Below, piece after piece: positions 1 through 64,000 of a stretch of DNA of 64,000 nt; the first letter of the stretch is position 1, and every line of letters begins with the position of its first letter. The DNA lies in NCBI GenBank assembly GCA_019113295.1, contig DXHR01000025.1:62001-126000 (forward strand), read 5' to 3'. The stretch comes from Candidatus Salinicoccus stercoripullorum. Its GTDB lineage: Bacteria; Bacillota; Bacilli; Staphylococcales; Salinicoccaceae. The position numbers and the translations under genes were made by a program. A model generated the notes under the pieces. That model saw nothing but the letters and a program-made list of their open reading frames with translations. It made no database searches and was not told the origin of the DNA.

Positions 1-325
1 GATTGTTGCTGCTCTGGATTGCACTCCTCGCCCCCGGATTGATCACTCCGATCACGGGTATATCGTATCTGTCTTCCAGATCGGCAAGTGCCGCGGCTGT
101 TGCGGTATTACACGCCACGACGATCATCTTGACGCCGCGTGAGACAAGATGGTCGGCAACTTCAATTGTATACTGCCTGACCTCTTCAATCGGACGGTCT
201 CCGTAGGGACATCTTCTAAGGTCGCCGAAATAGATGATCTGCTCATCCGGCAGCTGTCTCATTATTTCTTTAGCCACGGTCAGACCCCCGACTCCTGAAT
301 CCATCACACCGATCGGCTTATCCAT
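1..325 (-). CDS. murI: Glutamate racemase, N-terminal part (cut by window edge)
   Basis: Glutamate racemase converts L-glutamate to D-glutamate for peptidoglycan. About 108 N-terminal residues are in the window and the frame runs off its left edge. The N-terminus [17 protein letters not shown] contains the Asp-Ser-Gly catalytic region, and VACNTATA about 70 residues in holds the catalytic cysteine. The ATG at 325 overlaps the end of the upstream MarR gene by 8 bp, so the two are co-transcribed and probably translationally coupled. B. subtilis has the same ysmB-racE pairing. The family call is secure; the C-terminal half is not visible. Confidence 0.95.
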
Positions 326-761
326 TGTTCCTCTGTTCACTTTCACGGAGTATGGAATCGAGGATACCGGGCAGCATCGTTTTCTCATCTGCGGAAAGGT
401 GATCGGTGATATCCGATATATAGGAGATGCGCTTGTCAATCACTTCATTGATCACCTCGCGCCCCTTCTCTTCCATGAGCACAAGTACGATGCGTTTGTC
501 CTTCTCATACTTCTGCCTTTTTACAAAGCCGCCGTTTTCAAGCTTATCCACGATATCCGTCGTCGTGGAGTGGGCAAGATAAAGCCTGTTCGACAGTTCA
601 CCTATGGTGATTCCTTCTTTGTCACCGGCCCACTGCAGCGCTACAAACTGGAGTGGAGAAAGCTCGTAGGTCTTTAGGATTTCCCGGCCGTGGCTCTTCA
701 CATGGGCAGATATGTACCTGATGGACTTTTCTATCGAAATGATTGAATCCTTATCACTCAT
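318..761 (-). CDS. MarR-family transcriptional regulator (YsmB-like)
   Basis: A 147-residue winged-helix regulator of the MarR family. The central part (roughly residues 35-100) shows the family layout: a helical start ([11 protein letters not shown]), a helix-turn-helix ([24 protein letters not shown]) and a beta wing ([19 protein letters not shown]). The ATG at 761 is preferred over the one at 770 because AAGGA then sits about 9 nt upstream. It is followed by and overlaps murI, as ysmB precedes racE in B. subtilis. A TATAAT -10 element lies at 792-797 inside an imperfect palindrome (789-802), so autoregulation is possible. The ligand is unknown. Confidence 0.88.
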
Positions 762-788
762 GCGCTTCATTCCTTATTTCGTATTTCC

Positions 789-802
789 TACATTATAACG
801 TA
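789..802 (-). promoter_or_regulatory. -10 element of the MarR-murI operon inside an imperfect palindrome
   Basis: On the minus strand TACGTTATAATGTA contains a TATAAT -10 box. The 14 bp are palindromic except for one mismatched pair. No convincing -35 hexamer is seen. An operator at this spot would suit MarR autoregulation, but that is inference. Confidence 0.4.
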
Positions 803-811
803 AACTGAAAT

Positions 812-842
812 AAAAAAATAGGAAGAGCGGTGCTCTCCCTAT
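812..842 (-). terminator. Rho-independent terminator after sdhB
   Basis: On the minus strand ATAGGGAGAGC, a short ACC loop and GCTCTTCCTAT are followed by a T run. It lies 14 bp past the sdhB stop and ends the sdhCAB transcript. Confidence 0.75.
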
Positions 843-855
843 CCCGTTCGTTCTA

Positions 856-1620
856 TTATTCCACTTCATGGTCGCTTCCGAAGAAGGACTTGAACATGTG
901 GAAGTTTGTCTCTCTCTGCATCGCTGCGATTGAAGTTGTGAGTGGAATACCTTTCGGACAAGCCTGGACACAGTTCTGTGCCATTCCACACTCAGCTACT
1001 CCGCCGACACCCATCAGGGCATCAAGACGTTCGTTCTTGTTCATGCTGCCTGTTGGATGCAGATTGAACAGTCTTACCTGACTGACAGGTGCTGCACCGA
1101 TGAATTTCGAGCTGTCATTGACGTTCGGACATACTTCAAGACATACACCGCAGGTCATGCACTTGGAAAGTTCATACGCCGTCTGACGCTTCTTCTCGGG
1201 CATCCTTGGTCCCGGTCCGAGGTCGTACGTACCGTCGATGGGCACCCAAGCTTTGACACGTTTGAGACTGTCGAACATGAATGAACGGTCTACCTGGAGG
1301 TCTTTTACCACCGGGAATGTGGACATCGGTTCAAGTCTGATCGGCTGGTCCAGCTGATCGACAAGCGCTGTACAAGACTGTCTCGCATTGCCGTTGATGA
1401 CCATCGAACAGGCACCACAGACTTCTTCAAGACAGTTCATATCCCATGTCACCGGAGTTGTCTTCTGCCCTTTGGAGTTGACCGGGTTCCTCTGGATTTC
1501 CATAAGGCCGCTGATCACGTTCATGTTCTCGCGGTACGGGATTTCAAACTCTTCCCAATAACTTTGTGTTTCCTGATTTTCCTGACGTCTTATTTTAAAA
1601 GTGATTGTTTTTTCACTCAT
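856..1620 (-). CDS. sdhB: Succinate dehydrogenase iron-sulfur subunit
   Basis: The electron-transfer subunit of respiratory complex II, passing electrons from the SdhA flavin to the membrane quinone site. The protein has 254 residues. The [2Fe-2S] ligands are at about Cys63, Cys68, Cys71 and Cys83. A second ferredoxin-type domain carries CMTCGVCLEVCP (Cys154, 157, 160, 164), with further cysteines in ECGMAQNCVQACPKG near residues 211-227 for the 3Fe-4S and 4Fe-4S clusters. The ATG shares one base with the sdhA stop (TAATG), a coupled junction. It is the last gene of sdhCAB. Confidence 0.97.
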   Translation of the reverse strand: MSEKTITFKIRRQENQETQSYWEEFEIPYRENMNVISGLMEIQRNPVNSKGQKTTPVTWDMNCLEEVCGACSMVINGNARQSCTALVDQLDQPIRLEPMSTFPVVKDLQVDRSFMFDSLKRVKAWVPIDGTYDLGPGPRMPEKKRQTAYELSKCMTCGVCLEVCPNVNDSSKFIGAAPVSQVRLFNLHPTGSMNKNERLDALMGVGGVAECGMAQNCVQACPKGIPLTTSIAAMQRETNFHMFKSFFGSDHEVE

Positions 1621-3389
1621 TACTTCTTGCCACTCCCTTCACTCTTTTTGGAGTAGTCGCGCTCACGCGGCGGTATCAGGCTGACATCAACATCCTGATA
1701 TTCGAAACGCGGGGCCTGATCAGCACCTTCGAAATGTGCCATTGTCGTCTTGAGCCATTCTTCGTCATTACGTTCAGGGAATTCCGGTTTGTAGTGTGCG
1801 CCGCGGGATTCATTTCTGTTATACGCACCAATCGTAATAACACGGGCCAATACGAGCATATTCCAAAGCTGACGTGTGAAGAATGCCGCCTGGTTACTCC
1901 ATTTTTTCGTATCGCTGATGTTAATGCGCTTATATCTTTCCATGAGTTCGACAATCCGCTTGTCCGTTTCCAGAAGCTTGTCATTATGGCGGACAACAGT
2001 GACGTTTTCAGTCATGATTTCACCGAGCTCCTTATGGATGACGTAGGCGTTCTCCTCGCCGTCCAGGGACAGGATGCTATCGAATTTCTCCTGTTCTGTC
2101 TGACGATGTTTTTCATAGACGGACTCATCGATGTCTTCAAACGATTTATCCAGTGATCTTACGTACTCGATTGCATTCGGCCCTGCAACGTGTCCGCCGT
2201 AGATTGCCGACAGCAGTGAGTTTGCACCGAGTCTGTTGCCGCCGTGCTGTGAATAATCACATTCACCGGCAGCAAACAGCCCCGGCACTGAAGTCATCTG
2301 ATCGTAATCCACCCATAGGCCGCCCATTGAATAGTGTACTGCCGGGAAGATCTTCATCGGAACTTTGCGCGGATCATCGCCTGTGAATTTCTCATAGATT
2401 TCGATGATTCCGCCAAGTTTGACATCCAGTTCGTGCGGGTCTTTATGAGACAGGTCGAGGTATACCATATTCTCCCCGTTGATACCGAGTTTCTGGTTCA
2501 CACAGACATCGAAGATTTCGCGGGTGGCAACGTCCCTTGGAACGAGGTTGCCGTAATCCGGATATTTTTCCTCGAGGAAGTACCACGGTTTGCCGTCTTT
2601 ATATGTCCAGATACGTCCACCTTCACCACGTGCCGATTCACTCATCAGTCTGAGTTTATCATCACCCGGTATTGCTGTCGGATGGATCTGGATGAACTCA
2701 CCATTGGCATACACAGCACCTTGCTGATACACAACAGATGCGGCAGAACCGGTATTGATCATTGAGTTTGTAGACTTGCCAAAGATGATGCCAGGGCCGC
2801 CGGTAGCCATGATGACAGCATCTGATTTGAACGTTCTGATTTCGGAAGATGTGATTTCCTGCGCTGTGATACCGCGTGCACGGCCTTCATCATCAATGAC
2901 AGCACCGAGGAATTCCCATCCTTCATATTTGTTGACGAGACCGTCAACTTCATAACTTCTGACCTGCTCATCAAGGGCGTACAGAAGCTGCTGGCCTGTT
3001 GTCGCACCGGCGAATGCCGTCCGGTGGTGCAGCGTTCCGCCGAAACGCCTGAAATCAAGCAGCCCTTCCGGTGTCCTGTTGAACATGACACCCATGCGGT
3101 CGAGCAGATGTATGATTTTAGGAGCTGCTTCCGTCATTGCCTTGACCGGCGGCTGGTTGGCAAGGAAGTCACCGCCGTAAACCGTATCATCAAAGTGAAT
3201 TGCTGGTGAGTCACCCTCACCTTTCGTGTTCACCGCACCGTTGATCCCACCTTGAGCACATACAGAGTGAGAACGTTTTACAGGCACAATTGAGAACAGA
3301 TCGACTTCCGCGCCTGTTTCAGCTGCCTTGATCGTTGCCATCAGTCCGGCAAGACCGCCTCCGACAACGATGATTTTATCATTAGCCAT
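1620..3389 (-). CDS. sdhA: Succinate dehydrogenase flavoprotein subunit
   Basis: The catalytic subunit that oxidises succinate to fumarate. The protein has 589 residues. The N-terminal Rossmann motif VVGGGLAG (residues 8-15) binds FAD, and KRSHSVCAQGGING has the likely flavin-linked His41. The capping and substrate-site region includes EGGRIWTYKDGKPWYF, and AVHYSMGGLWVD and GANSLLSAIYGG are typical of the family. The ATG at 3389 is used because AAGGAGTGG lies 8 nt upstream; the in-frame GTG at 3398 is inside that ribosome binding site. Sixteen bp separate it from sdhC. Confidence 0.97.
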   Translation of the reverse strand: MANDKIIVVGGGLAGLMATIKAAETGAEVDLFSIVPVKRSHSVCAQGGINGAVNTKGEGDSPAIHFDDTVYGGDFLANQPPVKAMTEAAPKIIHLLDRMGVMFNRTPEGLLDFRRFGGTLHHRTAFAGATTGQQLLYALDEQVRSYEVDGLVNKYEGWEFLGAVIDDEGRARGITAQEITSSEIRTFKSDAVIMATGGPGIIFGKSTNSMINTGSAASVVYQQGAVYANGEFIQIHPTAIPGDDKLRLMSESARGEGGRIWTYKDGKPWYFLEEKYPDYGNLVPRDVATREIFDVCVNQKLGINGENMVYLDLSHKDPHELDVKLGGIIEIYEKFTGDDPRKVPMKIFPAVHYSMGGLWVDYDQMTSVPGLFAAGECDYSQHGGNRLGANSLLSAIYGGHVAGPNAIEYVRSLDKSFEDIDESVYEKHRQTEQEKFDSILSLDGEENAYVIHKELGEIMTENVTVVRHNDKLLETDKRIVELMERYKRINISDTKKWSNQAAFFTRQLWNMLVLARVITIGAYNRNESRGAHYKPEFPERNDEEWLKTTMAHFEGADQAPRFEYQDVDVSLIPPRERDYSKKSEGSGKK

Positions 3390-3405
3390 TATTTCCACTC
3401 CTTAA

Positions 3406-4032
3406 TTAGATAAATGCCAGAATAGCCTGCACACCGATGAAGCTGACCACCACGAATATGATCATGGAGACGTAGTTCATAATACGCTGTGACCTGTCTG
3501 ACTGCGTAAAGCCCCATGTAATCATGAATGCCCAAAGACCATTTGCGAAGTGATATACTGTCGCAATGATTCCGACGATGTAGAATACCAGCCACATCGG
3601 ATTGGTTACAATCTGATGAACCATGTCAAAGTTGACTTCTTGTCCGAAGAAGACCTGTACACGCGTCTGGTATACATGGATGGCGATGAAAACAAAGGCG
3701 ATGACACCGCTTATCCTCTGCAGCAGGAACATCCAGTTTCTGTATGTACTATGCCAGCCGTAGCCTTTTCCACCGATGTTATACTTGGCAGTGAATGCAA
3801 TGTAGATGCCGTATATACCATGGAATAGAATCGGAATGTAAATTATGAAAGTCTCCAGAAAAATAACAAATGGCAGGTTGCCCATGAATGCTGACGCTGT
3901 ATTGAAAGCTTCTTCACCTCTTGTAGCGGTATGGTTCACAAGAAGATGCTGAATGAGGAATACACCCAACGGAATTACCCCTAACAAAGAATGAAGACGT
4001 CTTACAGCAAAACTTGAATCTTGTTTTGACAA
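3406..4032 (-). CDS. sdhC: Succinate dehydrogenase cytochrome b558 subunit
   Basis: The membrane anchor of complex II, of the Gram-positive five-helix di-haem type. The protein has 208 residues with about five hydrophobic segments; histidines in FLIQHLLVNH, PILFHGIYG, FIAIHVYQT and TVYHFANGLWAF are candidate haem ligands. The start is a TTG with AGGGGGG 7 nt upstream, an unusually G-rich ribosome binding site. It is the first gene of sdhCAB, with a 100-bp leader. The match to B. subtilis and staphylococcal SdhC in length and motif order is clear. Confidence 0.95.
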   Translation of the reverse strand: MSKQDSSFAVRRLHSLLGVIPLGVFLIQHLLVNHTATRGEEAFNTASAFMGNLPFVIFLETFIIYIPILFHGIYGIYIAFTAKYNIGGKGYGWHSTYRNWMFLLQRISGVIAFVFIAIHVYQTRVQVFFGQEVNFDMVHQIVTNPMWLVFYIVGIIATVYHFANGLWAFMITWGFTQSDRSQRIMNYVSMIIFVVVSFIGVQAILAFI

Positions 4033-4130
4033 TCGAATTCCCCCCTAACTGTCCAAAATAGTGATTTCACATCCTCATTTTACTCCTCAGGTATACATAA
4101 ATCAAGGAGACATGGCATGTTATGGGGAGA

Positions 4131-4159
4131 ATTGTTTAAATTTAAACAGTAATTGTCAA
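4131..4159 (-). promoter_or_regulatory. Candidate sdhCAB promoter overlapping a 16-bp palindrome
   Basis: A perfect TTGACA -35 box (4154-4159, minus strand) is followed after 17 bp by AACAAT, a weak -10. The spacer and -10 contain the perfect palindrome TGTTTAAATTTAAACA at 4133-4148. The -35 assignment is good, the -10 uncertain. Confidence 0.45.
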
Positions 4160-4160
4160 A

Positions 4161-4192
4161 AAATTAAAACCGTGTCCTCAGGACTGGATTTT
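4161..4192 (-). terminator. Hairpin over the uvrC stop codon
   Basis: On the minus strand CCAGTCC-TGA-GGACACGG is followed by TTTTAATTTTTT. The uvrC stop codon forms the loop. It is a short stem, so a moderate terminator. Confidence 0.5.
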
Positions 4193-5947
4193 TTCCAGTA
4201 TTCTTTCCGCTATCGGAGCTGGTATTCCAATTTCTGTAAATGAGCTGACATCCTTCTCTTTCATCCGTTTTATGGAACCAAAGTGGCTCAGAAGCTTCTG
4301 CTTCCGCTTGGGACCGACCCCCTCGATGCCATCGAGCACAGAATTTACCGATGTTTTATTTCTAGTATTTCTGTGGAAGCTGATGGCAAACCTGTGGACC
4401 TCGTCCTGTATCCGCTGGAGCAGATAGAATTCCTGGGAATTCTTATTCATCGGCACAATTTCCGCAGCATCACCGTAAAGCAGCTCGGCTGTCTTGTGCT
4501 TCTCGTTTTTGGCAAGCCCCGCAATCGGGATGTCGAGTGACAGTTCGTCCATGAGGACTGATTTTACAGTATTCATATGGCCGATTCCGCCATCGACTAT
4601 GATCAGATCAGGCAGCGGCAGGTGCTCTTTCAGCACACGCGTATATCTTCTTCTGACCGCCTCAGCCATGGAAGCGTAGTCATCCGGACCTTCGACCGTC
4701 CTGATCTTATATTTCCGGTAGTCCTTCTTGCTCGGTTTTCCATCGATGAATGACACCATGACACTTACCGGATCCACACCCTGGATATTGGAGTTGTCAA
4801 AAGCTTCGATGCGGATCGGCGTTTCGATGTTGAGTATCACGCCGAGACTTTCTATCGCGCCGATAGTCCGCGCTTCATCCTTCTCTATGATTTCAAATTT
4901 GTTTTTCAGTGCAATTTCGGCATTCTTATTGGCAAGTTCCACCATTTCCTTCTTCTGGCCCCGCTTTGGCTGCACTACTTCAACCGGCAGATATTCATCT
5001 ATGATTTCCCGGTCCAGACCGCCTGTTATATGCACCTCTTTGGGAAGCAGGTTGGATTTCAGGTCATAGAACTGTGCAATGTAGCGGTAGAATTCCTCCT
5101 GGACCTCATCCTGGATTGGAAACATTTCCGCTTTCTTCTCAATCAGATTGCCGTTCCTGACAAGAAGTACGGAAATTGCCATCCATCCCTTGGATACACT
5201 GAATCCGAAACAGTCGCGCGCCGTCATATCCTTGCTCATCATCTTCTGCTTATTCATTGTGGCGTCGATATGCCCGATCAGATCCCGGTACTCCTTCGCC
5301 TTTTCAAATTCGAGATCGTCCGACGCCTTTTGCATCTTCTCTTTGAGTTCTTCCACAATCTGTTTTGTATCCCCGTTCAAAAAACGTGTGATGCCGTCGA
5401 TCATCTCTTTGTACTGCGCCTGGGTCACATCATATACACAAGGTCCAAGACACTGTCCGATGTGATAATAAAGGCAAAGCTTATCAGGCATCGTATTGCA
5501 TTTTCTGAGTGGATATATCCTGTCCAGCAGCTTTTTCGTCTCATGGGCGCTGTATGCATTCGGATACGGACCGAAATACGTTCCGGTCTTTGGCTTTACC
5601 GTCCGGGTGACAATGAGCCGCGGATGCTCTTCCTTCGTTATCTTTATGAAAGGATAGCTTTTATCATCCTTCAGGAGTATGTTGTATCTCGGATAATGCT
5701 TCTTGATCAGGTTGAGTTCAAGCAGGAGCGACTCCACTTCGGAGTTGGTCACAATGAAATCGAAATCAATGATCTCCGCCACCAGCCTCATCGTCTTTTC
5801 ATCATGGGCACCGGAAAAATAGGATTTCACACGGTTGCGGAGATTTTTCGCCTTCCCCACATATATCACTATGCCGTGCCTGTCTTTCATGAGGTAACAG
5901 CCGGGCTCTGTCGGCAGCACTGACAATTTCAGTTTAAGATCCTCCAT
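4178..5947 (-). CDS. uvrC: Excinuclease ABC subunit C
   Basis: The nuclease subunit of UvrABC, which incises on both sides of bulky DNA lesions. The protein has 589 residues. An N-terminal GIY-YIG domain ([25 protein letters not shown], about residues 16-40) makes the 3' cut. A UVR motif lies near residues 205-235, then the RNase H-like endonuclease domain ([21 protein letters not shown]) for the 5' cut, and a C-terminal helix-hairpin-helix pair ([19 protein letters not shown]). The ATG at 5947 is chosen because GAGGG is 6 nt upstream; the ATG at 5953 directly abuts it. It lies downstream of trxA, as in B. subtilis. Confidence 0.97.
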
Positions 5948-5973
5948 ATTCATCCCTCATATTCCATCTTAAT

Positions 5974-5997
5974 AAAAAAAGCCGCCTCTTCGGCGGC
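5974..5997 (-). terminator. Rho-independent terminator after trxA
   Basis: GCCGCCGAAGAGGCGGC followed by seven T on the minus strand, 10 bp after the trxA stop. Confidence 0.9.
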
Positions 5998-6007
5998 ACA
6001 TCACTGC

Positions 6008-6322
6008 TTATGCATGCTTGTCGATCAATGCAACAAGCTGTTCTTTCGGCTGGAAGCCGACAACTTTATCAACCGGCTGTCCGTCCTTGAACAGAATGAG
6101 CGTCGGAATACTCATAACTCCGTATTCACTCGCTGTCGACTGGTTATCATCAACGTTCAATTTTGCGATGTCCGCCCTGCCTTCGACATCAGTTGCCACC
6201 TCTTCAAGTATAGGAGCAATCATTTTGCATGGTCCGCACCAAGGCGCCCAGAAGTCTACCAGTTTAAGGCCGCTGCCTACTTCATCTTTGAAATTCTGAT
6301 CATTCACTTCATATATAGCCAT
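6008..6322 (-). CDS. trxA: Thioredoxin
   Basis: A small cytoplasmic dithiol-disulfide oxidoreductase. The protein has 104 residues, the normal length, with the active site WAPWCGPCKMIAP around residues 26-38 and the cis-Pro motif SIPTLILFKDGQ. The ATG at 6322 is preferred to upstream in-frame starts because GGAGGT precedes it and the protein then begins MAIYEVNDQNF like other thioredoxins. It has its own promoter (6357-6386) and terminator, so it can be transcribed alone. Confidence 0.97.
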   Translation of the reverse strand: MAIYEVNDQNFKDEVGSGLKLVDFWAPWCGPCKMIAPILEEVATDVEGRADIAKLNVDDNQSTASEYGVMSIPTLILFKDGQPVDKVVGFQPKEQLVALIDKHA

Positions 6323-6356
6323 TGAATTTACCTCCATTTGGTCGATTATGTTTTTC

Positions 6357-6386
6357 ATTATAGCATGATGTTGCAAAATGGCTCAA
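6357..6386 (-). promoter_or_regulatory. Promoter of trxA
   Basis: TTGAGC (6381-6386) and TATAAT (6357-6362) on the minus strand, 18 bp apart. It sits between the small membrane-peptide gene and trxA. Confidence 0.6.
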
Positions 6387-6395
6387 TGGAATTGC

Positions 6396-6494
6396 TTAAG
6401 CGAACAGGAACAGATACATGATGCCGCCGAGAAACATTACAATCCCAGCGCCGATCAGTACCTTTGCCAGTTTATACATATCGAAGTTATCCAT
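6396..6494 (-). CDS. 32-residue single-pass membrane peptide, function unknown
   Basis: A tiny reading frame starting ATG at 6494 and ending TAA at 6396 encodes MDNFDMYKLAKVLIGAGIVM and 12 further residues, GGIMYLFLF being the core of the remainder. It is a short polar head and one hydrophobic helix. An AGGTGA ribosome binding site lies about 5 nt before the ATG, and the gene begins 8 bp after the mutS2 stop. The hydrophobic stretch resembles the first helix of DUF2905-type small membrane proteins, but most of such a protein would be missing. The good ribosome binding site, operon position and plausible membrane segment support a real gene; the function is not recognised. Confidence 0.6.
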   Translation of the reverse strand: MDNFDMYKLAKVLIGAGIVMFLGGIMYLFLFA

Positions 6495-6502
6495 GTCATC
6501 AC

Positions 6503-8833
6503 CTACTTCATTTCAACTACCGTCACACCAAAGCCGCCTTCATTCGGCATGCCGCCTCTGAACGATTTGACTTTAGGGTGGGTCCTGAGAAACTGCTGCA
6601 CCCCTTTTTGAAGTGCACCGGTCCCTTTGCCATGAATGATTTCCACTTCATTATAGTTGGATAGAAGCACCTGATCCAGATATCTGTCCAGTTTATTCAG
6701 AGCCTCCTCATATCTTTCTCCGCGGAGATCGAGCTCCCTTTTGACAGGAGATTTTCCTACCCGTCTTGCAACCGGGCGTTCCTGTTTCTGCTTTTTACGC
6801 TTCTTCAGCTCATCGAGCCCGACTCTCATCTTGATGATTCCCATCTGCACAGTGGCTTCCTCGCCTTCCACAGCAAGTACTTCACCCTTCTGACCATATG
6901 AGAGGACATCCACCTCGTCGCCGGCCTGAACCATTTCTTTTTCGGCCGCACGTTCTTTACGCCTGATTTCCTCTTGATGATAGCTGTCTGTGAGCGCCTT
7001 CTTCTGTTCTATGATTTCGTGTTCCTGAATGTCCCCGGCGCCCCGGTTCTTCATGTCTTCGAGCGTGCGGATAACCTCCTCTGCACGTATTTCACTTTCT
7101 TTGACGATGCGGTTGGCCGATTCCCGGGCATTTTTCCTGAGTTTTTCCTTGTATGCTTCGAAATCGTCCATATAATTCTTAAGGTCCTTATGGACTGCTC
7201 TCGATTCCCTGAGAAGCTCCTCCGTCTCCTGTTCATTGTCGCGCGCGTTTCTTGTATGTTTCTCAAGTGCTGAAATCATATCATTCACTTCCTGTGAATC
7301 GCGCCCGGCAAGTTCCCGGGCACGGGTGATGACCTCAGGGTCCAGGCCGAGTTTATTCGATATTTCAAATGCGTTCGATTTGCCGGGGATGCCCATCAGC
7401 AGCCTGTACGTCGGCGACAGTGTATTCACATCGAATTCCACACTCGCGTTTATAACGTCATCACGTGTATAGCTGAATGATTTCAGCTGCGGATAATGGG
7501 TGGTTGCTACGATGGTGGCACTCCTTGATAACAGATATTCCAGGATGCTGATGGCAAGGGCCGCACCCTCTTCGGGATCCGTGCCCGCACCGAGTTCATC
7601 AAGCAGTACCAGACTGTCTTCATCCGTCTCATCCAGTATTCCGGTGATGTTGGTCATATGGCTCGAGAAAGTCGACAATGACTGCTCAATGGACTGCTCA
7701 TCTCCAATGTCACTGTAGATTTTCGAAAAAAGTCGAAGCCGGCTTCCGTCCCTTGCCGGCACCGGTATGCCGGATTGTGCCATGAGGGCACTGAGGCCGA
7801 TCGTTTTGATAGTTACCGTCTTACCGCCCGTGTTAGGGCCGGTGATGATGACAGCGTGCGTCTGCCCGTCCATGACTATGTCATTCTTTACGGAAACATC
7901 CGCCGGGATGAGCGGATGGAATGCTGCGGGAAGATAGATGCCGCCGTCTGCCACGACCTCGGGTTTCGTGCCGCCCATTACCGAACCATACTTCGCCTTT
8001 GCGAATACCATATCAATATGATGGAGCCCATCATCGGTCATGGTAAGTTCTGAAGCCACTTCAGCGGTTTCTGCCGTCAGCTGGTACAGGATGCGTTCGA
8101 CTTCCGTCTCTTCTTCATCTTTAAGGGTCTGTATCTGGTTGGTCATCTGCACGACAGCCATCGGTTCCATATAGACAGTCTGACCGCTGGCTGAAATATC
8201 ATGGACGATGCCGTTGAAGTCACCCTGGTGCTCGATTTTGACAGGCACGACGTACCGGTTGTTGCGCATTGTGATGATGCTGTCGGACAATTTCTTCTGG
8301 TTGCCCCCGCGGATGATTTCGTTCAGCCGGTCCCGAATCTTCCCTTCCTCGGAAGTGATTCTGGACCTGACTCTGAGAAGGGTTTCGGACGCATGGTCCA
8401 GAACGCGGGAATCATCAACTGTTTCAGTAATCCGCCGGTACAGGAAATGGATGTCCGGGAGGCCGGTGATGTAGACCGGTATATGGGACAGTTCCACTTC
8501 ATCCTCCTCAAACTCATCAAATACCTTCGTCAGCATATTTTTACGGTTCAGCATAGTGCGGATATGATTGAATTCCGGCACGCCCAGCATACTGCCGATT
8601 TCAGCGCGTCTGATATGCTGCTTTATATCCGTTATGCCGCCGAGTTCAACATTTTTATATCTCAGCATCGTGGAAGCATCATCCACTTCGTGGATCATCT
8701 GCGTAACTTCAGCAAGATCTGTGGAAATGATTGCAGGTGTAATCCGCTCTTTCGTCTTTCCACTTTCAGCGTGTGCAGACAGCTTGGCCAGTATCTTATC
8801 AAACTCCAGTGAATTTATCGTTCTATCATTCAT
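6503..8833 (-). CDS. mutS2: Endonuclease MutS2
   Basis: A MutS-family ATPase with a C-terminal Smr nuclease domain; family members suppress recombination and act on branched DNA and on collided ribosomes. The protein has 776 residues. The core and clamp region occupies the first 320 residues; Walker A is GPNTGGKT (about 334-341) and Walker B LVLLDELGAGTDPEEG; a long coiled-coil region follows (about 510-640), and the Smr domain ends the protein (LDLRGERYEEAL, VEIIHGKGTGAL). It sits between polX and the small peptide gene in the zapA-cvpA-polX-mutS2 run, the same order as in B. subtilis. Confidence 0.96.
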   Translation of the reverse strand: MNDRTINSLEFDKILAKLSAHAESGKTKERITPAIISTDLAEVTQMIHEVDDASTMLRYKNVELGGITDIKQHIRRAEIGSMLGVPEFNHIRTMLNRKNMLTKVFDEFEEDEVELSHIPVYITGLPDIHFLYRRITETVDDSRVLDHASETLLRVRSRITSEEGKIRDRLNEIIRGGNQKKLSDSIITMRNNRYVVPVKIEHQGDFNGIVHDISASGQTVYMEPMAVVQMTNQIQTLKDEEETEVERILYQLTAETAEVASELTMTDDGLHHIDMVFAKAKYGSVMGGTKPEVVADGGIYLPAAFHPLIPADVSVKNDIVMDGQTHAVIITGPNTGGKTVTIKTIGLSALMAQSGIPVPARDGSRLRLFSKIYSDIGDEQSIEQSLSTFSSHMTNITGILDETDEDSLVLLDELGAGTDPEEGAALAISILEYLLSRSATIVATTHYPQLKSFSYTRDDVINASVEFDVNTLSPTYRLLMGIPGKSNAFEISNKLGLDPEVITRARELAGRDSQEVNDMISALEKHTRNARDNEQETEELLRESRAVHKDLKNYMDDFEAYKEKLRKNARESANRIVKESEIRAEEVIRTLEDMKNRGAGDIQEHEIIEQKKALTDSYHQEEIRRKERAAEKEMVQAGDEVDVLSYGQKGEVLAVEGEEATVQMGIIKMRVGLDELKKRKKQKQERPVARRVGKSPVKRELDLRGERYEEALNKLDRYLDQVLLSNYNEVEIIHGKGTGALQKGVQQFLRTHPKVKSFRGGMPNEGGFGVTVVEMK

Positions 8834-8843
8834 TTTAAAACCT

Positions 8844-10538
8844 CTATTTTCCTTTATTCACAAACTCCCTGAATACATCTCTTGAAAACGTATTGATTAC
8901 AGCCTCTTTTTGGATCAGCCCTTTTTGCAGAGTTGCCACACCATAGTTCATGAACTCAAGATGACCCGTGTGGTGGGCATCCGTATTTACAGTGAGTTTC
9001 AGCCCGGAATGCCTGATGACATCTGATGACAGATCGAGTCTTCGCGGATTCGCATTCACTTCCAGAACAGTGCCCGTGTCTTTCGCCATGCTTATCAATT
9101 CGGACATATTGACCGGGTAGCCGGCCCTTGAGCCGATCAGCCTCCCTGTCGGATGTGCGATATGACGGACATAAGGATTTTCACATGCGCTCCTCAATCT
9201 GTGCATGATTTCATCTTCCGTCTGAGAGAAGCTGGAATGAATGGCAGCGATGACATAGTCCAGTTCCGCGAGCAGATCATCCGAATAGTCCAGAGTGCCG
9301 TCTTTCAATATATCCATTTCGGTTCCGGTATATATATCAATCTCAGGATATTCATCCCTGAGGCCCTTTATTTCCTCGATCTGCTTGTACACCTTGTTTT
9401 CATACAGGCCGTTTGCAACACGGAGACTTTTGGAATGATCTGTTATGATCATATATTCATATCCTTTTGCAATACAGGCCTCTATCATTTCACGGACAGA
9501 AAATGCTCCGTCACTGTACACCGTATGCATATGGAGATCCCCTTTTATATCATCCATCGACACGATGCCTGATACATCAATCTCCGTCTCTTCACCGGTC
9601 TCCCGCATCGCAGGCGGGATGTACGGCAGACCGAAATGATCGAAGAATGCCGCTTCTGAGTCGAATGTTTTCACTCCGTCATCCGTTTCAACGCCGTACT
9701 CGCTGATCTTCTCACCGCGTGACTTTGCAATCTGGCGCATCTTCACATTATGGTCTTTCGATCCTGTAAAGTGATGGAGCGTGGTAAAGTATTCATCCGC
9801 TGTGACAAAGCGGATATCAACATTGATTTCGTCCATATCGTTTTCTATGATGACGGACAGTTTCTTTTCACCCTGTGCCACTGTTTCTTTAATGAACGGG
9901 GATTCAAGGAATTTTTCCGTGAATTCTGCAACATCAGTGACTTCTATTATATAATCGAGGTCACGGCTCGTCTCCCTGAAGCGTCTGCCGCTTCCGGCCA
10001 CATCGTATTTCCTGACCGTCCCCATATCATCCAGTACATCCTCCACCGCCGTCCGGAATGAGATGATCCGCTCGATCGGATAGCGCTCCGGACGGGTCAG
10101 GATTTCGTCAATGGCTTTTGATATATTCTCTTCAGTTTTTGCACCGAATCCGGAAAGGGCGCTCACCTCTTTGTTCTCACACGCCTCTTTCAGTTCCTCC
10201 ATGCCTGTAATACCGAGCTCATTGTGGATTTTTACGATCTTCTTCGGTCCGAGAGTCGGTATTTTCAGCATCCGCACCAGTCCCCCGGGCACTGAAGACT
10301 TCAAGTCGTCAAGAACAGTGGATCTGCCTGTGCTCCTGTATTCCACTATGACTTCATTGACACCTTTGCCGATGCCCTTGATCGCCGAGAAGTCTTCTAT
10401 TTCCGCAAGCGAACGCCCGTCGGCCTCAATGCTTGCGGCAGCTTTTCTGTACGCTGATACTTTGAATGGATTCTCAAGCGAGAGTTCCATATAGGTCGCA
10501 ATCGTTTCCAGTAATACAATTATATCTTTTTTAGTCAT
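8844..10538 (-). CDS. polX: DNA polymerase/3'-5' exonuclease PolX
   Basis: A family X DNA polymerase fused to a PHP domain, used in base-excision-type gap filling. The protein has 564 residues. Helix-hairpin-helix segments lie in the N-terminal 130 residues (FSAIKGIGKGV, SALSGFGAKTEENI). The polymerase nucleotidyl-transfer region is AGSGRRFRETSRDLDYII with later INVDIRF. The PHP exonuclease begins near residue 330 (DLHMHTVYSDG, MIITDHSKSL, AAIHSSF, VNTDAHHTGHL). The ATG at 10538 has GGAGGC just upstream; frame-extending starts further up lack one. It follows cvpA closely. Confidence 0.95.
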   Translation of the reverse strand: MTKKDIIVLLETIATYMELSLENPFKVSAYRKAAASIEADGRSLAEIEDFSAIKGIGKGVNEVIVEYRSTGRSTVLDDLKSSVPGGLVRMLKIPTLGPKKIVKIHNELGITGMEELKEACENKEVSALSGFGAKTEENISKAIDEILTRPERYPIERIISFRTAVEDVLDDMGTVRKYDVAGSGRRFRETSRDLDYIIEVTDVAEFTEKFLESPFIKETVAQGEKKLSVIIENDMDEINVDIRFVTADEYFTTLHHFTGSKDHNVKMRQIAKSRGEKISEYGVETDDGVKTFDSEAAFFDHFGLPYIPPAMRETGEETEIDVSGIVSMDDIKGDLHMHTVYSDGAFSVREMIEACIAKGYEYMIITDHSKSLRVANGLYENKVYKQIEEIKGLRDEYPEIDIYTGTEMDILKDGTLDYSDDLLAELDYVIAAIHSSFSQTEDEIMHRLRSACENPYVRHIAHPTGRLIGSRAGYPVNMSELISMAKDTGTVLEVNANPRRLDLSSDVIRHSGLKLTVNTDAHHTGHLEFMNYGVATLQKGLIQKEAVINTFSRDVFREFVNKGK

Positions 10539-10577
10539 GACAGCCTCCAAAAAAAGAGCCATATCATTATGACTCTG

Positions 10578-11099
10578 TTATAACCAATCTATAAATTTAT
10601 CAGATAGTATGAATGTATGTTCCATTATGAATATCGCAAGTCCGGACTCATCGATTGCATTCTGGATGAATTCCAGCGGGATGACTGCGAGCACAAAGAT
10701 GATTACAGTCAGAATATAGATCATCTCAATCAGACCAAGCAGCAGCCCGGCGATTTCTCCGGCAATGCCGAAAACACTGATCTGCTGGAGGTAGTCGAAT
10801 GCACTGACAATCAGCTGTATCAGGATTTTGGACACTGCAAAAATGATGAAGAACGCAATCATGTCATAAAATGCATATTCAGCGTTGGCAAGGTCCGGCA
10901 GAAGTGGATTATTAACCGACTGTGCTGTTGACGGATAGGGCATGATCATTTCGAACCTTGCAGACAGTGTTTCGTAGTTCATGGCAGATATGATGATTGC
11001 AGAAATGGTCCCGACCAGATGCAGGAGCTGCAGAACAAAGCCCCTTCTGTAGCCGATGACCATGCTTATCAATAGAAGTATGAAAATTATTATCGACAT
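10578..11099 (-). CDS. CvpA family membrane protein
   Basis: An integral membrane protein of the CvpA (colicin V production) family, YshB-like in position. The protein has 173 residues with four hydrophobic segments (about 1-20, 24-40, 78-100 and 117-140). It starts 4 bp after the zapA stop and is followed by polX. The biochemical role in Firmicutes is not established; the call rests on length, topology and the conserved zapA-cvpA-polX-mutS2 order. Confidence 0.85.
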   Translation of the reverse strand: MSIIIFILLLISMVIGYRRGFVLQLLHLVGTISAIIISAMNYETLSARFEMIMPYPSTAQSVNNPLLPDLANAEYAFYDMIAFFIIFAVSKILIQLIVSAFDYLQQISVFGIAGEIAGLLLGLIEMIYILTVIIFVLAVIPLEFIQNAIDESGLAIFIMEHTFILSDKFIDWL

Positions 11100-11103
11100 A
11101 GCA

Positions 11104-11361
11104 TCAATTACCCTTTTGTTCCAGTTCCCGGATTGCAGAATCGTACTTTTCCTGAAGCTTCACGTAGTCATCCATTACGTTTACTGCAGCCAGAACTGCT
11201 TTCCTTGTTGTATCAAGACCTGCATTTCTGACACCGATCTCCCTGATCTTCTCGTCCACGAGCCTTGCCACATATCTCATGTGTTCGGGGTTTTCCGCCC
11301 CCACCAACGTATACTGCTGGTCATAAATATCAACAGCAATGCGATTTTTGTATTCTGCCAT
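11104..11361 (-). CDS. zapA: Cell division protein ZapA
   Basis: An FtsZ-ring-associated protein that bundles FtsZ filaments. The protein has 85 residues beginning MAEYKNRIAVDIYDQQYTLVG, with the ZapA N-terminal beta segment and a C-terminal coiled coil (YVKLQEKYDSAIRELEQ). The ATG at 11361 is chosen because GAGGC lies just upstream and the protein then matches the family start; a longer in-frame extension to 11514 reads through low-complexity sequence. It is the first gene of the zapA-cvpA-polX-mutS2 run. Confidence 0.92.
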   Translation of the reverse strand: MAEYKNRIAVDIYDQQYTLVGAENPEHMRYVARLVDEKIREIGVRNAGLDTTRKAVLAAVNVMDDYVKLQEKYDSAIRELEQKGN

Positions 11362-11617
11362 TTGACATTGCCTCCTATACAAAGTTTCACTGATAAATGT
11401 TATATACAATTTAACATAAAAAGCTTTACTGAATCCATCCTTCCCTACCCCAACCTTGAAGAGGCAGGTTCGAAGGACACAGAATCTCATATTAATATAA
11501 ATGTATAATAACACATAGTTTCAATCAATTTAATAATACTATAAAAATTGATGAAAACAAAAATTGCCATGTTACAATCATTAATGAAGGAAAGCAACTA
11601 CATACCCAAAAGGAAAG
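11362..11617. other. Divergent intergenic region zapA / rnhC
   Basis: AT-rich, 256 bp between two divergent genes, so promoters for both must be here. I see only weak candidates (for example TTGATT and TATACA 15 bp apart toward zapA). No open frame encodes the missing N-terminal domain of RNase HIII; the rnhC frame is closed by a TGA at 11585. Confidence 0.6.
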
Positions 11618-11623
11618 ATGACA

Positions 11624-12301
11624 ATGATCTATGACACTATGAATACAATAGGAAGCGATGAAGCCGGAGTAGGCGACTATTTCGGACCGATGACGGTTTG
11701 TGCCTCCTATGTACCAAAAGACAAAATCGCCCTGCTCAGAGAGCTCGGAGTGAAGGACTCCAAAAACCTTTCAAACAGTACAGTGGACCGCCTTGCGCGG
11801 GAAATCATCCATATCGTGCCTTACTCACTTGTCATCCTCGACAACCCGTCCTACAATAAAAAGATCGATGAAGGCTGGAACATCGTAAAGCTGAAGGCGG
11901 TGCTCCATGATCACTGCATACAGAAAGCCCATGAAAAAATGGAACAGCCGGATGACCTCGAAGCCATTGTCATCGATCAGTTCACGACAGAAAATGCCTA
12001 CCGCAAGTACGTGCCGGATCCATTCCGTCCGGAGCTGATCCATCAGGAAACGAAAGCCGAATCAAAATCGATTGCCGTTGCCTGCGCCAGTATCCTCGCA
12101 CGCAGCAGGTACCTCGAACAGATGGCCAACCTCAACCGTTCACTGAAACGTGATGTGCCGCGGGGGGCGAGCAAAAAGACAGATCTTTTTGCGGCGGAAC
12201 TTGCCTGGCGGCACGGAATGGCATTCGTCGATTCCATTTCAAAGAAACACTTCAAATCCAGGGAGAAGGTCAAAGAACTGCTGGACAGGAAATACAGCTA
12301 A
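11624..12301 (+). CDS. rnhC: Ribonuclease HIII, catalytic domain only
   Basis: It cleaves the RNA strand of RNA-DNA hybrids. The catalytic core is clear: IGSDEAGVGDYFGP near the start has the first acidic pair, IVIDQF carries a further catalytic Asp, and KAESKSIAVACASILAR and ISKKHFKSREKV are characteristic of HIII. The protein has about 225 residues, whereas the family is usually near 300 because of an N-terminal TBP-like substrate-binding domain of about 85 residues, which is absent here. The ATG at 11624 has AAGGAAAG about 6 nt upstream; the ATG at 11618 is an alternative adding two residues. It is convergent with pheT. Confidence 0.9.
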   Translation: MIYDTMNTIGSDEAGVGDYFGPMTVCASYVPKDKIALLRELGVKDSKNLSNSTVDRLAREIIHIVPYSLVILDNPSYNKKIDEGWNIVKLKAVLHDHCIQKAHEKMEQPDDLEAIVIDQFTTENAYRKYVPDPFRPELIHQETKAESKSIAVACASILARSRYLEQMANLNRSLKRDVPRGASKKTDLFAAELAWRHGMAFVDSISKKHFKSREKVKELLDRKYS

Positions 12302-12304
12302 ACT

Positions 12305-12338
12305 AGTAAAACCAGATGCAGATGCATCTGGTTTTACT
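12305..12338. terminator. Bidirectional terminator between rnhC and pheT
   Basis: AGTAAAACCAGATGCA and its exact inverse repeat flank a GA centre. The stem is 16 bp with flanking A and T runs, so it can serve both convergent genes. Confidence 0.88.
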
Positions 12339-12339
12339 T

Positions 12340-14745
12340 TTATCTGATTGCGGCACCGCTCTCTTCCAGCGCTTTTAATACAGGTGTATGCACCGCTTCG
12401 ATCTCTTCATCGGTCAACGTCTGCTCTTTATTGAGATAGATGAGGCGGAGTGCAAGAGATTTCATGCCTTCTGCAACGTTATCCCCTTCGTAGACGTCGA
12501 ACACAAAAACATCCTCAAGATATTTGCTGGCAGCCGACCTTACCATCTGAATCAGTTCATCCGCCGTCATTGACTGTTCCACAATCAGTGCAACATCACG
12601 CGTGATGGCAGGATATTTTGAAAGTTGCTCGTAGACGGTGATGCCGTTTTTCACGTCCAGCAGCCGGTCGATATTGATTTCGAATACTGCAGTCCTGGTG
12701 AGGTCGTTGTCTTCCGCATATTTCGGATGCAGTTCGCCTGCAAAACCGATTTTTTCACCGCCCAGGTGTATATCCGCTGTCCGTCCCGGATGCATTTCTT
12801 CATATCCTTCCGTCTGAGAGTAGCTGATGTTATCAGCCAGGCCCAGTTTTTCAAAGAGGCTGTCCACAATGCCTTTGGCAGCATAGAAATCTGCCGGCAC
12901 ACTTGTACCCAGCCAATCGGTACGGTTCATCTCTCCGGTCAGGATGCCGCCGAGCATTTCAATTTCCTCCGGCTGATTCCCCTCTCCCCTGGAGACGAAG
13001 ACTCTGCCCATTTCATACAGCTGGACATCCTTCTGCTGACGGTTCACATTGTACACCGCATTATCTATCAAATGCGGAATCATGCTGTTCCTTAAAACAG
13101 CGTGATCTTCACTCATCGGCATCAGGAGTTCAAGTCCTTCCGTCCGGTCGGTGAACTGTTTCGACTTTTCTCTGCTTGTCAGCGCATAGTTGATCGCCTG
13201 GGACAGGCCGAGTGCCTCAAGCTGATGGCGGATGATACGGACTTTCTTCTGTTCATCCGTAAGTTTGCCCGGCGTGACTATGGAATATTCCGGAAGGGAG
13301 GATGGCAGTGCATCATAGCCGTAGATCCGTGCAACTTCCTCAGTGATATCCTCACGGATCTTCAGATCATCTCTCCTGGAAGGAATTGAAATGTTAAGTA
13401 TTCCACCATCGATTTCAGTCTCAAGCCCGAGCTTGGATAATGACTCTGCGATTTCCTCAACAGAAAGTTCCATGCCGAGCCGGTTGTTTATGAACTCTGC
13501 AGTTGCCGTGATTTCACTGTCCTCGAGATCCAGCTCACCGTCGGACACCACTCCGCCGATCACTCTGCCTCCGGCATATTTTTCAAGCAGGTAGGCCGCA
13601 CGATCCAACGCTTCGAGTACGAACTCGTGGGAGACGCCTTTTTCAAAACGCGCAGATGCTTCACTGCGCAGATTCAGCCGGTTGCTGGTCTTTCTCATGG
13701 ATACAGGATTGAAGAGTGCTGACTCGATGAGGACATTGACCGTCTTCTCCGTCACCTCTGAGAAATTCCCGCCCATCACACCGGCAAGTGCGATGGGGTC
13801 TCTGCCGTTCGTAATGACGATGTCGTTGTCCATGAGGCTGCGTTCTCTGCCATCCAGCGTGGTCATCTTCTCATTCTGGGCGGCAAACCGCGTCACTATT
13901 TCATCAGAGCCGATCTTATCACGATCAAACATATGAAGCGGCTGTCCGAATTCAAGCAGCACATAGTTTGAAATATCCACCACGTTATTGATCGGTCGGA
14001 TTCCCGCCTTGATCAGGCGGACCTGCATCCATACAGGGGCCGGTTTTATTTCTACATCTTTGACGAGACGGGCGCCGTAATAAGGCACGGCATCCGCATC
14101 TTCATTCTTGATGCTGAATGCTCCTTCGCCGTTATCAGTATGCTCTGTCAAAGGACTCTCAGGGCGGGAGACTTCCCCGCCGAAAAGTGCACGGGTTTCA
14201 TAGGCTGCACCCGCCATGCTGAGAGCATCCTTACGGTTCGGTGTCAGGTCGAAATCCATGACCTGGTCATCGAGATACAATGCAGCAAGGGCGTCCATAC
14301 CGATATTCTGATCCCGGTTGAAGATGAAGACGCCACCCTGGTATTCCTTCGGTATATAGTCCTCAGGAATGCCGAGTTCCTCAAGGGAACAGATCATCCC
14401 TTCAGACACCTGACCCCGCAGTTTTGCGCGTTTGATCTTTATGCCTCCGGGCAGCCTGCCCCCGACCTTGCTTACTATCACATAGGCGTCCGCCCTTACA
14501 TTCGGTGCCCCGCATACAATCTGGCTCGTCTCTTCTCCGGTATTCACCCGGCATACTTTCAACCGGTCGGCCTCAGGATGCTGCTCCACAGATTCGACAT
14601 AGCCGACAACGAGGTTTTTTATGCCTTCCGTATAGTCGATCACTTCATCCACTTCAATGCCGCCGCGCGTAATCTTTTCGGACAGCTCTTCGATGGAAAC
14701 ATCTACCGGTATCCATTCATTCAGCCACTCTTTAGATACTTTCAC
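12340..14745 (-). CDS. pheT: Phenylalanyl-tRNA synthetase beta subunit
   Basis: The large subunit of the alpha2-beta2 PheRS. The protein has 801 residues. The N-terminal EMAP/tRNA-binding domain spans about residues 40-150 ([20 protein letters not shown]), followed by B3/B4 and B5 domains (the former editing misacylated tRNA), a synthetase-like core, and the C-terminal FDX-ACB anticodon-binding domain ([14 protein letters not shown]). The GTG at 14745 is preferred: GGAGGGG lies 6 nt upstream and the product begins MKVSKEWL like other PheT. The ATG at 14760 would place the ribosome binding site inside the coding region. It overlaps the end of pheS by 14 bp. Confidence 0.95.
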
Positions 14746-15799
14746 TTTGTTCCCCTCCATCTTCCATTGCTTTGAACTGATTGATGAACCTCAGGTCATT
14801 GGTATAGAAATTCCTGATATCCTCGATGCCATACTTGAGCATCGCGATTCTGTCCGGCCCCATGCCGAATGCAAAACCTGAATATTCATCCGGGTCGAAT
14901 CCGGCCATCTCAAGCACATTCGGATGCACCATGCCGGAGCCGAGAATTTCTATCCAGCCGGAGCGTTTACACACATTACATCCCGCACCTTCGCATTTGA
15001 AGCATGAAATATCCACTTCGACACTCGGTTCCGTGAAGGGGAAGTAGCTTGGACGCAGCCTTATTTCCCGGTCAGGACCAAACATCTCCTTGGCAAACAA
15101 TTCCAGCGTGCCTTTGAGGTCGCTCATATGGATGTTCCTGTCGACCACCAGACCTTCGATCTGGGTGAACTGATGGCTGTGGGTCGCATCATCACTGTCC
15201 CTTCTGTACACTTTCCCCGGGCAGATGACCTTGACCGGCCCCTGCCCTTTTTTTGCCTGCATCGTACGGGCCTGCACAGGAGAAGTATGCGTACGCAGCA
15301 AAATGTCATCGGAGAAATAGAAGCTGTCCTGCATATCCCTTGCCGGGTGGGACTTTGGCAGATTGAGCGCTTCAAAGTTGAAATAGTCTGTTTCAACTTC
15401 ATAACCTTCGGCAATCTCGTAGCCGAGGCCGATGAAGAAGTCCTCTATATCCTCTATAGTACGGCTCAGTGGATGGGGGCTGCCGAGCCTGAAAGTCCGG
15501 CCGGGAAGCGAAACATCGATTGTTTCTTCTTTGAGTCTGGCTTCAAGCGCTTCATTTGCAAGTGCCGTCTCCCTCTCTTCGATCACCGAAGTGATATGGG
15601 AACGCACTTCATTGACGGCAGCGCCGTACGCCGGACGGTCTTCATTTGAGAGATTCTTCATCTCCTTCATCAGACCTGTGACTTTCCCCTTTTTGCCTAA
15701 ATACTCGATTTTCAAATCCTGCAGTGATTTTTTATCCACAATCGATTTCACCGCATCATCGAATGCGTTCTGAATCTCTGAAATTCCACTCGTATCCAT
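14732..15799 (-). CDS. pheS: Phenylalanyl-tRNA synthetase alpha subunit
   Basis: The catalytic subunit that charges tRNA-Phe. The protein has 355 residues: an N-terminal coiled coil (about 1-85) for tRNA binding, then the class II catalytic domain with motif 2 ([20 protein letters not shown]) and motif 3 ([18 protein letters not shown]). It sits just downstream of a T-box leader and is coupled to pheT by overlap. The start at 15799 has GAGGAG upstream. Confidence 0.97.
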
Positions 15800-15823
15800 C
15801 TTTCCAACTCCTCGTAAAATATT

Positions 15824-16057
15824 AAAAAACCCCGTCCTCTAAAACAAGGACGGAGTTTTCCGCGGTACCACCTGATTTTCTGCATTCAAAAAACACAGAC
15901 ACTTCACGAATATAAGGGGGTCACCCTCGCTTCAATCAGCCAGGTGAACCCTGGTCCCATCCGTGTGTCCCATTGCAGTCTGTGTGCGACACTCCCTGAT
16001 ACGGAATCCTGGACCATTTATGTCCGGCTTCAGGCTGAAGCTGTTTATTAATCTTAT
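15824..16057 (-). ncRNA. T-box leader of pheST
   Basis: A T-box riboswitch that senses uncharged tRNA and opens transcription of pheST. The minus strand carries the invariant AGGTGGTACCGCGG (15860-15873), then the competing terminator CCGTCC/GGACGG with a T run (15824-15853). Helices upstream fit Stem I. UUC triplets (Phe) occur at two possible specifier positions (in GGATTCCG and GGGTTCACC); I could not decide between them by eye. Transcription should start near 16057. Confidence 0.92.
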
Positions 16058-16063
16058 AAAGTA

Positions 16064-16091
16064 ATTATAAATCAAAGCACCAAAAAATCAA
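16064..16091 (-). promoter_or_regulatory. Promoter of the pheST T-box transcript
   Basis: TTGATT (16086-16091) and TATAAT (16064-16069) on the minus strand, 16 bp apart, overlapping the stop of the SpoU methyltransferase gene. Confidence 0.6.
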
Positions 16092-16834
16092 GCTTGGAAA
16101 TGATGCATGAGTATCCCGCCGGCAATGCCGACGTTCAAGCTCTCACTCTCTCCGCTCATTCCAATCCTCACCCTTTTGTCCGCAGCAGCAAGTACATCGC
16201 TGCCTACGCCACTTCCCTCGTTGCCCAGTATGAGCATGAGCGGACCGGCCGGAGTCCCGATATCTTCAAGCGATTCCGCATCATTCAGAGCAGTGGCCAG
16301 GACAGTGCCCGCGAATTCCTTCGCAGCCGGTGCCGCCTCCCTGATGTCAATCCTGACATGGAACGTGCTTCCCTGGGCGCTTCTGAGTACTTTTTCACTG
16401 AACGGGTCTGCAGTATCCGGTGATAATACAACCCTGTCAAAACCGAATGCATCGGCGGTGCGGATCAGTGTGCCAAGGTTTCCGGGATCCTGGATATTGT
16501 CGAGAAGCAGGACCCTTTGGCCGGAGGACTCCGGCGGAACATACGACAGCAGGGCGATGATGCCCGGCGGTGTTTCGAGCGGGGAAAGTGACCTCATGAC
16601 TTCTCCGCTCACAAACAACAGTCCGATACCCTTCAGGTCAAGATGCGCATAATCATAATCTTCATGCAGTATCACTGAATGGATTGTCTGGCTGTGTTTT
16701 ACCGCCTCTTCAACCAGGTGTTCCCCTTCTGCCAGGAAACGACCGGTCCGGCTGCGATATTTCTTTTTATGGAGCTTCCTCATGTCCCTGACTTTCCGGT
16801 TTTCTTTTGATGTGATGATTTCTCTGTCTACCAA
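16088..16834 (-). CDS. SpoU/TrmH-family RNA methyltransferase (YsgA-like)
   Basis: A SAM-dependent 2'-O-methyltransferase of the SPOUT superfamily acting on rRNA or tRNA; the exact target cannot be read from sequence. The protein has 248 residues: an N-terminal RNA-binding segment (NRKVRDMRKLHKKKYRSRTG), then the knot domain with motif 1 LLLDNIQDPGNLGTLIRTADAFG, motif 2 LMLILGNEGSGV and motif 3 RIGMSGESESLNVGIAGGILM. It lies upstream of pheST as ysgA does in B. subtilis and overlaps the preceding peptidase gene by 7 bp. Confidence 0.9.
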   Translation of the reverse strand: MVDREIITSKENRKVRDMRKLHKKKYRSRTGRFLAEGEHLVEEAVKHSQTIHSVILHEDYDYAHLDLKGIGLLFVSGEVMRSLSPLETPPGIIALLSYVPPESSGQRVLLLDNIQDPGNLGTLIRTADAFGFDRVVLSPDTADPFSEKVLRSAQGSTFHVRIDIREAAPAAKEFAGTVLATALNDAESLEDIGTPAGPLMLILGNEGSGVGSDVLAAADKRVRIGMSGESESLNVGIAGGILMHHFQA

Positions 16835-17901
16835 ATGATCTCTTCCACCTTGCTGTCATCGAGCGATCTGACGATTTCTGTCACCAGTCTGACTGCGTTA
16901 TTGTAATCCTCCCTGTTGAGGATGGACACATTGGAATGCATATATCGGAGCGGAACACCGATTGACACTGAAGGCACACCCTCGTTCGATACATGGAACG
17001 CACCGGAATCTGTGCCGCCGCCGGTAATCGCCGACCACTGTACGGGGATGCCCTTTTCCTTCGCCACTTTCTCGATGTGGCGGCGGAAGCCGACATGCCC
17101 GATGTTGGAACCGTCGAGAAGCAGCACCAGCGGGCCCTCTCCCATCTTGCCTGTGCCGTCCTTCTCACTCATGCCCGGCGTATCCCAGGAGATGCCGACA
17201 TCAACTGCAATCGCCAGATCCGGCTTGATTTTATTGGCAGCCACTTTTGCTCCGCGCAGGCCGACTTCCTCCTGCACGGTCGCACCGCTCACCACGTTGA
17301 TGTCCACATCTTCATCCTTGATCTGCTCAAGCACTTCGATTGCGAGGCTGCAGCCAAACCTGTTGTCCCATGCCTTCGCCAGCAGATAGTCTTTGTTTGC
17401 CATTTCTGTAAAATCACAGTGCGGTGTAATCTGATCCCCCAATTTCACACCGGCCGATTCAGCTTCCTCCCTGGACGCCACGCCGATATCGATAAACATT
17501 TCTTTCATGTCCACTGGTTTTTTACGGGCTTCTGCGCTCAGGACATGCGGCGGCTTCGAACCAATGACACCCGTGAGCACGCCTTTGTCGGTAATCACAT
17601 TCATGCGCTGGGACAGCATGACCTGATTCCACCATCCGCCGACAGGCGTGAACTTCAGGAATCCGTTGTCATCGATCTGCGTCACCATGAATCCGATCTC
17701 ATCAAGGTGCCCTCCTATCAGCAGCGTACGGGAACCGCCTTTGGCATTACGTTTGCCGAACAGACCGCCCAAGTTATCATTGACCAGTTCGTCACTGACA
17801 GGTTCAAGATAGTCTTTCATCACTTTTTTGACATCATACTCAAAACCTGAAATTCCGTGAGCATCAGTCAGACTTTTCATCATCGTCAATTGCTTGTCCA
17901 T
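16828..17901 (-). CDS. M42-family aminopeptidase (YsdC-like)
   Basis: A dinuclear metal aminopeptidase of the M42 (glutamyl aminopeptidase/TET) family, cytoplasmic. The protein has 357 residues. Metal and catalytic motifs are GGHLDEIGFMV (His and Asp), KAWDNRFGC, GATVQEEVGLRGA (catalytic Glu pair), AIAVDVGIS and the late His in LRYMHSNVS. The ATG at 17901 has AGGAGA about 7 nt upstream. It is next to the rplT-rpmI-infC block, as ysdC is in B. subtilis. Substrate preference is unknown. Confidence 0.92.
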   Translation of the reverse strand: MDKQLTMMKSLTDAHGISGFEYDVKKVMKDYLEPVSDELVNDNLGGLFGKRNAKGGSRTLLIGGHLDEIGFMVTQIDDNGFLKFTPVGGWWNQVMLSQRMNVITDKGVLTGVIGSKPPHVLSAEARKKPVDMKEMFIDIGVASREEAESAGVKLGDQITPHCDFTEMANKDYLLAKAWDNRFGCSLAIEVLEQIKDEDVDINVVSGATVQEEVGLRGAKVAANKIKPDLAIAVDVGISWDTPGMSEKDGTGKMGEGPLVLLLDGSNIGHVGFRRHIEKVAKEKGIPVQWSAITGGGTDSGAFHVSNEGVPSVSIGVPLRYMHSNVSILNREDYNNAVRLVTEIVRSLDDSKVEEIIW

Positions 17902-18053
17902 AATCAGTCTCCTATCCTTCGTTTTAAGATACCTCCATTCTATCATAAATTATTTCAGTTCCCGTAATAAAAACCGTATTGGTATAAATGTTTGCAATAA
18001 GTTGATATTATTCTAGTATAGCAATAATAAAAGATATTTCAGGAGGCATGCCA

Positions 18054-18326
18054 ATGATAGATATAGAATTATCCAGAGTGGAAGAATCCGGAGAACAGAT
18101 CGTCGTAAGACGCAATACTTTTGAAGACGAAAAAGAGGCCGAAGAAATCTATAACCTGCTGACGGACGATTATGCAGATCAATCCCTTCCTTTCTTTGAT
18201 AAGGGGGAAAGGCTTATCAGACTTGACATCCTGCCTCAATCCGCAGAGGAAGTGAAAAAGCAGCAGAAGGAATGCTATTTTGAATATTCCGAGGACCTGC
18301 TCGGCAAACTTCAGAACAGAATATGA
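18054..18326 (+). CDS. Small acidic protein of unknown function
   Basis: I do not recognise this 90-residue protein. It is highly acidic, rich in Glu and Asp, with no signal peptide or membrane segment, a basic patch (IVVRRN) early on, and a predicted helical middle (EDEKEAEEIYNLL). The ATG at 18054 is preferred: AGGAGG is 7 nt upstream, whereas the ATG at 18048 is only 1 nt from it. It is transcribed alone, convergent with rplT, and shares a bidirectional terminator with it. The strong ribosome binding site and terminator indicate a real gene. Confidence 0.75.
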   Translation: MIDIELSRVEESGEQIVVRRNTFEDEKEAEEIYNLLTDDYADQSLPFFDKGERLIRLDILPQSAEEVKKQQKECYFEYSEDLLGKLQNRI

Positions 18327-18328
18327 TG

Positions 18329-18367
18329 AAAAATGCCCCTTCCGGGTCATCCGGAAGGGGCATTTTT
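18329..18367. terminator. Bidirectional terminator between the small acidic gene and rplT
   Basis: AAAATGCCCCTTCCGG and its exact complement CCGGAAGGGGCATTTT flank GTCAT. A long perfect stem with A and T tails, serving both convergent transcripts. Confidence 0.95.
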
Positions 18368-18376
18368 CATATATCA

Positions 18377-18736
18377 TTATTTTCCCAGTGCGTTTTTAGC
18401 CTGTGTTGCAAGCTCGGCAAATGCTTTCTCATCGGAAATCGCAATCTCTGAGAGCATTTTCCTGTTGATGTCGATACCTGCAGTTTTAAGTCCGTTCATC
18501 AGACGGCTGTAGCTGATGTCGTTTTGACGTGCAGCTGCATTGATACGTGAAATCCAGAGTCTGCGGAATTCACGCTTAGTGTTGCGGCGGTCGCGGTAAG
18601 CGTACTGTCCGGATTTTGTTACCTGTTGTTTGGCAGTTCTATAAAGAGTGCTCTTCGCACCGAAATATCCTTTTGCCTGTTTCAATACCTTTTTACGTCT
18701 TTTACGGGACGTCAGTCCATTTTTAACTCGAGCCAT
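18377..18736 (-). CDS. rplT: 50S ribosomal protein L20
   Basis: A 23S rRNA-binding assembly protein. The protein has 119 residues, the normal size, with the very basic N-terminal tail ([20 protein letters not shown]) and the conserved [26 protein letters not shown]. In Firmicutes L20 also represses its own operon by binding the infC leader, which is present upstream here. It is the third gene of infC-rpmI-rplT. Confidence 0.98.
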
Positions 18737-18760
18737 GATTGGTCCTCCTTATTCAGTCGA

Positions 18761-18961
18761 TTATTTCATGTTTGAAAGTAGTTGTTTAAGACGCTTGTGA
18801 TCGCCTTTTGATACGAGTGTCGCTTTTCTCAATTGACGTTTCTGTTTAGTGGATTTGTTTGCAAACAGGTGGGATGTGAATGCTCTGTTGCGTTTGAATT
18901 TACCAGTTCCTGTACGCTTTACACGTTTTGCATATCCTCTGTGAGTTTTCATTTTTGGCAT
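18761..18961 (-). CDS. rpmI: 50S ribosomal protein L35
   Basis: The protein has 66 residues starting [20 protein letters not shown], the standard L35 N-terminus, strongly basic throughout. The ATG at 18961 has GGAGG nearby; an in-frame start three codons earlier would add residues not seen in the family. It lies between infC and rplT. Confidence 0.97.
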
Positions 18962-18981
18962 GGGATTCAACCTCCGGTATA

Positions 18982-19503
18982 TTAATTTTTGTCGATAATC
19001 GGTGAGACTACGAGGAACATTGAACGGCCTTCCATCTTGGGCCTCTGTTCTACAGTAGCGACTTCCGAAAGCTCATCTGCGAAACGTTCCAATACTTTGC
19101 GTCCGATATCTTTATGTGTGATCGCACGTCCGCGGAACCGGATGGAAACTTTGACCTTATCCTCTTTGGAAAGGAATTTTTTCGCGTTTTTAAGCTTCGT
19201 GTTGAAGTCATGGTCTTCAATAGTCGGGGAAAGTCTGATTTCCTTGACGTTGATGACCTTCTGCTTCTTGCGCGCTTCTTTCTCTTTACGCTGCTGTTCG
19301 TACTTGTATTTGCCGTAGTCCATGATACGGGCAACTGGCGGCTTTGCATTCGGTGCAACAAGCACGAGGTCCTGTTCGACACGGTCCGCCATCTCCTGAG
19401 CTTCCTTCTTCGACTTGATTCCAAGCTGGGAACCGTCCTGTCCAATCAGTCTGACTTCTTTGGCACGGATTCTATCATTGATAAATGTCTGATCCTTTGC
19501 TAT
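18982..19503 (-). CDS. infC: Translation initiation factor IF-3 with a probable AUA start
   Basis: IF-3 binds the 30S subunit and checks the start codon and initiator tRNA. The protein has about 173 residues with the N domain ([17 protein letters not shown]), a linker rich in Lys/Glu, and the C domain ([15 protein letters not shown]). The ATG at 19518 overlaps GGAGGTG and cannot be the start, since that sequence is the ribosome binding site. Six nt after GGAGGTG is an ATA (19501-19503) followed by AKDQ, matching where other infC genes use AUU or AUA. Rare start codons let IF-3 repress its own translation. Confidence 0.93.
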
Positions 19504-19535
19504 CTTTGACACCTCCATAAAGTTTGAAGACGAAC

Positions 19536-19690
19536 AAAAAAGGCGGGCACATTATGCGCCCGCCATCTGACATGAAGACGCGTCGGCAGACAGCTCTGCC
19601 TTCGCGCCTCTTCTGTACTAACCCGTTCGCTGCGTTGTTGCGCTTGCGGGTGAGAAGCGGGTCGCTTCTTCTTGTCCGTTCTTATCAACT
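19536..19690 (-). ncRNA. L20 leader (infC operon attenuator)
   Basis: A leader between the promoter and infC with several GC-rich helices (for example around GCGACCCGCTTCTCACCCGC) and a strong terminator hairpin GGCGGGC/GCCCGCC (19542-19564) with a T run directly ahead of the infC ribosome binding site. The position and form match the Rfam L20 leader of Firmicutes, where L20 binding favours the terminator. The identification is by layout, not by a covariance search. Confidence 0.85.
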
Positions 19691-19696
19691 CTTAAT

Positions 19697-19725
19697 ATAA
19701 TACGCCATCTGTGGAAATCTGTCAA
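19697..19725 (-). promoter_or_regulatory. Promoter of infC-rpmI-rplT
   Basis: A perfect TTGACA (19720-19725) and TATTAT (19697-19702) on the minus strand, 17 bp apart. Start expected near 19690, at the head of the L20 leader. Confidence 0.85.
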
Positions 19726-19727
19726 CA

Positions 19728-21656
19728 TTATTTTTTCAAACGGATTTCATCAACCAGTTTCCAGACAAAATCCTCCCTGTCATAGGAGTTCTGCTCCTGT
19801 TCACCGTACTTGCGCACGTTGACCTGGCCTTCCTCCATCTCCTTGTCGCCGATGACCACCTGGTACGGCACTTTCCTCATCTGTGCTTCGCGGATCTTAT
19901 AACCGAGCTTTTCATTCCGCTCGTCAATATTGACCCGGATGCCCTGGCTTTTCAGTTCATCCTGGATGCTCCTCGCGTAATCATAATGGAGATCCAGGTT
20001 GACCGGGATGATTTCCACCTGCTGAGGCGCCAGCCACAGCGGGAATGCTCCCTTATATTCCTCTGTGAGGAAGGCGACAAAGCGTTCCATGGTCGAGACG
20101 ACACCCCGGTGGATGACTACCGGACGGTGCAGTTCTCCGTCACTGCCAACATAGGTCAGATCAAAACGCTCAGGCAGCAGGAAGTCCAATTGTACTGTTG
20201 AAAGTGTTTCCTCTTTACCCATGGCTGTTTGTACCTGTACATCCAATTTCGGACCGTAGAATGCCGCTTCCCCTTCCGCTTCAGTATATTTGAGCTCCAT
20301 TTCGTCAACCGCTTCTTTCAGCATGGATTCCGCTTTCTGCCACATTTCATCATCATCAAAATACTTTTCAGTATCCTCCGGATCCCGGTAACTGAGGCGG
20401 AATGAATAATTTTCGAATCCGAAGTCTTCATATACATCGATGATCAGCTGGACGACGCGCTTGAATTCCTCCTTGATCTGATCCGGACGGACGAATACGT
20501 GAGCATCGTTCAAAGTCATGCCGCGGACACGCTGGAGACCGCTTACCGCCCCACTCGCTTCATAACGGTGCATCATGCCGAGTTCTGCGATACGGATTGG
20601 CAGCTCACGGTATGAGTGCTTGTCGGATTTGTAGATCATCATGTGATGCGGGCAGTTCATCGGACGGAGGACAAGCTCTTCGCCCTCCATGTCCATTGTC
20701 GGGAATATGTCTTCCTGATAGTGATCCCAGTGGCCGCTTGTTTTGTACAGATCGACATTTGCCATGATCGGTGTATACACATGGTCATAGCCCATCGAAA
20801 CCTCTTTATCCACGATGTAACGCTCAATTTCACGTCTGATTGTCGCGCCGTTCGGCAGCCACAGCGGCAGGCCGGCGCCTACGAGCTGGTTGTTCTGGAA
20901 CAATTTCATATCCTTGCCGATGCGGCGGTGATCGCGCTCTTTGCGCTCTTCAAGAATATTCATATACGCCTTCAGGGACTTTTTGTCAAAGAAAGCTGTG
21001 CCGTAGATGCGCTGCAGCATCTTGTTGTCGCTGTCCCCGCGCCAGTATGCCCCTGCAGTACTGAGGAGTTTGAACGTTTTGATCTTAGAGGTCGACGGCA
21101 CGTGGACACCGCGGCAGAGGTCGGTAAATTCACCCTGGGAATAGACAGTGACCATCTCACCTTCCGGAATCGCATCGATCAGTTCGAGTTTATACTCATC
21201 ATCCTTGAAAAACTCCTTCGCTTCTTCCCTGGAAATTTCATGACGTGTAATTTCCTCATTTTCATCAACAATTTTCTGCATCTCTTTTTCGATTTTCGGG
21301 AAATCGTCAGATGAGATTTTTTCGTCCATATCAAAATCATAATAGAAGCCTTCCTCTATGACCGGTCCGACACCGAACTTGACATCGCCATAGAGGCGTT
21401 TAAGTGCCTGCGCCATCAGATGGGCGGTCGAATGCCTGAGGACTTCAAGTCCCTCCTCACTCTTGTCGGTCAGAAGCTCGAGTTCACTGTCTGTTTCGAT
21501 CGGTCTTCTGAGATCGTACATCTGTCCGTCTATCTTGGCGGCCACAGCCGCTTTGCGGAGCCCCGGACTGATTGACTGTGCAATCTCTTCGGCAGTGACG
21601 CCGCTGACAAATCCTTTTACATTTCCATCAGGAAAACTGATTTTAATTTCGCTCAT
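19728..21656 (-). CDS. thrS: Threonyl-tRNA synthetase
   Basis: It charges tRNA-Thr. The protein has 642 residues: an N-terminal TGS domain (about 1-60), the editing domain ([11 protein letters not shown], with the HxxxH zinc-like motif and later [14 protein letters not shown]), the class II core ([15 protein letters not shown] with the zinc Cys/His, motif 2 [21 protein letters not shown]) and the anticodon-binding domain from about residue 535 ([10 protein letters not shown]). The ATG at 21656 is chosen: AGAGAGG lies 8 nt upstream, while the ATG at 21665 touches it. It is preceded by a T-box leader. Confidence 0.97.
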
Positions 21657-21694
21657 TCCACTCATCCTCTCTTTTTAATTAAACCCTGTAAATG

Positions 21695-21926
21695 AAAAAC
21701 CGCCCCTCTGTATATAGAGGGGCGGTTTTTACCGCGGTACCACCCTGATTCACGGGATTGACTCCCGTCTTCAGCCGGATGTAACGGTCCGGACCGGCCG
21801 GGTATTAACCGGCATGCAGCAAGGTAGTAACCATAGCGGTCTTATATGCATGTCTCAGCAAATCATGCATTCTCTTAAATGAGACTTGGATACGGTGTTG
21901 TCCTTGGATTTAATTAATGAAATTAT
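21695..21926 (-). ncRNA. T-box leader of thrS
   Basis: The minus strand has the T-box sequence AGGGTGGTACCGCGGT (21731-21746) followed by the terminator ACCGCCCCTC/GAGGGGCGGT with a T run (21695-21730), an exceptionally strong hairpin. An ACC triplet (Thr) in GGTTACTACCTTGC is the candidate specifier. The leader fills nearly all of the 312 bp between dnaI and thrS. Confidence 0.93.
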
Positions 21927-21932
21927 AGGTTT

Positions 21933-21961
21933 ATTATACTCGATTCAATTTGCATTTTCAA
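21933..21961 (-). promoter_or_regulatory. Promoter of the thrS T-box transcript
   Basis: TTGAAA (21956-21961) and a perfect TATAAT (21933-21938) on the minus strand, 17 bp apart. It begins just past the dnaI stop codon. Confidence 0.88.
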
Positions 21962-21968
21962 GTGTCAG

Positions 21969-22895
21969 CTAATTCCGGTAGTTTTTTCCATGGAGCTGGA
22001 CTTCCTCGCACAGCGATCTGATGCGTTCAAGCATCCGCATCGCCTTCGTCTCCTCCACCCCGTTCTCTTTCGTACGGCTGTATCTGTACTCGAGGTCGTC
22101 CATTGAATAGTTCGAACTGATGAAAGTCGGCAATCCCTCGACCATCCTGTAGTGCAGTATGCCGGTCATCACTTCATCCCTCACCCATGGCGTGACATCC
22201 TCCGCACCAAGATCATCAAGCATCAGCACCTGTGCATTTTTGATGGTATTGAACTTTTCGTCTGTCGTGCCGTCCTTGAAGCCGGCTTTCAGATCACGGA
22301 TGATCTCCGGCACATAGACGATCATGGAAGAGATGGATTTCTCCTTCAATTCATTGGCAATGCATCCAAGCAGATAGGATTTCCCTATGCCGAAACTCCC
22401 GTGTATATAAAGCCCTTTTGCATCAGTACCTTCGCTGATAGCCTGGCTCCCGGATATCGCTTTACGGATGACCTCCTGACGGTTGGAGTCGGCGTCGAGA
22501 AAGACTGTGTCAAATGTGGCATCCTTCACATCTTTCGGCACGTGATAGGATTCTATCATTCGTTCACGCTCCCGGAAAGCATCCTCTTTCCTCTTATTCG
22601 GACATACAGAATAGATAATATGGATCCTTCCGCCCCGCACGTCTATCGATGGTGCATAACCTTCCGGATGATTGATACAGTTTGCAAGGGAACCGCATTT
22701 TTCACATGCCAGCGACTGCTCGGTATAGCGTTTCAGCTGCAGCATGTCGTTGCGGATCATTGTGCGGGTAATTTCGACATCGCTGTTTTCGATAAGCTCG
22801 ATGATCCTCGGATGGCGGATGAGCTCTTCATACAGCTTGTCATTATTCTCTTTTATCTTTTTAGAATTTTTTAAAAACTGGTTAATGGGTTCCAT
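21969..22895 (-). CDS. dnaI: Primosomal protein DnaI, helicase loader
   Basis: An AAA+ ATPase that loads the replicative helicase during initiation and restart. The protein has 308 residues. The N-terminal domain has a zinc-type motif (CEKCGSLANCINH with a later Cys). The AAA+ domain has Walker A GSFGIGKSYLL (about 166-176) and Walker B VLMLDDLGAED. The ATG at 22895 lies 6 nt after AGGTGATT, whereas the GTG at 22904 is inside that site. It starts 5 bp after dnaB; the two proteins act together at the origin. Confidence 0.94.
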   Translation of the reverse strand: MEPINQFLKNSKKIKENNDKLYEELIRHPRIIELIENSDVEITRTMIRNDMLQLKRYTEQSLACEKCGSLANCINHPEGYAPSIDVRGGRIHIIYSVCPNKRKEDAFRERERMIESYHVPKDVKDATFDTVFLDADSNRQEVIRKAISGSQAISEGTDAKGLYIHGSFGIGKSYLLGCIANELKEKSISSMIVYVPEIIRDLKAGFKDGTTDEKFNTIKNAQVLMLDDLGAEDVTPWVRDEVMTGILHYRMVEGLPTFISSNYSMDDLEYRYSRTKENGVEETKAMRMLERIRSLCEEVQLHGKNYRN

Positions 22896-22900
22896 TTGAA

Positions 22901-24259
22901 TCACCTGGATTTTCTGAATTCCTCTATCATTTTTTGAAGCTCCGGATCATCTTTGGCCGTTTTCTGCGGTGTCTGATCCTTTGTTTCCTCTTTGACGCCT
23001 GACTGTCTTTTCTTTGTTTCCGGCTGTTCTTTACGATCCATCCATGATGGGCGGCGTTCACCCTGCCGTTCTCTGTAACTGTATTTCTGCGCCGCCTGCC
23101 GGGAGGCATTTTTCTTCTGCTGTCTGAAGTCCATAATGGACTGGTAGGCATCTTTCGCCGACATGATGCCTTTTTGTTCCCAGTCTTTGGCAATTTTCAT
23201 GGTGTACGGATAATTCAGATCCCCCTGCTTCTGCTGGTAGACATATTCGAGCAGAAGGTTGATCACTCCGTTCGGCAGCGCGGTTTTTGCGATGATATCC
23301 GTGATCAGCTTGAGGTCCTGCTCACTCGGGCTGAAGTTCCTGATGTCATTCAGACGGTCCAGCGGATTGATGTTTTCAAGACGGTCGATGTAGGAAGAAC
23401 CTGCCTCCTCACTCTCCGGGGTCTCATCTTCCCTGCGGAGTTTCGGCAGCCGGTTGCCGTTCTCTTTCTGATAATATCTTCTCGCTTCGTACTTCAGCTG
23501 TTCTTTATCGATACCCGCATACTGGGTCGTTGAAGACAGCAGTATCTGCTTTACATCATAAGCGTTCAGATTGAAGAGTGCACTCAGTTTGACGATCAGC
23601 ATACGCACTTCTTTGTTGAAGAATGCCCTGTCTATTTTCGTCCCTTTAAGATGTGTGAAGAGGACATCGAAATCAAAGTCGTCAAGATCCATATTCGGTC
23701 CGGAGGAAGGGTTCTCCTTCCGGAAGCTTTCCCGCGGCACGCTGAACCCCTCCGCATTGCCGGAAATAAATACCTCTGTGAATTTGCGCGTCACTTCAGA
23801 AATATTTTCAGGCATGGCAGGATAGATGAGTCTCTCCTTTTTCTTACTGTAGGCATCCGGACCGATCGTATTGTATAAATACAGGCTCAGCATGGGATCT
23901 TTGAAAAATGCATCCGGCGAGAGCGGCAGCAGCACTTCATAGATGAACAGATCATCATGGTCTTCATTGGATACAAATGTCCTGATGAGGCCGATCGCTT
24001 CGAGCTTTTCAAGTTCACCTGAAAACTTCGACAGTGCCATGCCGAATTCATCCATGATTTCTCTATGGAAGCGTACAGCAAGCGGTTCATAATGAGATGC
24101 CGATTCATTCATATATATATAGACCATCGATGCTTCCGCGTTGATGAGCGGCAGGTAAAGTTCATTGATCACATCCAGATGATGTGTGCTGAGCCTCGCC
24201 GGCCTGTATATTATAAATTCTGTGTTCGGTTTCAGCCGGTCATTGAAGTTCATCATCAT
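22901..24259 (-). CDS. dnaB: Replication initiation and membrane attachment protein DnaB
   Basis: The Firmicute helicase co-loader DnaB (not the E. coli helicase), which works with DnaD and DnaI at oriC. The protein has about 452 residues, with an N-terminal winged-helix DnaB/DnaD domain, a C-terminal DnaB_2-type region ([21 protein letters not shown]) and a charged, disordered tail. Three consecutive ATGs (24259, 24256, 24253) follow AAAGG; the exact one is uncertain. It overlaps the end of nrdR by about 20 bp, so it is translationally coupled. Confidence 0.92.
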
Positions 24260-24713
24260 CACTGCCTTTGGCAAGGTGTTTCAGCGTATCCATCAGCTGA
24301 TCTATGTCTTTGAATTCTTTATATACAGAGGCAAAACGTACATAGGCAACCTGGTCAAGCGTAATCAGTTCATTCATGACAGACTCCCCGATTTCATTGG
24401 AGGTGATTTCAGGTTTGTTCAGGTTCCTGAGGGCAGCTTCTATGTTTCCTGTTCTCTTCTCCAATTCTTCATAGGGAATCGGACGTTTCTCACATGCTCT
24501 GAGCAGACCGTCCATCACTTTTTCACGGCTGAAAACTTCTCTTGTGCCGTCTTTTTTCACAACCACAAGCGGAGAGAGTTCCATCCGTTCAAAAGTTGTG
24601 AATCGGAATCCGCAGTTTTCGCATTCCCTGCGTCTTCTGATGGCAGAGAATTCATCTGTATGACGTGAATCGATCACTTTGGAACTGGGGTGTCTGCATG
24701 TTGGACATTTCAT
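24240..24713 (-). CDS. nrdR: Transcriptional repressor NrdR
   Basis: A zinc-ribbon/ATP-cone repressor of ribonucleotide reductase genes. The protein has 157 residues. The N-terminal zinc ribbon has CPTC and CENC pairs at about 3/6 and 31/34, and the ATP-cone follows ([28 protein letters not shown]). It heads the nrdR-dnaB-dnaI operon, as in B. subtilis and staphylococci. A TATAAT-like element is near 24750 but no clear -35. There are no nrd genes in this window. Confidence 0.96.
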
Positions 24714-24764
24714 ATAATCACCTCATGATTCGGGGTTCGGTACTTCATTATAATATAACATAAG

Positions 24765-24794
24765 AAAAAAAAGAAGAAACCGAAGTTTCTTCTT
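24765..24794 (-). terminator. Rho-independent terminator after gapB
   Basis: AAGAAGAAACTTCGGTTTCTTCTT followed by a run of T on the minus strand, a perfect 10-bp stem with a UUCG-type loop. Confidence 0.92.
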
Positions 24795-24812
24795 GAAAAA
24801 TTTACAATATGA

Positions 24813-25832
24813 TCAGGCGTTGCTGACAAGGGCTTTTGACAGGATCTCTTTTGCAAGGTCAACGACGCGTGTGGAATAGCCCCACTCATTATCATACCAG
24901 GCAAGCACTTTGACTTTGTTGTCATCCATCACCATCGTGAGCGAACTGTCGATGATGGAACTTCTGCTGTCGGTATTGAAGTCACTGGACACGAGCGGGT
25001 CGCCGGATACACCCAGTATGCCGTTCATTTCACCTTCTGCATATCTTTTGAAAGTCGCATTGATTTCCTCTTTTGTCACATCCTTGTCCAAATCGACAAC
25101 GAGGTCTACAAGTGAAACGTTGGAAACCGGCACACGGAGCGCAAGACCGTGGAGCTTGCCTTTCAGTTCCGGCATCACTTCACCCAGGGCCTTGGCTGCA
25201 CCTGTGGATGTAGGGATGATATTATCGCCGCATGAACGTGCTCTCCTCAGGTCCTTATGCGGGTTGTCAATGTTCTTCTGATCATTAGTATATGCATGGA
25301 CGGTTGTCATCAAACCGTTTGTAATCCCGTATTCATCGTTAAGGATTTTTGCCACCGGCGCAAGGCAGTTCGTTGTACATGAAGCATTGGAGAAAACTTC
25401 ATACTTCCCGGTATCCAGCTCGTCGTCATTTACTCCGAGGACAATCGTCTGTACATCTCCGCCTTTGGATGGCCCTGTAAGCAGGACTTTCTTTGCGCCC
25501 GCCCTGACATGGGCTTCCGCTTTGTCACCATGGTTGAAAGCACCTGTTGCTTCGATTACAAGGTCGATGCCGAGGTCTTCCCACGGAAGATTTTCCGGGT
25601 TCCTTTCGCGGGTGATCAGGATTTCCTTACCGTCAACGATCAGTTTGTCCTCCGCAGGCTCAACGCGTTTGGACCATCTGCCGTGTGTAGTATCATAATT
25701 GATGATATGCGCAAGCGTCTCAGCCGGATAACTCGCATTTACAGCAACCAGATCAAGCTCTTCAGATTCTGCAGCAATGCGGAAAACCATCCTTCCAATT
25801 CTACCTAAACCATTAATTGCAATTTTTTTCAT
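24813..25832 (-). CDS. gapB: Gluconeogenic glyceraldehyde-3-phosphate dehydrogenase (GapB type)
   Basis: It catalyses the GAPDH reaction in the gluconeogenic direction, usually with NADP. The protein has 339 residues. NAD(P)-binding NGLGRIGR is at the N-terminus, and the catalytic Cys is in SNASCTTNCLAP. The cofactor loop reads AVNASYPAETLAHI, lacking the Asp that selects NAD in glycolytic GapA, like B. subtilis GapB. The neighbourhood (coaE upstream, nrdR downstream) is the B. subtilis gapB context. A CcpN-like operator overlaps its -10 box, supporting repression during glycolysis. Confidence 0.94.
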   Translation of the reverse strand: MKKIAINGLGRIGRMVFRIAAESEELDLVAVNASYPAETLAHIINYDTTHGRWSKRVEPAEDKLIVDGKEILITRERNPENLPWEDLGIDLVIEATGAFNHGDKAEAHVRAGAKKVLLTGPSKGGDVQTIVLGVNDDELDTGKYEVFSNASCTTNCLAPVAKILNDEYGITNGLMTTVHAYTNDQKNIDNPHKDLRRARSCGDNIIPTSTGAAKALGEVMPELKGKLHGLALRVPVSNVSLVDLVVDLDKDVTKEEINATFKRYAEGEMNGILGVSGDPLVSSDFNTDSRSSIIDSSLTMVMDDNKVKVLAWYDNEWGYSTRVVDLAKEILSKALVSNA

Positions 25833-25846
25833 GACAATCGCCCCTT

Positions 25847-25896
25847 AATGCTATACTTATTTTTATTTAGTATAACACATTCAGGGATAGTTTAAA
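25847..25896 (-). promoter_or_regulatory. gapB promoter with CcpN-like operators
   Basis: TTTAAA (25891-25896) and TATACT (25869-25874) lie 16 bp apart on the minus strand. TGTGTTATACT (25869-25879) fits the CcpN consensus TRTGHYATAYW at every position and covers the -10. On the plus strand AATGCTATACT (25847-25857) fits with one mismatch. The consensus is recalled from B. subtilis work. Confidence 0.72.
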
Positions 25897-25917
25897 GCAG
25901 AAATTGTGAAATTACAG

Positions 25918-26508
25918 TCACTTTTCAATTTTAGTCAGAAATTGTTCTATCTGCTCATAGAGTTTTTCCCGTGAACCACTGTTATCAAGGACATAGTCGC
26001 TCCTATCCCTCTTCTCGGATAATGGCATCTGGCTGCCGATTCTGCTCTCTGCTTCCTTCCTGCTCAGGCCGTTCCGTTCCATCAATCTCGATTTCTGTAT
26101 CGATTCGTCGACATATACAGTCAATGTTATGTCACATTGATCGTCCAGCCCATTTTCGAAAAGGAGGGGAATATCGAGGAATACATGGCTTTCTTTTAAA
26201 AGCCTGTCCCTTTCCTCATTCATCATCCTGCGTATTTCCGGATGGACAAGTCCGTTCAGCACTTTGCGCCTACCCGGGTCGCTGAAGATGATCGAGCCGA
26301 GTTTCTGCCGGTCTATTTCACCGTCCGGTGCCAGAATGTCTTCCCCGAATGCTTCGATTATCCCCCGGTAGGACGGTCCGCCCTTTGCGGTGGCTTTCCT
26401 CGAGAATTTATCTGCGTCGAGCACGGGGTATCCCCTGTCTTCGATATAGGCCGACGCCGTCGATTTCCCGCTGGCTATTCCGCCGGTAAGTCCAATGATG
26501 CTGTTCAT
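25918..26508 (-). CDS. coaE: Dephospho-CoA kinase
   Basis: The last step of coenzyme A synthesis, phosphorylating dephospho-CoA. The protein has 196 residues. The P-loop GLTGGIASGKST is at residues 6-17, followed by the substrate-binding DADKFSRKA and the lid region RLMERNGLSRKEAESRI. The ATG at 26508 has AGGTGATA upstream, giving the usual MNSIIGLTGG start. It lies 4 bp after mutM, so in operon with polA and mutM. Confidence 0.96.
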   Translation of the reverse strand: MNSIIGLTGGIASGKSTASAYIEDRGYPVLDADKFSRKATAKGGPSYRGIIEAFGEDILAPDGEIDRQKLGSIIFSDPGRRKVLNGLVHPEIRRMMNEERDRLLKESHVFLDIPLLFENGLDDQCDITLTVYVDESIQKSRLMERNGLSRKEAESRIGSQMPLSEKRDRSDYVLDNSGSREKLYEQIEQFLTKIEK

Positions 26509-26512
26509 ATTA

Positions 26513-27382
26513 TCACCTCTGGCATTTTGTGCAGTAGAAAGTATTCCGCGTCGCAATCACTTTTGTCCTCACATCGCTGCCGCAGAATGCACATTTTTTC
26601 TTCTGATATATTTTAAAACGTTCCTGCATGCTTCCACTCTGTCCGGATACACCTCTGTAATCCGAAATGGTCGACCCGCCGCTTCGGATAGATATTTCAA
26701 ATATGCGGACAATCTCTTCATGCAGTTCAGCAAGGCGTTTTACAGACAGACTTCCCGCCTTTTTCGTAGGCAGTATGCCTGAGGCGAATAAAGCTTCTGA
26801 AGCATAGATATTACCGACACCGGGGATGACAGAACTGTCCATGATGACCGCTTTTATGGTTTTTTTGGCATTTGCTCCCTCTCTTGCCTTCTCCAGAAAA
26901 TGGGGCAGACTTCCCGGCTCGGTATATTCAGGGGCCATGCGGCTGAAAGGGACAAAGTCAGCAAGCCTGTTTATGATGCTCATCTCACCGAATCTCCTGA
27001 TATCACAATATGAGAGAAGTTGTCCATCGTCCAGGTCGAATAGTACATGCCAGTGCTTTCTGTAACTCGCATTCTCTATTTCTTCAAGCGAATCTGTGAT
27101 GAAAAATGCGCCAGACATTCCCAGATGACCGATCATATGGAATATCTCCCCATTTTTCCCCAAAACGAAGAAAAGGTATTTCCCTCTTCTTCCGACTTTG
27201 AGTATGGTGGCACCCGGCAGCGCTTCCCTGAACTCTGGAAGCTCCTGCTTGATGATTGTCCGGCGTCCCGATTCATGCCCTTTATAGACGTAATCCGATA
27301 ATTCAATATCCTCTATCTTTCTGCCTTCCACATTTTGTGAAAGTTCTCTTTTAACCAATTCAACTTCCGGCAGTTCCGGCAT
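26513..27382 (-). CDS. mutM: Formamidopyrimidine-DNA glycosylase
   Basis: It removes oxidised purines (8-oxoguanine) from DNA and cleaves the abasic site. The protein has 289 residues. The N-terminal MPELPEVE has the catalytic Pro2 and Glu3, Lys in the beta turn ILKVGRRGKYL, and GVGNIYASEALF for the helix-two-turn-helix. The C-terminal zinc finger is CAFCGS and CTKCQR. It starts 9 bp after polA, an arrangement conserved with B. subtilis. Confidence 0.97.
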   Translation of the reverse strand: MPELPEVELVKRELSQNVEGRKIEDIELSDYVYKGHESGRRTIIKQELPEFREALPGATILKVGRRGKYLFFVLGKNGEIFHMIGHLGMSGAFFITDSLEEIENASYRKHWHVLFDLDDGQLLSYCDIRRFGEMSIINRLADFVPFSRMAPEYTEPGSLPHFLEKAREGANAKKTIKAVIMDSSVIPGVGNIYASEALFASGILPTKKAGSLSVKRLAELHEEIVRIFEISIRSGGSTISDYRGVSGQSGSMQERFKIYQKKKCAFCGSDVRTKVIATRNTFYCTKCQR

Positions 27383-27390
27383 ATTTTCAC

Positions 27391-29994
27391 CTACTTCAAT
27401 TCATACCAATCTGTACCGTATCCGTATTCCACTTCAAGCGGTACGCTCATTTCCATCGCCTGCTCCATAATCTTTCTGATGACGGGGATGAAACCTTCCA
27501 CCTGATCTTTCGGGATATCAAAAATCAGTTCATCGTGGATCTGCAGAAGCAGTTCAGCATCAAATTTCTGCGCCTCTTGCGAATTTGCGTATTCCACCAT
27601 CGCAAGCTTGATGATGTCCGCAGCACTTCCCTGTATCGGCGAATTCATCGCTGTGCGCTCTGCAAAGCTCCTGGCATTGAAGTTCCGGCTGTGGATATCC
27701 GGTATATATCTTCTTCTGTTCATCATTGTTTTGACATAGCCGTCTCTTTTGGCGTCCTGCACGATCGAATGCATGAATGCCTTTACCTCCGGGAATGAAT
27801 CAAGATAATTGTCTATGAACTTTTTGGCTTCCTTTCTTGTTATTCCGAGGTTCTGACTCAGTCCATAATCGCTGATGCCGTAGACAATCCCGAAGTTGAC
27901 AGCCTTGGCATTCCGCCTCATGAGGGAAGTCACGTCTTCTTTTTCAACACCGAACACCTCCATCGCCGTTTTCGTGTGGATGTCAGTATTGGAAGTAAAG
28001 GCATTGGTCATTGTTTTGTCCTGTGTAATATGTGCAAGCACCCTGAGTTCAATCTGTGAATAATCAAGCCCGAGAAGAACATGGCTGTCATCCTTCGGTA
28101 CAAAGGCTTTCCGGATCCGCCGTCCTTCTTCGATACGGATCGGTATATTCTGCAGATTCGGTTCCACCGAAGACAATCGTCCCGTCTGGGCAAGTGTCTG
28201 ATTGAAACGTGTATGGATCCTGCCGTCATCCTTTATCTCCGCCTGCAGCCCGATGACATAGGTCGACTGTAGTTTGGAGAGTGTACGGTAATCCAGCAGA
28301 TACTGGATGATTTCATGTTTATCCTGAAGCTGCTCCAGCACATCCACTGCCGTAGAATAGCCTGTCTTCGTCTTTTTGATGACAGGGAGCTCCAATTTTT
28401 CAAACAGTACCACTCCAAGCTGCTTCGGTGAATTTATATTGAATTCCCCGCCGGCGAACTCATGGATTTTAGCTTCTATTTCATCCAGGCGCTCCTGTAT
28501 TTCAGCTTCCATCTCAACGAGTCTCGACGCATCAACTGTAATCCCTCTGATTTCCATCTCTGCAAGCACTTTTGAAAGCGGGATTTCAAGATTTTTCCAT
28601 AAATCATACATTTCATCATCTTTCAGTGCATGAACCACTTCGTCCTTCAGCATATGGACTGCCATCACTTTGGAGTTGAGGAACTCTATCCGCTCCTCAT
28701 GCGCCGGATTTTTGGCTTTCTTTCCTTTACCGTAATGAAAAGCATCACTGTCTACCGAGATATCAAACTGCCCGGCAGTTTCGGCGACGTCAAGGATTTT
28801 CCGTGATGGATCCAATAGGAAACTCGCAAGCATGACATCCGAGGTGAAGTCATTGAAAACGACACCAAGCTGCCTGAAAAGACCTGTCTGTCGTTTCAAA
28901 TCGTATACATTGATGGTTTTCCTGGAGGCAAGGAACCCTTCCAGCTGTCCAGCCTCAATATCTTCCGTGCGGGTGATGAAAGTCCGCTCACCGTCAGTGA
29001 CCGCGAGATATTCAGGCGGAGTGAACAGATAATTGGCTGCGTTCACTTCGAGATGCAGGGATACTTCATCGCCCAGTTCATCGATTGTTTCCACACGCAC
29101 ATCATCAAATACGATTTTATCCTCGGCTTCATTCGCCTCCATGCTGCCAAGCAGGGATTCAAATTCCAACTCTTTGAACAGCTCATACTTTCTTTCTTCA
29201 CTGTCATCTGAAAATGCCAGATCTTCCAGAGTGAAATCAAAAGGCACTTCCCGGTGGATTGTAGCGAGTTCCTTGCTCATCAGGGCTTCCTCCCTGTGAT
29301 CTGTCAGGTTCGCCTTCAGTTTCTTCCCTCCTATCCCTTCAATATTTTCGAGTACATTTTCAACCGTTCCATATTCCGCGAGCAGCTTCAGTGCAGTCTT
29401 TTCCCCCACACCGGGAACACCCGGGATGTTATCGGACTTGTCACCCATAAGGCCTTTCAGATCAATGATCTGCAGCGGTTTTAAACCGTACTTTTCTTCA
29501 ATGAAATCGGGGTTGTAGAGATCGATGTCCGAAATTCCTTTTTTAGTATAATAAATGACCGTGTCATCACTGGCGAGCTGCGTAAGGTCCTTATCACCTG
29601 TGATGATGATCGTTTTGAAATCCTTAGCTGCATCTGCCTGACGGCTCAGTGTGCCGATGATATCATCTGCTTCAAACTCTTCGATTTCATATCTTCTGAT
29701 GCCATATGCGTCAATCAGACGGCGGATCGGGGCAAGCTGCTCCCCGAGTTCGGGAGGCATCTTCTGGCGTCCGCCCTTATACTCTTCATACTGCTTATGT
29801 CTGAATGTGGATTTACCAGCATCGAAGGCCACAAGGAAATGCGTGGGTTCCTCATCTTTGATTATTTTTTCAAGGAGGCGCGCGTAGCCGAAGATCGCGT
29901 TCGTGTGCAGTCCGCTCTGGTTGCTGAGCAGAGGAAGTCCGTAAAACGCCCTGAAAGCTACGCTGTTGCCGTCTATCAGAATTAGTTTTTTCAT
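27391..29994 (-). CDS. polA: DNA polymerase I
   Basis: Repair and Okazaki-fragment polymerase. The protein has 867 residues. The 5' nuclease domain covers about 1-290 (LILIDGNSVAFRAFYG, DKDLTQLASDD, GVPGVGEKTALKLL). The middle exonuclease fold lacks the DxE pair expected for proofreading, as in Bacillus enzymes. The polymerase domain has motif A LLGLDYSQIELRVLAHI, motif B RRNAKAVNFGIVYGIS and motif C LQIHDELIFD. First gene of polA-mutM-coaE. Upstream, TATAAT is visible but the -35 (TGGATT) is weak. Confidence 0.97.
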   Translation of the reverse strand: MKKLILIDGNSVAFRAFYGLPLLSNQSGLHTNAIFGYARLLEKIIKDEEPTHFLVAFDAGKSTFRHKQYEEYKGGRQKMPPELGEQLAPIRRLIDAYGIRRYEIEEFEADDIIGTLSRQADAAKDFKTIIITGDKDLTQLASDDTVIYYTKKGISDIDLYNPDFIEEKYGLKPLQIIDLKGLMGDKSDNIPGVPGVGEKTALKLLAEYGTVENVLENIEGIGGKKLKANLTDHREEALMSKELATIHREVPFDFTLEDLAFSDDSEERKYELFKELEFESLLGSMEANEAEDKIVFDDVRVETIDELGDEVSLHLEVNAANYLFTPPEYLAVTDGERTFITRTEDIEAGQLEGFLASRKTINVYDLKRQTGLFRQLGVVFNDFTSDVMLASFLLDPSRKILDVAETAGQFDISVDSDAFHYGKGKKAKNPAHEERIEFLNSKVMAVHMLKDEVVHALKDDEMYDLWKNLEIPLSKVLAEMEIRGITVDASRLVEMEAEIQERLDEIEAKIHEFAGGEFNINSPKQLGVVLFEKLELPVIKKTKTGYSTAVDVLEQLQDKHEIIQYLLDYRTLSKLQSTYVIGLQAEIKDDGRIHTRFNQTLAQTGRLSSVEPNLQNIPIRIEEGRRIRKAFVPKDDSHVLLGLDYSQIELRVLAHITQDKTMTNAFTSNTDIHTKTAMEVFGVEKEDVTSLMRRNAKAVNFGIVYGISDYGLSQNLGITRKEAKKFIDNYLDSFPEVKAFMHSIVQDAKRDGYVKTMMNRRRYIPDIHSRNFNARSFAERTAMNSPIQGSAADIIKLAMVEYANSQEAQKFDAELLLQIHDELIFDIPKDQVEGFIPVIRKIMEQAMEMSVPLEVEYGYGTDWYELK

Positions 29995-30085
29995 GGAAAA
30001 TGCCTACTTTCTTTTAGAATCCGTTCAAAATTTCATTGTTCCCTCATATATGGATTATACATTTGAGCCTTATATTAATCCATTG

Positions 30086-30115
30086 AAAAAGACACAGCCA
30101 AAGCTGTGCCTTTTT
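30086..30115 (-). terminator. Rho-independent terminator after the AbgT transporter gene
   Basis: AAAAAGGCACAGCTTTGGCTGTGTCTTTTT on the minus strand, a compact stem starting right at the stop codon. The plus strand also ends in a T run, but no plus-strand gene precedes it. Confidence 0.88.
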
Positions 30116-30116
30116 G

Positions 30117-31700
30117 TTATCCCGGGTAATGTATTGGTGAATCCGGACCGAGCGGGAGCCCGAGAAGTGTCCAGATGATGAGCATGATTGCCCAAAATAT
30201 GAAGAAGCATATCGAGTACGGGAGCATTACTGATATCAATGTCCCGATACCGATGTTCTTGTCGTATTTTTGTGCGAACGCAATGATGATTGCAAAGTAA
30301 GTCATGAGTGGCGTGATGATATTTGTACTCGAATCAGCCACACGGTATGCCATCGTAGTCAGTTCAGGCGAGTAACCTAGCTGCATGAGAATTGGCACAA
30401 AGATCGGAGCCATGAGTGCCCATTTGGCACTGGCGCTTCCTATGAACAGGTTGATGAAGGCCGTTACCAGCATGAAGCCGATGATCAGCGGAATACCTGT
30501 CAACTGAAGATTGTCAAGTATCTCTGCTCCGTATACGCCGATGACGATACCGAGATTCGACTCGGTGAAGTAAGATACGAACTGTCCCGCTGCAAATGCG
30601 AGAACTATGAACATCCCCATGGACGCCATCGTATCGGACATCTGGTTCGCCACATCTTTATCATTCTTGATACTCTTCGTCACCACACCGTATACAATAC
30701 CCGGTATGAGGAAGAGGATTGCAATGATCGGCACGAGTGAGCTCATGAATGGCGACTGGATGATTGTATCCATGTAGTTGCCCGCTTCATCCGGACCCCG
30801 CATCGGCGAGTTCGGAAGAACGACAAGCAGTGATGCCAGGATCAAACCGACTACAACGGATACCCCCGCCCAGATCATACCTTTCTTTTCAACCGGGCGC
30901 AGTGTCTGTATATCCTCTGCATCAGCAAGAGAATTGTTTTCATCATTTTTATCCATCTTGAATGCACCGAGGCGCGGTTCGACAATCTTATCTGATACAA
31001 ACCAGCCCACCAGCGTCAGTAAGAATACGCTTGTTGCGATGAAATACCAGTTGAAGGCGACGTTCATGGAGTCTGCATATGCAGGATCGATCACCGACGC
31101 CCCCGCAGCCGACAGTTCCATCAGCATAACATCCGTACCGCTGAGCAGGAGGTTGGCCGAGAATCCGCCGGACACCCCTGCAAAAGCAGCGGCAAGGCCG
31201 GCAAGTGGATGCCTGCCGAGTGCCAGGTACAACAGCGCACCAAGCGGCGGCAGCACAACATAACCTGCATCTGATGCCACAGATGACATGATACCTGCGA
31301 AAACGAGTCCCGCAGTGATCAGGCTTTTGGGAATCGACAGGACAAAACCTTTAAGCACGGCCCCGATCAGTCCGGAGCGTTCTGCAACCCCGATACCGAG
31401 CATCGTGACAAGCACAACACCAAGCGGTGCGAAGTTGATGAAATTATCCGTCATGCTTTCAAATATGTAGCTTATTCCTTCTGCGTTCAGCAGATTAGTG
31501 ACTGTGACTGTCTCATTATCCTCTCCAGGATGTTCAACAGCTATTCCCATCATTGAGAAAATTGCAGATGCAATGAGTGTCAATACTGCGAGTATTGCGA
31601 ATAAAGTTACCGGATGCGGAAGTTTATTACCAAGCCACTCCACAAAATCCAGGAACTTCTGAAAGAATCCATGATTCTTTTTACCATTTTCCATTTTCAA
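30117..31700 (-). CDS. AbgT-family transporter
   Basis: A large integral membrane transporter of the AbgT family; known members carry p-aminobenzoyl-glutamate or export sulfonamides and related compounds. The protein has 527 residues with around a dozen hydrophobic segments and family-type hairpin loops (GFSANLLLSGTDVML, FINLFIGSASAKWALMAPIFVP). The start is a TTG at 31700, 6 nt after GGGAGG; an ATG two codons on is poorer. It stands where B. subtilis and S. aureus have phoPR, between polA and the TCA genes. It has its own promoter (31754-31782). The substrate is unknown. Confidence 0.9.
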   Translation of the reverse strand: MKMENGKKNHGFFQKFLDFVEWLGNKLPHPVTLFAILAVLTLIASAIFSMMGIAVEHPGEDNETVTVTNLLNAEGISYIFESMTDNFINFAPLGVVLVTMLGIGVAERSGLIGAVLKGFVLSIPKSLITAGLVFAGIMSSVASDAGYVVLPPLGALLYLALGRHPLAGLAAAFAGVSGGFSANLLLSGTDVMLMELSAAGASVIDPAYADSMNVAFNWYFIATSVFLLTLVGWFVSDKIVEPRLGAFKMDKNDENNSLADAEDIQTLRPVEKKGMIWAGVSVVVGLILASLLVVLPNSPMRGPDEAGNYMDTIIQSPFMSSLVPIIAILFLIPGIVYGVVTKSIKNDKDVANQMSDTMASMGMFIVLAFAAGQFVSYFTESNLGIVIGVYGAEILDNLQLTGIPLIIGFMLVTAFINLFIGSASAKWALMAPIFVPILMQLGYSPELTTMAYRVADSSTNIITPLMTYFAIIIAFAQKYDKNIGIGTLISVMLPYSICFFIFWAIMLIIWTLLGLPLGPDSPIHYPG

Positions 31701-31721
31701 AATATTCCTCCCATTAAAACA

Positions 31722-31751
31722 AATGAAAAAGCCACCATCATGATGACTTTT
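31722..31751 (-). terminator. Terminator-like hairpin between mdh and the AbgT gene
   Basis: On the minus strand AAAAGTCATCA-TGATGG-TGGCTTTTT can form a bulged hairpin with a T run. It follows mdh but also lies downstream of the candidate AbgT promoter, so it may act as an attenuator as well as the mdh terminator. Confidence 0.5.
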
Positions 31752-31753
31752 CC

Positions 31754-31782
31754 ATTGTAATATTCCAATCCACTTTTTTCAA
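31754..31782 (-). promoter_or_regulatory. Candidate promoter of the AbgT gene
   Basis: TTGAAA (31777-31782) and TACAAT (31754-31759) on the minus strand with an exact 17-bp spacer, immediately after the mdh stop. Confidence 0.65.
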
Positions 31783-31785
31783 AGA

Positions 31786-32718
31786 TTATTTTAGAACATT
31801 CATTACATTAATCACTGAATCTCTCGATTTATCAAGTTGTTTTCTTTCATCATCCGTCAGCTCAAGTTCGATGATCTTTTCTATTCCACCTTCACCGAGC
31901 ACTGTCGGCACTCCCAGATAGAGGCCATCATATCCATATTCTCCTTCAAGATAGGCGATGGAAGGCAGGACGCGTTTCTGGTCTTTGAGAATGGCTTCCG
32001 CCATCTGTACAAGAGCTGCCGCGGGCGCATAATAGGCAGATCCGCTGCCGAGAAGGTTCACTATTTCAGCGCCGCCTTTGCGTGTACGCTCAATGATGCT
32101 GTCTATTTTCTCCTGATCCAGCAGATCTGTGAGCGGCACCCCTCCAACGTTCGAATAACGGATCAGCGGCACCATATCATCACCGTGCCCGCCAAGAACG
32201 AATCCCTGCACATCCCTGACCGAAAGGTTCAATTCATCAGCCACGAATGTCCTGAAGCGTGCTGTATCCAGTACACCGGATTGACCGATGACCCTGTGTT
32301 TCGGCAGTCCGGATTCTTTATATACTGTATAAGTCATCGCGTCCACCGGATTTGTCAGGACAATGATAATACAGTCCGGAGAATGTTTAACAATATCACG
32401 TGTTACAGCAGCCATGACTTTCTGATTCGTCTTGACGAGATCATCACGGCTCATACCCGGCTTACGTGCGATTCCCGCTGTGATGATGACGATATCGGAA
32501 CCGCTGGTGTCTTCGTAGTTGCTTGTACCGGTGATCTTCGTATCCACACCCAGCACAGGAGTGGCTTCCATCATATCCAGAGCCTTTCCTTTCGTCGGAC
32601 TTTCAGATTGTGGGATGTCTACAAGAACAATATCACCAAGCTCTTTTGCAGCAGCGATAAAAGCTGTAGTGGCGCCGGTGAAACCGGCGCCGATTACAGA
32701 TATTTTCCTTCTTTCCAT
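31786..32718 (-). CDS. mdh: Malate dehydrogenase
   Basis: NAD-dependent malate to oxaloacetate conversion in the TCA cycle, of the lactate-dehydrogenase-like type. The protein has 310 residues. [12 protein letters not shown] binds [20 protein letters not shown] is the mobile loop with catalytic Arg residues, and [12 protein letters not shown] has the catalytic His. The ATG at 32718 follows AAAGGAAG by about 8 nt. Last gene of citZ-icd-mdh; S. aureus lacks this gene here, B. subtilis has it. Confidence 0.96.
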
Positions 32719-32748
32719 GCTGTACACTTCCTTTGTAAACAAAGTGGG

Positions 32749-34014
32749 TTACATATTTTTGATGAGTTCGTCTCCGAATTCAGAACATTTCACTTCTTTT
32801 GCATCGTCCATGAGTCTTGCAAAGTCATAAGTGACAACTTTGGAAGCAATTGTCTTCTCCATCGCTTTTGTAACAAGGTCAGCCGCTTCCTGCCAGCCGA
32901 TGTGCTCAAGCATCAGGACGCCTGAAAGGACGACAGATGAAGGGTTCACTTTGTCCAGTCCGGCATATTTTGGTGCTGTTCCGTGTGTCGCCTCAAAAAT
33001 CGCGTGGCCGGTTTCATAGTTGATGTTCGCTCCCGGTGCAATACCGATTCCGCCGACCTGTGCAGCAAGTGCATCGGAGATGTAGTCTCCGTTCAGGTTC
33101 ATGGTAGCAACGACTCCGAAGTCTTTCGGACGTGTCAGGATCTGCTGGAGGAAAATATCGGCGATTGCATCCTTGATGATGATCTTGCCTGCCGCTTCAG
33201 CCTCTGACTGGACTTTATCGGCTTCTTCCCTGCCTTTTTCCTCAACAATCTTGTCATATTCTTTCCATGTGAATACTTTATCCCCGAATTCACGTTCAGC
33301 CAGGTCGTAACCCCATGCTTTGAACGCACCTTCTGTAAATTTCATGATATTGCCCTTGTGTACGAGTGTTACTGAAGGACGGTTGTTGTCGATTGCATAG
33401 TTGATTGCAGAGCGCACCAGACGCTCCGTACCTTCTTTGGAAACCGGTTTGATTCCGATACCGGAAGTTTCAGGGAAGCGGATGTTTTTAGCGCCCATTT
33501 CATTCTGGAGGAAGTCGATCACTTTCCTGACTTCATCCGTACCTTCCTGGAACTCGATGCCTGCGTAGATATCTTCTGTATTTTCCCTGAAGATTACCAT
33601 ATCAGTATCTTCAGGTCGCTTGATCGGTGAAGGTACGCCTTCAAAATATCTTACCGGACGCAGACATGTGAACAGGTCAAGTTCCTGCCTGAGTGCCACG
33701 TTCAGTGAACGGATGCCGCCGCCGATAGGTGTAGTCAGAGGACCTTTGATAGCGAGCAGATATTCGTTGATTGTTTCGAGTGTTTCCTTAGGGAGCCATT
33801 CGCCGGTTTTGTCGAATGCCTTCTGTCCCGCAAGCACTTCTTTCCATTCTATTTTCTTTTCGCCGTTGTATGCTTTTTCCACAGCTGCATCGAGCACTTT
33901 GCTTGCAGCACTCCAGATGTCAGGGCCGATGCCGTCCCCCTCTATGAAAGGAATTACAGGATTATCAGGTACATTCAGTACACCGTTATCAGTAGTGATT
34001 TTTGAGCTTGCCAT
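32749..34014 (-). CDS. icd: Isocitrate dehydrogenase, NADP type
   Basis: Oxidative decarboxylation of isocitrate to 2-oxoglutarate. The protein has 421 residues. [15 protein letters not shown] starts the fold; the substrate segment is [27 protein letters not shown] (Ser and Arg ligands), with later [14 protein letters not shown] and the NADP-region [20 protein letters not shown]. It lies between citZ and mdh with short gaps, so one TCA operon. Confidence 0.97.
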
Positions 34015-34046
34015 AATTCAAATACCTCCATTATTTTGTATATTGT

Positions 34047-35162
34047 TTATCTGTTCTCGATTGGTTCATATCTCTTGCCGGTCTCACCGACATATTCCGC
34101 TCTCGGACGGATCAGCCTGTTATCCGCATACTGTTCAAGAATATGGGCGAGCCATCCGGACATGCGGCTCATTGTGAATATTGGTGTAAAGAGATCATGG
34201 TCGATTCCAAGAGAATGGTATACGGACGCACTGAAGAAATCCACGTTTGGCAGAAGTCCTTTTTCCCTCTCCACAATTTCAGCAATTTTAGCCGATTTTT
34301 CATAAAGTTCAGGTTCTCCGCGCTGTTCAGTCAGTTTCTCGGACATATCCCTCAGGTATTTCGCACGCGGGTCGCCCTCCTTGTAGACACGGTGCCCCAT
34401 TCCCATGATCTTTTCTTTGTTGTCGAATTTCTCCTGAAGGTAGTCTTCAACCGCATCGACAGAGTCGATTTCAGACAGCATAGCCATTACACGTTCATTC
34501 GCACCGCCGTGCAGTGGCCCCTTAAGCGCTCCGATTGCTGCTGTAACCCCGGAATAGACATCGGACAGTGTCGCAACACAGACACGGGCTGTGAATGTGG
34601 AAGCGTTGAGCTCATGATCTGCATGAAGTATAAGCGCCTTGTTCATCGCTTCAATTTCAATGTCGTCAGGCTCTTCACCGTTGAGCATATACAGGAAGTT
34701 GGCAGCATAGCTGTATTCTTTTTTTGGATTCAGAATTTCTTTTTTGTTTCTTGTCCTGGCAAAAGCGGCAACTAAAGAAGCAATCCGTGCCTGGATCTTA
34801 ATTGCTTTTTCATGATTTGCCTCTTCATCCATCTCCTCGGTCAGCTCATCGAAGTGAGCCAGATAGGATACAGCAGTCCTGATTGCAGTCATCGGATGCA
34901 CAGCATCAGTACTGTAAGCTTCGAAATGACTGTGGATTTTAGGATCAAGCGTCATATATCCGAAGAGCTTGTCACGGAATTCATCCAATTCAGATTGATT
35001 TGGAAGCCTGTCATTCCAGAGCAGGAAGACCACTTCCTCGAACATTGCATTCTCTGCAAGATCGTCTATCTCATATCCACAGTATGTCAACTGCGAACCG
35101 ATGATGGAACTGATGCGTGATTCAAGCGCCACGACACCTTCTAATCCTTTTTTCTCAGACAT
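34047..35162 (-). CDS. citZ: Citrate synthase
   Basis: It condenses acetyl-CoA with oxaloacetate. The protein has 371 residues, the short Gram-positive form. Key motifs are GPLHGGANERVM (catalytic His), MGMGHRVYKEGDPRAKYL (catalytic His and CoA site) and PNVDFFSASVYHSLGI (catalytic Asp). First gene of citZ-icd-mdh. The ribosome binding site AAAGGAG is part of an inverted repeat, and a cre-like motif lies about 45 bp above the -35. Confidence 0.97.
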   Translation of the reverse strand: MSEKKGLEGVVALESRISSIIGSQLTYCGYEIDDLAENAMFEEVVFLLWNDRLPNQSELDEFRDKLFGYMTLDPKIHSHFEAYSTDAVHPMTAIRTAVSYLAHFDELTEEMDEEANHEKAIKIQARIASLVAAFARTRNKKEILNPKKEYSYAANFLYMLNGEEPDDIEIEAMNKALILHADHELNASTFTARVCVATLSDVYSGVTAAIGALKGPLHGGANERVMAMLSEIDSVDAVEDYLQEKFDNKEKIMGMGHRVYKEGDPRAKYLRDMSEKLTEQRGEPELYEKSAKIAEIVEREKGLLPNVDFFSASVYHSLGIDHDLFTPIFTMSRMSGWLAHILEQYADNRLIRPRAEYVGETGKRYEPIENR

Positions 35163-35172
35163 ATAGATTCTC

Positions 35173-35188
35173 CTTTAATCAATTAAAG
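35173..35188 (-). promoter_or_regulatory. Inverted repeat covering the citZ ribosome binding site
   Basis: CTTTAATTGATTAAAG on the minus strand, with the GGAG of the ribosome binding site starting in its 3' arm. A 6-bp stem with a TTGA loop is possible. Confidence 0.4.
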
Positions 35189-35212
35189 ATACAGCCTATT
35201 GGCCTCTATACC

Positions 35213-35240
35213 ATTATATCAAATTCAAGAACTTTGTGAA
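35213..35240 (-). promoter_or_regulatory. Candidate promoter of citZ-icd-mdh
   Basis: A perfect TATAAT (35213-35218) with TTCACA (35235-35240) 16 bp upstream on the minus strand. The -35 is weak, as expected for an activated or repressed TCA promoter. Confidence 0.55.
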
Positions 35241-35284
35241 CAAATCAAATTTTTGAAGAGATTGTGAAAAAATAATCGTTAAAA

Positions 35285-35299
35285 GCTCTGAAACCGCTT
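35285..35299. promoter_or_regulatory. cre-like motif shared with pfkA (citZ copy)
   Basis: GCTCTGAAACCGCTT, identical over 15 nt to the sequence at 41072-41086. TGAAACCGCTTCA resembles a CcpA cre (TGWAANCGNTNWCA) lacking one base. It lies about 45 bp above the citZ -35. Confidence 0.45.
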
Positions 35300-35307
35300 C
35301 AACAAAG

Positions 35308-35339
35308 GGAAAAGCACAAATCTTTGAGGATTTGTGCTT
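35308..35339 (-). terminator. Terminator after the acetate symporter gene
   Basis: AAGCACAAATC and GATTTGTGCTT form an 11-bp stem on the minus strand, followed by TTTTCCCTTT. A good stem with a short T tract. Confidence 0.75.
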
Positions 35340-35390
35340 AGCATAAGCGTGCGTTAATTAACTTATTGATATATATAAGTTAACCTTATA

Positions 35391-36938
35391 TCAATGAGAA
35401 ATATCCGATGTAGAGATGCCGGTGGCAGCTTTGACCTGCACTTCCCTGTATTTCTCCTCGGATTCCTGTTTTCCGAGGAACGTTCCCAGGAAAGCCCCGA
35501 GGAAACCGGCAGGCACAGAGATGAGTGCCGGGTTATCAAGCGGGAATACCGGTGACATATCTATAAATGCGGCACCTGTCGGGTCCATGACGTTCGGTCC
35601 CAGAACCACAAGAATCAATGCGGCAAAAAGTCCGGTCAATATGCCGGTAATCGCCCCTGCGGTATTGAAGCGTTTCCAGAAGATTGTAAATACTATCACT
35701 GGAAGGTTTGCACTTGCCGCCACACAGAAGGCCAGCGATACCAGAAAAGCGACATTCTGATTCTGTGCAAAGATGGCCAGAATGATGGAGAGAACACTGA
35801 CACTGAATGCGGCAATCTTGGCAGCAAGCATCTGCTGCCGCTCTGAAATCTTCCCCTTTTTGATGACCTGCCCGTAAATATCATGAGCAAATGCACTCGC
35901 TCCGGACAGTACGAGTCCTGCCACGACAGCAAGAATAGTCGCAAATGCCACTGCAGATACAAATGACATCAGTAGTTCTCCCCCCAGCCGCTCGGCCAGA
36001 AGCGGTGCCGCCATATTCCCCGCCGGGTTGGCTGCGATGATTTCCTCCCTTGAAAGAAGGGCTGCCGCGCCAAAACCGAGGAAGATCGTCAGTATATAGA
36101 ATATACCGATAATCCACGTTGCCCACATGACCGAACTTCTGGCTGTCTTTGCGTCTTTTACAGTGAAGAATCTCATAAGGATGTGCGGAAGCCCAGCCGT
36201 ACCGAACAAGAGCGCAATCATTAGAGATATGTTATTAAGGGGTGACGCCCCCTGCGAACCGGGATTTATAAATTCCCCTTTGAATTCCGGTGCAGTAATA
36301 TTCTTCATCTCACCGAACATGCTGAAGATATTGAAGTTGAAATGGAGAAGCACTAAAAATGAAATGATTACCGTTCCTATCATCAACAGCACTGCTTTCA
36401 CCATCTGGACCCAGCTTGTTGCCGTCATTCCGCCGAACAGTACATATATTGTCATCATGACACCGACAATGATTACCGACAGAGTATATGGTATTCCGAA
36501 AAGCAGTTGGATAAGCGCCCCTGCTCCAACGAGCTGGGCAAGCATATAGAAAATTACAATGGTGATGGATGACAGTGCAGCGAAAGCACGCACTTTCTTT
36601 AATTCGAAACGCGCCGCAATCATATCAGCAACTGTATATTTACCCAGGTTGCGCAGCGGTTCTGCAACAATGTATAATACGACCAGATAGGCCGTTAAGT
36701 ATCCGACACTGTAGAAAAAGCCGTCAAACCCCCATAGGGCGATCGCTCCTGCGATACCGAGGAACGAGGCTGCAGAAAGGTAATCCCCTGAAATGGCCAG
36801 CCCGTTCTGCCAGCCTGTCAGCCCTCCGCCTGCTGTGTAGAAATCCTTCGTTGAATTCGTCCTTTTGGAAGCAAAATATGTGATGACAAGAGTCGCGCCG
36901 ACAAATACTAAAAACATGATGATCACAGTTGCACTCAT
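35391..36938 (-). CDS. Cation/acetate symporter (SSS family, ActP type)
   Basis: A sodium:solute symporter, probably taking up acetate or another short monocarboxylate. The protein has 515 residues with about 13 hydrophobic segments, the SSS signature region (SAASFLGIAGAIALWGFDGFFYSVGYL, FYMLAQLVGAGALIQLLFG) and the GATGxxxx-type ASANLPVIVF. It overlaps the preceding DUF485 gene by one base (TAATG), the same gene pair as yjcH-actP in E. coli and ywcB-ywcA in B. subtilis. Near the acetate kinase and TCA genes. The substrate is inferred from the pairing. Confidence 0.88.
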   Translation of the reverse strand: MSATVIIMFLVFVGATLVITYFASKRTNSTKDFYTAGGGLTGWQNGLAISGDYLSAASFLGIAGAIALWGFDGFFYSVGYLTAYLVVLYIVAEPLRNLGKYTVADMIAARFELKKVRAFAALSSITIVIFYMLAQLVGAGALIQLLFGIPYTLSVIIVGVMMTIYVLFGGMTATSWVQMVKAVLLMIGTVIISFLVLLHFNFNIFSMFGEMKNITAPEFKGEFINPGSQGASPLNNISLMIALLFGTAGLPHILMRFFTVKDAKTARSSVMWATWIIGIFYILTIFLGFGAAALLSREEIIAANPAGNMAAPLLAERLGGELLMSFVSAVAFATILAVVAGLVLSGASAFAHDIYGQVIKKGKISERQQMLAAKIAAFSVSVLSIILAIFAQNQNVAFLVSLAFCVAASANLPVIVFTIFWKRFNTAGAITGILTGLFAALILVVLGPNVMDPTGAAFIDMSPVFPLDNPALISVPAGFLGAFLGTFLGKQESEEKYREVQVKAATGISTSDISH

Positions 36939-37246
36939 TACAGTTCCCCTTCCTGATACTTCCTGATGATTTCATCCGCCTCCCGGTCAAATGCCTTCGC
37001 CCGTCTCATATAGATTGTGACAAGCGTCCAGACCATGACAAAAAGCATCAATGCATAGATCCATGCCCATGAAATATTGCCGAACGCCTCATTATTGAGA
37101 ATCGTCGTATAGCTGGTGAGCACCGGAAAAAGCAGCGTTGCGATGATGAAGAAGACGCTGATAGGCATGATGAACCTGTTCCGCTTGCTGAGCAGGTCCT
37201 TGAATTCCTGTTGATGAGCAATCTTCTCATAGTCAATTTCTTTCAT
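36938..37246 (-). CDS. DUF485 membrane protein
   Basis: The small partner of ActP-type symporters. The protein has 102 residues with two hydrophobic segments (about 25-47 and 60-82) and charged ends, the DUF485 layout (LLSKRNRFIMPISVFFIIATLLFPVL). The ATG at 37246 has AAAGGGGGA about 7 nt upstream; the TTG two codons earlier lies between. It is coupled by overlap to the symporter. Its role is unknown, possibly a stability or regulatory subunit. Confidence 0.86.
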   Translation of the reverse strand: MKEIDYEKIAHQQEFKDLLSKRNRFIMPISVFFIIATLLFPVLTSYTTILNNEAFGNISWAWIYALMLFVMVWTLVTIYMRRAKAFDREADEIIRKYQEGEL

Positions 37247-37270
37247 TATCAAATCCCCCTTTATATTTTC

Positions 37271-37299
37271 ATTTTATTTCTTTATCAAAATTATGTCAA
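37271..37299 (-). promoter_or_regulatory. Promoter of the DUF485-symporter operon
   Basis: A perfect TTGACA (37294-37299) and TAAAAT (37271-37276) on the minus strand with a 17-bp spacer. Confidence 0.85.
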
Positions 37300-37335
37300 T
37301 TTTATGAATAATTAAAATAGCTATCTTTCAAGAAA

Positions 37336-37370
37336 TTAAAAAAGCACTCCATATTGATTTATGAAGTGCT
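37336..37370 (-). terminator. Terminator after the lipoprotein gene
   Basis: AGCACTTCAT and ATGGAGTGCT pair across a short loop on the minus strand, followed by six T. Confidence 0.78.
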
Positions 37371-37376
37371 GAAAAT

Positions 37377-38135
37377 TTACATGTTTTTCGGTTTTTCCAG
37401 GACATCGATTTCACCGATCCGTGTGTATTCCAGGTTGGATATCATATTGACCTCCCGGCCCTCATCCTCTAAAGTAAGCGTCATTTTACCGCCGGTATAC
37501 TGGTACTCGTCATTCAGCATCACTGTAATCTGGCCGTTCAGACTTTCGGCGCCATCCAGTGACTCCAGCATTTCCTGGTCAACGAAACTAGAAACATCTT
37601 CAGATGACCCGACCGGAAGCTGGATTTCATATCCCTCCTCCGTCTGTGTGGCATCGCCTGCTTTGAAAGCTTCCAGGCTTTGGACGATTTCACCGTAGGT
37701 GCTGCCGCCCATATCCACATTTGTCCCCTCTTCATTAATGCTTCCATCTTCATAAGTAAAATGATCGCCGTCTATCACGTAGTGGGAGTCCACTTCACTG
37801 CCGTTATCGACTTCGACTTTCACTTCATCCTGTTCACTTTGTGTAGTTATTGTGCGGACGACATTCTGGGCATCTCCTGAAGAGATGGTGAAAGTCTGTC
37901 TCGCTTCATAACTGGAAACATCCTCCCATTCAGCAACCGCCTGATCTATGATTTCAGAAGCGTCAGCTTCCGACTGCTGCCCTTCTCCAGGTTCTTCTGT
38001 CTGTCCCTGTTCTTCAGTTTCCCCGGAAGTATTCTGGGCATCCTCTCCGGTGTTTTCTTTCTGGCCTGAATTGCCCCCATTGCCGCAGGCAGTAAGAACC
38101 GCCGACAGCAGTGCAAATAATAATATCCTTTTCAT
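37377..38135 (-). CDS. Lipoprotein of unknown function
   Basis: The protein has 252 residues and an N-terminal lipoprotein signal peptide: MKRILLFALLSAVLTAC with lipobox LTAC, Cys17 being lipidated. A low-complexity acidic linker rich in Gly, Glu, Gln and Ser (about 18-60) follows, then a beta-rich domain with repeated strands (VVRTITTQSEQDEVKVEVD, HYVIDGDHFTYED, EYQYTGGKMTLTLE). The fold recalls DUF6612 or LppX/LolA-like lipid-binding lipoproteins; this is by pattern only. Single-gene transcript with its own promoter and terminator. Confidence 0.85.
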   Translation of the reverse strand: MKRILLFALLSAVLTACGNGGNSGQKENTGEDAQNTSGETEEQGQTEEPGEGQQSEADASEIIDQAVAEWEDVSSYEARQTFTISSGDAQNVVRTITTQSEQDEVKVEVDNGSEVDSHYVIDGDHFTYEDGSINEEGTNVDMGGSTYGEIVQSLEAFKAGDATQTEEGYEIQLPVGSSEDVSSFVDQEMLESLDGAESLNGQITVMLNDEYQYTGGKMTLTLEDEGREVNMISNLEYTRIGEIDVLEKPKNM

Positions 38136-38154
38136 TTAAGCCACCTCAACATCA

Positions 38155-38183
38155 TTATACCGGCATGCTGCAGTCTCCACAAC
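38155..38183 (-). promoter_or_regulatory. Promoter of the lipoprotein gene
   Basis: TTGTGG (38178-38183) and a perfect TATAAT (38155-38160) on the minus strand, 17 bp apart. Confidence 0.78.
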
Positions 38184-38200
38184 AATAAAAAGTGAATGTA

Positions 38201-38239
38201 AAAACCCCGGAAACCAGACTGTATCATAGTTTCCGGGGC
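38201..38239 (-). terminator. Rho-independent terminator after pyk
   Basis: CCCCGGAAAC and GTTTCCGGGG pair on the minus strand around a 14-nt loop, followed by five T. Confidence 0.92.
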
Positions 38240-38266
38240 CTGTGTCATGAAGTGACGGTGTTTATA

Positions 38267-40027
38267 TTACAATACATTCGCATGACCGCTGAATATGCAG
38301 TTCTGTTCTGCATCCAGCGTAATGACCATGCCGTCCTCCAATACTTCAAAAGCATCGGACGCACCAACAATTGTCGGCAGATCCAGGTTCAGCCCAACTA
38401 TTGCGCCATGTGAAGTCAGCCCGCCTTCAACCGTTACGATGCCGGCAGCTTTTTCAAGATGTTCTGTCATTTCCGGCTCCACAGACTGTGTGACGACAAT
38501 CTTATCTTCTATATCCTTTTCTTTTATCTCGGAAGCGGAGCCAAGGACGACGGCTTCCGCCACAGTGCTTCTTCGTCCGATGCCCTGAGCCCGTATTAAT
38601 ACATCGCCTACGATATGGAGCTTCATCAGATTCGTAGTGCCTGCTTCACCTGCAGGGACCCCTGCAGTAATGATCAGCAGATCGCCGTATGTTGCAAAAC
38701 CCTCTTCGAGGGCGGCTGTCACCGAAGTGTTGAGAAGTGCATCCGTATCTCTCCTGCCTTCTTTCAGTACAGGATGGACACCCCAGACGAGCTGAAGCTG
38801 ACGGGCAACCTGGTCATGCGGTGTGACGGCTACGATTTCTGCATGGGGCCGGTATTTGGAAATCATCCTCGCTGTATGTCCGGATTCTGTCGCTGCAACT
38901 ATCGCCTTGCATTGGAGATTCAGTGCTGTATGGGCAACTGAGACACCGATTGCTGTAACCATATTCGTCTGCAGTGATTTTGTCCGCTCTGACAGAAGCT
39001 TCTTATAATCCTGTGCATCTTCCGCTGACAAAGCAATGCTGGCCATCGTCTGTACGGACTCCAGAGGATAGTCACCTGCTGCTGTTTCTCCGCTGAGCAT
39101 AACTGCATCTGTGCCGTCATATATCGCGTTGGCGACATCACTCGCTTCAGCGCGCGTACATCTCGGGTTATGCTGCATGGAATCCAGCATCTGTGTGGCG
39201 GTAATTACCGGTTTCCCTATCAGATTACATTTTTTAATGAGTTCCTTCTGTACCATCGGTACTGATTCAGGCGGAATCTCAACACCCATGTCTCCGCGGG
39301 CAACCATAAGGCCGTCTGAAATTTCAAGTATGCTGTCGATGTTGTCGATTCCTTCCTGATTCTCTATTTTCGGGATTATTTTGATGAATTCTGCTGATTT
39401 TTCCTCGAGCAGTTCACGGATTTCAAGTACATCGCTGTTTGTACGGATGAAACTTGCTGCGATGAAATCGATATTCTCATCTATGCCGAAAATGATATCT
39501 TCACGGTCTTTATCGGTGATGCCCGGAAGCTTCACGGATACACCGGGAACATTGACGCCTTTTTTATTTTTAAGGACACCATCGTTCAGTACACGGCAGT
39601 GGATCTCACCTCTGTCATGCTGGATATTCTCTATTTTGAGTTCGATAAGGCCGTCATCCAGCAGGATGCGGTCCTCGGTATCCACATCATCGATTAGTCC
39701 CGGATAAGTGATGGAAAACTTTTCGCTGTTGCCCGTTACCTCCTCCATCGCGACGATGATCTCCTGGTCTTTCTTAAGTTCCACGGCTCCGCCTTCCATA
39801 CTGTGCGTGCGTATTTCAGGTCCTTTTGTATCAAGCAGTATCGCCACTGTCTTACCGAGTTTACCGGCAGTTTCCCTGATATTTCTGATGCGTGAGCGAT
39901 GTTCCTCGTGATCTCCATGGGAAAAATTGAGACGTGCCACGTTCATCCCTGCTTTAATCAGTTTTTCAAGCATCTCCGGATGTTCGGAAGCCGGGCCGAT
40001 AGTACATACGATTTTTGTATTACGCAT
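38267..40027 (-). CDS. pyk: Pyruvate kinase with C-terminal PEP-utiliser domain
   Basis: The last glycolytic step, PEP plus ADP to pyruvate plus ATP. The protein has 586 residues, longer than the 470 of E. coli because of a C-terminal domain related to the PEP-utilising mobile domain ([25 protein letters not shown], about 520-550), as in Bacillus and staphylococci. Core motifs are [38 protein letters not shown] and TATQMLDSM. It is 13 bp after pfkA and shares its promoter. Confidence 0.97.
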
Positions 40028-40040
40028 TTATGATTTCCTC

Positions 40041-41021
<981 letters not shown>

Positions 41022-41034
41022 TTATCTTAAACTA

Positions 41035-41063
41035 AAAATAGCATATCAGTACACCTTAGCCAA
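41035..41063 (-). promoter_or_regulatory. Candidate promoter of pfkA-pyk
   Basis: TTGGCT (41058-41063) and TATTTT (41035-41040) on the minus strand with a 17-bp spacer. A cre-like motif lies 8 bp above the -35. Confidence 0.6.
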
Positions 41064-41071
41064 GTATTGCC

Positions 41072-41086
41072 GCTCTGAAACCGCTT
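41072..41086. promoter_or_regulatory. cre-like motif shared with citZ (pfkA copy)
   Basis: GCTCTGAAACCGCTT, the same 15 nt as at 35285-35299. In this copy TGAAACCGCTTTACA would be a cre with one extra base. Centred near -51 relative to the predicted start, a position where CcpA can activate. Confidence 0.45.
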
Positions 41087-41093
41087 TACACAC

Positions 41094-41124
41094 AAAAAGA
41101 ACAGCCGCCATTAAGACTGTTCTT
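41094..41124 (-). terminator. Rho-independent terminator over the accA stop codon
   Basis: AAGAACAG and CTGTTCTT pair on the minus strand with the stop codon in the loop, followed by a T run. It separates accA from pfkA. Confidence 0.8.
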
Positions 41125-42064
41125 CATAAACACCAATATCCATATATTTCTGATAACGGTCTTCCATAAGGGCATCTCTGTCCAGCTGCGACAGTTCGGC
41201 CAGATGTTTCCAGAGTACTCCGTCGAGCATCTCGTATACAGCATCCTTATCATTGTGTGCACCGCCCTGGGGTTCTGCGATCACTTCATCTGCAATGCCA
41301 AGTTCCTTCAGGTCGTCCGCAGTAATTTTGAGTGATTCTGCCGATATCTCCTTCAAAGAAGCATCTTTGAAAAGGATACTTGCCGCCCCTTCAGGGGAAA
41401 TCACTGAATAAGTAGCATTTTCAAGCATCAGGAGCCGGTTGCAGACACCGAGCGCCAAAGCACCACCTGAACCGCCCTCACCTATCACCACGCTGATGAC
41501 GGGCACTTTCAGCCCGGCCATTTCAACGAGATTGCGTGCAATGGATTCACTCTGGCCCCGTTCTTCCGCCGCTCTGCCGGGATATGCACCTTTTGTATCG
41601 ATGAAACAGATGATCGGGCGGTTGAATTTATCCGCCTGCTTCATGAGCCTCAGGGCTTTTCTGTAGCCGTCCGGATGGGCCATGCCGAAATTACGCTTTA
41701 TGTTATCTTTCGTATCACGACCGCGCTGATGGCCGATGATTGTGACCGGCGTACCTTTATAGGTGGCGATGCCCCCGACAATCGCCGCATCATCGCTGTA
41801 CACCCGGTCTCCGAAAAATTCGATGAAGTCATCGAACATTGCATCGATGTATTCAAGTGTCGTCGGACGGTTTATATATCTCGCAATCTCCACACGCTGC
41901 CACGGTGTAAGATTATTGTATATTTCATTCTTCTTGTCCGTTACTTTCTTTTCAAGAAAACTGATTTCCTTCGTCAGATCCAGCTTGTTTTTCGCCGCAT
42001 ACTTTTCCAGTTCCCTTATTTTCTCTTCAAGTTCCTGTATGGGTTTCTCAAATTCGAACGCCAT
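41111..42064 (-). CDS. accA: Acetyl-CoA carboxylase carboxyltransferase subunit alpha
   Basis: Half of the carboxyltransferase that makes malonyl-CoA for fatty acid synthesis. The protein has 317 residues with an N-terminal helical region ([20 protein letters not shown]) and a crotonase-type core ([69 protein letters not shown]). It starts 2 bp after accD, a coupled pair, and ends the malic enzyme-regulator-accDA operon. Confidence 0.97.
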
Positions 42065-42066
42065 GA

Positions 42067-42918
42067 CTACACCCCGCTATGCATTCTGAGTATTTTTCCG
42101 AGATAGTCTTTCATATCAGTACGGTCGACAACCCTGTCAAGCTGTCCGTGTTTAAGCAGGAATTCCGCCGTCTGGAAATCGTCGGGCAGTTTCTCCTTAA
42201 TGGTCTCTTCGATGACACGCCTGCCCGCAAAGCCGATGAGAGCGCCGGTTTCAGCCAGATTGATATCCCCGACTGAAGCAAAGCTTGCCGACACACCTCC
42301 TGTTGTGGGGTTCGTCATATAGGCAATGTATAAAAGCCCTGCCTGACTGTGCTTTTCAATCGCCACACTTACCTTGGCCATCTGCATCAGGGAGACGATT
42401 CCTTCCTGCATGCGGGCACCGCCGCTCGCTGTGAACACGATGACCGGCAGTCCTCTGTCAGTGGCGTAATTGAATGATCTGGCAAGTTTTTCGCCGACAG
42501 CAGAACCCATGCTCCCCATTCTGAAGCGTGGATCCATGATGGCGACAACCGACCGCGTACCATCTATTTCACCTTCTGCACAGACTACCGCTTCATTCAG
42601 GCCGGTCTTCTGCCGGTCTTTTTCAAGCTTCGATCCATAATTCGGGAATTCAAGCGGGTTGGCAGATGTCACTTCTTCAAAAAGCACTGTAACCGTACCT
42701 TCATCCATCAGCGCCTCCATGCGTTCGACGCTGGTGATCGGCAGATGGTGGTTGCAGTTTGTGCAGACATTCAGCCTTTTATAAAGTTCTTTCGAATAAA
42801 GGATCTTTTTACAGTTCGGGCATTTGGTCATGATTGAAGCACTATTTTCGAATGTACCATCATTCGAGTTGGTTTCATTTACTTTTTTATTCAGCTTGGA
42901 AAACAAGTCTTTTAGCAT
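42067..42918 (-). CDS. accD: Acetyl-CoA carboxylase carboxyltransferase subunit beta
   Basis: The partner of AccA. The protein has 283 residues. An N-terminal zinc ribbon ([18 protein letters not shown], about residues 34-60) is followed by the crotonase-like domain ([51 protein letters not shown]). It lies between the short GntR-type regulator gene and accA. Confidence 0.97.
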
Positions 42919-42937
42919 ACTTAACCCCTTGTTTCTA

Positions 42938-43363
42938 TTACGAATTGAAGGCTCGTGAATATTTATCGAGCAAAACGTGAATTTTTTTTAATATTTGATT
43001 ATCATCGTCATAGACAGACATGTCTTCATCGTCATGCTTCGACCTGACATGATTTTCAATCATTTCTTTGATCTCTATGATTTCATCCTTCTGTCTTTTT
43101 GTTCTGATGAGATACTTTCCGATCAATTGGAATAATTGATGGTTGTCTATATCGGCGAGGAAAGTGCCTTCCCCGCGGCGTACATAGATGATGCCAAGCA
43201 GTTCAAGGGCTCTGAGTGCTTCTCTGACACTCTGCCGGCTGACATTCAGCTTATCCTTCAGGTACCTCTCGCTCGGCAGCTTTTCGCCAACCTGGATATT
43301 TTCGGCTTCCACCAGGTTGTGGATCTGTTCTACGATATGTTCCAAACCCGTTCTTTCTTCCAT
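42938..43363 (-). CDS. Short GntR-family regulator, FadR-type DNA-binding domain
   Basis: A 141-residue protein with a clear GntR winged helix in its first 70 residues ([45 protein letters not shown] pattern, which ends in the family wing). FadR-subfamily members normally carry an FCD ligand domain of about 130 more residues; here only about 70 helical, charged residues follow, so the effector domain is short or missing. It lies between malic enzyme and accD. A TGGTnnnACCA operator stands at the operon start (44620-44634), so it is likely autoregulatory. The effector is unknown. Confidence 0.88.
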
Positions 43364-43376
43364 AGTCCCCCCGTGA

Positions 43377-44600
43377 TTACTGCGTCAGTTTTAACGCATT
43401 CTGGTAGACCTCTTCCGGATCCACTTTGATACGGCTGACTCCGCTTTCCATAGCCGCTTTTGCCACTGCTTTTGCAACGTTGGGAGCGACTTCCTTGTTG
43501 AATGCATCCGGGATGACATAATCGGCCCTCAGTTCGTCTTCAGAAATCAGATCGGCAATTGCAACGACAGCCGCCTTTTTCATCTCGTCATTGATATGCG
43601 TCGCACGCACATCCAGTGCACCCCTGAATATGCCGGGGAAGGCAAGTACGTTGTTGATCTGGTTCGGGAAATCACTGCGGCCCGTGCCTATGATACTTGC
43701 GCCTGCAGCTTTTGCTGTATCAGGCATGATTTCAGGATTCGGATTCGCCATGGCGAAGATGATTGGATCCTCTGCCATTGTCTTCACCATCTCCTCGGTC
43801 AATGCACCTTCGATGGAAACTCCAATGAATACATCGGCATCCTGGATTACGTCTTCAAGGCCACCTTCAACCTGATCCTGATTTGTAAACTGTGCGATTT
43901 TTTCCTTGACCGGATTCATGCCGTTCGGACGGCCTTCATAGATTGCACCTCTTGAATCACACATGATCATCTCTTTTACGCCGAAGCTGTACAGAAGTTT
44001 GACAATTGCCACTCCGGCAGCCCCCGCACCGTTCAGGACGACCTTGATCTTATTCAGAGAACGATCAGTCAGCTTCAACGCATTCATGAGACCACTCAAA
44101 GTCACGATTGCAGTGCCGTGCTGATCGTCATGGAACACCGGGATATCCGTCTCGCGGCTCAGTCTCGCCTCAATTTCAAAACATCTCGGTGCAGAAATAT
44201 CCTCCAGATTGATTCCTCCAAAAATGGGAGTCATCAGTTTGACCGTGTTGACGATCTCATCCACATCGTTCGTCTCGAGTGCTATCGGGAAAGAATCGAC
44301 GCCGGCAAAATTTTTGAAAAGCGCACTTTTGCCTTCCATTACAGGCAGGCTCGCCTTCGCACCGATATTGCCGAGACCGAGTACTGCGGAGCCGTCGGTC
44401 ACCACACCAACCGTGTTGCTTTTAATCGTATAGTCGAAGACTGTGCGGTCATCCTCATAAATCTCTTTGCACGGCTCGGCAACACCCGGGGAGTAGGCCA
44501 GGCTGAGTGCCTCCCTGTCTTTGATCTCCACCTTGGAATTTACTGATAGTTTTCCCTGCTTCTGCTTGTGCATGTGTAGTGCATCATCTCTTAGCGACAA
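43377..44600 (-). CDS. NAD(P)-dependent malic enzyme (YtsJ type)
   Basis: Oxidative decarboxylation of malate to pyruvate with CO2 and NAD(P)H; the YtsJ type commonly supplies NADPH. The protein has 407 residues. Motifs are SLAYSPGVAEPC, GLGNIGAKASLPVMEGKSALFK, GINLEDISAPRCFEIE, PVFHDDQHGTAIV and the nucleotide-binding VLNGAGAAGVAIVKLL. The start is a TTG 6 nt after AGGGAG. First gene of an operon with the GntR regulator and accD-accA; in B. subtilis ytsJ also lies beside accDA and dnaE. Cofactor preference is not certain from sequence. Confidence 0.93.
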   Translation of the reverse strand: MSLRDDALHMHKQKQGKLSVNSKVEIKDREALSLAYSPGVAEPCKEIYEDDRTVFDYTIKSNTVGVVTDGSAVLGLGNIGAKASLPVMEGKSALFKNFAGVDSFPIALETNDVDEIVNTVKLMTPIFGGINLEDISAPRCFEIEARLSRETDIPVFHDDQHGTAIVTLSGLMNALKLTDRSLNKIKVVLNGAGAAGVAIVKLLYSFGVKEMIMCDSRGAIYEGRPNGMNPVKEKIAQFTNQDQVEGGLEDVIQDADVFIGVSIEGALTEEMVKTMAEDPIIFAMANPNPEIMPDTAKAAGASIIGTGRSDFPNQINNVLAFPGIFRGALDVRATHINDEMKKAAVVAIADLISEDELRADYVIPDAFNKEVAPNVAKAVAKAAMESGVSRIKVDPEEVYQNALKLTQ

Positions 44601-44619
44601 ATTGATCTCCCTTTCTCTG

Positions 44620-44634
44620 AGTGGTCATACCACT
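44620..44634. promoter_or_regulatory. FadR-type operator on the malic enzyme-accDA transcription start
   Basis: AGTGGTCATACCACT: two 6-bp arms AGTGGT/ACCACT around 3 bp. It fits the FadR-subfamily pattern TNGTNNNACNA with the TGGT/ACCA core used by PdhR and LldR. It lies from about -2 to +13 relative to the predicted start. Confidence 0.75.
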
Positions 44635-44638
44635 TTTA

Positions 44639-44667
44639 ATATTAACATTATCGATATTGTGTGACAA
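44639..44667 (-). promoter_or_regulatory. Promoter of the malic enzyme-regulator-accD-accA operon
   Basis: TTGTCA (44662-44667) and TAATAT (44639-44644) on the minus strand with an exact 17-bp spacer. Predicted start near 44632, inside the operator at 44620-44634. Confidence 0.78.
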
Positions 44668-44671
44668 CAAA

Positions 44672-47600
44672 TTATCTTAAAATACGTATGTCCTCTTTAT
44701 TCAAAGTAGATATCAGCGCCGGCAGATCCTGCAGCTTCACCCTGCCGATCTCTTCACGATTCCCGAAATCAAGCACAGGAATTCCGGCATTGCCGAGAAA
44801 TCCGCTGAAATCGTACTTGCCGGCATGCCTTACGAACACCTTCCTGGCTGATTTCAAATATTCCTTTTCGAAAATCTCAGGAGACGCGACATCATCTATG
44901 ATGAGCTGTTTTTGCCCTTTTCTCTCTTCAATCCTGCCGGAGGTCACGAGCATCTTCTCAGACAGCCTGCCGTGGATGTTGAAGTAGACTTTTGGGAAAA
45001 TGACCGCCTCCATCTCACGAAAGCCGTCGGAAACACTGGCGAATGCCATGTTCTGCCCTTTTTTGGTCCTGATCACTTTCACTTTCTCATAGAACAGCAG
45101 GTAATCGCCGTTCCGATTGTTGTGATGAAGCAGTGTAAAAGGAATGTACTGCATATCCCTGTGCATAATTTTGACCGGGTGCTCCGAGATGTAGAAACCG
45201 AATACTTCCTTCTCCCCTTCAATCATTTCCAGTGGATCCATCTCATCTGCATACTGGTACTCTTTTTTTACACTGAAGCCCAATGTACTCAGAAAGGAAT
45301 CATGTGAATACTCTTCAGTATTTATGTTATCCACCATGGAGAGGGACTGAAGCATCGTTTTCCTGTTTTCCTGAAAACTGTCCAGTGCGCCTGAATTGAT
45401 CAGCTGCCTCAGAATCTTTTTATTCAGATTAACTTTCTCCACGCGGGTTTTCAGATCATAGAGATCTTTGAAAGGCCCCTTACTCCGCTCATCTATTATG
45501 GCTTCAGCCGTCCGGAATGTAATCCCGCTAATCATTCCGAGCCCCAGCCTGATACCGCCCCCCGCCGTGTTCATCCAGGCTGAACGGTTGATGTCCGGAG
45601 GCAGGATATCTATCCTCAGCTGCCTGATTTCATCGGTTACCTGTTTCATCTTCGCATCGTTGCCGAAATGGTGCGTCAGAATAACGGAATAAAAAATCTC
45701 GGGATATTTTGTCTTTATATACGCCAGTATATAGGAGATGCGGCTGTATGCAATCGCATGGCTTTTTACAAAACCATAGTCGGCAAATTCCATGATCAGA
45801 TTGAAAATGGACTGTCCGAGCTCAGCTCCATACCCCCTGGAAGCCGCCCCCTGTTCAAAATGGGAGCGTTCCTTCTCAAGCCGCACCCTGTCCTTCTTGC
45901 TCATTGCACGTCTTAGTATATCCGCCTCTGCATATGAATAGCCTGCTATTTTAGCGGCAATTTGCATAATTTGTTCCTGATATACTATGACACCGTACGT
46001 CTCCTCCAGTATCTCTGCGAGATCAGGATGCGGGTACGACACTTTGCCGGGATTCTCCTTCCCTTCTATGAAACGCGGGATCTCCTTCATCGGGCCGGGC
46101 CTGTACAGCGCGTTCACAGCAGCCAGGTCCAGAAAAACCTTAGGATTCACATCCTGGATGACTTTGCGTATGCCATCTGATTCGAGCTGGAATATGCCGA
46201 GAGTGATCCCCTTGGCGAGGAGACGGTAGACATCCGGTTCATCGAGAGGAATATGCTTCATGTCAAAGTCCGGTTCTGTCTGCCGTATTTTATTGACCAT
46301 GTACTTGATCAGCGACAGGTTCCTGAGACCGAGTACATCAATTTTAAGCAGTCCCGCCGATTCCACTTCCGTCATCGTCCATTGGCTCAGAGTATGTCCA
46401 TCCGGGAAAATGACAGGTACGACGTCTGTCAGTGGGCTTTCACTCAGCAGCACACCCGCAGCATGTGTCGAAGAATGTCTCGGCAACCCTTCGATCTTCA
46501 TGCATATGTCCCTGAAAACCCTGTATTTGTTGTCAGTCTCCATAAGCGCGTGGAAATTGTCCGATGAAAAAGCTTTTTCAAGTGTCACACCCGGACCGTC
46601 CGGAATGATGCCTGAGACGAGCTTCAGCTCCTCATCTGTAAACCCGAGGACACGCCCGACGTCCCGGGCCGCCATCTTCGCACTGAGAGTACCGTAGGTT
46701 ATGATGTGCGCGACGTTCATTGTGCCGTATTTATCTATGAGGTAATCGACAATTTCGTCCCGCCGGGTATCTTCGAAGTCGATATCTATATCAGGCATCG
46801 TCACACGTTCAGGATTGAGAAAACGTTCGAACAGCAGGTTGTATTTAAGCGGATCTATCTCTGTAATATTCAAAAGATATGATACGAGGCTGGCACTCGA
46901 AGAACCCCGCCCGGGGCCGACATAGATGCCGGCATTTTTGGCGTAATTCACTGCATCCTGTACAATCAGGAAATAATCCTCATATCCCATTTCGATGATG
47001 ATGCCGTATTCATACTCGAGGCGCTCCCGGTAGCTCTTCCGGTCCCCGGCCACCTCCGACAGTCTGCTTACGAGCAGCTGCCAGAGATATTCCTTCGAAT
47101 CGTGGTTGTCAGGATGGGGGAACACGGGCAGCACATTCTCCGTTTCCGGGATTGATACATTGCACTTTTGTGCAATTTGCCTGTTGTGTTCCAGACAGGA
47201 ACGCTCGTCCTCTGTCAGGTCCTGATGCGTTTTGACGAAAGCCGTCCCTGACCGGTCACTGATTTCATCGGCATCAAGCTTCACATTGTCTCGGATTGCG
47301 TTTAAAACCGTGAGTGCCGGCAGCCCGGACGGGGAGAGATAGCGGGAGGTTTCCGCATAGACCCTGGTATAGGCACCGCCGCTGACAGTATGGGACTGAT
47401 ATTTGTCGCTTTCTTCCGTACTCATGGCATCCAGGATCTCCACTCCGGCGTCATCCGTTGCCACGGCGACGCATTCTTTTATATTGTCTGCGAGGAATCT
47501 GAGAGGGGTGTGTACAATCGACTTATAGGACAGCATCGCCGACAGCCTTATGAGCTCCCTGTAGCCGCGGTCATTCTTTGCAATCAGTATCAGCGGTATG

Positions 47601-47824
47601 CCATCAAGCCCGTCAGCGACTTTTATCTCCATCCCCGCGAGTGGTTTTACATCGTATCCGGGTGCTTTCTGCAAAAAGCTGTAGACACCGTGCAACCGGT
47701 TGAAATCTGTCAGAGCAACAGCATGCTGCCCATCATCGGAAACCTTTTTTAAAAGTTCATCAATTTTGATGCTGCTGTTTAAAAAATCAAAGCAGCTGTG
47801 TACGTTCAAATTGATCATGGACAA
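44672..47824 (-). CDS. dnaE: DNA polymerase III subunit alpha, DnaE type
   Basis: The second replicative polymerase of Firmicutes, extending primers before PolC. The protein has 1050 residues, like the staphylococcal form. An N-terminal PHP domain is degenerate (NLNVHSCFDFLNS, ALTDFNRLHG). The palm domain has GPGRGSSSASLVSYLL and PDIDIDFEDTRRDEIVDYL with the catalytic Asp residues; fingers YGVIVYQEQIMQIA; then a helix-hairpin-helix and C-terminal OB domain (KVKVIRTKKGQNMAFASVSDG). The TTG at 47824 has AAAGGAG 5 nt upstream; the ATG at 47818 is an alternative. Confidence 0.96.
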   Translation of the reverse strand: MSMINLNVHSCFDFLNSSIKIDELLKKVSDDGQHAVALTDFNRLHGVYSFLQKAPGYDVKPLAGMEIKVADGLDGIPLILIAKNDRGYRELIRLSAMLSYKSIVHTPLRFLADNIKECVAVATDDAGVEILDAMSTEESDKYQSHTVSGGAYTRVYAETSRYLSPSGLPALTVLNAIRDNVKLDADEISDRSGTAFVKTHQDLTEDERSCLEHNRQIAQKCNVSIPETENVLPVFPHPDNHDSKEYLWQLLVSRLSEVAGDRKSYRERLEYEYGIIIEMGYEDYFLIVQDAVNYAKNAGIYVGPGRGSSSASLVSYLLNITEIDPLKYNLLFERFLNPERVTMPDIDIDFEDTRRDEIVDYLIDKYGTMNVAHIITYGTLSAKMAARDVGRVLGFTDEELKLVSGIIPDGPGVTLEKAFSSDNFHALMETDNKYRVFRDICMKIEGLPRHSSTHAAGVLLSESPLTDVVPVIFPDGHTLSQWTMTEVESAGLLKIDVLGLRNLSLIKYMVNKIRQTEPDFDMKHIPLDEPDVYRLLAKGITLGIFQLESDGIRKVIQDVNPKVFLDLAAVNALYRPGPMKEIPRFIEGKENPGKVSYPHPDLAEILEETYGVIVYQEQIMQIAAKIAGYSYAEADILRRAMSKKDRVRLEKERSHFEQGAASRGYGAELGQSIFNLIMEFADYGFVKSHAIAYSRISYILAYIKTKYPEIFYSVILTHHFGNDAKMKQVTDEIRQLRIDILPPDINRSAWMNTAGGGIRLGLGMISGITFRTAEAIIDERSKGPFKDLYDLKTRVEKVNLNKKILRQLINSGALDSFQENRKTMLQSLSMVDNINTEEYSHDSFLSTLGFSVKKEYQYADEMDPLEMIEGEKEVFGFYISEHPVKIMHRDMQYIPFTLLHHNNRNGDYLLFYEKVKVIRTKKGQNMAFASVSDGFREMEAVIFPKVYFNIHGRLSEKMLVTSGRIEERKGQKQLIIDDVASPEIFEKEYLKSARKVFVRHAGKYDFSGFLGNAGIPVLDFGNREEIGRVKLQDLPALISTLNKEDIRILR

Positions 47825-47836
47825 CTGTGCTCCTTT

Positions 47837-48799
47837 CTAAAGTTTGGCGTCGAGGGCGCTTATCACCTCATGGATGCTTTCACTTGACTTGAGACTCGCA
47901 CCGCTGGCAAACGGATGACCCCCGCCTCCAAACTGTTCTGCAACATCGTTTATCACTGTATCTTTGGAGCGGAGACGCACGCGGATCTCATCTTCCTCCT
48001 CCACTGCCATGAACCAGATCCTGGCCTCTTCAATCTCCCGGTACATGTTGACACTCATGCTCGCTTCATTACTGGTCAGGTCATATTTCCTGAGTACAGA
48101 TTTCGGCACCCATACTGACAGCACACCTTTGTCGGTGATCTGAAAGTTATCGATGAGATACCCTTTGAACCTGAACTGGTTCAGAGACTGTACGTTCATG
48201 AGTTGCATATCCTTTGCAGCATCAAAATTGAACCTCTTCAGTTCCGAAGCAATCCGGTGGGTCATGCTGCTCGTATTGCTGAATAAAAATCTGCCTGTGT
48301 CCCCCACTATGCCGGCAAACAGCAATCTTGCCGATTCATCATTGATGTAGTCATTATCGAATCCCCACAGTGCAGTGAGCAGGTAGATGAGCTCTGATGT
48401 CGAAGATACGCCCGTCTCCACTATATTGACGTCCCCATACGGATCATGATCCGGATGGTGATCAATCTTGATCACTTTTTCCCCCACGGACAAATCCCCG
48501 TCTATACGGTCCCTGTTGGCAGTATCCAATACGATCAGCAGCGGGTTGCGGAGTGTAGTCACCGGGTCCATCCTTCCCAGATAGTTGAGCGAAGCCTCCT
48601 CGTCTCCGAGCGCCGCGACGGATTTATTCGGAAAGATCGATTTCAGCACCGCCTTCAGCCCGAGCTGGGAACCCAGGGCATCGGGGTCGGGGCGTTTATG
48701 ACGCATGATGATGATTTCGTCATACGCGTTGATCAGGTTGAGCACTTCCTTGTAATGTGCATTTAATTGTGAAAATTGTTTTATATATTCTGTGAACAA
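47837..48799 (-). CDS. nrnA: Bifunctional oligoribonuclease/PAP phosphatase (NrnA)
   Basis: A DHH/DHHA1 phosphoesterase that degrades nanoRNAs and hydrolyses 3'-phosphoadenosine 5'-phosphate. The protein has 320 residues. Motif I RHKRPDPDALGSQ, motif II VLDTANRDRIDG, motif III KIDHHPDHDPYG and the DHHA1 glycine motif GGGGHPFASGAS are all intact. The start is a TTG 8 nt after GGGAG. It lies 13 bp before dnaE and is divergent from ytpI; B. subtilis has the same order with ytqI. Confidence 0.95.
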   Translation of the reverse strand: MFTEYIKQFSQLNAHYKEVLNLINAYDEIIIMRHKRPDPDALGSQLGLKAVLKSIFPNKSVAALGDEEASLNYLGRMDPVTTLRNPLLIVLDTANRDRIDGDLSVGEKVIKIDHHPDHDPYGDVNIVETGVSSTSELIYLLTALWGFDNDYINDESARLLFAGIVGDTGRFLFSNTSSMTHRIASELKRFNFDAAKDMQLMNVQSLNQFRFKGYLIDNFQITDKGVLSVWVPKSVLRKYDLTSNEASMSVNMYREIEEARIWFMAVEEEDEIRVRLRSKDTVINDVAEQFGGGGHPFASGASLKSSESIHEVISALDAKL

Positions 48800-48876
48800 T
48801 TGTGATTCTCCCTCTCCAAATATTTACTTGGTAAGCATTATAAATTATACTACAATGTGGAATGGAGTTGTATCAG

Positions 48877-49233
48877 ATGGAAATGTTATATCAAATATCG
48901 GTATCTGTTCTGGTTACTCTGCTGCTTGTCAGCCTTTTCATGTTCCTGCTTTTCAAAGTAAGGCAGATCAGGAGCAGACGTGATGTTCAATCTGCACATT
49001 TTAACAGCATATCAAGAATCTGGCTCGGACTGCTCATCTTCACTTTCGGGCTGAATACCATCGTCCAGTTCCACACAGCTGTTTCCTATATAATAGGTTC
49101 GTTATTCATTATATTGGGTGCATATAACATCCGGCATTTCAACGCTGCCAGGAAATATTTCAAAGGCAACCTTCCCATCGAAGAAAAGGCCTGGGAGGAA
49201 TTTGAACGCAAACAGCGCCAAAGCGGCAAATAG
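48877..49233 (+). CDS. ytpI: YtpI-like membrane protein
   Basis: An integral membrane protein of about 118 residues with three hydrophobic segments (about 4-24, 48-64 and 70-88), then a short charged C-terminal tail (EEKAWEEFERKQRQSGK) on the inside. Size, topology and position beside nrnA-dnaE match B. subtilis YtpI; function unknown. The start is uncertain: ATG at 48877 has GGAG 9 nt upstream, while ATGs at 48862 and 48883 are possible. Single-gene transcript. Confidence 0.8.
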   Translation: MEMLYQISVSVLVTLLLVSLFMFLLFKVRQIRSRRDVQSAHFNSISRIWLGLLIFTFGLNTIVQFHTAVSYIIGSLFIILGAYNIRHFNAARKYFKGNLPIEEKAWEEFERKQRQSGK

Positions 49234-49262
49234 ACAAGTGGGGCTCCACTTGTCTATTTTTT
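49228..49262. terminator. Bidirectional terminator between ytpI and ytoI
   Basis: AAATAGACAAGTGG and CCACTTGTCTATTT flank GGCT, a perfect stem over the ytpI stop with T runs on both strands. Confidence 0.92.
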
Positions 49263-50528
49263 ATGATCGCTGTAATGCTGGATCATCAGCATGGCCTTGG
49301 ATAATACATTCCCCTCAGAGTAAGTTTCAACTTCCAGCCGGAGAAACTGATCACCGAGATCGATGATATTGCCTTCCAGTACAATTTCCTGGTTGAGCTG
49401 TACGAGCTTCACATTTACAAGGTTCAATGAATCCATGTGGTAGCTGTGAATGCCACGGCTCTTCAGCACTACTGCTGTCAGCCGTTCGACAAGCCTCATG
49501 AATGCCGATTGGGTAATGCTTCCGTATTCATCAGTCATAAAAGGCATGACTTTCATACGGACCCTATTTTCGTCTATACGGATTTCCCGGTCGATCACTT
49601 CTTCCGATGACATGCCCGTGCTGAGCTTTCTCGGCTCAAACTCCCTGAACACATCACGCCTGTGCACAACACCCAGAAACCGGTGCTCTCTGTCGACTAC
49701 AGGTACGATATTGAGCTGGTGCCAGCTCATCACCTGCCTGAGTGTCTGAAGTGTGCTCGACGGCAGCACTTCAATATTCTGCTGCAGCCATTCGCTGTAA
49801 CGGCCTTTATCCATTGAAGAGATATCCGTGGAGCGTATGGTGCCGAGATACCTCTCCCCCTCCACCAGGACAGTCACTTTGTCCGCCGGAGTATATTTGC
49901 GTGTATCATCAGTTTTAAGATCGTACATATACTTCTCCTGCCTTACAACCAGATCATCCGCTGTGACGACATTGCTCATAAGGGATCGGCTGTAGAGTTC
50001 CCGCTGTATGACAGAGGCCACAGAAAATGTATCAGTGCTGGTCGAAATGACCGGCAACCCGAGCGATTCCGCTTTTTCCATGATCCCTGCAGCAGGACCG
50101 AAGCCTCCGGTTATAAGTATACCTGAACGGTTATCCATGGCACGCCACTGGGCATCTTCACGGTTGCCCACAATGAGCAGAGCCCCTTCTTCAAGGTAAG
50201 TCTCAAGTGCTTCTGTACGCATTGCACCGATGATAAAGCGGGTGATTTCATGTTTCATCCCTTTCCTGCCTGCAAGGGTGGTGCCCTGGATGACACGGTT
50301 CACCTGCTGAAAAGTGAGATTGCCCTCTCCGTGGGATTCTCTCGGCGCAACACGGATGGTCCCCACTCTTTCTATCGTTTTGACGAGCCCTTCCTTTTCG
50401 GCGGATTTTATCGCCCTGTAGCTGGTGCCGTCCGATACATCCAGGTTCGCGGATATCTGTCTCACTGAAATTTTAGCGCCTTCCGGCAATGCGTGTATAT
50501 ATTCGAGTATTTCATCATGTTTTGACAT
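49254..50528 (-). CDS. ytoI: DRTGG/CBS-domain regulatory protein (YtoI-like)
   Basis: The protein has 424 residues and a multi-domain layout: an N-terminal winged helix (ISVRQISANLDVSDGTSYRAIKSAEKEGLV, about 20-50), a DRTGG domain (about 80-185), a pair of CBS domains (about 190-310; VVDREHRFLGVVHRRDVF) and a C-terminal hotdog fold (SYHMDSLNLVNVKLVQLNQEIVLEGNI). B. subtilis YtoI has the same arrangement. CBS pairs usually sense adenine nucleotides such as c-di-AMP or AMP; which one, and what the protein regulates, are unknown. Confidence 0.88.
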   Translation of the reverse strand: MSKHDEILEYIHALPEGAKISVRQISANLDVSDGTSYRAIKSAEKEGLVKTIERVGTIRVAPRESHGEGNLTFQQVNRVIQGTTLAGRKGMKHEITRFIIGAMRTEALETYLEEGALLIVGNREDAQWRAMDNRSGILITGGFGPAAGIMEKAESLGLPVISTSTDTFSVASVIQRELYSRSLMSNVVTADDLVVRQEKYMYDLKTDDTRKYTPADKVTVLVEGERYLGTIRSTDISSMDKGRYSEWLQQNIEVLPSSTLQTLRQVMSWHQLNIVPVVDREHRFLGVVHRRDVFREFEPRKLSTGMSSEEVIDREIRIDENRVRMKVMPFMTDEYGSITQSAFMRLVERLTAVVLKSRGIHSYHMDSLNLVNVKLVQLNQEIVLEGNIIDLGDQFLRLEVETYSEGNVLSKAMLMIQHYSDHKK

Positions 50529-50554
50529 TTGATCACCTTGAGTCCATTATACAT

Positions 50555-50590
50555 TAAAAATAAGGGGCACCGCGAGTGCCCCTTATTTTA
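50555..50590 (-). terminator. Terminator after the metal-dependent hydrolase gene
   Basis: AAATAAGGGGCAC and GTGCCCCTTATTT pair around a CGCGA-type loop; the minus strand ends in TTTTT. Confidence 0.9.
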
Positions 50591-50606
50591 TAAATATATC
50601 CGTATC

Positions 50607-51293
50607 CTAAAATCTGACTTCGTCACCGGCTGTGAGTACCTGGCAGCCGGTGGACAGTTTGTTTTTAAATTCATCCGGGTCCTGCTTGATTGGCGGGAAT
50701 GTGTTGTAATGGATCGGAACGGCTGTCCCTGGTTTCACCAGATTATCGGTCGCATACACTGCATCCTCGATTCCCATCGTGAAATTGTCGCCGATCGGAA
50801 CAAAGAATACGTCAAACGGCCCATTCAGTTCTGATATGAGCTTCATATCACCGAAGATCCCCGTATCCCCGGCATGATAGATTTTCTTATCTCCCGCCTC
50901 AAGGATGATGCCGGTCGGCATTCCTGTATAGACCAGGCCGGAACCATCATCGAAAGTATAGCTCGAACTGTGGAAAGCGTGTACGAATTTGACGGAGCCG
51001 AATTCGAATTCATTTCGGCCGCCGATATTCATCGCCGCAACTTCGATATCCTTACTGCCGATATAGTCTGCAAGCTCCACCGGTGCAATGACTGTTGCAT
51101 TATTGCGTTTTGCGATATCCACCGTATCCCCGACATGATCGTTATGCCCGTGGGTGAGGACGATATAATCGGTCTCGACTTCATCTGCGATTAAATCGGT
51201 GAGTTCATTTCCGTTTATGAATGGATCGACGAGCACTTTTGAACCATTGTTTTCCAAAGCGATGATCGAATGTCCATGGTAGCTTAGTTTCAT
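50607..51293 (-). CDS. ytkL: Metallo-beta-lactamase-fold hydrolase (UPF0173, YtkL-like)
   Basis: The protein has 228 residues and begins MKLSYHGHSIIALENNG like the UPF0173 family. The metal-binding motif is VLTHGHNDHVGD (HxHxDH) near residues 47-58, with further His and Asp in YHAGDTGIFGD and IHYNTFPP. A cytoplasmic hydrolase with no known substrate. It lies upstream of ytoI with a terminator between, as in staphylococci. Confidence 0.93.
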   Translation of the reverse strand: MKLSYHGHSIIALENNGSKVLVDPFINGNELTDLIADEVETDYIVLTHGHNDHVGDTVDIAKRNNATVIAPVELADYIGSKDIEVAAMNIGGRNEFEFGSVKFVHAFHSSSYTFDDGSGLVYTGMPTGIILEAGDKKIYHAGDTGIFGDMKLISELNGPFDVFFVPIGDNFTMGIEDAVYATDNLVKPGTAVPIHYNTFPPIKQDPDEFKNKLSTGCQVLTAGDEVRF

Positions 51294-51395
51294 TATGAAA
51301 ATACTTCCTTTCCATTAGAGTGATATATATTAACACTACCCGCCAGGAAAAGGATTCATGCATGATATGGTACAATTCCCTGTGAGGTGAATCAT

Positions 51396-51980
51396 GTGAA
51401 AACCATTCAGAGAAACCACAATCTATCAGAAGGATTTACATCTGAAATCCTTGCGAAGGAAGATTTCAGCAGCCCGAACACTGTATTACCCGGCATGAAA
51501 AAGGCACTCCATCCCGGTTCGGAGATCTTTGCCTCACTGAACCATTGGGATGAACCCAACCGTTTCATGCTGAAGAATATCATCATCGAGTCCGCCCGCA
51601 CGATGACGGACGCCGATGGATTTGTTACAGATCAGATCTTTTCCGACCATTACCACCACCTGGACCTGCAGTTCGTCATCGAACTTTCCAAAGTCATCGG
51701 CAGACGTCATTTCATCGCGGGACCATCATTCAGTAAAGTTCCGGCTTTCCTTCAGAGCCGGCTCCTGGATGAACTCGTCGATCATGATGCATCAGGCATC
51801 ATGTATGACGTGAGAGATACCGACATGGATGACTTCGATACCCTGCAGCCTTTGGCAAAACTTAAAATACACGCCAAAAAGCGGATTGTCATCATCCCTC
51901 TCGTCAGGGACGAATCCCAGTTAAGAGAGCTGACAGGAAGCATCCCCTTCGATACGGTGGCTCTCGATCGGCAGACATGA
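51396..51980 (+). CDS. Unrecognised protein, possible TIM-barrel fragment
   Basis: I do not recognise this 194-residue protein. It is soluble, acidic, with a His/Asp-rich middle (QIFSDHYHHLDLQFVIELSKVIGRRHFIAG) and alternating strand-helix segments (KRIVIIPLVRDE, SIPFDTVALDRQ) that look like a TIM-barrel half, but no catalytic motif is certain. The GTG at 51396 is chosen because GAGGTG lies 6 nt upstream; the GTG at 51387 overlaps it. In S. aureus the same slot, between the hydrolase and ald, is as I recall a pepQ-type gene, so this gene looks lineage-specific. It has its own terminator. Confidence 0.75.
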   Translation: MKTIQRNHNLSEGFTSEILAKEDFSSPNTVLPGMKKALHPGSEIFASLNHWDEPNRFMLKNIIIESARTMTDADGFVTDQIFSDHYHHLDLQFVIELSKVIGRRHFIAGPSFSKVPAFLQSRLLDELVDHDASGIMYDVRDTDMDDFDTLQPLAKLKIHAKKRIVIIPLVRDESQLRELTGSIPFDTVALDRQT

Positions 51981-51985
51981 TCCAG

Positions 51986-52025
51986 AGAAAAAGCCTCCGG
52001 ATAATTTCCTCCGGAGACTTTTTCT
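51986..52025. terminator. Bidirectional terminator between the unknown gene and ald
   Basis: AGAAAAAGCCTCCGG and CCGGAGACTTTTTCT pair with one mismatch around a 10-nt loop. It can stop both convergent transcripts. Confidence 0.85.
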
Positions 52026-52031
52026 GATGTA

Positions 52032-53144
52032 TTAGAGCAGTGTCTCTATATCAGTATATTCAAGGTTCTGAGCTTCTGCTACAGCCTTGTATGTCACGTG
52101 GCCTTCGTACGTGTTGAATCCGCCAAGCAGGACAGGATTCTGTTTGGCCGCTTCCCTGTATCCTTTATTGGCAATCTGCAGCCCATAGTTCATCGTTGCG
52201 TTGGTGAGTGCTATCGTGGAAGTGCGCGGCACTGCGCCCGGCATGTTCGCAACTGCATAATGGACGACCTCATGCTTCACGTAAGTCGGATCATCATGAG
52301 TTGTCACTTTGTCCGTAGTCTCGAAAATACCGCCCTGGTCTATTGCAATATCCACGATTACTGAACCGGCGCTCATCGATTTGATCATGTCTTCTGTAAC
52401 GAGTCTCGGTGCTTTGGCTCCCGGTATGAGAACGGCACCGATCACTAAATCGCTTTCTTTTACCGCCTTTTCAATGTTCAGAGGCGATGACATAAGCGTC
52501 TGCACGCTGGCACCGAACAGATCATCCAGTTCCCTGAGACGTTTTGGGTTGAGGTCCAGGATGGTTACATCGGCACCGAGACCGATTGCCATTTTAGCAG
52601 CATTCGTACCCGCCATGCCGCCGCCGATGATGGTCACTTTGCCGCGGGAAACACCCGGTACACCACTCAGCAGGATTCCTTTTCCACCGTTGATCTTCTG
52701 CAGGTACTCTGCTCCGATTTGTGTGGCCATCCGTCCCGCAACTTCACTCATAGGTGAAAGCAGAGGCAGCGATCCGTCAGGTGCCTGGATCGTTTCATAG
52801 GCAATCGACACGACATTTTTTTCTAAAAGCGCTTTCGTTAATTCGATTTCTGGAGCCAGGTGAAGATAAGTAAATAAAATGAGGTTCTCTTTAAAGTAGC
52901 CGAATTCCCCGGAAAGCGGTTCCTTGACTTTCACTACCATGTCAGCATCCCACGCTGCAGCTGCAGTTTCAGCGATTTCGGCTCCGGCATCAACATAGTC
53001 GGAGTCGTAAAAGTACGAACCGGCTCCGGCATTCTTTTCAACCTTGACCGTGTGACCTGACTCTACAAAAGCATGGACGCCCGCCGGCGTAAGACCCACA
53101 CGGCTTTCATTATTTTTAATTTCTTTTGGAACACCAATAATCAT
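52032..53144 (-). CDS. ald: Alanine dehydrogenase
   Basis: NAD-dependent deamination of L-alanine to pyruvate and ammonia. The protein has 370 residues. It starts [23 protein letters not shown], with substrate Arg and Lys residues; [15 protein letters not shown] contains the catalytic His. The Rossmann motif [17 protein letters not shown] is near residue 170, and [21 protein letters not shown] is characteristic. The ATG at 53144 has AAAGGAGA upstream. Beside uspA and ackA as in staphylococci. Confidence 0.97.
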
Positions 53145-53287
53145 TGCAATATCTCCTTTCTTCATTGAAGCAATTGTAACACACAGTTAACAAAATCGTC
53201 ATGAGAATTGGTTCACACAAGTTATAAAATTTTAAAATGTGGTATAGTATATAGAAAGCGATATCACACATGAAAGGAGCAGTAATA

Positions 53288-53788
53288 ATGCTTAAGTACA
53301 ACAACATCCTTATTGCAGTAGACGGATCGAGAGAGGCAGAGTGGGCATTCCATAAGGCGATTGAAATTGCAAAGCGTAACGATTCCACACTTTCAGTCAT
53401 CAATGTGATTGACACACGGTCATTTGCATCGGTAGAGGCATATGACAGGACCATCTCACAGCGGGCAAACGATTTTGCACAGAAACTGCTGGACGGCTAT
53501 GAGGAGCTGGCTGTGGAAAGAGGCGTCACAGATGTCGTTAAGATCATAGACTACGGTTCTCCAAAAAATATCATACCTAAAAAAGCGGTCAAAAAGACAG
53601 GCGCAGATCTGATTGCCTGTGGTGCGACCGGTCTTAATGCAGTAGAAAGGTTCATCATCGGTTCCGTTTCCGAAAATATCGTACGTCATGCTCCCTGCGA
53701 TGTGCTGGTAGTCAGAACAGAAAATCTTCCGGATGATTTCGAACCGGTTGTGGCAACAGAAGAATTCATGAACGAAAACAGGCAATAA
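53288..53788 (+). CDS. Universal stress protein, UspA family
   Basis: The protein has 166 residues and the UspA fold: first strand NILIAVDGSREAEWAFHKAIEIA with the nucleotide-binding Asp, and the C-terminal ATP-binding motif LIACGATGLNAVERFIIGSVSENIVRHAPCDVLVVR, which carries the Gly-x2-Gly-x9-Gly-Ser/Thr pattern of ATP-binding members. The ATG at 53288 has AAAGGAG about 8 nt upstream. Divergent from ald, convergent with ackA. The precise stress role is unknown. Confidence 0.93.
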   Translation: MLKYNNILIAVDGSREAEWAFHKAIEIAKRNDSTLSVINVIDTRSFASVEAYDRTISQRANDFAQKLLDGYEELAVERGVTDVVKIIDYGSPKNIIPKKAVKKTGADLIACGATGLNAVERFIIGSVSENIVRHAPCDVLVVRTENLPDDFEPVVATEEFMNENRQ

Positions 53789-53806
53789 GTGATTCACTGG
53801 TAAATA

Positions 53807-53844
53807 AAACGCGGCCGCCGGAATTGCCCCGGCGGCCGCGTTTT
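53807..53844. terminator. Bidirectional terminator between uspA and ackA
   Basis: AAAACGCGGCCGCC and GGCGGCCGCGTTTT pair perfectly around an 11-nt loop; a very stable GC-rich stem. Confidence 0.95.
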
Positions 53845-53854
53845 CATACTATGA

Positions 53855-55045
53855 TCAAAATCCTGCAATTTCCATTACATCGCGTGCAATCATCACTTCT
53901 TCGTTTGTAGGAATGATGATGATCTTGACCGGTGAATACGGATGGTTGATGAATTTCTCCCGGCCACGTACATCGTTGGATGACGGGTCGAAATAGACAC
54001 CCATGAATTCAAGCCCTTCCAGCACTTTGGCACGCACGATATCAGAGTTCTCACCGACTCCTGCTGTGAATATGATTGCGTCCAACCCCCCCATGCGCGT
54101 CGCATAGGAGCCCATGTATTTGTGGATCCGCTCACCGAAAACTTCCAATGCCAGTTCAGCTCTTTCGTTCCCTTTCTGCGCTTCTTCCTCGATATCACGC
54201 AGATCACTGGAGAATCCGCTCACACCAAGCAGTCCGGATTCCTTGTTCAGGACATTCAGAACTTCTACAGCCGATTTACCGGTCTTTTCCATGATATAAG
54301 GAATCAGGGCCGGATCGATGTTACCTGAACGGGTTCCCATTGTAACTCCCGCAAGCGGCGTAAAGCCCATGGAAGTATCAATCGATTCACCGCCTTTAAC
54401 AGCCGCAATGCTTGCACCGTTACCAAGGTGGCAGCTGATGATCCTGAGTTCTTCAAGCGGCCTGTTCATCATTTCTGATGCTCTCTGGGTAACATACTTG
54501 TGGCTGGTGCCGTGGAAACCGTACTTGCGGATGCCGTAGTCTTCATAGTAGTTGTATGGAAGGCTGTAGAGATAGGAACTTTCCGGCATTGTCTGGTGGA
54601 ATGACGTATCAAATACCGCAACATGCGGCACATCAGGCAGCTGTTCCCTGAAGGCATTGATGCCCATCAGGTTTGCCGGATTGTGCAGCGGTGCAAGTTC
54701 ACTCAGTTTCTGTATTTCCCTGACGACTTCGTCATCGATCAGCACGGACTTGTCGAATACTTCGCCGCCGTGTACAACACGGTGTCCACTCGCATCTATA
54801 TCGCTGATGCTTTTGATGACGCCGTTCTCAACAAGTTTTTCCAGCATGAGGTTGACCGCCTCCTCATGATTTTTAAAGTCCTGATTTATTGTCTCCTTCT
54901 CACCATCCACTGTTATGGAGAAGATACCGTTATCCAAGCCGATTCTCTCTACGAGTCCTTTAGCTATCTCTTTCTCATCGGGCATTTCGAATAGCTGGAA
55001 CTTGAAGGAAGAGCTTCCCGCATTTATTGCAATTATTTTAGACAT
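53855..55045 (-). CDS. ackA: Acetate kinase
   Basis: It interconverts acetyl phosphate and acetate with ATP formation. The protein has 396 residues. [17 protein letters not shown] is the N-terminal phosphate-binding signature, VHGGEVF and HNPANLMGI are near the substrate, [17 protein letters not shown] is the second ASKHA signature, and [17 protein letters not shown] carries catalytic residues. It follows ytxK by 17 bp, as in B. subtilis, and completes a short acetate section with the symporter at 35-37 kb. Confidence 0.97.
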
Positions 55046-55062
55046 GTTTTCCTCCCGATAAC

Positions 55063-55962
55063 TTAATAGTCATTAGCATAACTATCATACCATGATTCCG
55101 TCTGGGCTAAAAAGTGTTTGAACTGGCCGGTATTCTTGAAGTCCGGTATATCACCGATCAATACTTCATTGTTCTTGAGAGGTGAAAATGTCTTTTTCAG
55201 TACGATAATTGATTTCCGCTGATTTTCTGTTTTGAATATGGAATTAGGCAGATTCAGGAACATCAGCAGTGTTGCCGACTCAGAGAGATATTTCTTGATC
55301 GTCTCATTATTTTCTTCAAGCATATCCGACGGCACTACAAATACCCCTATCCCGTCATCTTTAACATAACTCATTGCGCTCTCAAGCATTAGGAGATGCG
55401 CATAGCTTCGCTCACCCTGAAACGCCGTAGTGAATCCTTCCACCTCGAGTGGATAATAGCCGACTGGAAAATCCCCGATTGCCGCATCAACCTGCGGCAG
55501 TCTGACGGGTTCTATAATATTCTGCGGATATATATCCATTGGCACCTCGAGATAATCGCACAGGTTCACGTTCACCTGTGCAAGCAACGGATCCACTTCC
55601 ACTCCGAACAGTTCAGTGTCCTCAATCTGCTCCTTTACTGTCATCGAAAGGTGCCCGGTGCCGCTTCCAGCATCCAGCAGTCTGATCGGTTCTTTGTTGA
55701 ACAGCTGGAGCAGATGGGATATGAAATAGCCGATCGCATCTGGTGTCAGCTGATGATTCGGCTGTACTTTTTCTTCTTTTACGTGATAAAGATAGGCGAA
55801 TTGGAACGCTTTCCTCAGATCGCTGTAGGAACCATCCTTTTCGACACGTATGAGAGCCTCTCCCAATGCCTCCAGTCTTGTGGCATTCGGATTGCTCTCA
55901 AGCAGACGGTCCGACTCTTCTATAAGTGCATGATAAACTTTTTCCATCTGTGATAATTCCAT
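55063..55962 (-). CDS. ytxK: Class I SAM-dependent methyltransferase (YtxK-like)
   Basis: The protein has 299 residues. It has an N-terminal helical part, a SAM-binding motif [16 protein letters not shown] (near residue 95) and, instead of a clear NPPY, a [13 protein letters not shown] segment (near residue 155). This resembles adenine-specific DNA methyltransferases, and homologues sit beside ackA in B. subtilis and staphylococci, where no restriction partner is found. The target is unknown; a restriction-modification role is unlikely. Confidence 0.87.
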
Positions 55963-55982
55963 TTAGATCCCTCATTAAACAT

Positions 55983-56012
55983 AAAATAGGGACTGCCCTG
56001 CTCGGACAGTCC
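55983..56012 (-). terminator. Hairpin after tpx
   Basis: GGACTGTCC and GGGCAGTCC pair around a short loop on the minus strand, then TATTTTAT. A weak T tract makes it a moderate terminator. Confidence 0.55.
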
Positions 56013-56035
56013 AGACAAATCATTATACTATTATA

Positions 56036-56533
56036 TTATATAGATTCCAATGCTTCAATCGCTTTATCATAATTCGGATGATCTGTACCTTCCGGTACAT
56101 ATTCCACATAGACGACTTTATTGTTCTCATCAAGGACAAACACACTGCGTGCGAGCAGTCTGAGTTCCTCCATTACGACGCCGTAGTTCCTGCCGAAGGA
56201 AAGATCTTTATGATCACTCAGGGTTACAGCGTTATCCAGCCCTTCATCCGCAGACCATCTCTTCTGGGCAAACGGAAGGTCATTTGAAATCGTCAGTACC
56301 ACTGTATTATCAACATCCGCAATCCTTTCGTTGAATGTCTTGGTCTGAGTACTGCAGACCCCTGTATCAATTGACGGTATGACACTGATCAGCTTTTTCC
56401 TGCCATCATAGTCGCTGAGTTTCACTTCTGAGAGATCAGTATTCAAAACTGAAAATTCCGGTGCCTGGTCTCCGGCTTTCACTTCCTCACCGATCAATGT
56501 CATTGGGTTTCCTTTGAATGTTACTTTAGCCAT
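56036..56533 (-). CDS. tpx: Thiol peroxidase
   Basis: A thioredoxin-dependent peroxidase of the atypical 2-Cys type, removing hydroperoxides. The protein has 165 residues. [20 protein letters not shown] has the peroxidatic Cys at about residue 60, with the resolving Cys expected near 93-95; here the region after [13 protein letters not shown] shows no Cys, so the resolving Cys is not seen. The ATG at 56533 follows GGAGGAT by about 9 nt. It overlaps the upstream RDD gene by 8 bp. trxA in this window could be its reductant. Confidence 0.93.
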
Positions 56534-57104
56534 TTTGCAGATCATCCTCCTGATAATTTTTATGTCCATTACCTGTTTCCCTGAAGAGACGCGCTTTAAT
56601 CATATTTTTATAACCCTGATAATCATTCTTCACAACATAAGTATCTGCGAAGAAATCATGCAGACCGATCCTGTTTTTAGTGAATATGATCATCAGGTAC
56701 GGTATATAAGCAAGCGTGTTATTGATGTACCGGCCAACAAGCTCCCGGTACAGCACTTGCATGAAGCCGAGTCCTCCGCCGTCTTTACTGATTACACTGA
56801 TGCCCGTAATCATTTTTCCCAATGTCTGACGGAAGAAATAAGTCATCAGTATGAAATAAAGAAAATAGAGCAGCCCTGAGGCGATATTCTCCACACTGAA
56901 TATCGGCAGCCATAAATGAAAATCTTTGATATCGAGCATGCCGAGCACTGGATAGATGAGAATCTGTGAAGCTGCCCAGATTACGATCACATCAATGATG
57001 TAGCTGACCAGCCGGGTGAAGAAGTGGGCTGTGGCCATGTGATCCAGCTTGTCCATAAGCGTCTCGTTTCCGGTGCCGGGCTGATACCTTGTAGTATGTT
57101 CCAT
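56526..57104 (-). CDS. yteJ: RDD-family membrane protein (YteJ-like)
   Basis: The protein has 192 residues with RDD-type helices: the first begins [18 protein letters not shown] with the Arg and Asp that name the family, followed by two more ([30 protein letters not shown]) and a basic tail. Transport or ion-handling roles are known for some members only. It lies 11 bp after sppA and overlaps tpx, the same sppA-yteJ-tpx order as in B. subtilis. Confidence 0.88.
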
Positions 57105-57115
57105 CTGTATCCCCC

Positions 57116-58117
57116 CTACTTCTCATACAGATACATAGGCGTCATGCCCTGTCTGTTGTCCAGTAAAGATTCAATCTTATCAATATCACTTCTGCCTGTT
57201 ATTTCAGACAGGAGATTTTTGACTTTGTAGCTCAATGAAAAATTATTATGGCCGTTATAACCATATTCAATGACCTGCGGGTTGCCGCCGATTTCCTTTT
57301 CCAATGCTTTCATGGCATCCTCAAAGTAACCCATCTGATCGACGAGGCCGTTTTCCATTGCGTCTTCACCCATATAGATGCGTCCGTCGGCCAGGTCCTT
57401 GACTTCCTCATCACTCATCCCCCGGCCTTCAGCAACTACGTCCACAAAATCCTGATACATGTCATCGACCATGCTCTGCACGTACTCCGACTCCTCTTCG
57501 GTGGGATCCCTGTGTCCGCCGAGCATCTCTTTCATATCACCGCTTGCATAAGTCTCGAATTCCACTCCGAAATCCTCTGCCAGCTGGCTGTAGTTGATAC
57601 TTTGCATGATGACACCGATCGATCCGGTCATCGTCTCATTGGAAGCAAATATTTGGTCAGCAGGCGCGGAAACATAATATCCGCCGGAAGCCGCCATGCC
57701 TCCCATTGAACTGTAGATCGTCTTTCCATCCTCTTTAATCTGCTGCAGGTATTTATGGATTTCAGCGCTTTCATAGACTCCGCCGCCCGGTGAGTTCACA
57801 TTGAGCATGACCCCCTTTATTGTATCATCATCGAGAATCTGCTTGAGCGATTCGATCACAAGCGTATGGTTATATCCCTGCGATTGGAACATGCCGGGCT
57901 GTTCTCCCGAATCCATGATGGTACCTTCAATGTTGATCACTGCTATCCTGTTTGTTGCATCCCCTTCTTCCATCACAGTTGAAGGCGGAAATTCACCGCC
58001 TGAGAATTCACTGAATACATCTTCCCAGTCGCTTGCCCACATAGCATTGAAAACAGAGGCGACGACACCGAACACAAGGAGTGCCAGTGCTATTACAACC
58101 GCTATGATACGTTTCAA
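57116..58117 (-). CDS. sppA: Signal peptide peptidase SppA
   Basis: A membrane-anchored serine protease that degrades cleaved signal peptides. The protein has 333 residues: an N-terminal anchor (KRIIAVVIALALLVFGVVASVF), then the ClpP-like domain with NVNSPGGGVYESAEIHKYL, GMAASGGYYVSAPADQIFA (catalytic Ser) and SGDMKEMLGGHRDPTEEE (catalytic Lys). The TTG at 58117 has AAAGGAC 7 nt upstream and gives the anchor directly; the frame extends further upstream without a ribosome binding site. First gene of sppA-RDD-tpx. Confidence 0.94.
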   Translation of the reverse strand: MKRIIAVVIALALLVFGVVASVFNAMWASDWEDVFSEFSGGEFPPSTVMEEGDATNRIAVINIEGTIMDSGEQPGMFQSQGYNHTLVIESLKQILDDDTIKGVMLNVNSPGGGVYESAEIHKYLQQIKEDGKTIYSSMGGMAASGGYYVSAPADQIFASNETMTGSIGVIMQSINYSQLAEDFGVEFETYASGDMKEMLGGHRDPTEEESEYVQSMVDDMYQDFVDVVAEGRGMSDEEVKDLADGRIYMGEDAMENGLVDQMGYFEDAMKALEKEIGGNPQVIEYGYNGHNNFSLSYKVKNLLSEITGRSDIDKIESLLDNRQGMTPMYLYEK

Positions 58118-58346
58118 AAAATCAGTCCTTTCATATGTAGTACATTCATTGATAATGATACCATAGAGTGAATAAATTATGATGCATCTCCGCCTATAAT
58201 CAAAAAACAGAAAAATTGTGGCATCCATATTTACGCAGCTGTCCCTGATGGCTCGCTGAATTGTTAAACCGGCGTGATCTGTGGTATAAAAGTATTAGAT
58301 AATAGAAATGGACATGCTGGACAAATAGTGTTTAGGAGTGAATGGT

Positions 58347-59153
58347 TTGAACAACAACATTTATAAGACAGTATATTTCTTTGCACCACATGGCGAAGAG
58401 ACCAGGGTAATGCACGATGAACTGTCTGATATTTTCTCAAGGCACGGCATCGAAGAAGTGGCAGCAAGTGATGATGCGGATATCATCGCATCCATCGGCG
58501 GAGATGGCGAATTCCTTCAGTCGGTCAGGAAGAACAACTTCCGGGATGACTGTGTCTATCTTGGGATTGCCGTAGATGATGCAAACTATTTTTATGCTGA
58601 TTTCCATTACCATGATATAACAACACTCGAAGAGGCAATCGACCAGGATAACCTGGACATGCGTAATTATCCGCTTCTTGAAGTCAGTATCAATGATAAT
58701 AAGCCGAGCTATTGCCTCAATGAATTCACACTGCGATCGAGTATTGTCAAAACTATCAAAATGGATGTCTACATCAACGATTTCCTGTTCGAACAGTTTA
58801 ACGGAGACGGCATTCTCGTCGCCACACCGACAGGCTCGACAGGCTACAATAAGTCACTCGGCGGCTCGGTCATAGACCCGCTCATCCACGCAATGCAAGT
58901 GACAGAACTTGCAAGTGTCAACAACAACACCCACAGGACACTCGGCACGAGCTTCCTCCTGAACAAGGAAAGACCGCTGACCCTCCTCATTGACAAAAAA
59001 CTGGATTACTATCCGATCATGTCACTCGATAACGAAGCGATAAGCGTACGCAATACGGAAAAAGTCGAGGTGTCAATCAGTGACAAACTGGTCAAGACAC
59101 TGAAACTGAAGGACAATACATTCTGGCATAAAGCACAAAGAAACTTCCTCTGA
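58347..59153 (+). CDS. nadK: NAD kinase 2 (YtdI-like) with a GGDGE motif
   Basis: It phosphorylates NAD to NADP. The protein has about 268 residues and matches B. subtilis NadK2 along its length: YFFAPHGEET, SIGGDGEFLQSVRKNNFRDDC, LNEFTLRSS (NE/D motif), ATPTGSTGYNKSLGGSVIDP, LASVNNNTHRTLG and VKTLKLKDNTFWHKAQRNFL. The usual GGDGT loop reads GGDGE (GAA at the Thr codon). The start is a TTG 6 nt after AGGAGTG; the GTG at 58338 overlaps that site. Divergent from sppA, as in B. subtilis. Confidence 0.92.
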   Translation: MNNNIYKTVYFFAPHGEETRVMHDELSDIFSRHGIEEVAASDDADIIASIGGDGEFLQSVRKNNFRDDCVYLGIAVDDANYFYADFHYHDITTLEEAIDQDNLDMRNYPLLEVSINDNKPSYCLNEFTLRSSIVKTIKMDVYINDFLFEQFNGDGILVATPTGSTGYNKSLGGSVIDPLIHAMQVTELASVNNNTHRTLGTSFLLNKERPLTLLIDKKLDYYPIMSLDNEAISVRNTEKVEVSISDKLVKTLKLKDNTFWHKAQRNFL

Positions 59154-59175
59154 ATCCAGAGGAAGTTTCTTTTTA
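59139..59175 (+). terminator. Terminator over the nadK stop codon
   Basis: AGAAACTTCCTCTG and CAGAGGAAGTTTCT flank AATC and a run of T follows; the stem includes the last coding codons. It may also serve the convergent permease gene. Confidence 0.9.
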
Positions 59176-59177
59176 TC

Positions 59178-59939
59178 TCATGAGATAAAATCATATATAT
59201 TTTTCAGGATGAGCACACTGGTGACAATGATGAAAAGCGCCCTTACATATCCTACTCCTTTTGAGATTGCAAGATGGGCGCCGGTGTATGAACCAAGCAC
59301 CATGCTCGCCGCCATGGCAAGGCCATAGCTATAGTTCACTTCCCCCATTATGATGAAGAGCAGCAGCGCGCCGATGTTGCTGCCGAAATTCAGCACTTTG
59401 GCGTTACCCGCCGCCCTGAGGAAATCAAAGCCGGTGAAAAGCATGAGGAACAGGAGGAATGACCCTGTGCCGCCCCCCATGAAGCCGTCATAAAAACCAA
59501 TGAGGATGACAAACACTATCAGTATGACAACCTTGCGCTTTGAAAGTACGTTTTCCTTTTCTATTGCACCCCAGTCCTTTTTGAACAATGTGTAGACAAG
59601 GACGATGATCAGCATGACCAGCACCAGAGGTTTCAGAACTTCACCGGGGAGCCTGACCGCGATAAAGGCGCCGGCTATTGAAACCAGGACGCTTACAGGG
59701 AACAATTTCATCATCCTTCTGAAGTCCACATTCCTAGATCTGAGGAATTTCATGGAACTGGTGAACGATCCGAATGCAGATGCGAGTTTATTGGTCCCAA
59801 GGGCAGTTGCCGGTGACATGCCGGTTGCAAGGAGGGCCGGGATGGATATCAGGCCGCCTCCGCCCACCACGGCATCGATGAAGGCAGCAATGAAACCGAG
59901 CACAATGATCAGCAGCAGGACCGGCAGTTCGAATTCCAC
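59178..59939 (-). CDS. TSUP (TauE/SafE) family permease
   Basis: An integral membrane protein of 253 residues and about eight hydrophobic segments. FIAAFIDAVVGGGGLISIPALLATG (GGGG motif, about 16-40) and FYDGFMGGGTGSFLLFLMLF, the repeat of the motif, are hallmarks of TSUP permeases, which export sulfite, sulfonates or related anions. Placed between nadK and thiI; the substrate is not evident. Confidence 0.92.
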   Translation of the reverse strand: MEFELPVLLLIIVLGFIAAFIDAVVGGGGLISIPALLATGMSPATALGTNKLASAFGSFTSSMKFLRSRNVDFRRMMKLFPVSVLVSIAGAFIAVRLPGEVLKPLVLVMLIIVLVYTLFKKDWGAIEKENVLSKRKVVILIVFVILIGFYDGFMGGGTGSFLLFLMLFTGFDFLRAAGNAKVLNFGSNIGALLLFIIMGEVNYSYGLAMAASMVLGSYTGAHLAISKGVGYVRALFIIVTSVLILKNIYDFIS

Positions 59940-59947
59940 CGCTCAGC

Positions 59948-61147
59948 CTACAGCAATGAATCGAACGCATCAGAGTCATCTTTTGCATTCGTTTCATAAA
60001 TTTCTATATTTTCAAGCGCCCTGTCGATCATCGGATCGAAATCGACATTCGATTCGAACTTTAGCACTTTGTCCAGTGCCGGTCTTGTCTTCGGCGTCTT
60101 CGGTTTGAATATCGTACAGCAGTCTTCAAACGGCATGATGGACGTTTCATACGTACCATATTCCTTCGCCTTTTTGACAATATCATTCTTTTCAAGTGTT
60201 AGCAGCGGCCGCAGGACGGGGAAACTTGTCACCGCATTGATTGCATGCATGCTCGCGAGTGTCTGAGAGGCAACCTGTCCGAGGTTTTCCCCGTTTACTA
60301 CTGCCTGTGCATCTATCTTTTCAGCCAGTCTTTCAGCAAGACTCAACATGATGCGGCGCGTTGATGTCATGGATATGTTATCCGGGATCTTATCATACAG
60401 CGTAGTCTGCAGTTCGGTAAACGGTATGATGTGAAGTTTGATATCCACACCTGTCCGTTCCGACATGATATCGATCAGCTGCTTGACCTTATCCGTCGCC
60501 TGCATGCTTGTATACGGCGGGGAATGGAAATGGATGGCTTCCAGTTCCACACCCTTTTTCATGATTTCAAAGCCTGCCACCGGGGAATCGATGCCGCCGG
60601 AAAGCATAAGCAGTGCCCTGCCTCCCGTACCGGCCGGCAGGCCCCCGACGCAACTGATTACATCATGGTACATATAGATGGCGTCAAGACGCACTTCGAC
60701 CATAATCTTATAATCTGGCTTCCTTACATCGACCCTGATATGTTCAGTGTTTTTAAGCAGCAGTCCGCCAAGCATATCCTGGATGTCAAATGTTTTCAGA
60801 TGAAAAGCTTTGTCTGCACGCTTGACTTCTATCTTGAACGAACTCCCTTCTTTGAAGTCCGCGGCAAAATTTAAAGCCGTTTCTTTCATCGCTTCTTCGG
60901 TCCTGTCCATTTTCACAACCGGGGATACACTCAGGATTCCGGTCACATGGCTCAGCGCTTCCATCACTTCATATGGATCCGCCTCGAATAATTCGATGTA
61001 CGCGCGGTCTCTGTTCGCTTTCACTTTGACGTCAAGACCTTCAAGCGCCCGGATCATAGTCTTTCTGATTGCATTGACGAACATCTTCCTGTTCTTCGTC
61101 TTCAGGGTCAGCTCACCGTATCTCACTAAAATGTGGTCGTATTTCAT
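59948..61147 (-). CDS. thiI: tRNA 4-thiouridine synthase ThiI
   Basis: It adenylates and thiolates U8 of tRNA. The protein has 399 residues: an N-terminal ferredoxin-like domain, THUMP domain (about 60-165), then the PP-loop domain ([18 protein letters not shown]) with the Cys residue in [15 protein letters not shown] nearby and a Cys in [12 protein letters not shown]. It lacks the C-terminal rhodanese domain of E. coli ThiI, as in B. subtilis, where the paired NifZ supplies the sulfur. It overlaps the cysteine desulfurase gene by 4 bp. Confidence 0.96.
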
Positions 61148-62271
61148 TTTAGTACACCTCCTATTTCCTTGTGTACTCCGTTAAGAGCTTCAATTAATAT
61201 ATCGGCTTCCTTGTCTGTTGTAAAGCTTGAAAATGAAATCCTGATGCTCCCCTTTACAATCGCTTCCGTATTATCCATTGCCAGGAGTGTTTCATTCAGC
61301 GCAGCAAATTTTGATGCACATGCGCTTGTGGTCGACACCATGATGCCGCGGGCGCCGAGTGCATTCACCACAACTTCCCCCATGGCGCCTTCAAAGGACA
61401 GGTTCAGTATATGGGGGGCACCTCCGGGCTGGACGTGCACAGACGGGAGTACTGAAACTGCATTCCTCACGCGTTCATTGTACCCGGCCATCCTTTCATG
61501 GTTCTCTTCTTTGTTCTCGGTTGCAATCCTTAGTGCTTTTGCCATCGCCGCAACCGCACCCAGGTTGACAGTTCCGCTTCTGATACCCGATTCATGGCCG
61601 CCGCCGTACATGACAGGATGAAGGATGCCTCCCTGTTTCGCAATCAGGGCGCCTGCGCCTTTCAGTCCATGGAACTTATGTGCACTCAGACTCAGAGTAT
61701 CCGGTCCGTCAAGTTCCATATCCACTTTGGCTATCGACTGGGTGGCATCCACATGGAAATGTACTTTAGGATAGTCTCCCAGTATTTCCGCAATTTCAGA
61801 TACCGGCTGGATTGCCCCTGTTATATTATTTACAGCCATCACAGTGAGGAATATGACATCGTTATCAAGCTTGAGCCTCAGATCTTCAAGGTCGATTTTT
61901 CCGTCTTTTCGGGTATCGATGTATTTGATGTCGAAGCCTTCATCTTTCATCTCTTCAACGACATTGATGACGCTCGGATGTTCGATTTTACTGGCAAGAA
62001 CCGTTCTGCCGAACTGTTTCTTCTTTCTCAGTACTCCCTGTATGGCGATGTTATTACTTTCTGTCGCCCCGGATGTAAACACACATTTATGCCCCCCGAG
62101 ATCCAGCAGTTCGAGTACCTGCTTCCTGGACGCCTCAAGCAATTGCCCTGCCTTACGGCCTTCCGGATGGATGCTTGCTGTATTGTAATAGAAGTTTCTA
62201 TTCACCTGTTCAAATGTTTCCAGGGCTTCCTCAAACGGCCGCGTTGTCGCCGCGTTGTCCATGTATATCAA
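61144..62271 (-). CDS. Cysteine desulfurase (NifZ type)
   Basis: A PLP enzyme that takes sulfur from cysteine and passes it to ThiI. The protein has 375 residues. [15 protein letters not shown] is at the start, [12 protein letters not shown] and [13 protein letters not shown] bind [16 protein letters not shown] has the PLP Lys, and [10 protein letters not shown] has the catalytic Cys loop, short as in dedicated desulfurases. The start is a TTG about 7 nt after AAGGAGT. Its translation is coupled to thiI by a 4-bp overlap. Confidence 0.94.
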
Positions 62272-62328
62272 AATGCCACTCCTTACGTAAAAGTGACCTG
62301 GGATATAAATACCCCAAGCCGCTTTTGG

Positions 62329-64000
62329 TTATTCATTATCAAATTCTTTTTCTATCCTTGCCGCCGCCCCCGGTTCAACCTTTTCAAGCCCGTTTTTCGC
62401 AATCTCGAGCGCACGTTTATAACGGTTCTCCTTGAACAGGCGTTCCGCTTCATTCAGCATTGTGTTGAAATCATGATCATCCCGGCGGTATCTGTTGCCG
62501 TATTGGATCATCAGTTCGGTAAGGCGTGCTTCCTGAAGGATCTCATATGCCTCCTGATCGAACTTATTGAGCAGCAGTACGGTATGGTTCACCTTGTCCT
62601 TTATATACTGGACATTCAACGGACGGCGTTCAAAGTACTTGTGTATCTCCTTGACATCTATATCCAGTTCATTTTTCATGACCAGGAACTTCTCAGGTAC
62701 ACTCGACATGTTGGAGCCCATCAGTTCTCTGTATATGTCCTCTTTCCTGTCCTGGACGAGAAGCGCGTTTTCCCTGGCTTCCGCTTCATCTTCGCGGAGG
62801 GTGATCAGGTATTCCTGTATCTGTTTCTGCTCATCATTGATGGCACCGATGTTCCCTTTGATATACTCCAGATTATCAAGAACTTCACTGTATCTCGCTG
62901 TCGTTTTTCTCATTTCAGTCGTGATTTCATCGTAGACATCGATCAGATTTTCGATCTCATGCTCGAATTTCTGGACTTTATGGATGTCGGATTCATTGAT
63001 ATGGAACTGCTCTTTCACATAGTTTATTTCCGCCCTGAGCGTGTAGTTGAGGTCCTTGGCATGGAATAGATCATCAGTAATGATGTGCTGTTCATGATCG
63101 ACTTTCGTCTTGGACCGGACTTCATGCTCCACAAGTTCAAGCATGTCGTCAAGCTGCGTATTAATATCATCAAGGATTGCCCGCGCCTCATCCAGCTCCA
63201 GCCGGGTGATCAGCGGTTCTACGAGATTCAGCTTGCCTTTCAATGTGGACAGTTTGCCTTCGACTTTAATGTGTTCAAGGTCATAACCCTCCGCTTTAAG
63301 GTCACGGCAGCCGAACCTGATCTCCTGAAACTGCTGCGGAAGTTCCTTCTGTACATCCTTGATAAGAAGAGGAATCTCATCCATGTTCTCTTTTAATATC
63401 GAAAGCTCCTCATGGACATCACTGATGTGCTTGTTTGCCGTCACATAATTCCCCGCATTCACCAGTTGCTCATATTCCTGCAGTTCAGGTTCATACGTTT
63501 CAATCAGTTTCTCAAGCGAAGGCTGGGAGTCACCGAACTTGTGGCCATTTGCCAGAACATCTCTTTTGGCTTCCCTGTACAGTTTTTCTGATTCATTGAA
63601 GCTTCTCTCACCAGCTTCATTGGAATCGAGCAACTGGCCGATTTCAGAAGTCAGCGCCTGATATTGCTTTTCCACTCCATCGAGGTGCTCTTTTACAGAA
63701 CGTGTTTTTTCACGTCCGTCACTAAAACGGAAACGGTCGATATCTTCCGATGCCGAATCCAGTTCTTTTTCTGCTTCAGTAAGGGAGCTGTTCAATGCAT
63801 CCTGCCAGTCAGACTGCCATTTTTTATAAAGAGTCAGTGCTTCACCATGGAGATTGTAGTCCTTCACTTTGACCAGAGTATCCTGTAAAGGCAGTGATTT
63901 CACTTCCTCGAGCCTGGATTGCTGACTGTTAATTTCATCTTTTCTTATATTTCGCATGTATAATAGTGCACCCATTCCTATTATCACCAAAAGGATGAGC
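62329..64000 (-). CDS. ezrA: Septation ring formation regulator EzrA (start beyond window)
   Basis: A membrane-anchored spectrin-like regulator that restrains FtsZ ring formation and recruits division proteins. The frame runs open to the right edge. The last visible residues include a hydrophobic anchor (LILLVIIGMGALLYM), followed by about 540 residues of almost continuous helix and coiled coil, consistent with EzrA (about 564 residues), so only a handful of N-terminal residues are missing. The in-frame ATG at 63990 would cut the anchor short. It is upstream of nifS-thiI, as in B. subtilis. Confidence 0.93.
   Translation of the reverse strand, partial: LILLVIIGMGALLYMRNIRKDEINSQQSRLEEVKSLPLQDTLVKVKDYNLHGEALTLYKKWQSDWQDALNSSLTEAEKELDSASEDIDRFRFSDGREKTRSVKEHLDGVEKQYQALTSEIGQLLDSNEAGERSFNESEKLYREAKRDVLANGHKFGDSQPSLEKLIETYEPELQEYEQLVNAGNYVTANKHISDVHEELSILKENMDEIPLLIKDVQKELPQQFQEIRFGCRDLKAEGYDLEHIKVEGKLSTLKGKLNLVEPLITRLELDEARAILDDINTQLDDMLELVEHEVRSKTKVDHEQHIITDDLFHAKDLNYTLRAEINYVKEQFHINESDIHKVQKFEHEIENLIDVYDEITTEMRKTTARYSEVLDNLEYIKGNIGAINDEQKQIQEYLITLREDEAEARENALLVQDRKEDIYRELMGSNMSSVPEKFLVMKNELDIDVKEIHKYFERRPLNVQYIKDKVNHTVLLLNKFDQEAYEILQEARLTELMIQYGNRYRRDDHDFNTMLNEAERLFKENRYKRALEIAKNGLEKVEPGAAARIEKEFDNE

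Follow-up and report, generated by a model that had tools for sequence, protein, structure and literature searches.

A short FadR-type GntR protein as the probable autoregulatory repressor of both acetyl-CoA carboxylase operons in Salinicoccus and its relatives

Which protein acts at the palindrome lying over the predicted start of an operon for malic enzyme, a short GntR-family protein and the two carboxyltransferase subunits of acetyl-CoA carboxylase (ACC), and which genes does it control? Formation of malonyl-CoA by ACC commits the cell to fatty acid synthesis and is costly. FapR does not target accDA or accBC in B. subtilis, where expression of the acc operons is described as constitutive and under no known control (PMC5437119), and regulators specific for ACC gene transcription were said in 2024 to remain elusive (PMC11602165). 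The locus lies in a 64,000-nucleotide stretch of the genome of Candidatus Salinicoccus stercoripullorum (hereafter the window), and a preliminary description of it had proposed that the GntR-family protein represses its own operon and sets pyruvate/NADPH and malonyl-CoA supply together.

The letters of the minus strand placed the promoter, with its 17-bp spacing and the palindrome over the predicted start, exactly where that description had it (Table 1). Between the dnaE stop (44672) and the malic enzyme start codon (TTG, 44600) lie 71 bp, within which TAAA stands between the -10 element and AGTGGTATGACCACT (44634-44620), followed by the ribosome-binding site AAAGGGAG. The proposed four-gene operon was borne out as well, with Pfam matches for all four products, and ORF translations read beyond the accA hairpin revealed pfkA-pyk. 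Within the window, promoters scoring 9/12 in a sigma-70-like scheme are common, and the two occurrences of TGGTNNNACCA against 0.66 expected in 64 kb do not make the palindrome significant; the second occurrence (50730-50740) lies inside a coding sequence. Weak on the window alone, the palindrome is nevertheless far beyond chance because of its rank in the genome and its behavior across genomes.

Table 1. Coordinates of the promoter, operator and gene features; positions refer to the window unless a contig is named.
Feature	Position	Strand	Remarks
-35 hexamer TTGTCA	44662..44667	-	TTGT(C/A)A-type hexamer in most family members
-10 hexamer TAATAT	44639..44644	-	17-bp spacer; TAATAT/GATAATAT-type -10 directly 5' of operator in the family
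Operator 1, AGTGGT-CAT-ACCACT, perfect 6+3+6 palindrome	44620..44634	.	At predicted operon transcription start; best site in genome
Malic enzyme, operon gene 1, optional regulon member	43377..44600	-	PF00390, PF03949; absent from genera g5 and g6
141-aa GntR-family regulator, FadR-type wHTH, effector domain cut to three helices	42938..43363	-	PF00392
accD, carboxyltransferase beta subunit	42067..42918	-	PF01039, PF17848
accA, carboxyltransferase alpha subunit	41111..42064	-	PF03255
Terminator-like hairpin 3' of accA, likely operon end	41096..41125	-	11-pair stem, T-rich tail; scan-level evidence only
accB operator	contig C5:104717-104731		Within -35/-10 spacer of accB-accC promoter

Searching the whole 2.29-Mb genome with the 15-mer returned 34 strand-specific matches with three or fewer mismatches, of which the best was the window site (0 mismatches) and the second a site in the accB promoter (1 mismatch); among the best-ranked 29 loci of these 34 matches, only these two lay in intergenic DNA just 5' of a gene start. 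The third-best match (two mismatches; contig C26, position 40628) falls inside a dicarboxylate-transporter-like gene. The exact pattern TGGTCATACCA occurs at only two places, the window operon and directly 5' of accB-accC, adjoining efp, and only two of the 12 places with exact TGGTNNNACCA have a CAT/ATG centre, both of them ACC gene promoters. The accB promoter reads TTGAAT-TGGTATGACCACTTGCG-TAAAAT, with the operator filling the 17-bp spacer. The regulon proposed in the preliminary description stood for the regulator's own operon with accDA and was incomplete in that accBC, on another contig outside the window, also belongs to it.

Comparison across genomes revealed that both sites are kept. 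The family comprises 33 genomes in six genera (named relatives: Salinicoccus, Jeotgalicoccus, Lacicoccus, Phocicoccus and Nosocomiicoccus), 31 of which hold a regulator orthologue; the operator lies 5' of malic enzyme, or directly 5' of gntR where malic enzyme is missing, in 30/30 family loci read, and the accB operator was found in 30/30 as well. Beyond the family, accB promoters were read in eight more genomes of the order that have the regulator, and all eight carry the site; both sites (malic enzyme/gntR and accB) are kept in Macrococcus and Mammaliicoccus. The accB promoters of the 30 family loci and of these eight genomes always take the form TTG(A/T)AT-TGGTNNNACCA, followed seventeen bases further along by a TAAAAT-type -10, with the site within the spacer. 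Every one of 80 loci from a named genome collection has gntR, accD and accA with an operator 5' of the first operon gene, and dnaE upstream in nearly all. Coupling to accBC is not universal, because the site is absent from the accB promoters of 14 Bacillaceae genomes; accBC was either gained by the regulon in the Staphylococcales lineage or lost in Bacillaceae. B. subtilis itself is not known to carry the regulator gene. Some Bacillaceae loci (L149, L156, L178, L184 and others, at about 5676-5683) carry a second operator between gntR and accD, which suggests that accDA has a regulated promoter of its own in Neobacillus, Robertmurraya and Cytobacillus types.

The operator centre varies, being CTG/CAG outside the family (TGGTCTGACCA) and mostly ATG or ACG inside it. 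Within what appears to be one genus, the Mammaliicoccus-like g12 (L215 and L216 versus L128-L130), the accB site is centred on ATG and the malic enzyme site on CTG/CAG, a comparison from which the centre seems to be tolerated and not specifying. In the recognition helix (residues 42-45 of the protein), the Salinicoccus family has S-R-Q-S where most Bacillaceae have G-R-S-S, and this change parallels that of the centre from CTG to ATG, possibly as protein-DNA covariation.

Joint control of pyruvate/NADPH and malonyl-CoA supply did not hold up as the core of the regulon, since malic enzyme is missing from several genera. Genera g5 and g6 gave no malic enzyme match at all and still keep operator-gntR-accDA and the accB operator, 12 of the 80 named-collection loci are without malic enzyme in the operon, and loci of Nosocomiicoccus, Phocicoccus, Macrococcus and Domibacillus lack it at this place but retain operator, gntR and accDA as a unit. 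The constant partner is therefore ACC, and malic enzyme is an optional rider.

Further intergenic sites were seen in particular lineages. Phocicoccus pinnipedialis and P. schoeneichii carry GTGGTCATACCAC a few tens of bases 5' of the lpdV start (L277 1496-1508 and L278 1521-1533), apparently the first gene of the bkd operon, and bkd, which serves branched-chain primer supply, is likely an extra target in these two. Genome G033 of family f2 has a third regulon site, AGTGGTCTGACCACT (L272 1615-1629), just 5' of a buk-like gene (acetokinase family) that sits inside a bkd operon beside a leucine-dehydrogenase-like gene. A perfect AGTGGTCATACCACT lies about 35 bp 5' of a nitronate monooxygenase/FabK-like gene in Salinicoccus halodurans (L280 1431-1445), and no such site was seen among the best matches in the window's own genome. 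Family-wide extra matches within the coding sequence of lpdV and of bkdA2 apparently fall on a Gly-Met-Thr-Thr stretch and were set down as coding coincidence. The extra intergenic sites point to fatty-acid supply as the putative theme of the regulon.

Turning to the regulator, its N-terminus is a GntR winged helix-turn-helix (wHTH) domain (PF00392, E=4.2e-16, above the gathering score) of FadR-like type, with LldR as the best HMM; the solved structures nearest to it include the DNA-binding domain of B. subtilis LutR (8pqm). The TGGT-NNN-ACCA at both promoters fits the short-centre TKGT/ACMA consensus of FadR-subfamily operators (PMC4494728). No Pfam match to the effector (FCD) domain was found in the window protein or the other Staphylococcales orthologues scanned, and one Bacillaceae orthologue reached E=2e-4, below cut-off; because this domain was tested for and not found, plain FadR-subfamily membership is not assigned. 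The structure model of the window protein (mean pLDDT 85.8) has three C-terminal helices (76-85, 89-110 and 123-140). Most Bacillaceae orthologues are about 200 residues long, with a predicted seven-helix C-terminal domain like that of FadR proteins and a poor FCD match, and for a same-operon Bacillaceae orthologue with wHTH and seven helices the full-length PDB matches are FadR-subfamily proteins. Their alignment reveals internal and terminal loss in the short form, with one helix kept beside the invariant Asn122, and lengths are intermediate in Domibacillus (166 aa) and Bacillus fonticola (154 aa); judged from the Bacillaceae orthologues, loss inside an FCD-like domain seems to have produced the short form. 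Length would also fit the YtrA type, but the Listeria short GntR structures 4ham and 3neu rank below the FadR-group matches and the operator is FadR-type, while the HutC subfamily was set aside with no UTRA match in Pfam and a protein, at 141 aa, too short for it. We read the regulator as a putative FadR-type repressor that is dedicated to ACC and whose effector domain has eroded. Malate, pyruvate, acetyl-CoA and malonyl-CoA had been put forward as ligands, and with FCD absent the anatomy does not suggest direct sensing; sensing of malate, pyruvate or an acyl-CoA would lack a known pocket because the effector domain is down to three predicted helices.

From the sites, promoter positions, conservation, co-occurrence and co-loss and effector-domain erosion, all read from sequence, we infer binding, repression, dimerisation and a coupling role: the 141-aa protein would bind both sites as a dimeric autorepressor acting on both ACC operons, a reading to which we give a probability of about 0.82. 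It is most likely an autoregulatory repressor coupling AccDA and AccBC output. A dimer would bind (G/T)TGGTNNNACCA(C/A)-type palindromes over the start of malic enzyme-gntR-accD-accA and in the accB-accC spacer, and would block RNA polymerase at both promoters, occlusion being the natural reading of such placement. Made from the accDA transcript, the regulator would subject its own operon to negative feedback and pass the accDA transcript level on to accBC, so that the two half-enzymes would be made in step and malic enzyme (pyruvate/NADPH supply) would ride along as an optional member. Such matching would be possible for a regulator that shares its transcript with accDA and controls accBC. 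Raising ACC activity in Corynebacterium glutamicum needed both FasR sites mutated, which argues that both halves are needed (PMC6460773). As to repression of its own operon, the operator placement proposed earlier stood and is conserved, and repression itself is what this placement suggests.

What the protein responds to admits two versions. It may repress both ACC operons and yet be a metabolite sensor in the manner of FapR and FadR, released from DNA when malonyl-CoA, an acyl-CoA or some other fatty-acid signal is bound by a partner protein or by the three C-terminal helices that remain, a possibility to which we give slightly less than even odds. Its closest relatives of known function (LldR, PdhR and NanR) are metabolite-sensing members of the FadR subfamily, the added lineage-specific targets are fatty-acid supply genes, and the conserved C-terminal part (N122 and the surrounding helix) must have some role; this role could however be dimerisation alone, and the Staphylococcales proteins scanned lack the Pfam FCD domain, with four of seven predicted helices missing. 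The other version, more doubtful and offered tentatively, is that a sensor-less FadR-type regulator reports accDA output in trans to accBC and so keeps the halves matched without any effector.

The sign of the control is read from operator position only, and an activator could in principle also work from a site in a 17-bp spacer. In E. coli, FadR is an activator of fabA and fabB besides being a repressor, so an activator of ACC transcription acting from the same conserved operator is conceivable; activator sites, however, usually lie at or upstream of -35, and here both sites overlap core promoter elements at normal 17-bp spacing, as is usual for repressor sites, which makes activation improbable.

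Co-occurrence across the order bears on whether the adjoining gntR gene encodes the protein that would bind. The regulator is present in 56 of 157 genomes of the order, and the exact accB pattern TTGAATTGGTNNNACCA was found in 52 of these 56; in a fifty-third (G050) it has one change, TTGTATTGGTCTGACCA. An 81% complete assembly, G010, was set aside, its malic enzyme promoter carrying the operator, as was family f3, for which the one genome tested (G037) had no accB match. The regulator-free set holds 85 genomes, namely G001 and 84 of genus g14, probably Staphylococcus, and the accB pattern is known at accB in none of them (0/85). Nine stray matches occur in this set: G115 and G150 hold the two with operator-like centres, which were read and proved to be coding, and the remaining seven have other centres. 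Fisher's test gives p of about 3e-34 (52/56 versus 0/85), or about 3e-24 with all nine stray matches counted, uncorrected for relatedness, and these tiny values overstate the independent evidence, as the genomes are related and independent losses number about two (one genome of genus g2, and genus g14). The clearest case of co-loss is genome G001, which has neither regulator nor malic enzyme: its accD directly follows dnaE, and the operator is found at neither accB nor accDA.

These patterns uphold the earlier claim that a FadR-type operator sits on the operon of its own likely repressor, given its conserved position and its co-occurrence and co-loss with gntR. Were the palindrome instead the operator of another GntR protein or a global regulator, with the adjoining gntR a bystander, one could point to six more GntR-domain matches in the genome and to how alike FadR-type operators of different proteins look; the site nevertheless tracks gntR, is absent from accB where gntR is missing, was lost together with it in G001, and lies directly 5' of gntR where malic enzyme is gone, all of which leaves this reading highly improbable. 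That the palindrome acts as a leader RNA hairpin (an attenuator or stability element) and not as a DNA operator is extremely improbable, for although operator 1 coincides with the predicted start or comes just after it, could be transcribed, and was flagged by the scan (+ strand) as a weak terminator-like stem, the accB palindrome is upstream of the -10 and not transcribed from that promoter, and an Rfam search matched the palindrome to no family.

Among known systems, the autorepressor proposed here is closest in function to FasR (TetR family) and AccR (LysR family), and closest in kind to FadR-subfamily proteins. FasR of C. glutamicum also represses accBC and the carboxyltransferase gene accD1, but has another kind of operator and represses fas-IA and fas-IB too (PMC6460773); AccR of Shewanella oneidensis is likewise a transcription factor dedicated to an ACC gene, but activates, its target being the multidomain accS (PMC11602165). 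The FadR subfamily (LldR/CGL2915, LutR, PdhR, NanR and E. coli FadR) shares the wHTH, the TGGT-NNN-ACCA operator and a gene in its own operon, but has a full effector domain and lactate, pyruvate or fatty-acid degradation targets, whereas here there are three helices and ACC targets. FapR, the malonyl-CoA-responsive repressor of Bacillus and Staphylococcus, is alike in pathway, phylum and repression of lipid synthesis genes and differs in family and operator, and YtrA-type short GntR proteins are alike in length and in having few helices after the wHTH, but sequence and operator here go with the FadR group. A literature search, with most subscription journals and regulon databases such as RegPrecise outside its scope, returned no description of this regulator or regulon, and the main text of the GntR motif paper makes no mention of acc or malic enzyme.

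The locus offers a specific, conserved candidate ACC regulator in many Bacillales, including Salinicoccus, Jeotgalicoccus, Macrococcus, Mammaliicoccus and many Bacillaceae. It also presents a natural experiment, with a regulon of accDA in Bacillaceae, accBC added in Staphylococcales, and regulator and operators jointly missing in genus g14, and its shrinking effector domain makes it possible to test whether sensing is needed for a one-component regulator to work. The protein very probably represses both ACC operons, its own gene included, and the first step of fat synthesis would then be under dedicated control in a bacterial group for which none has been described.
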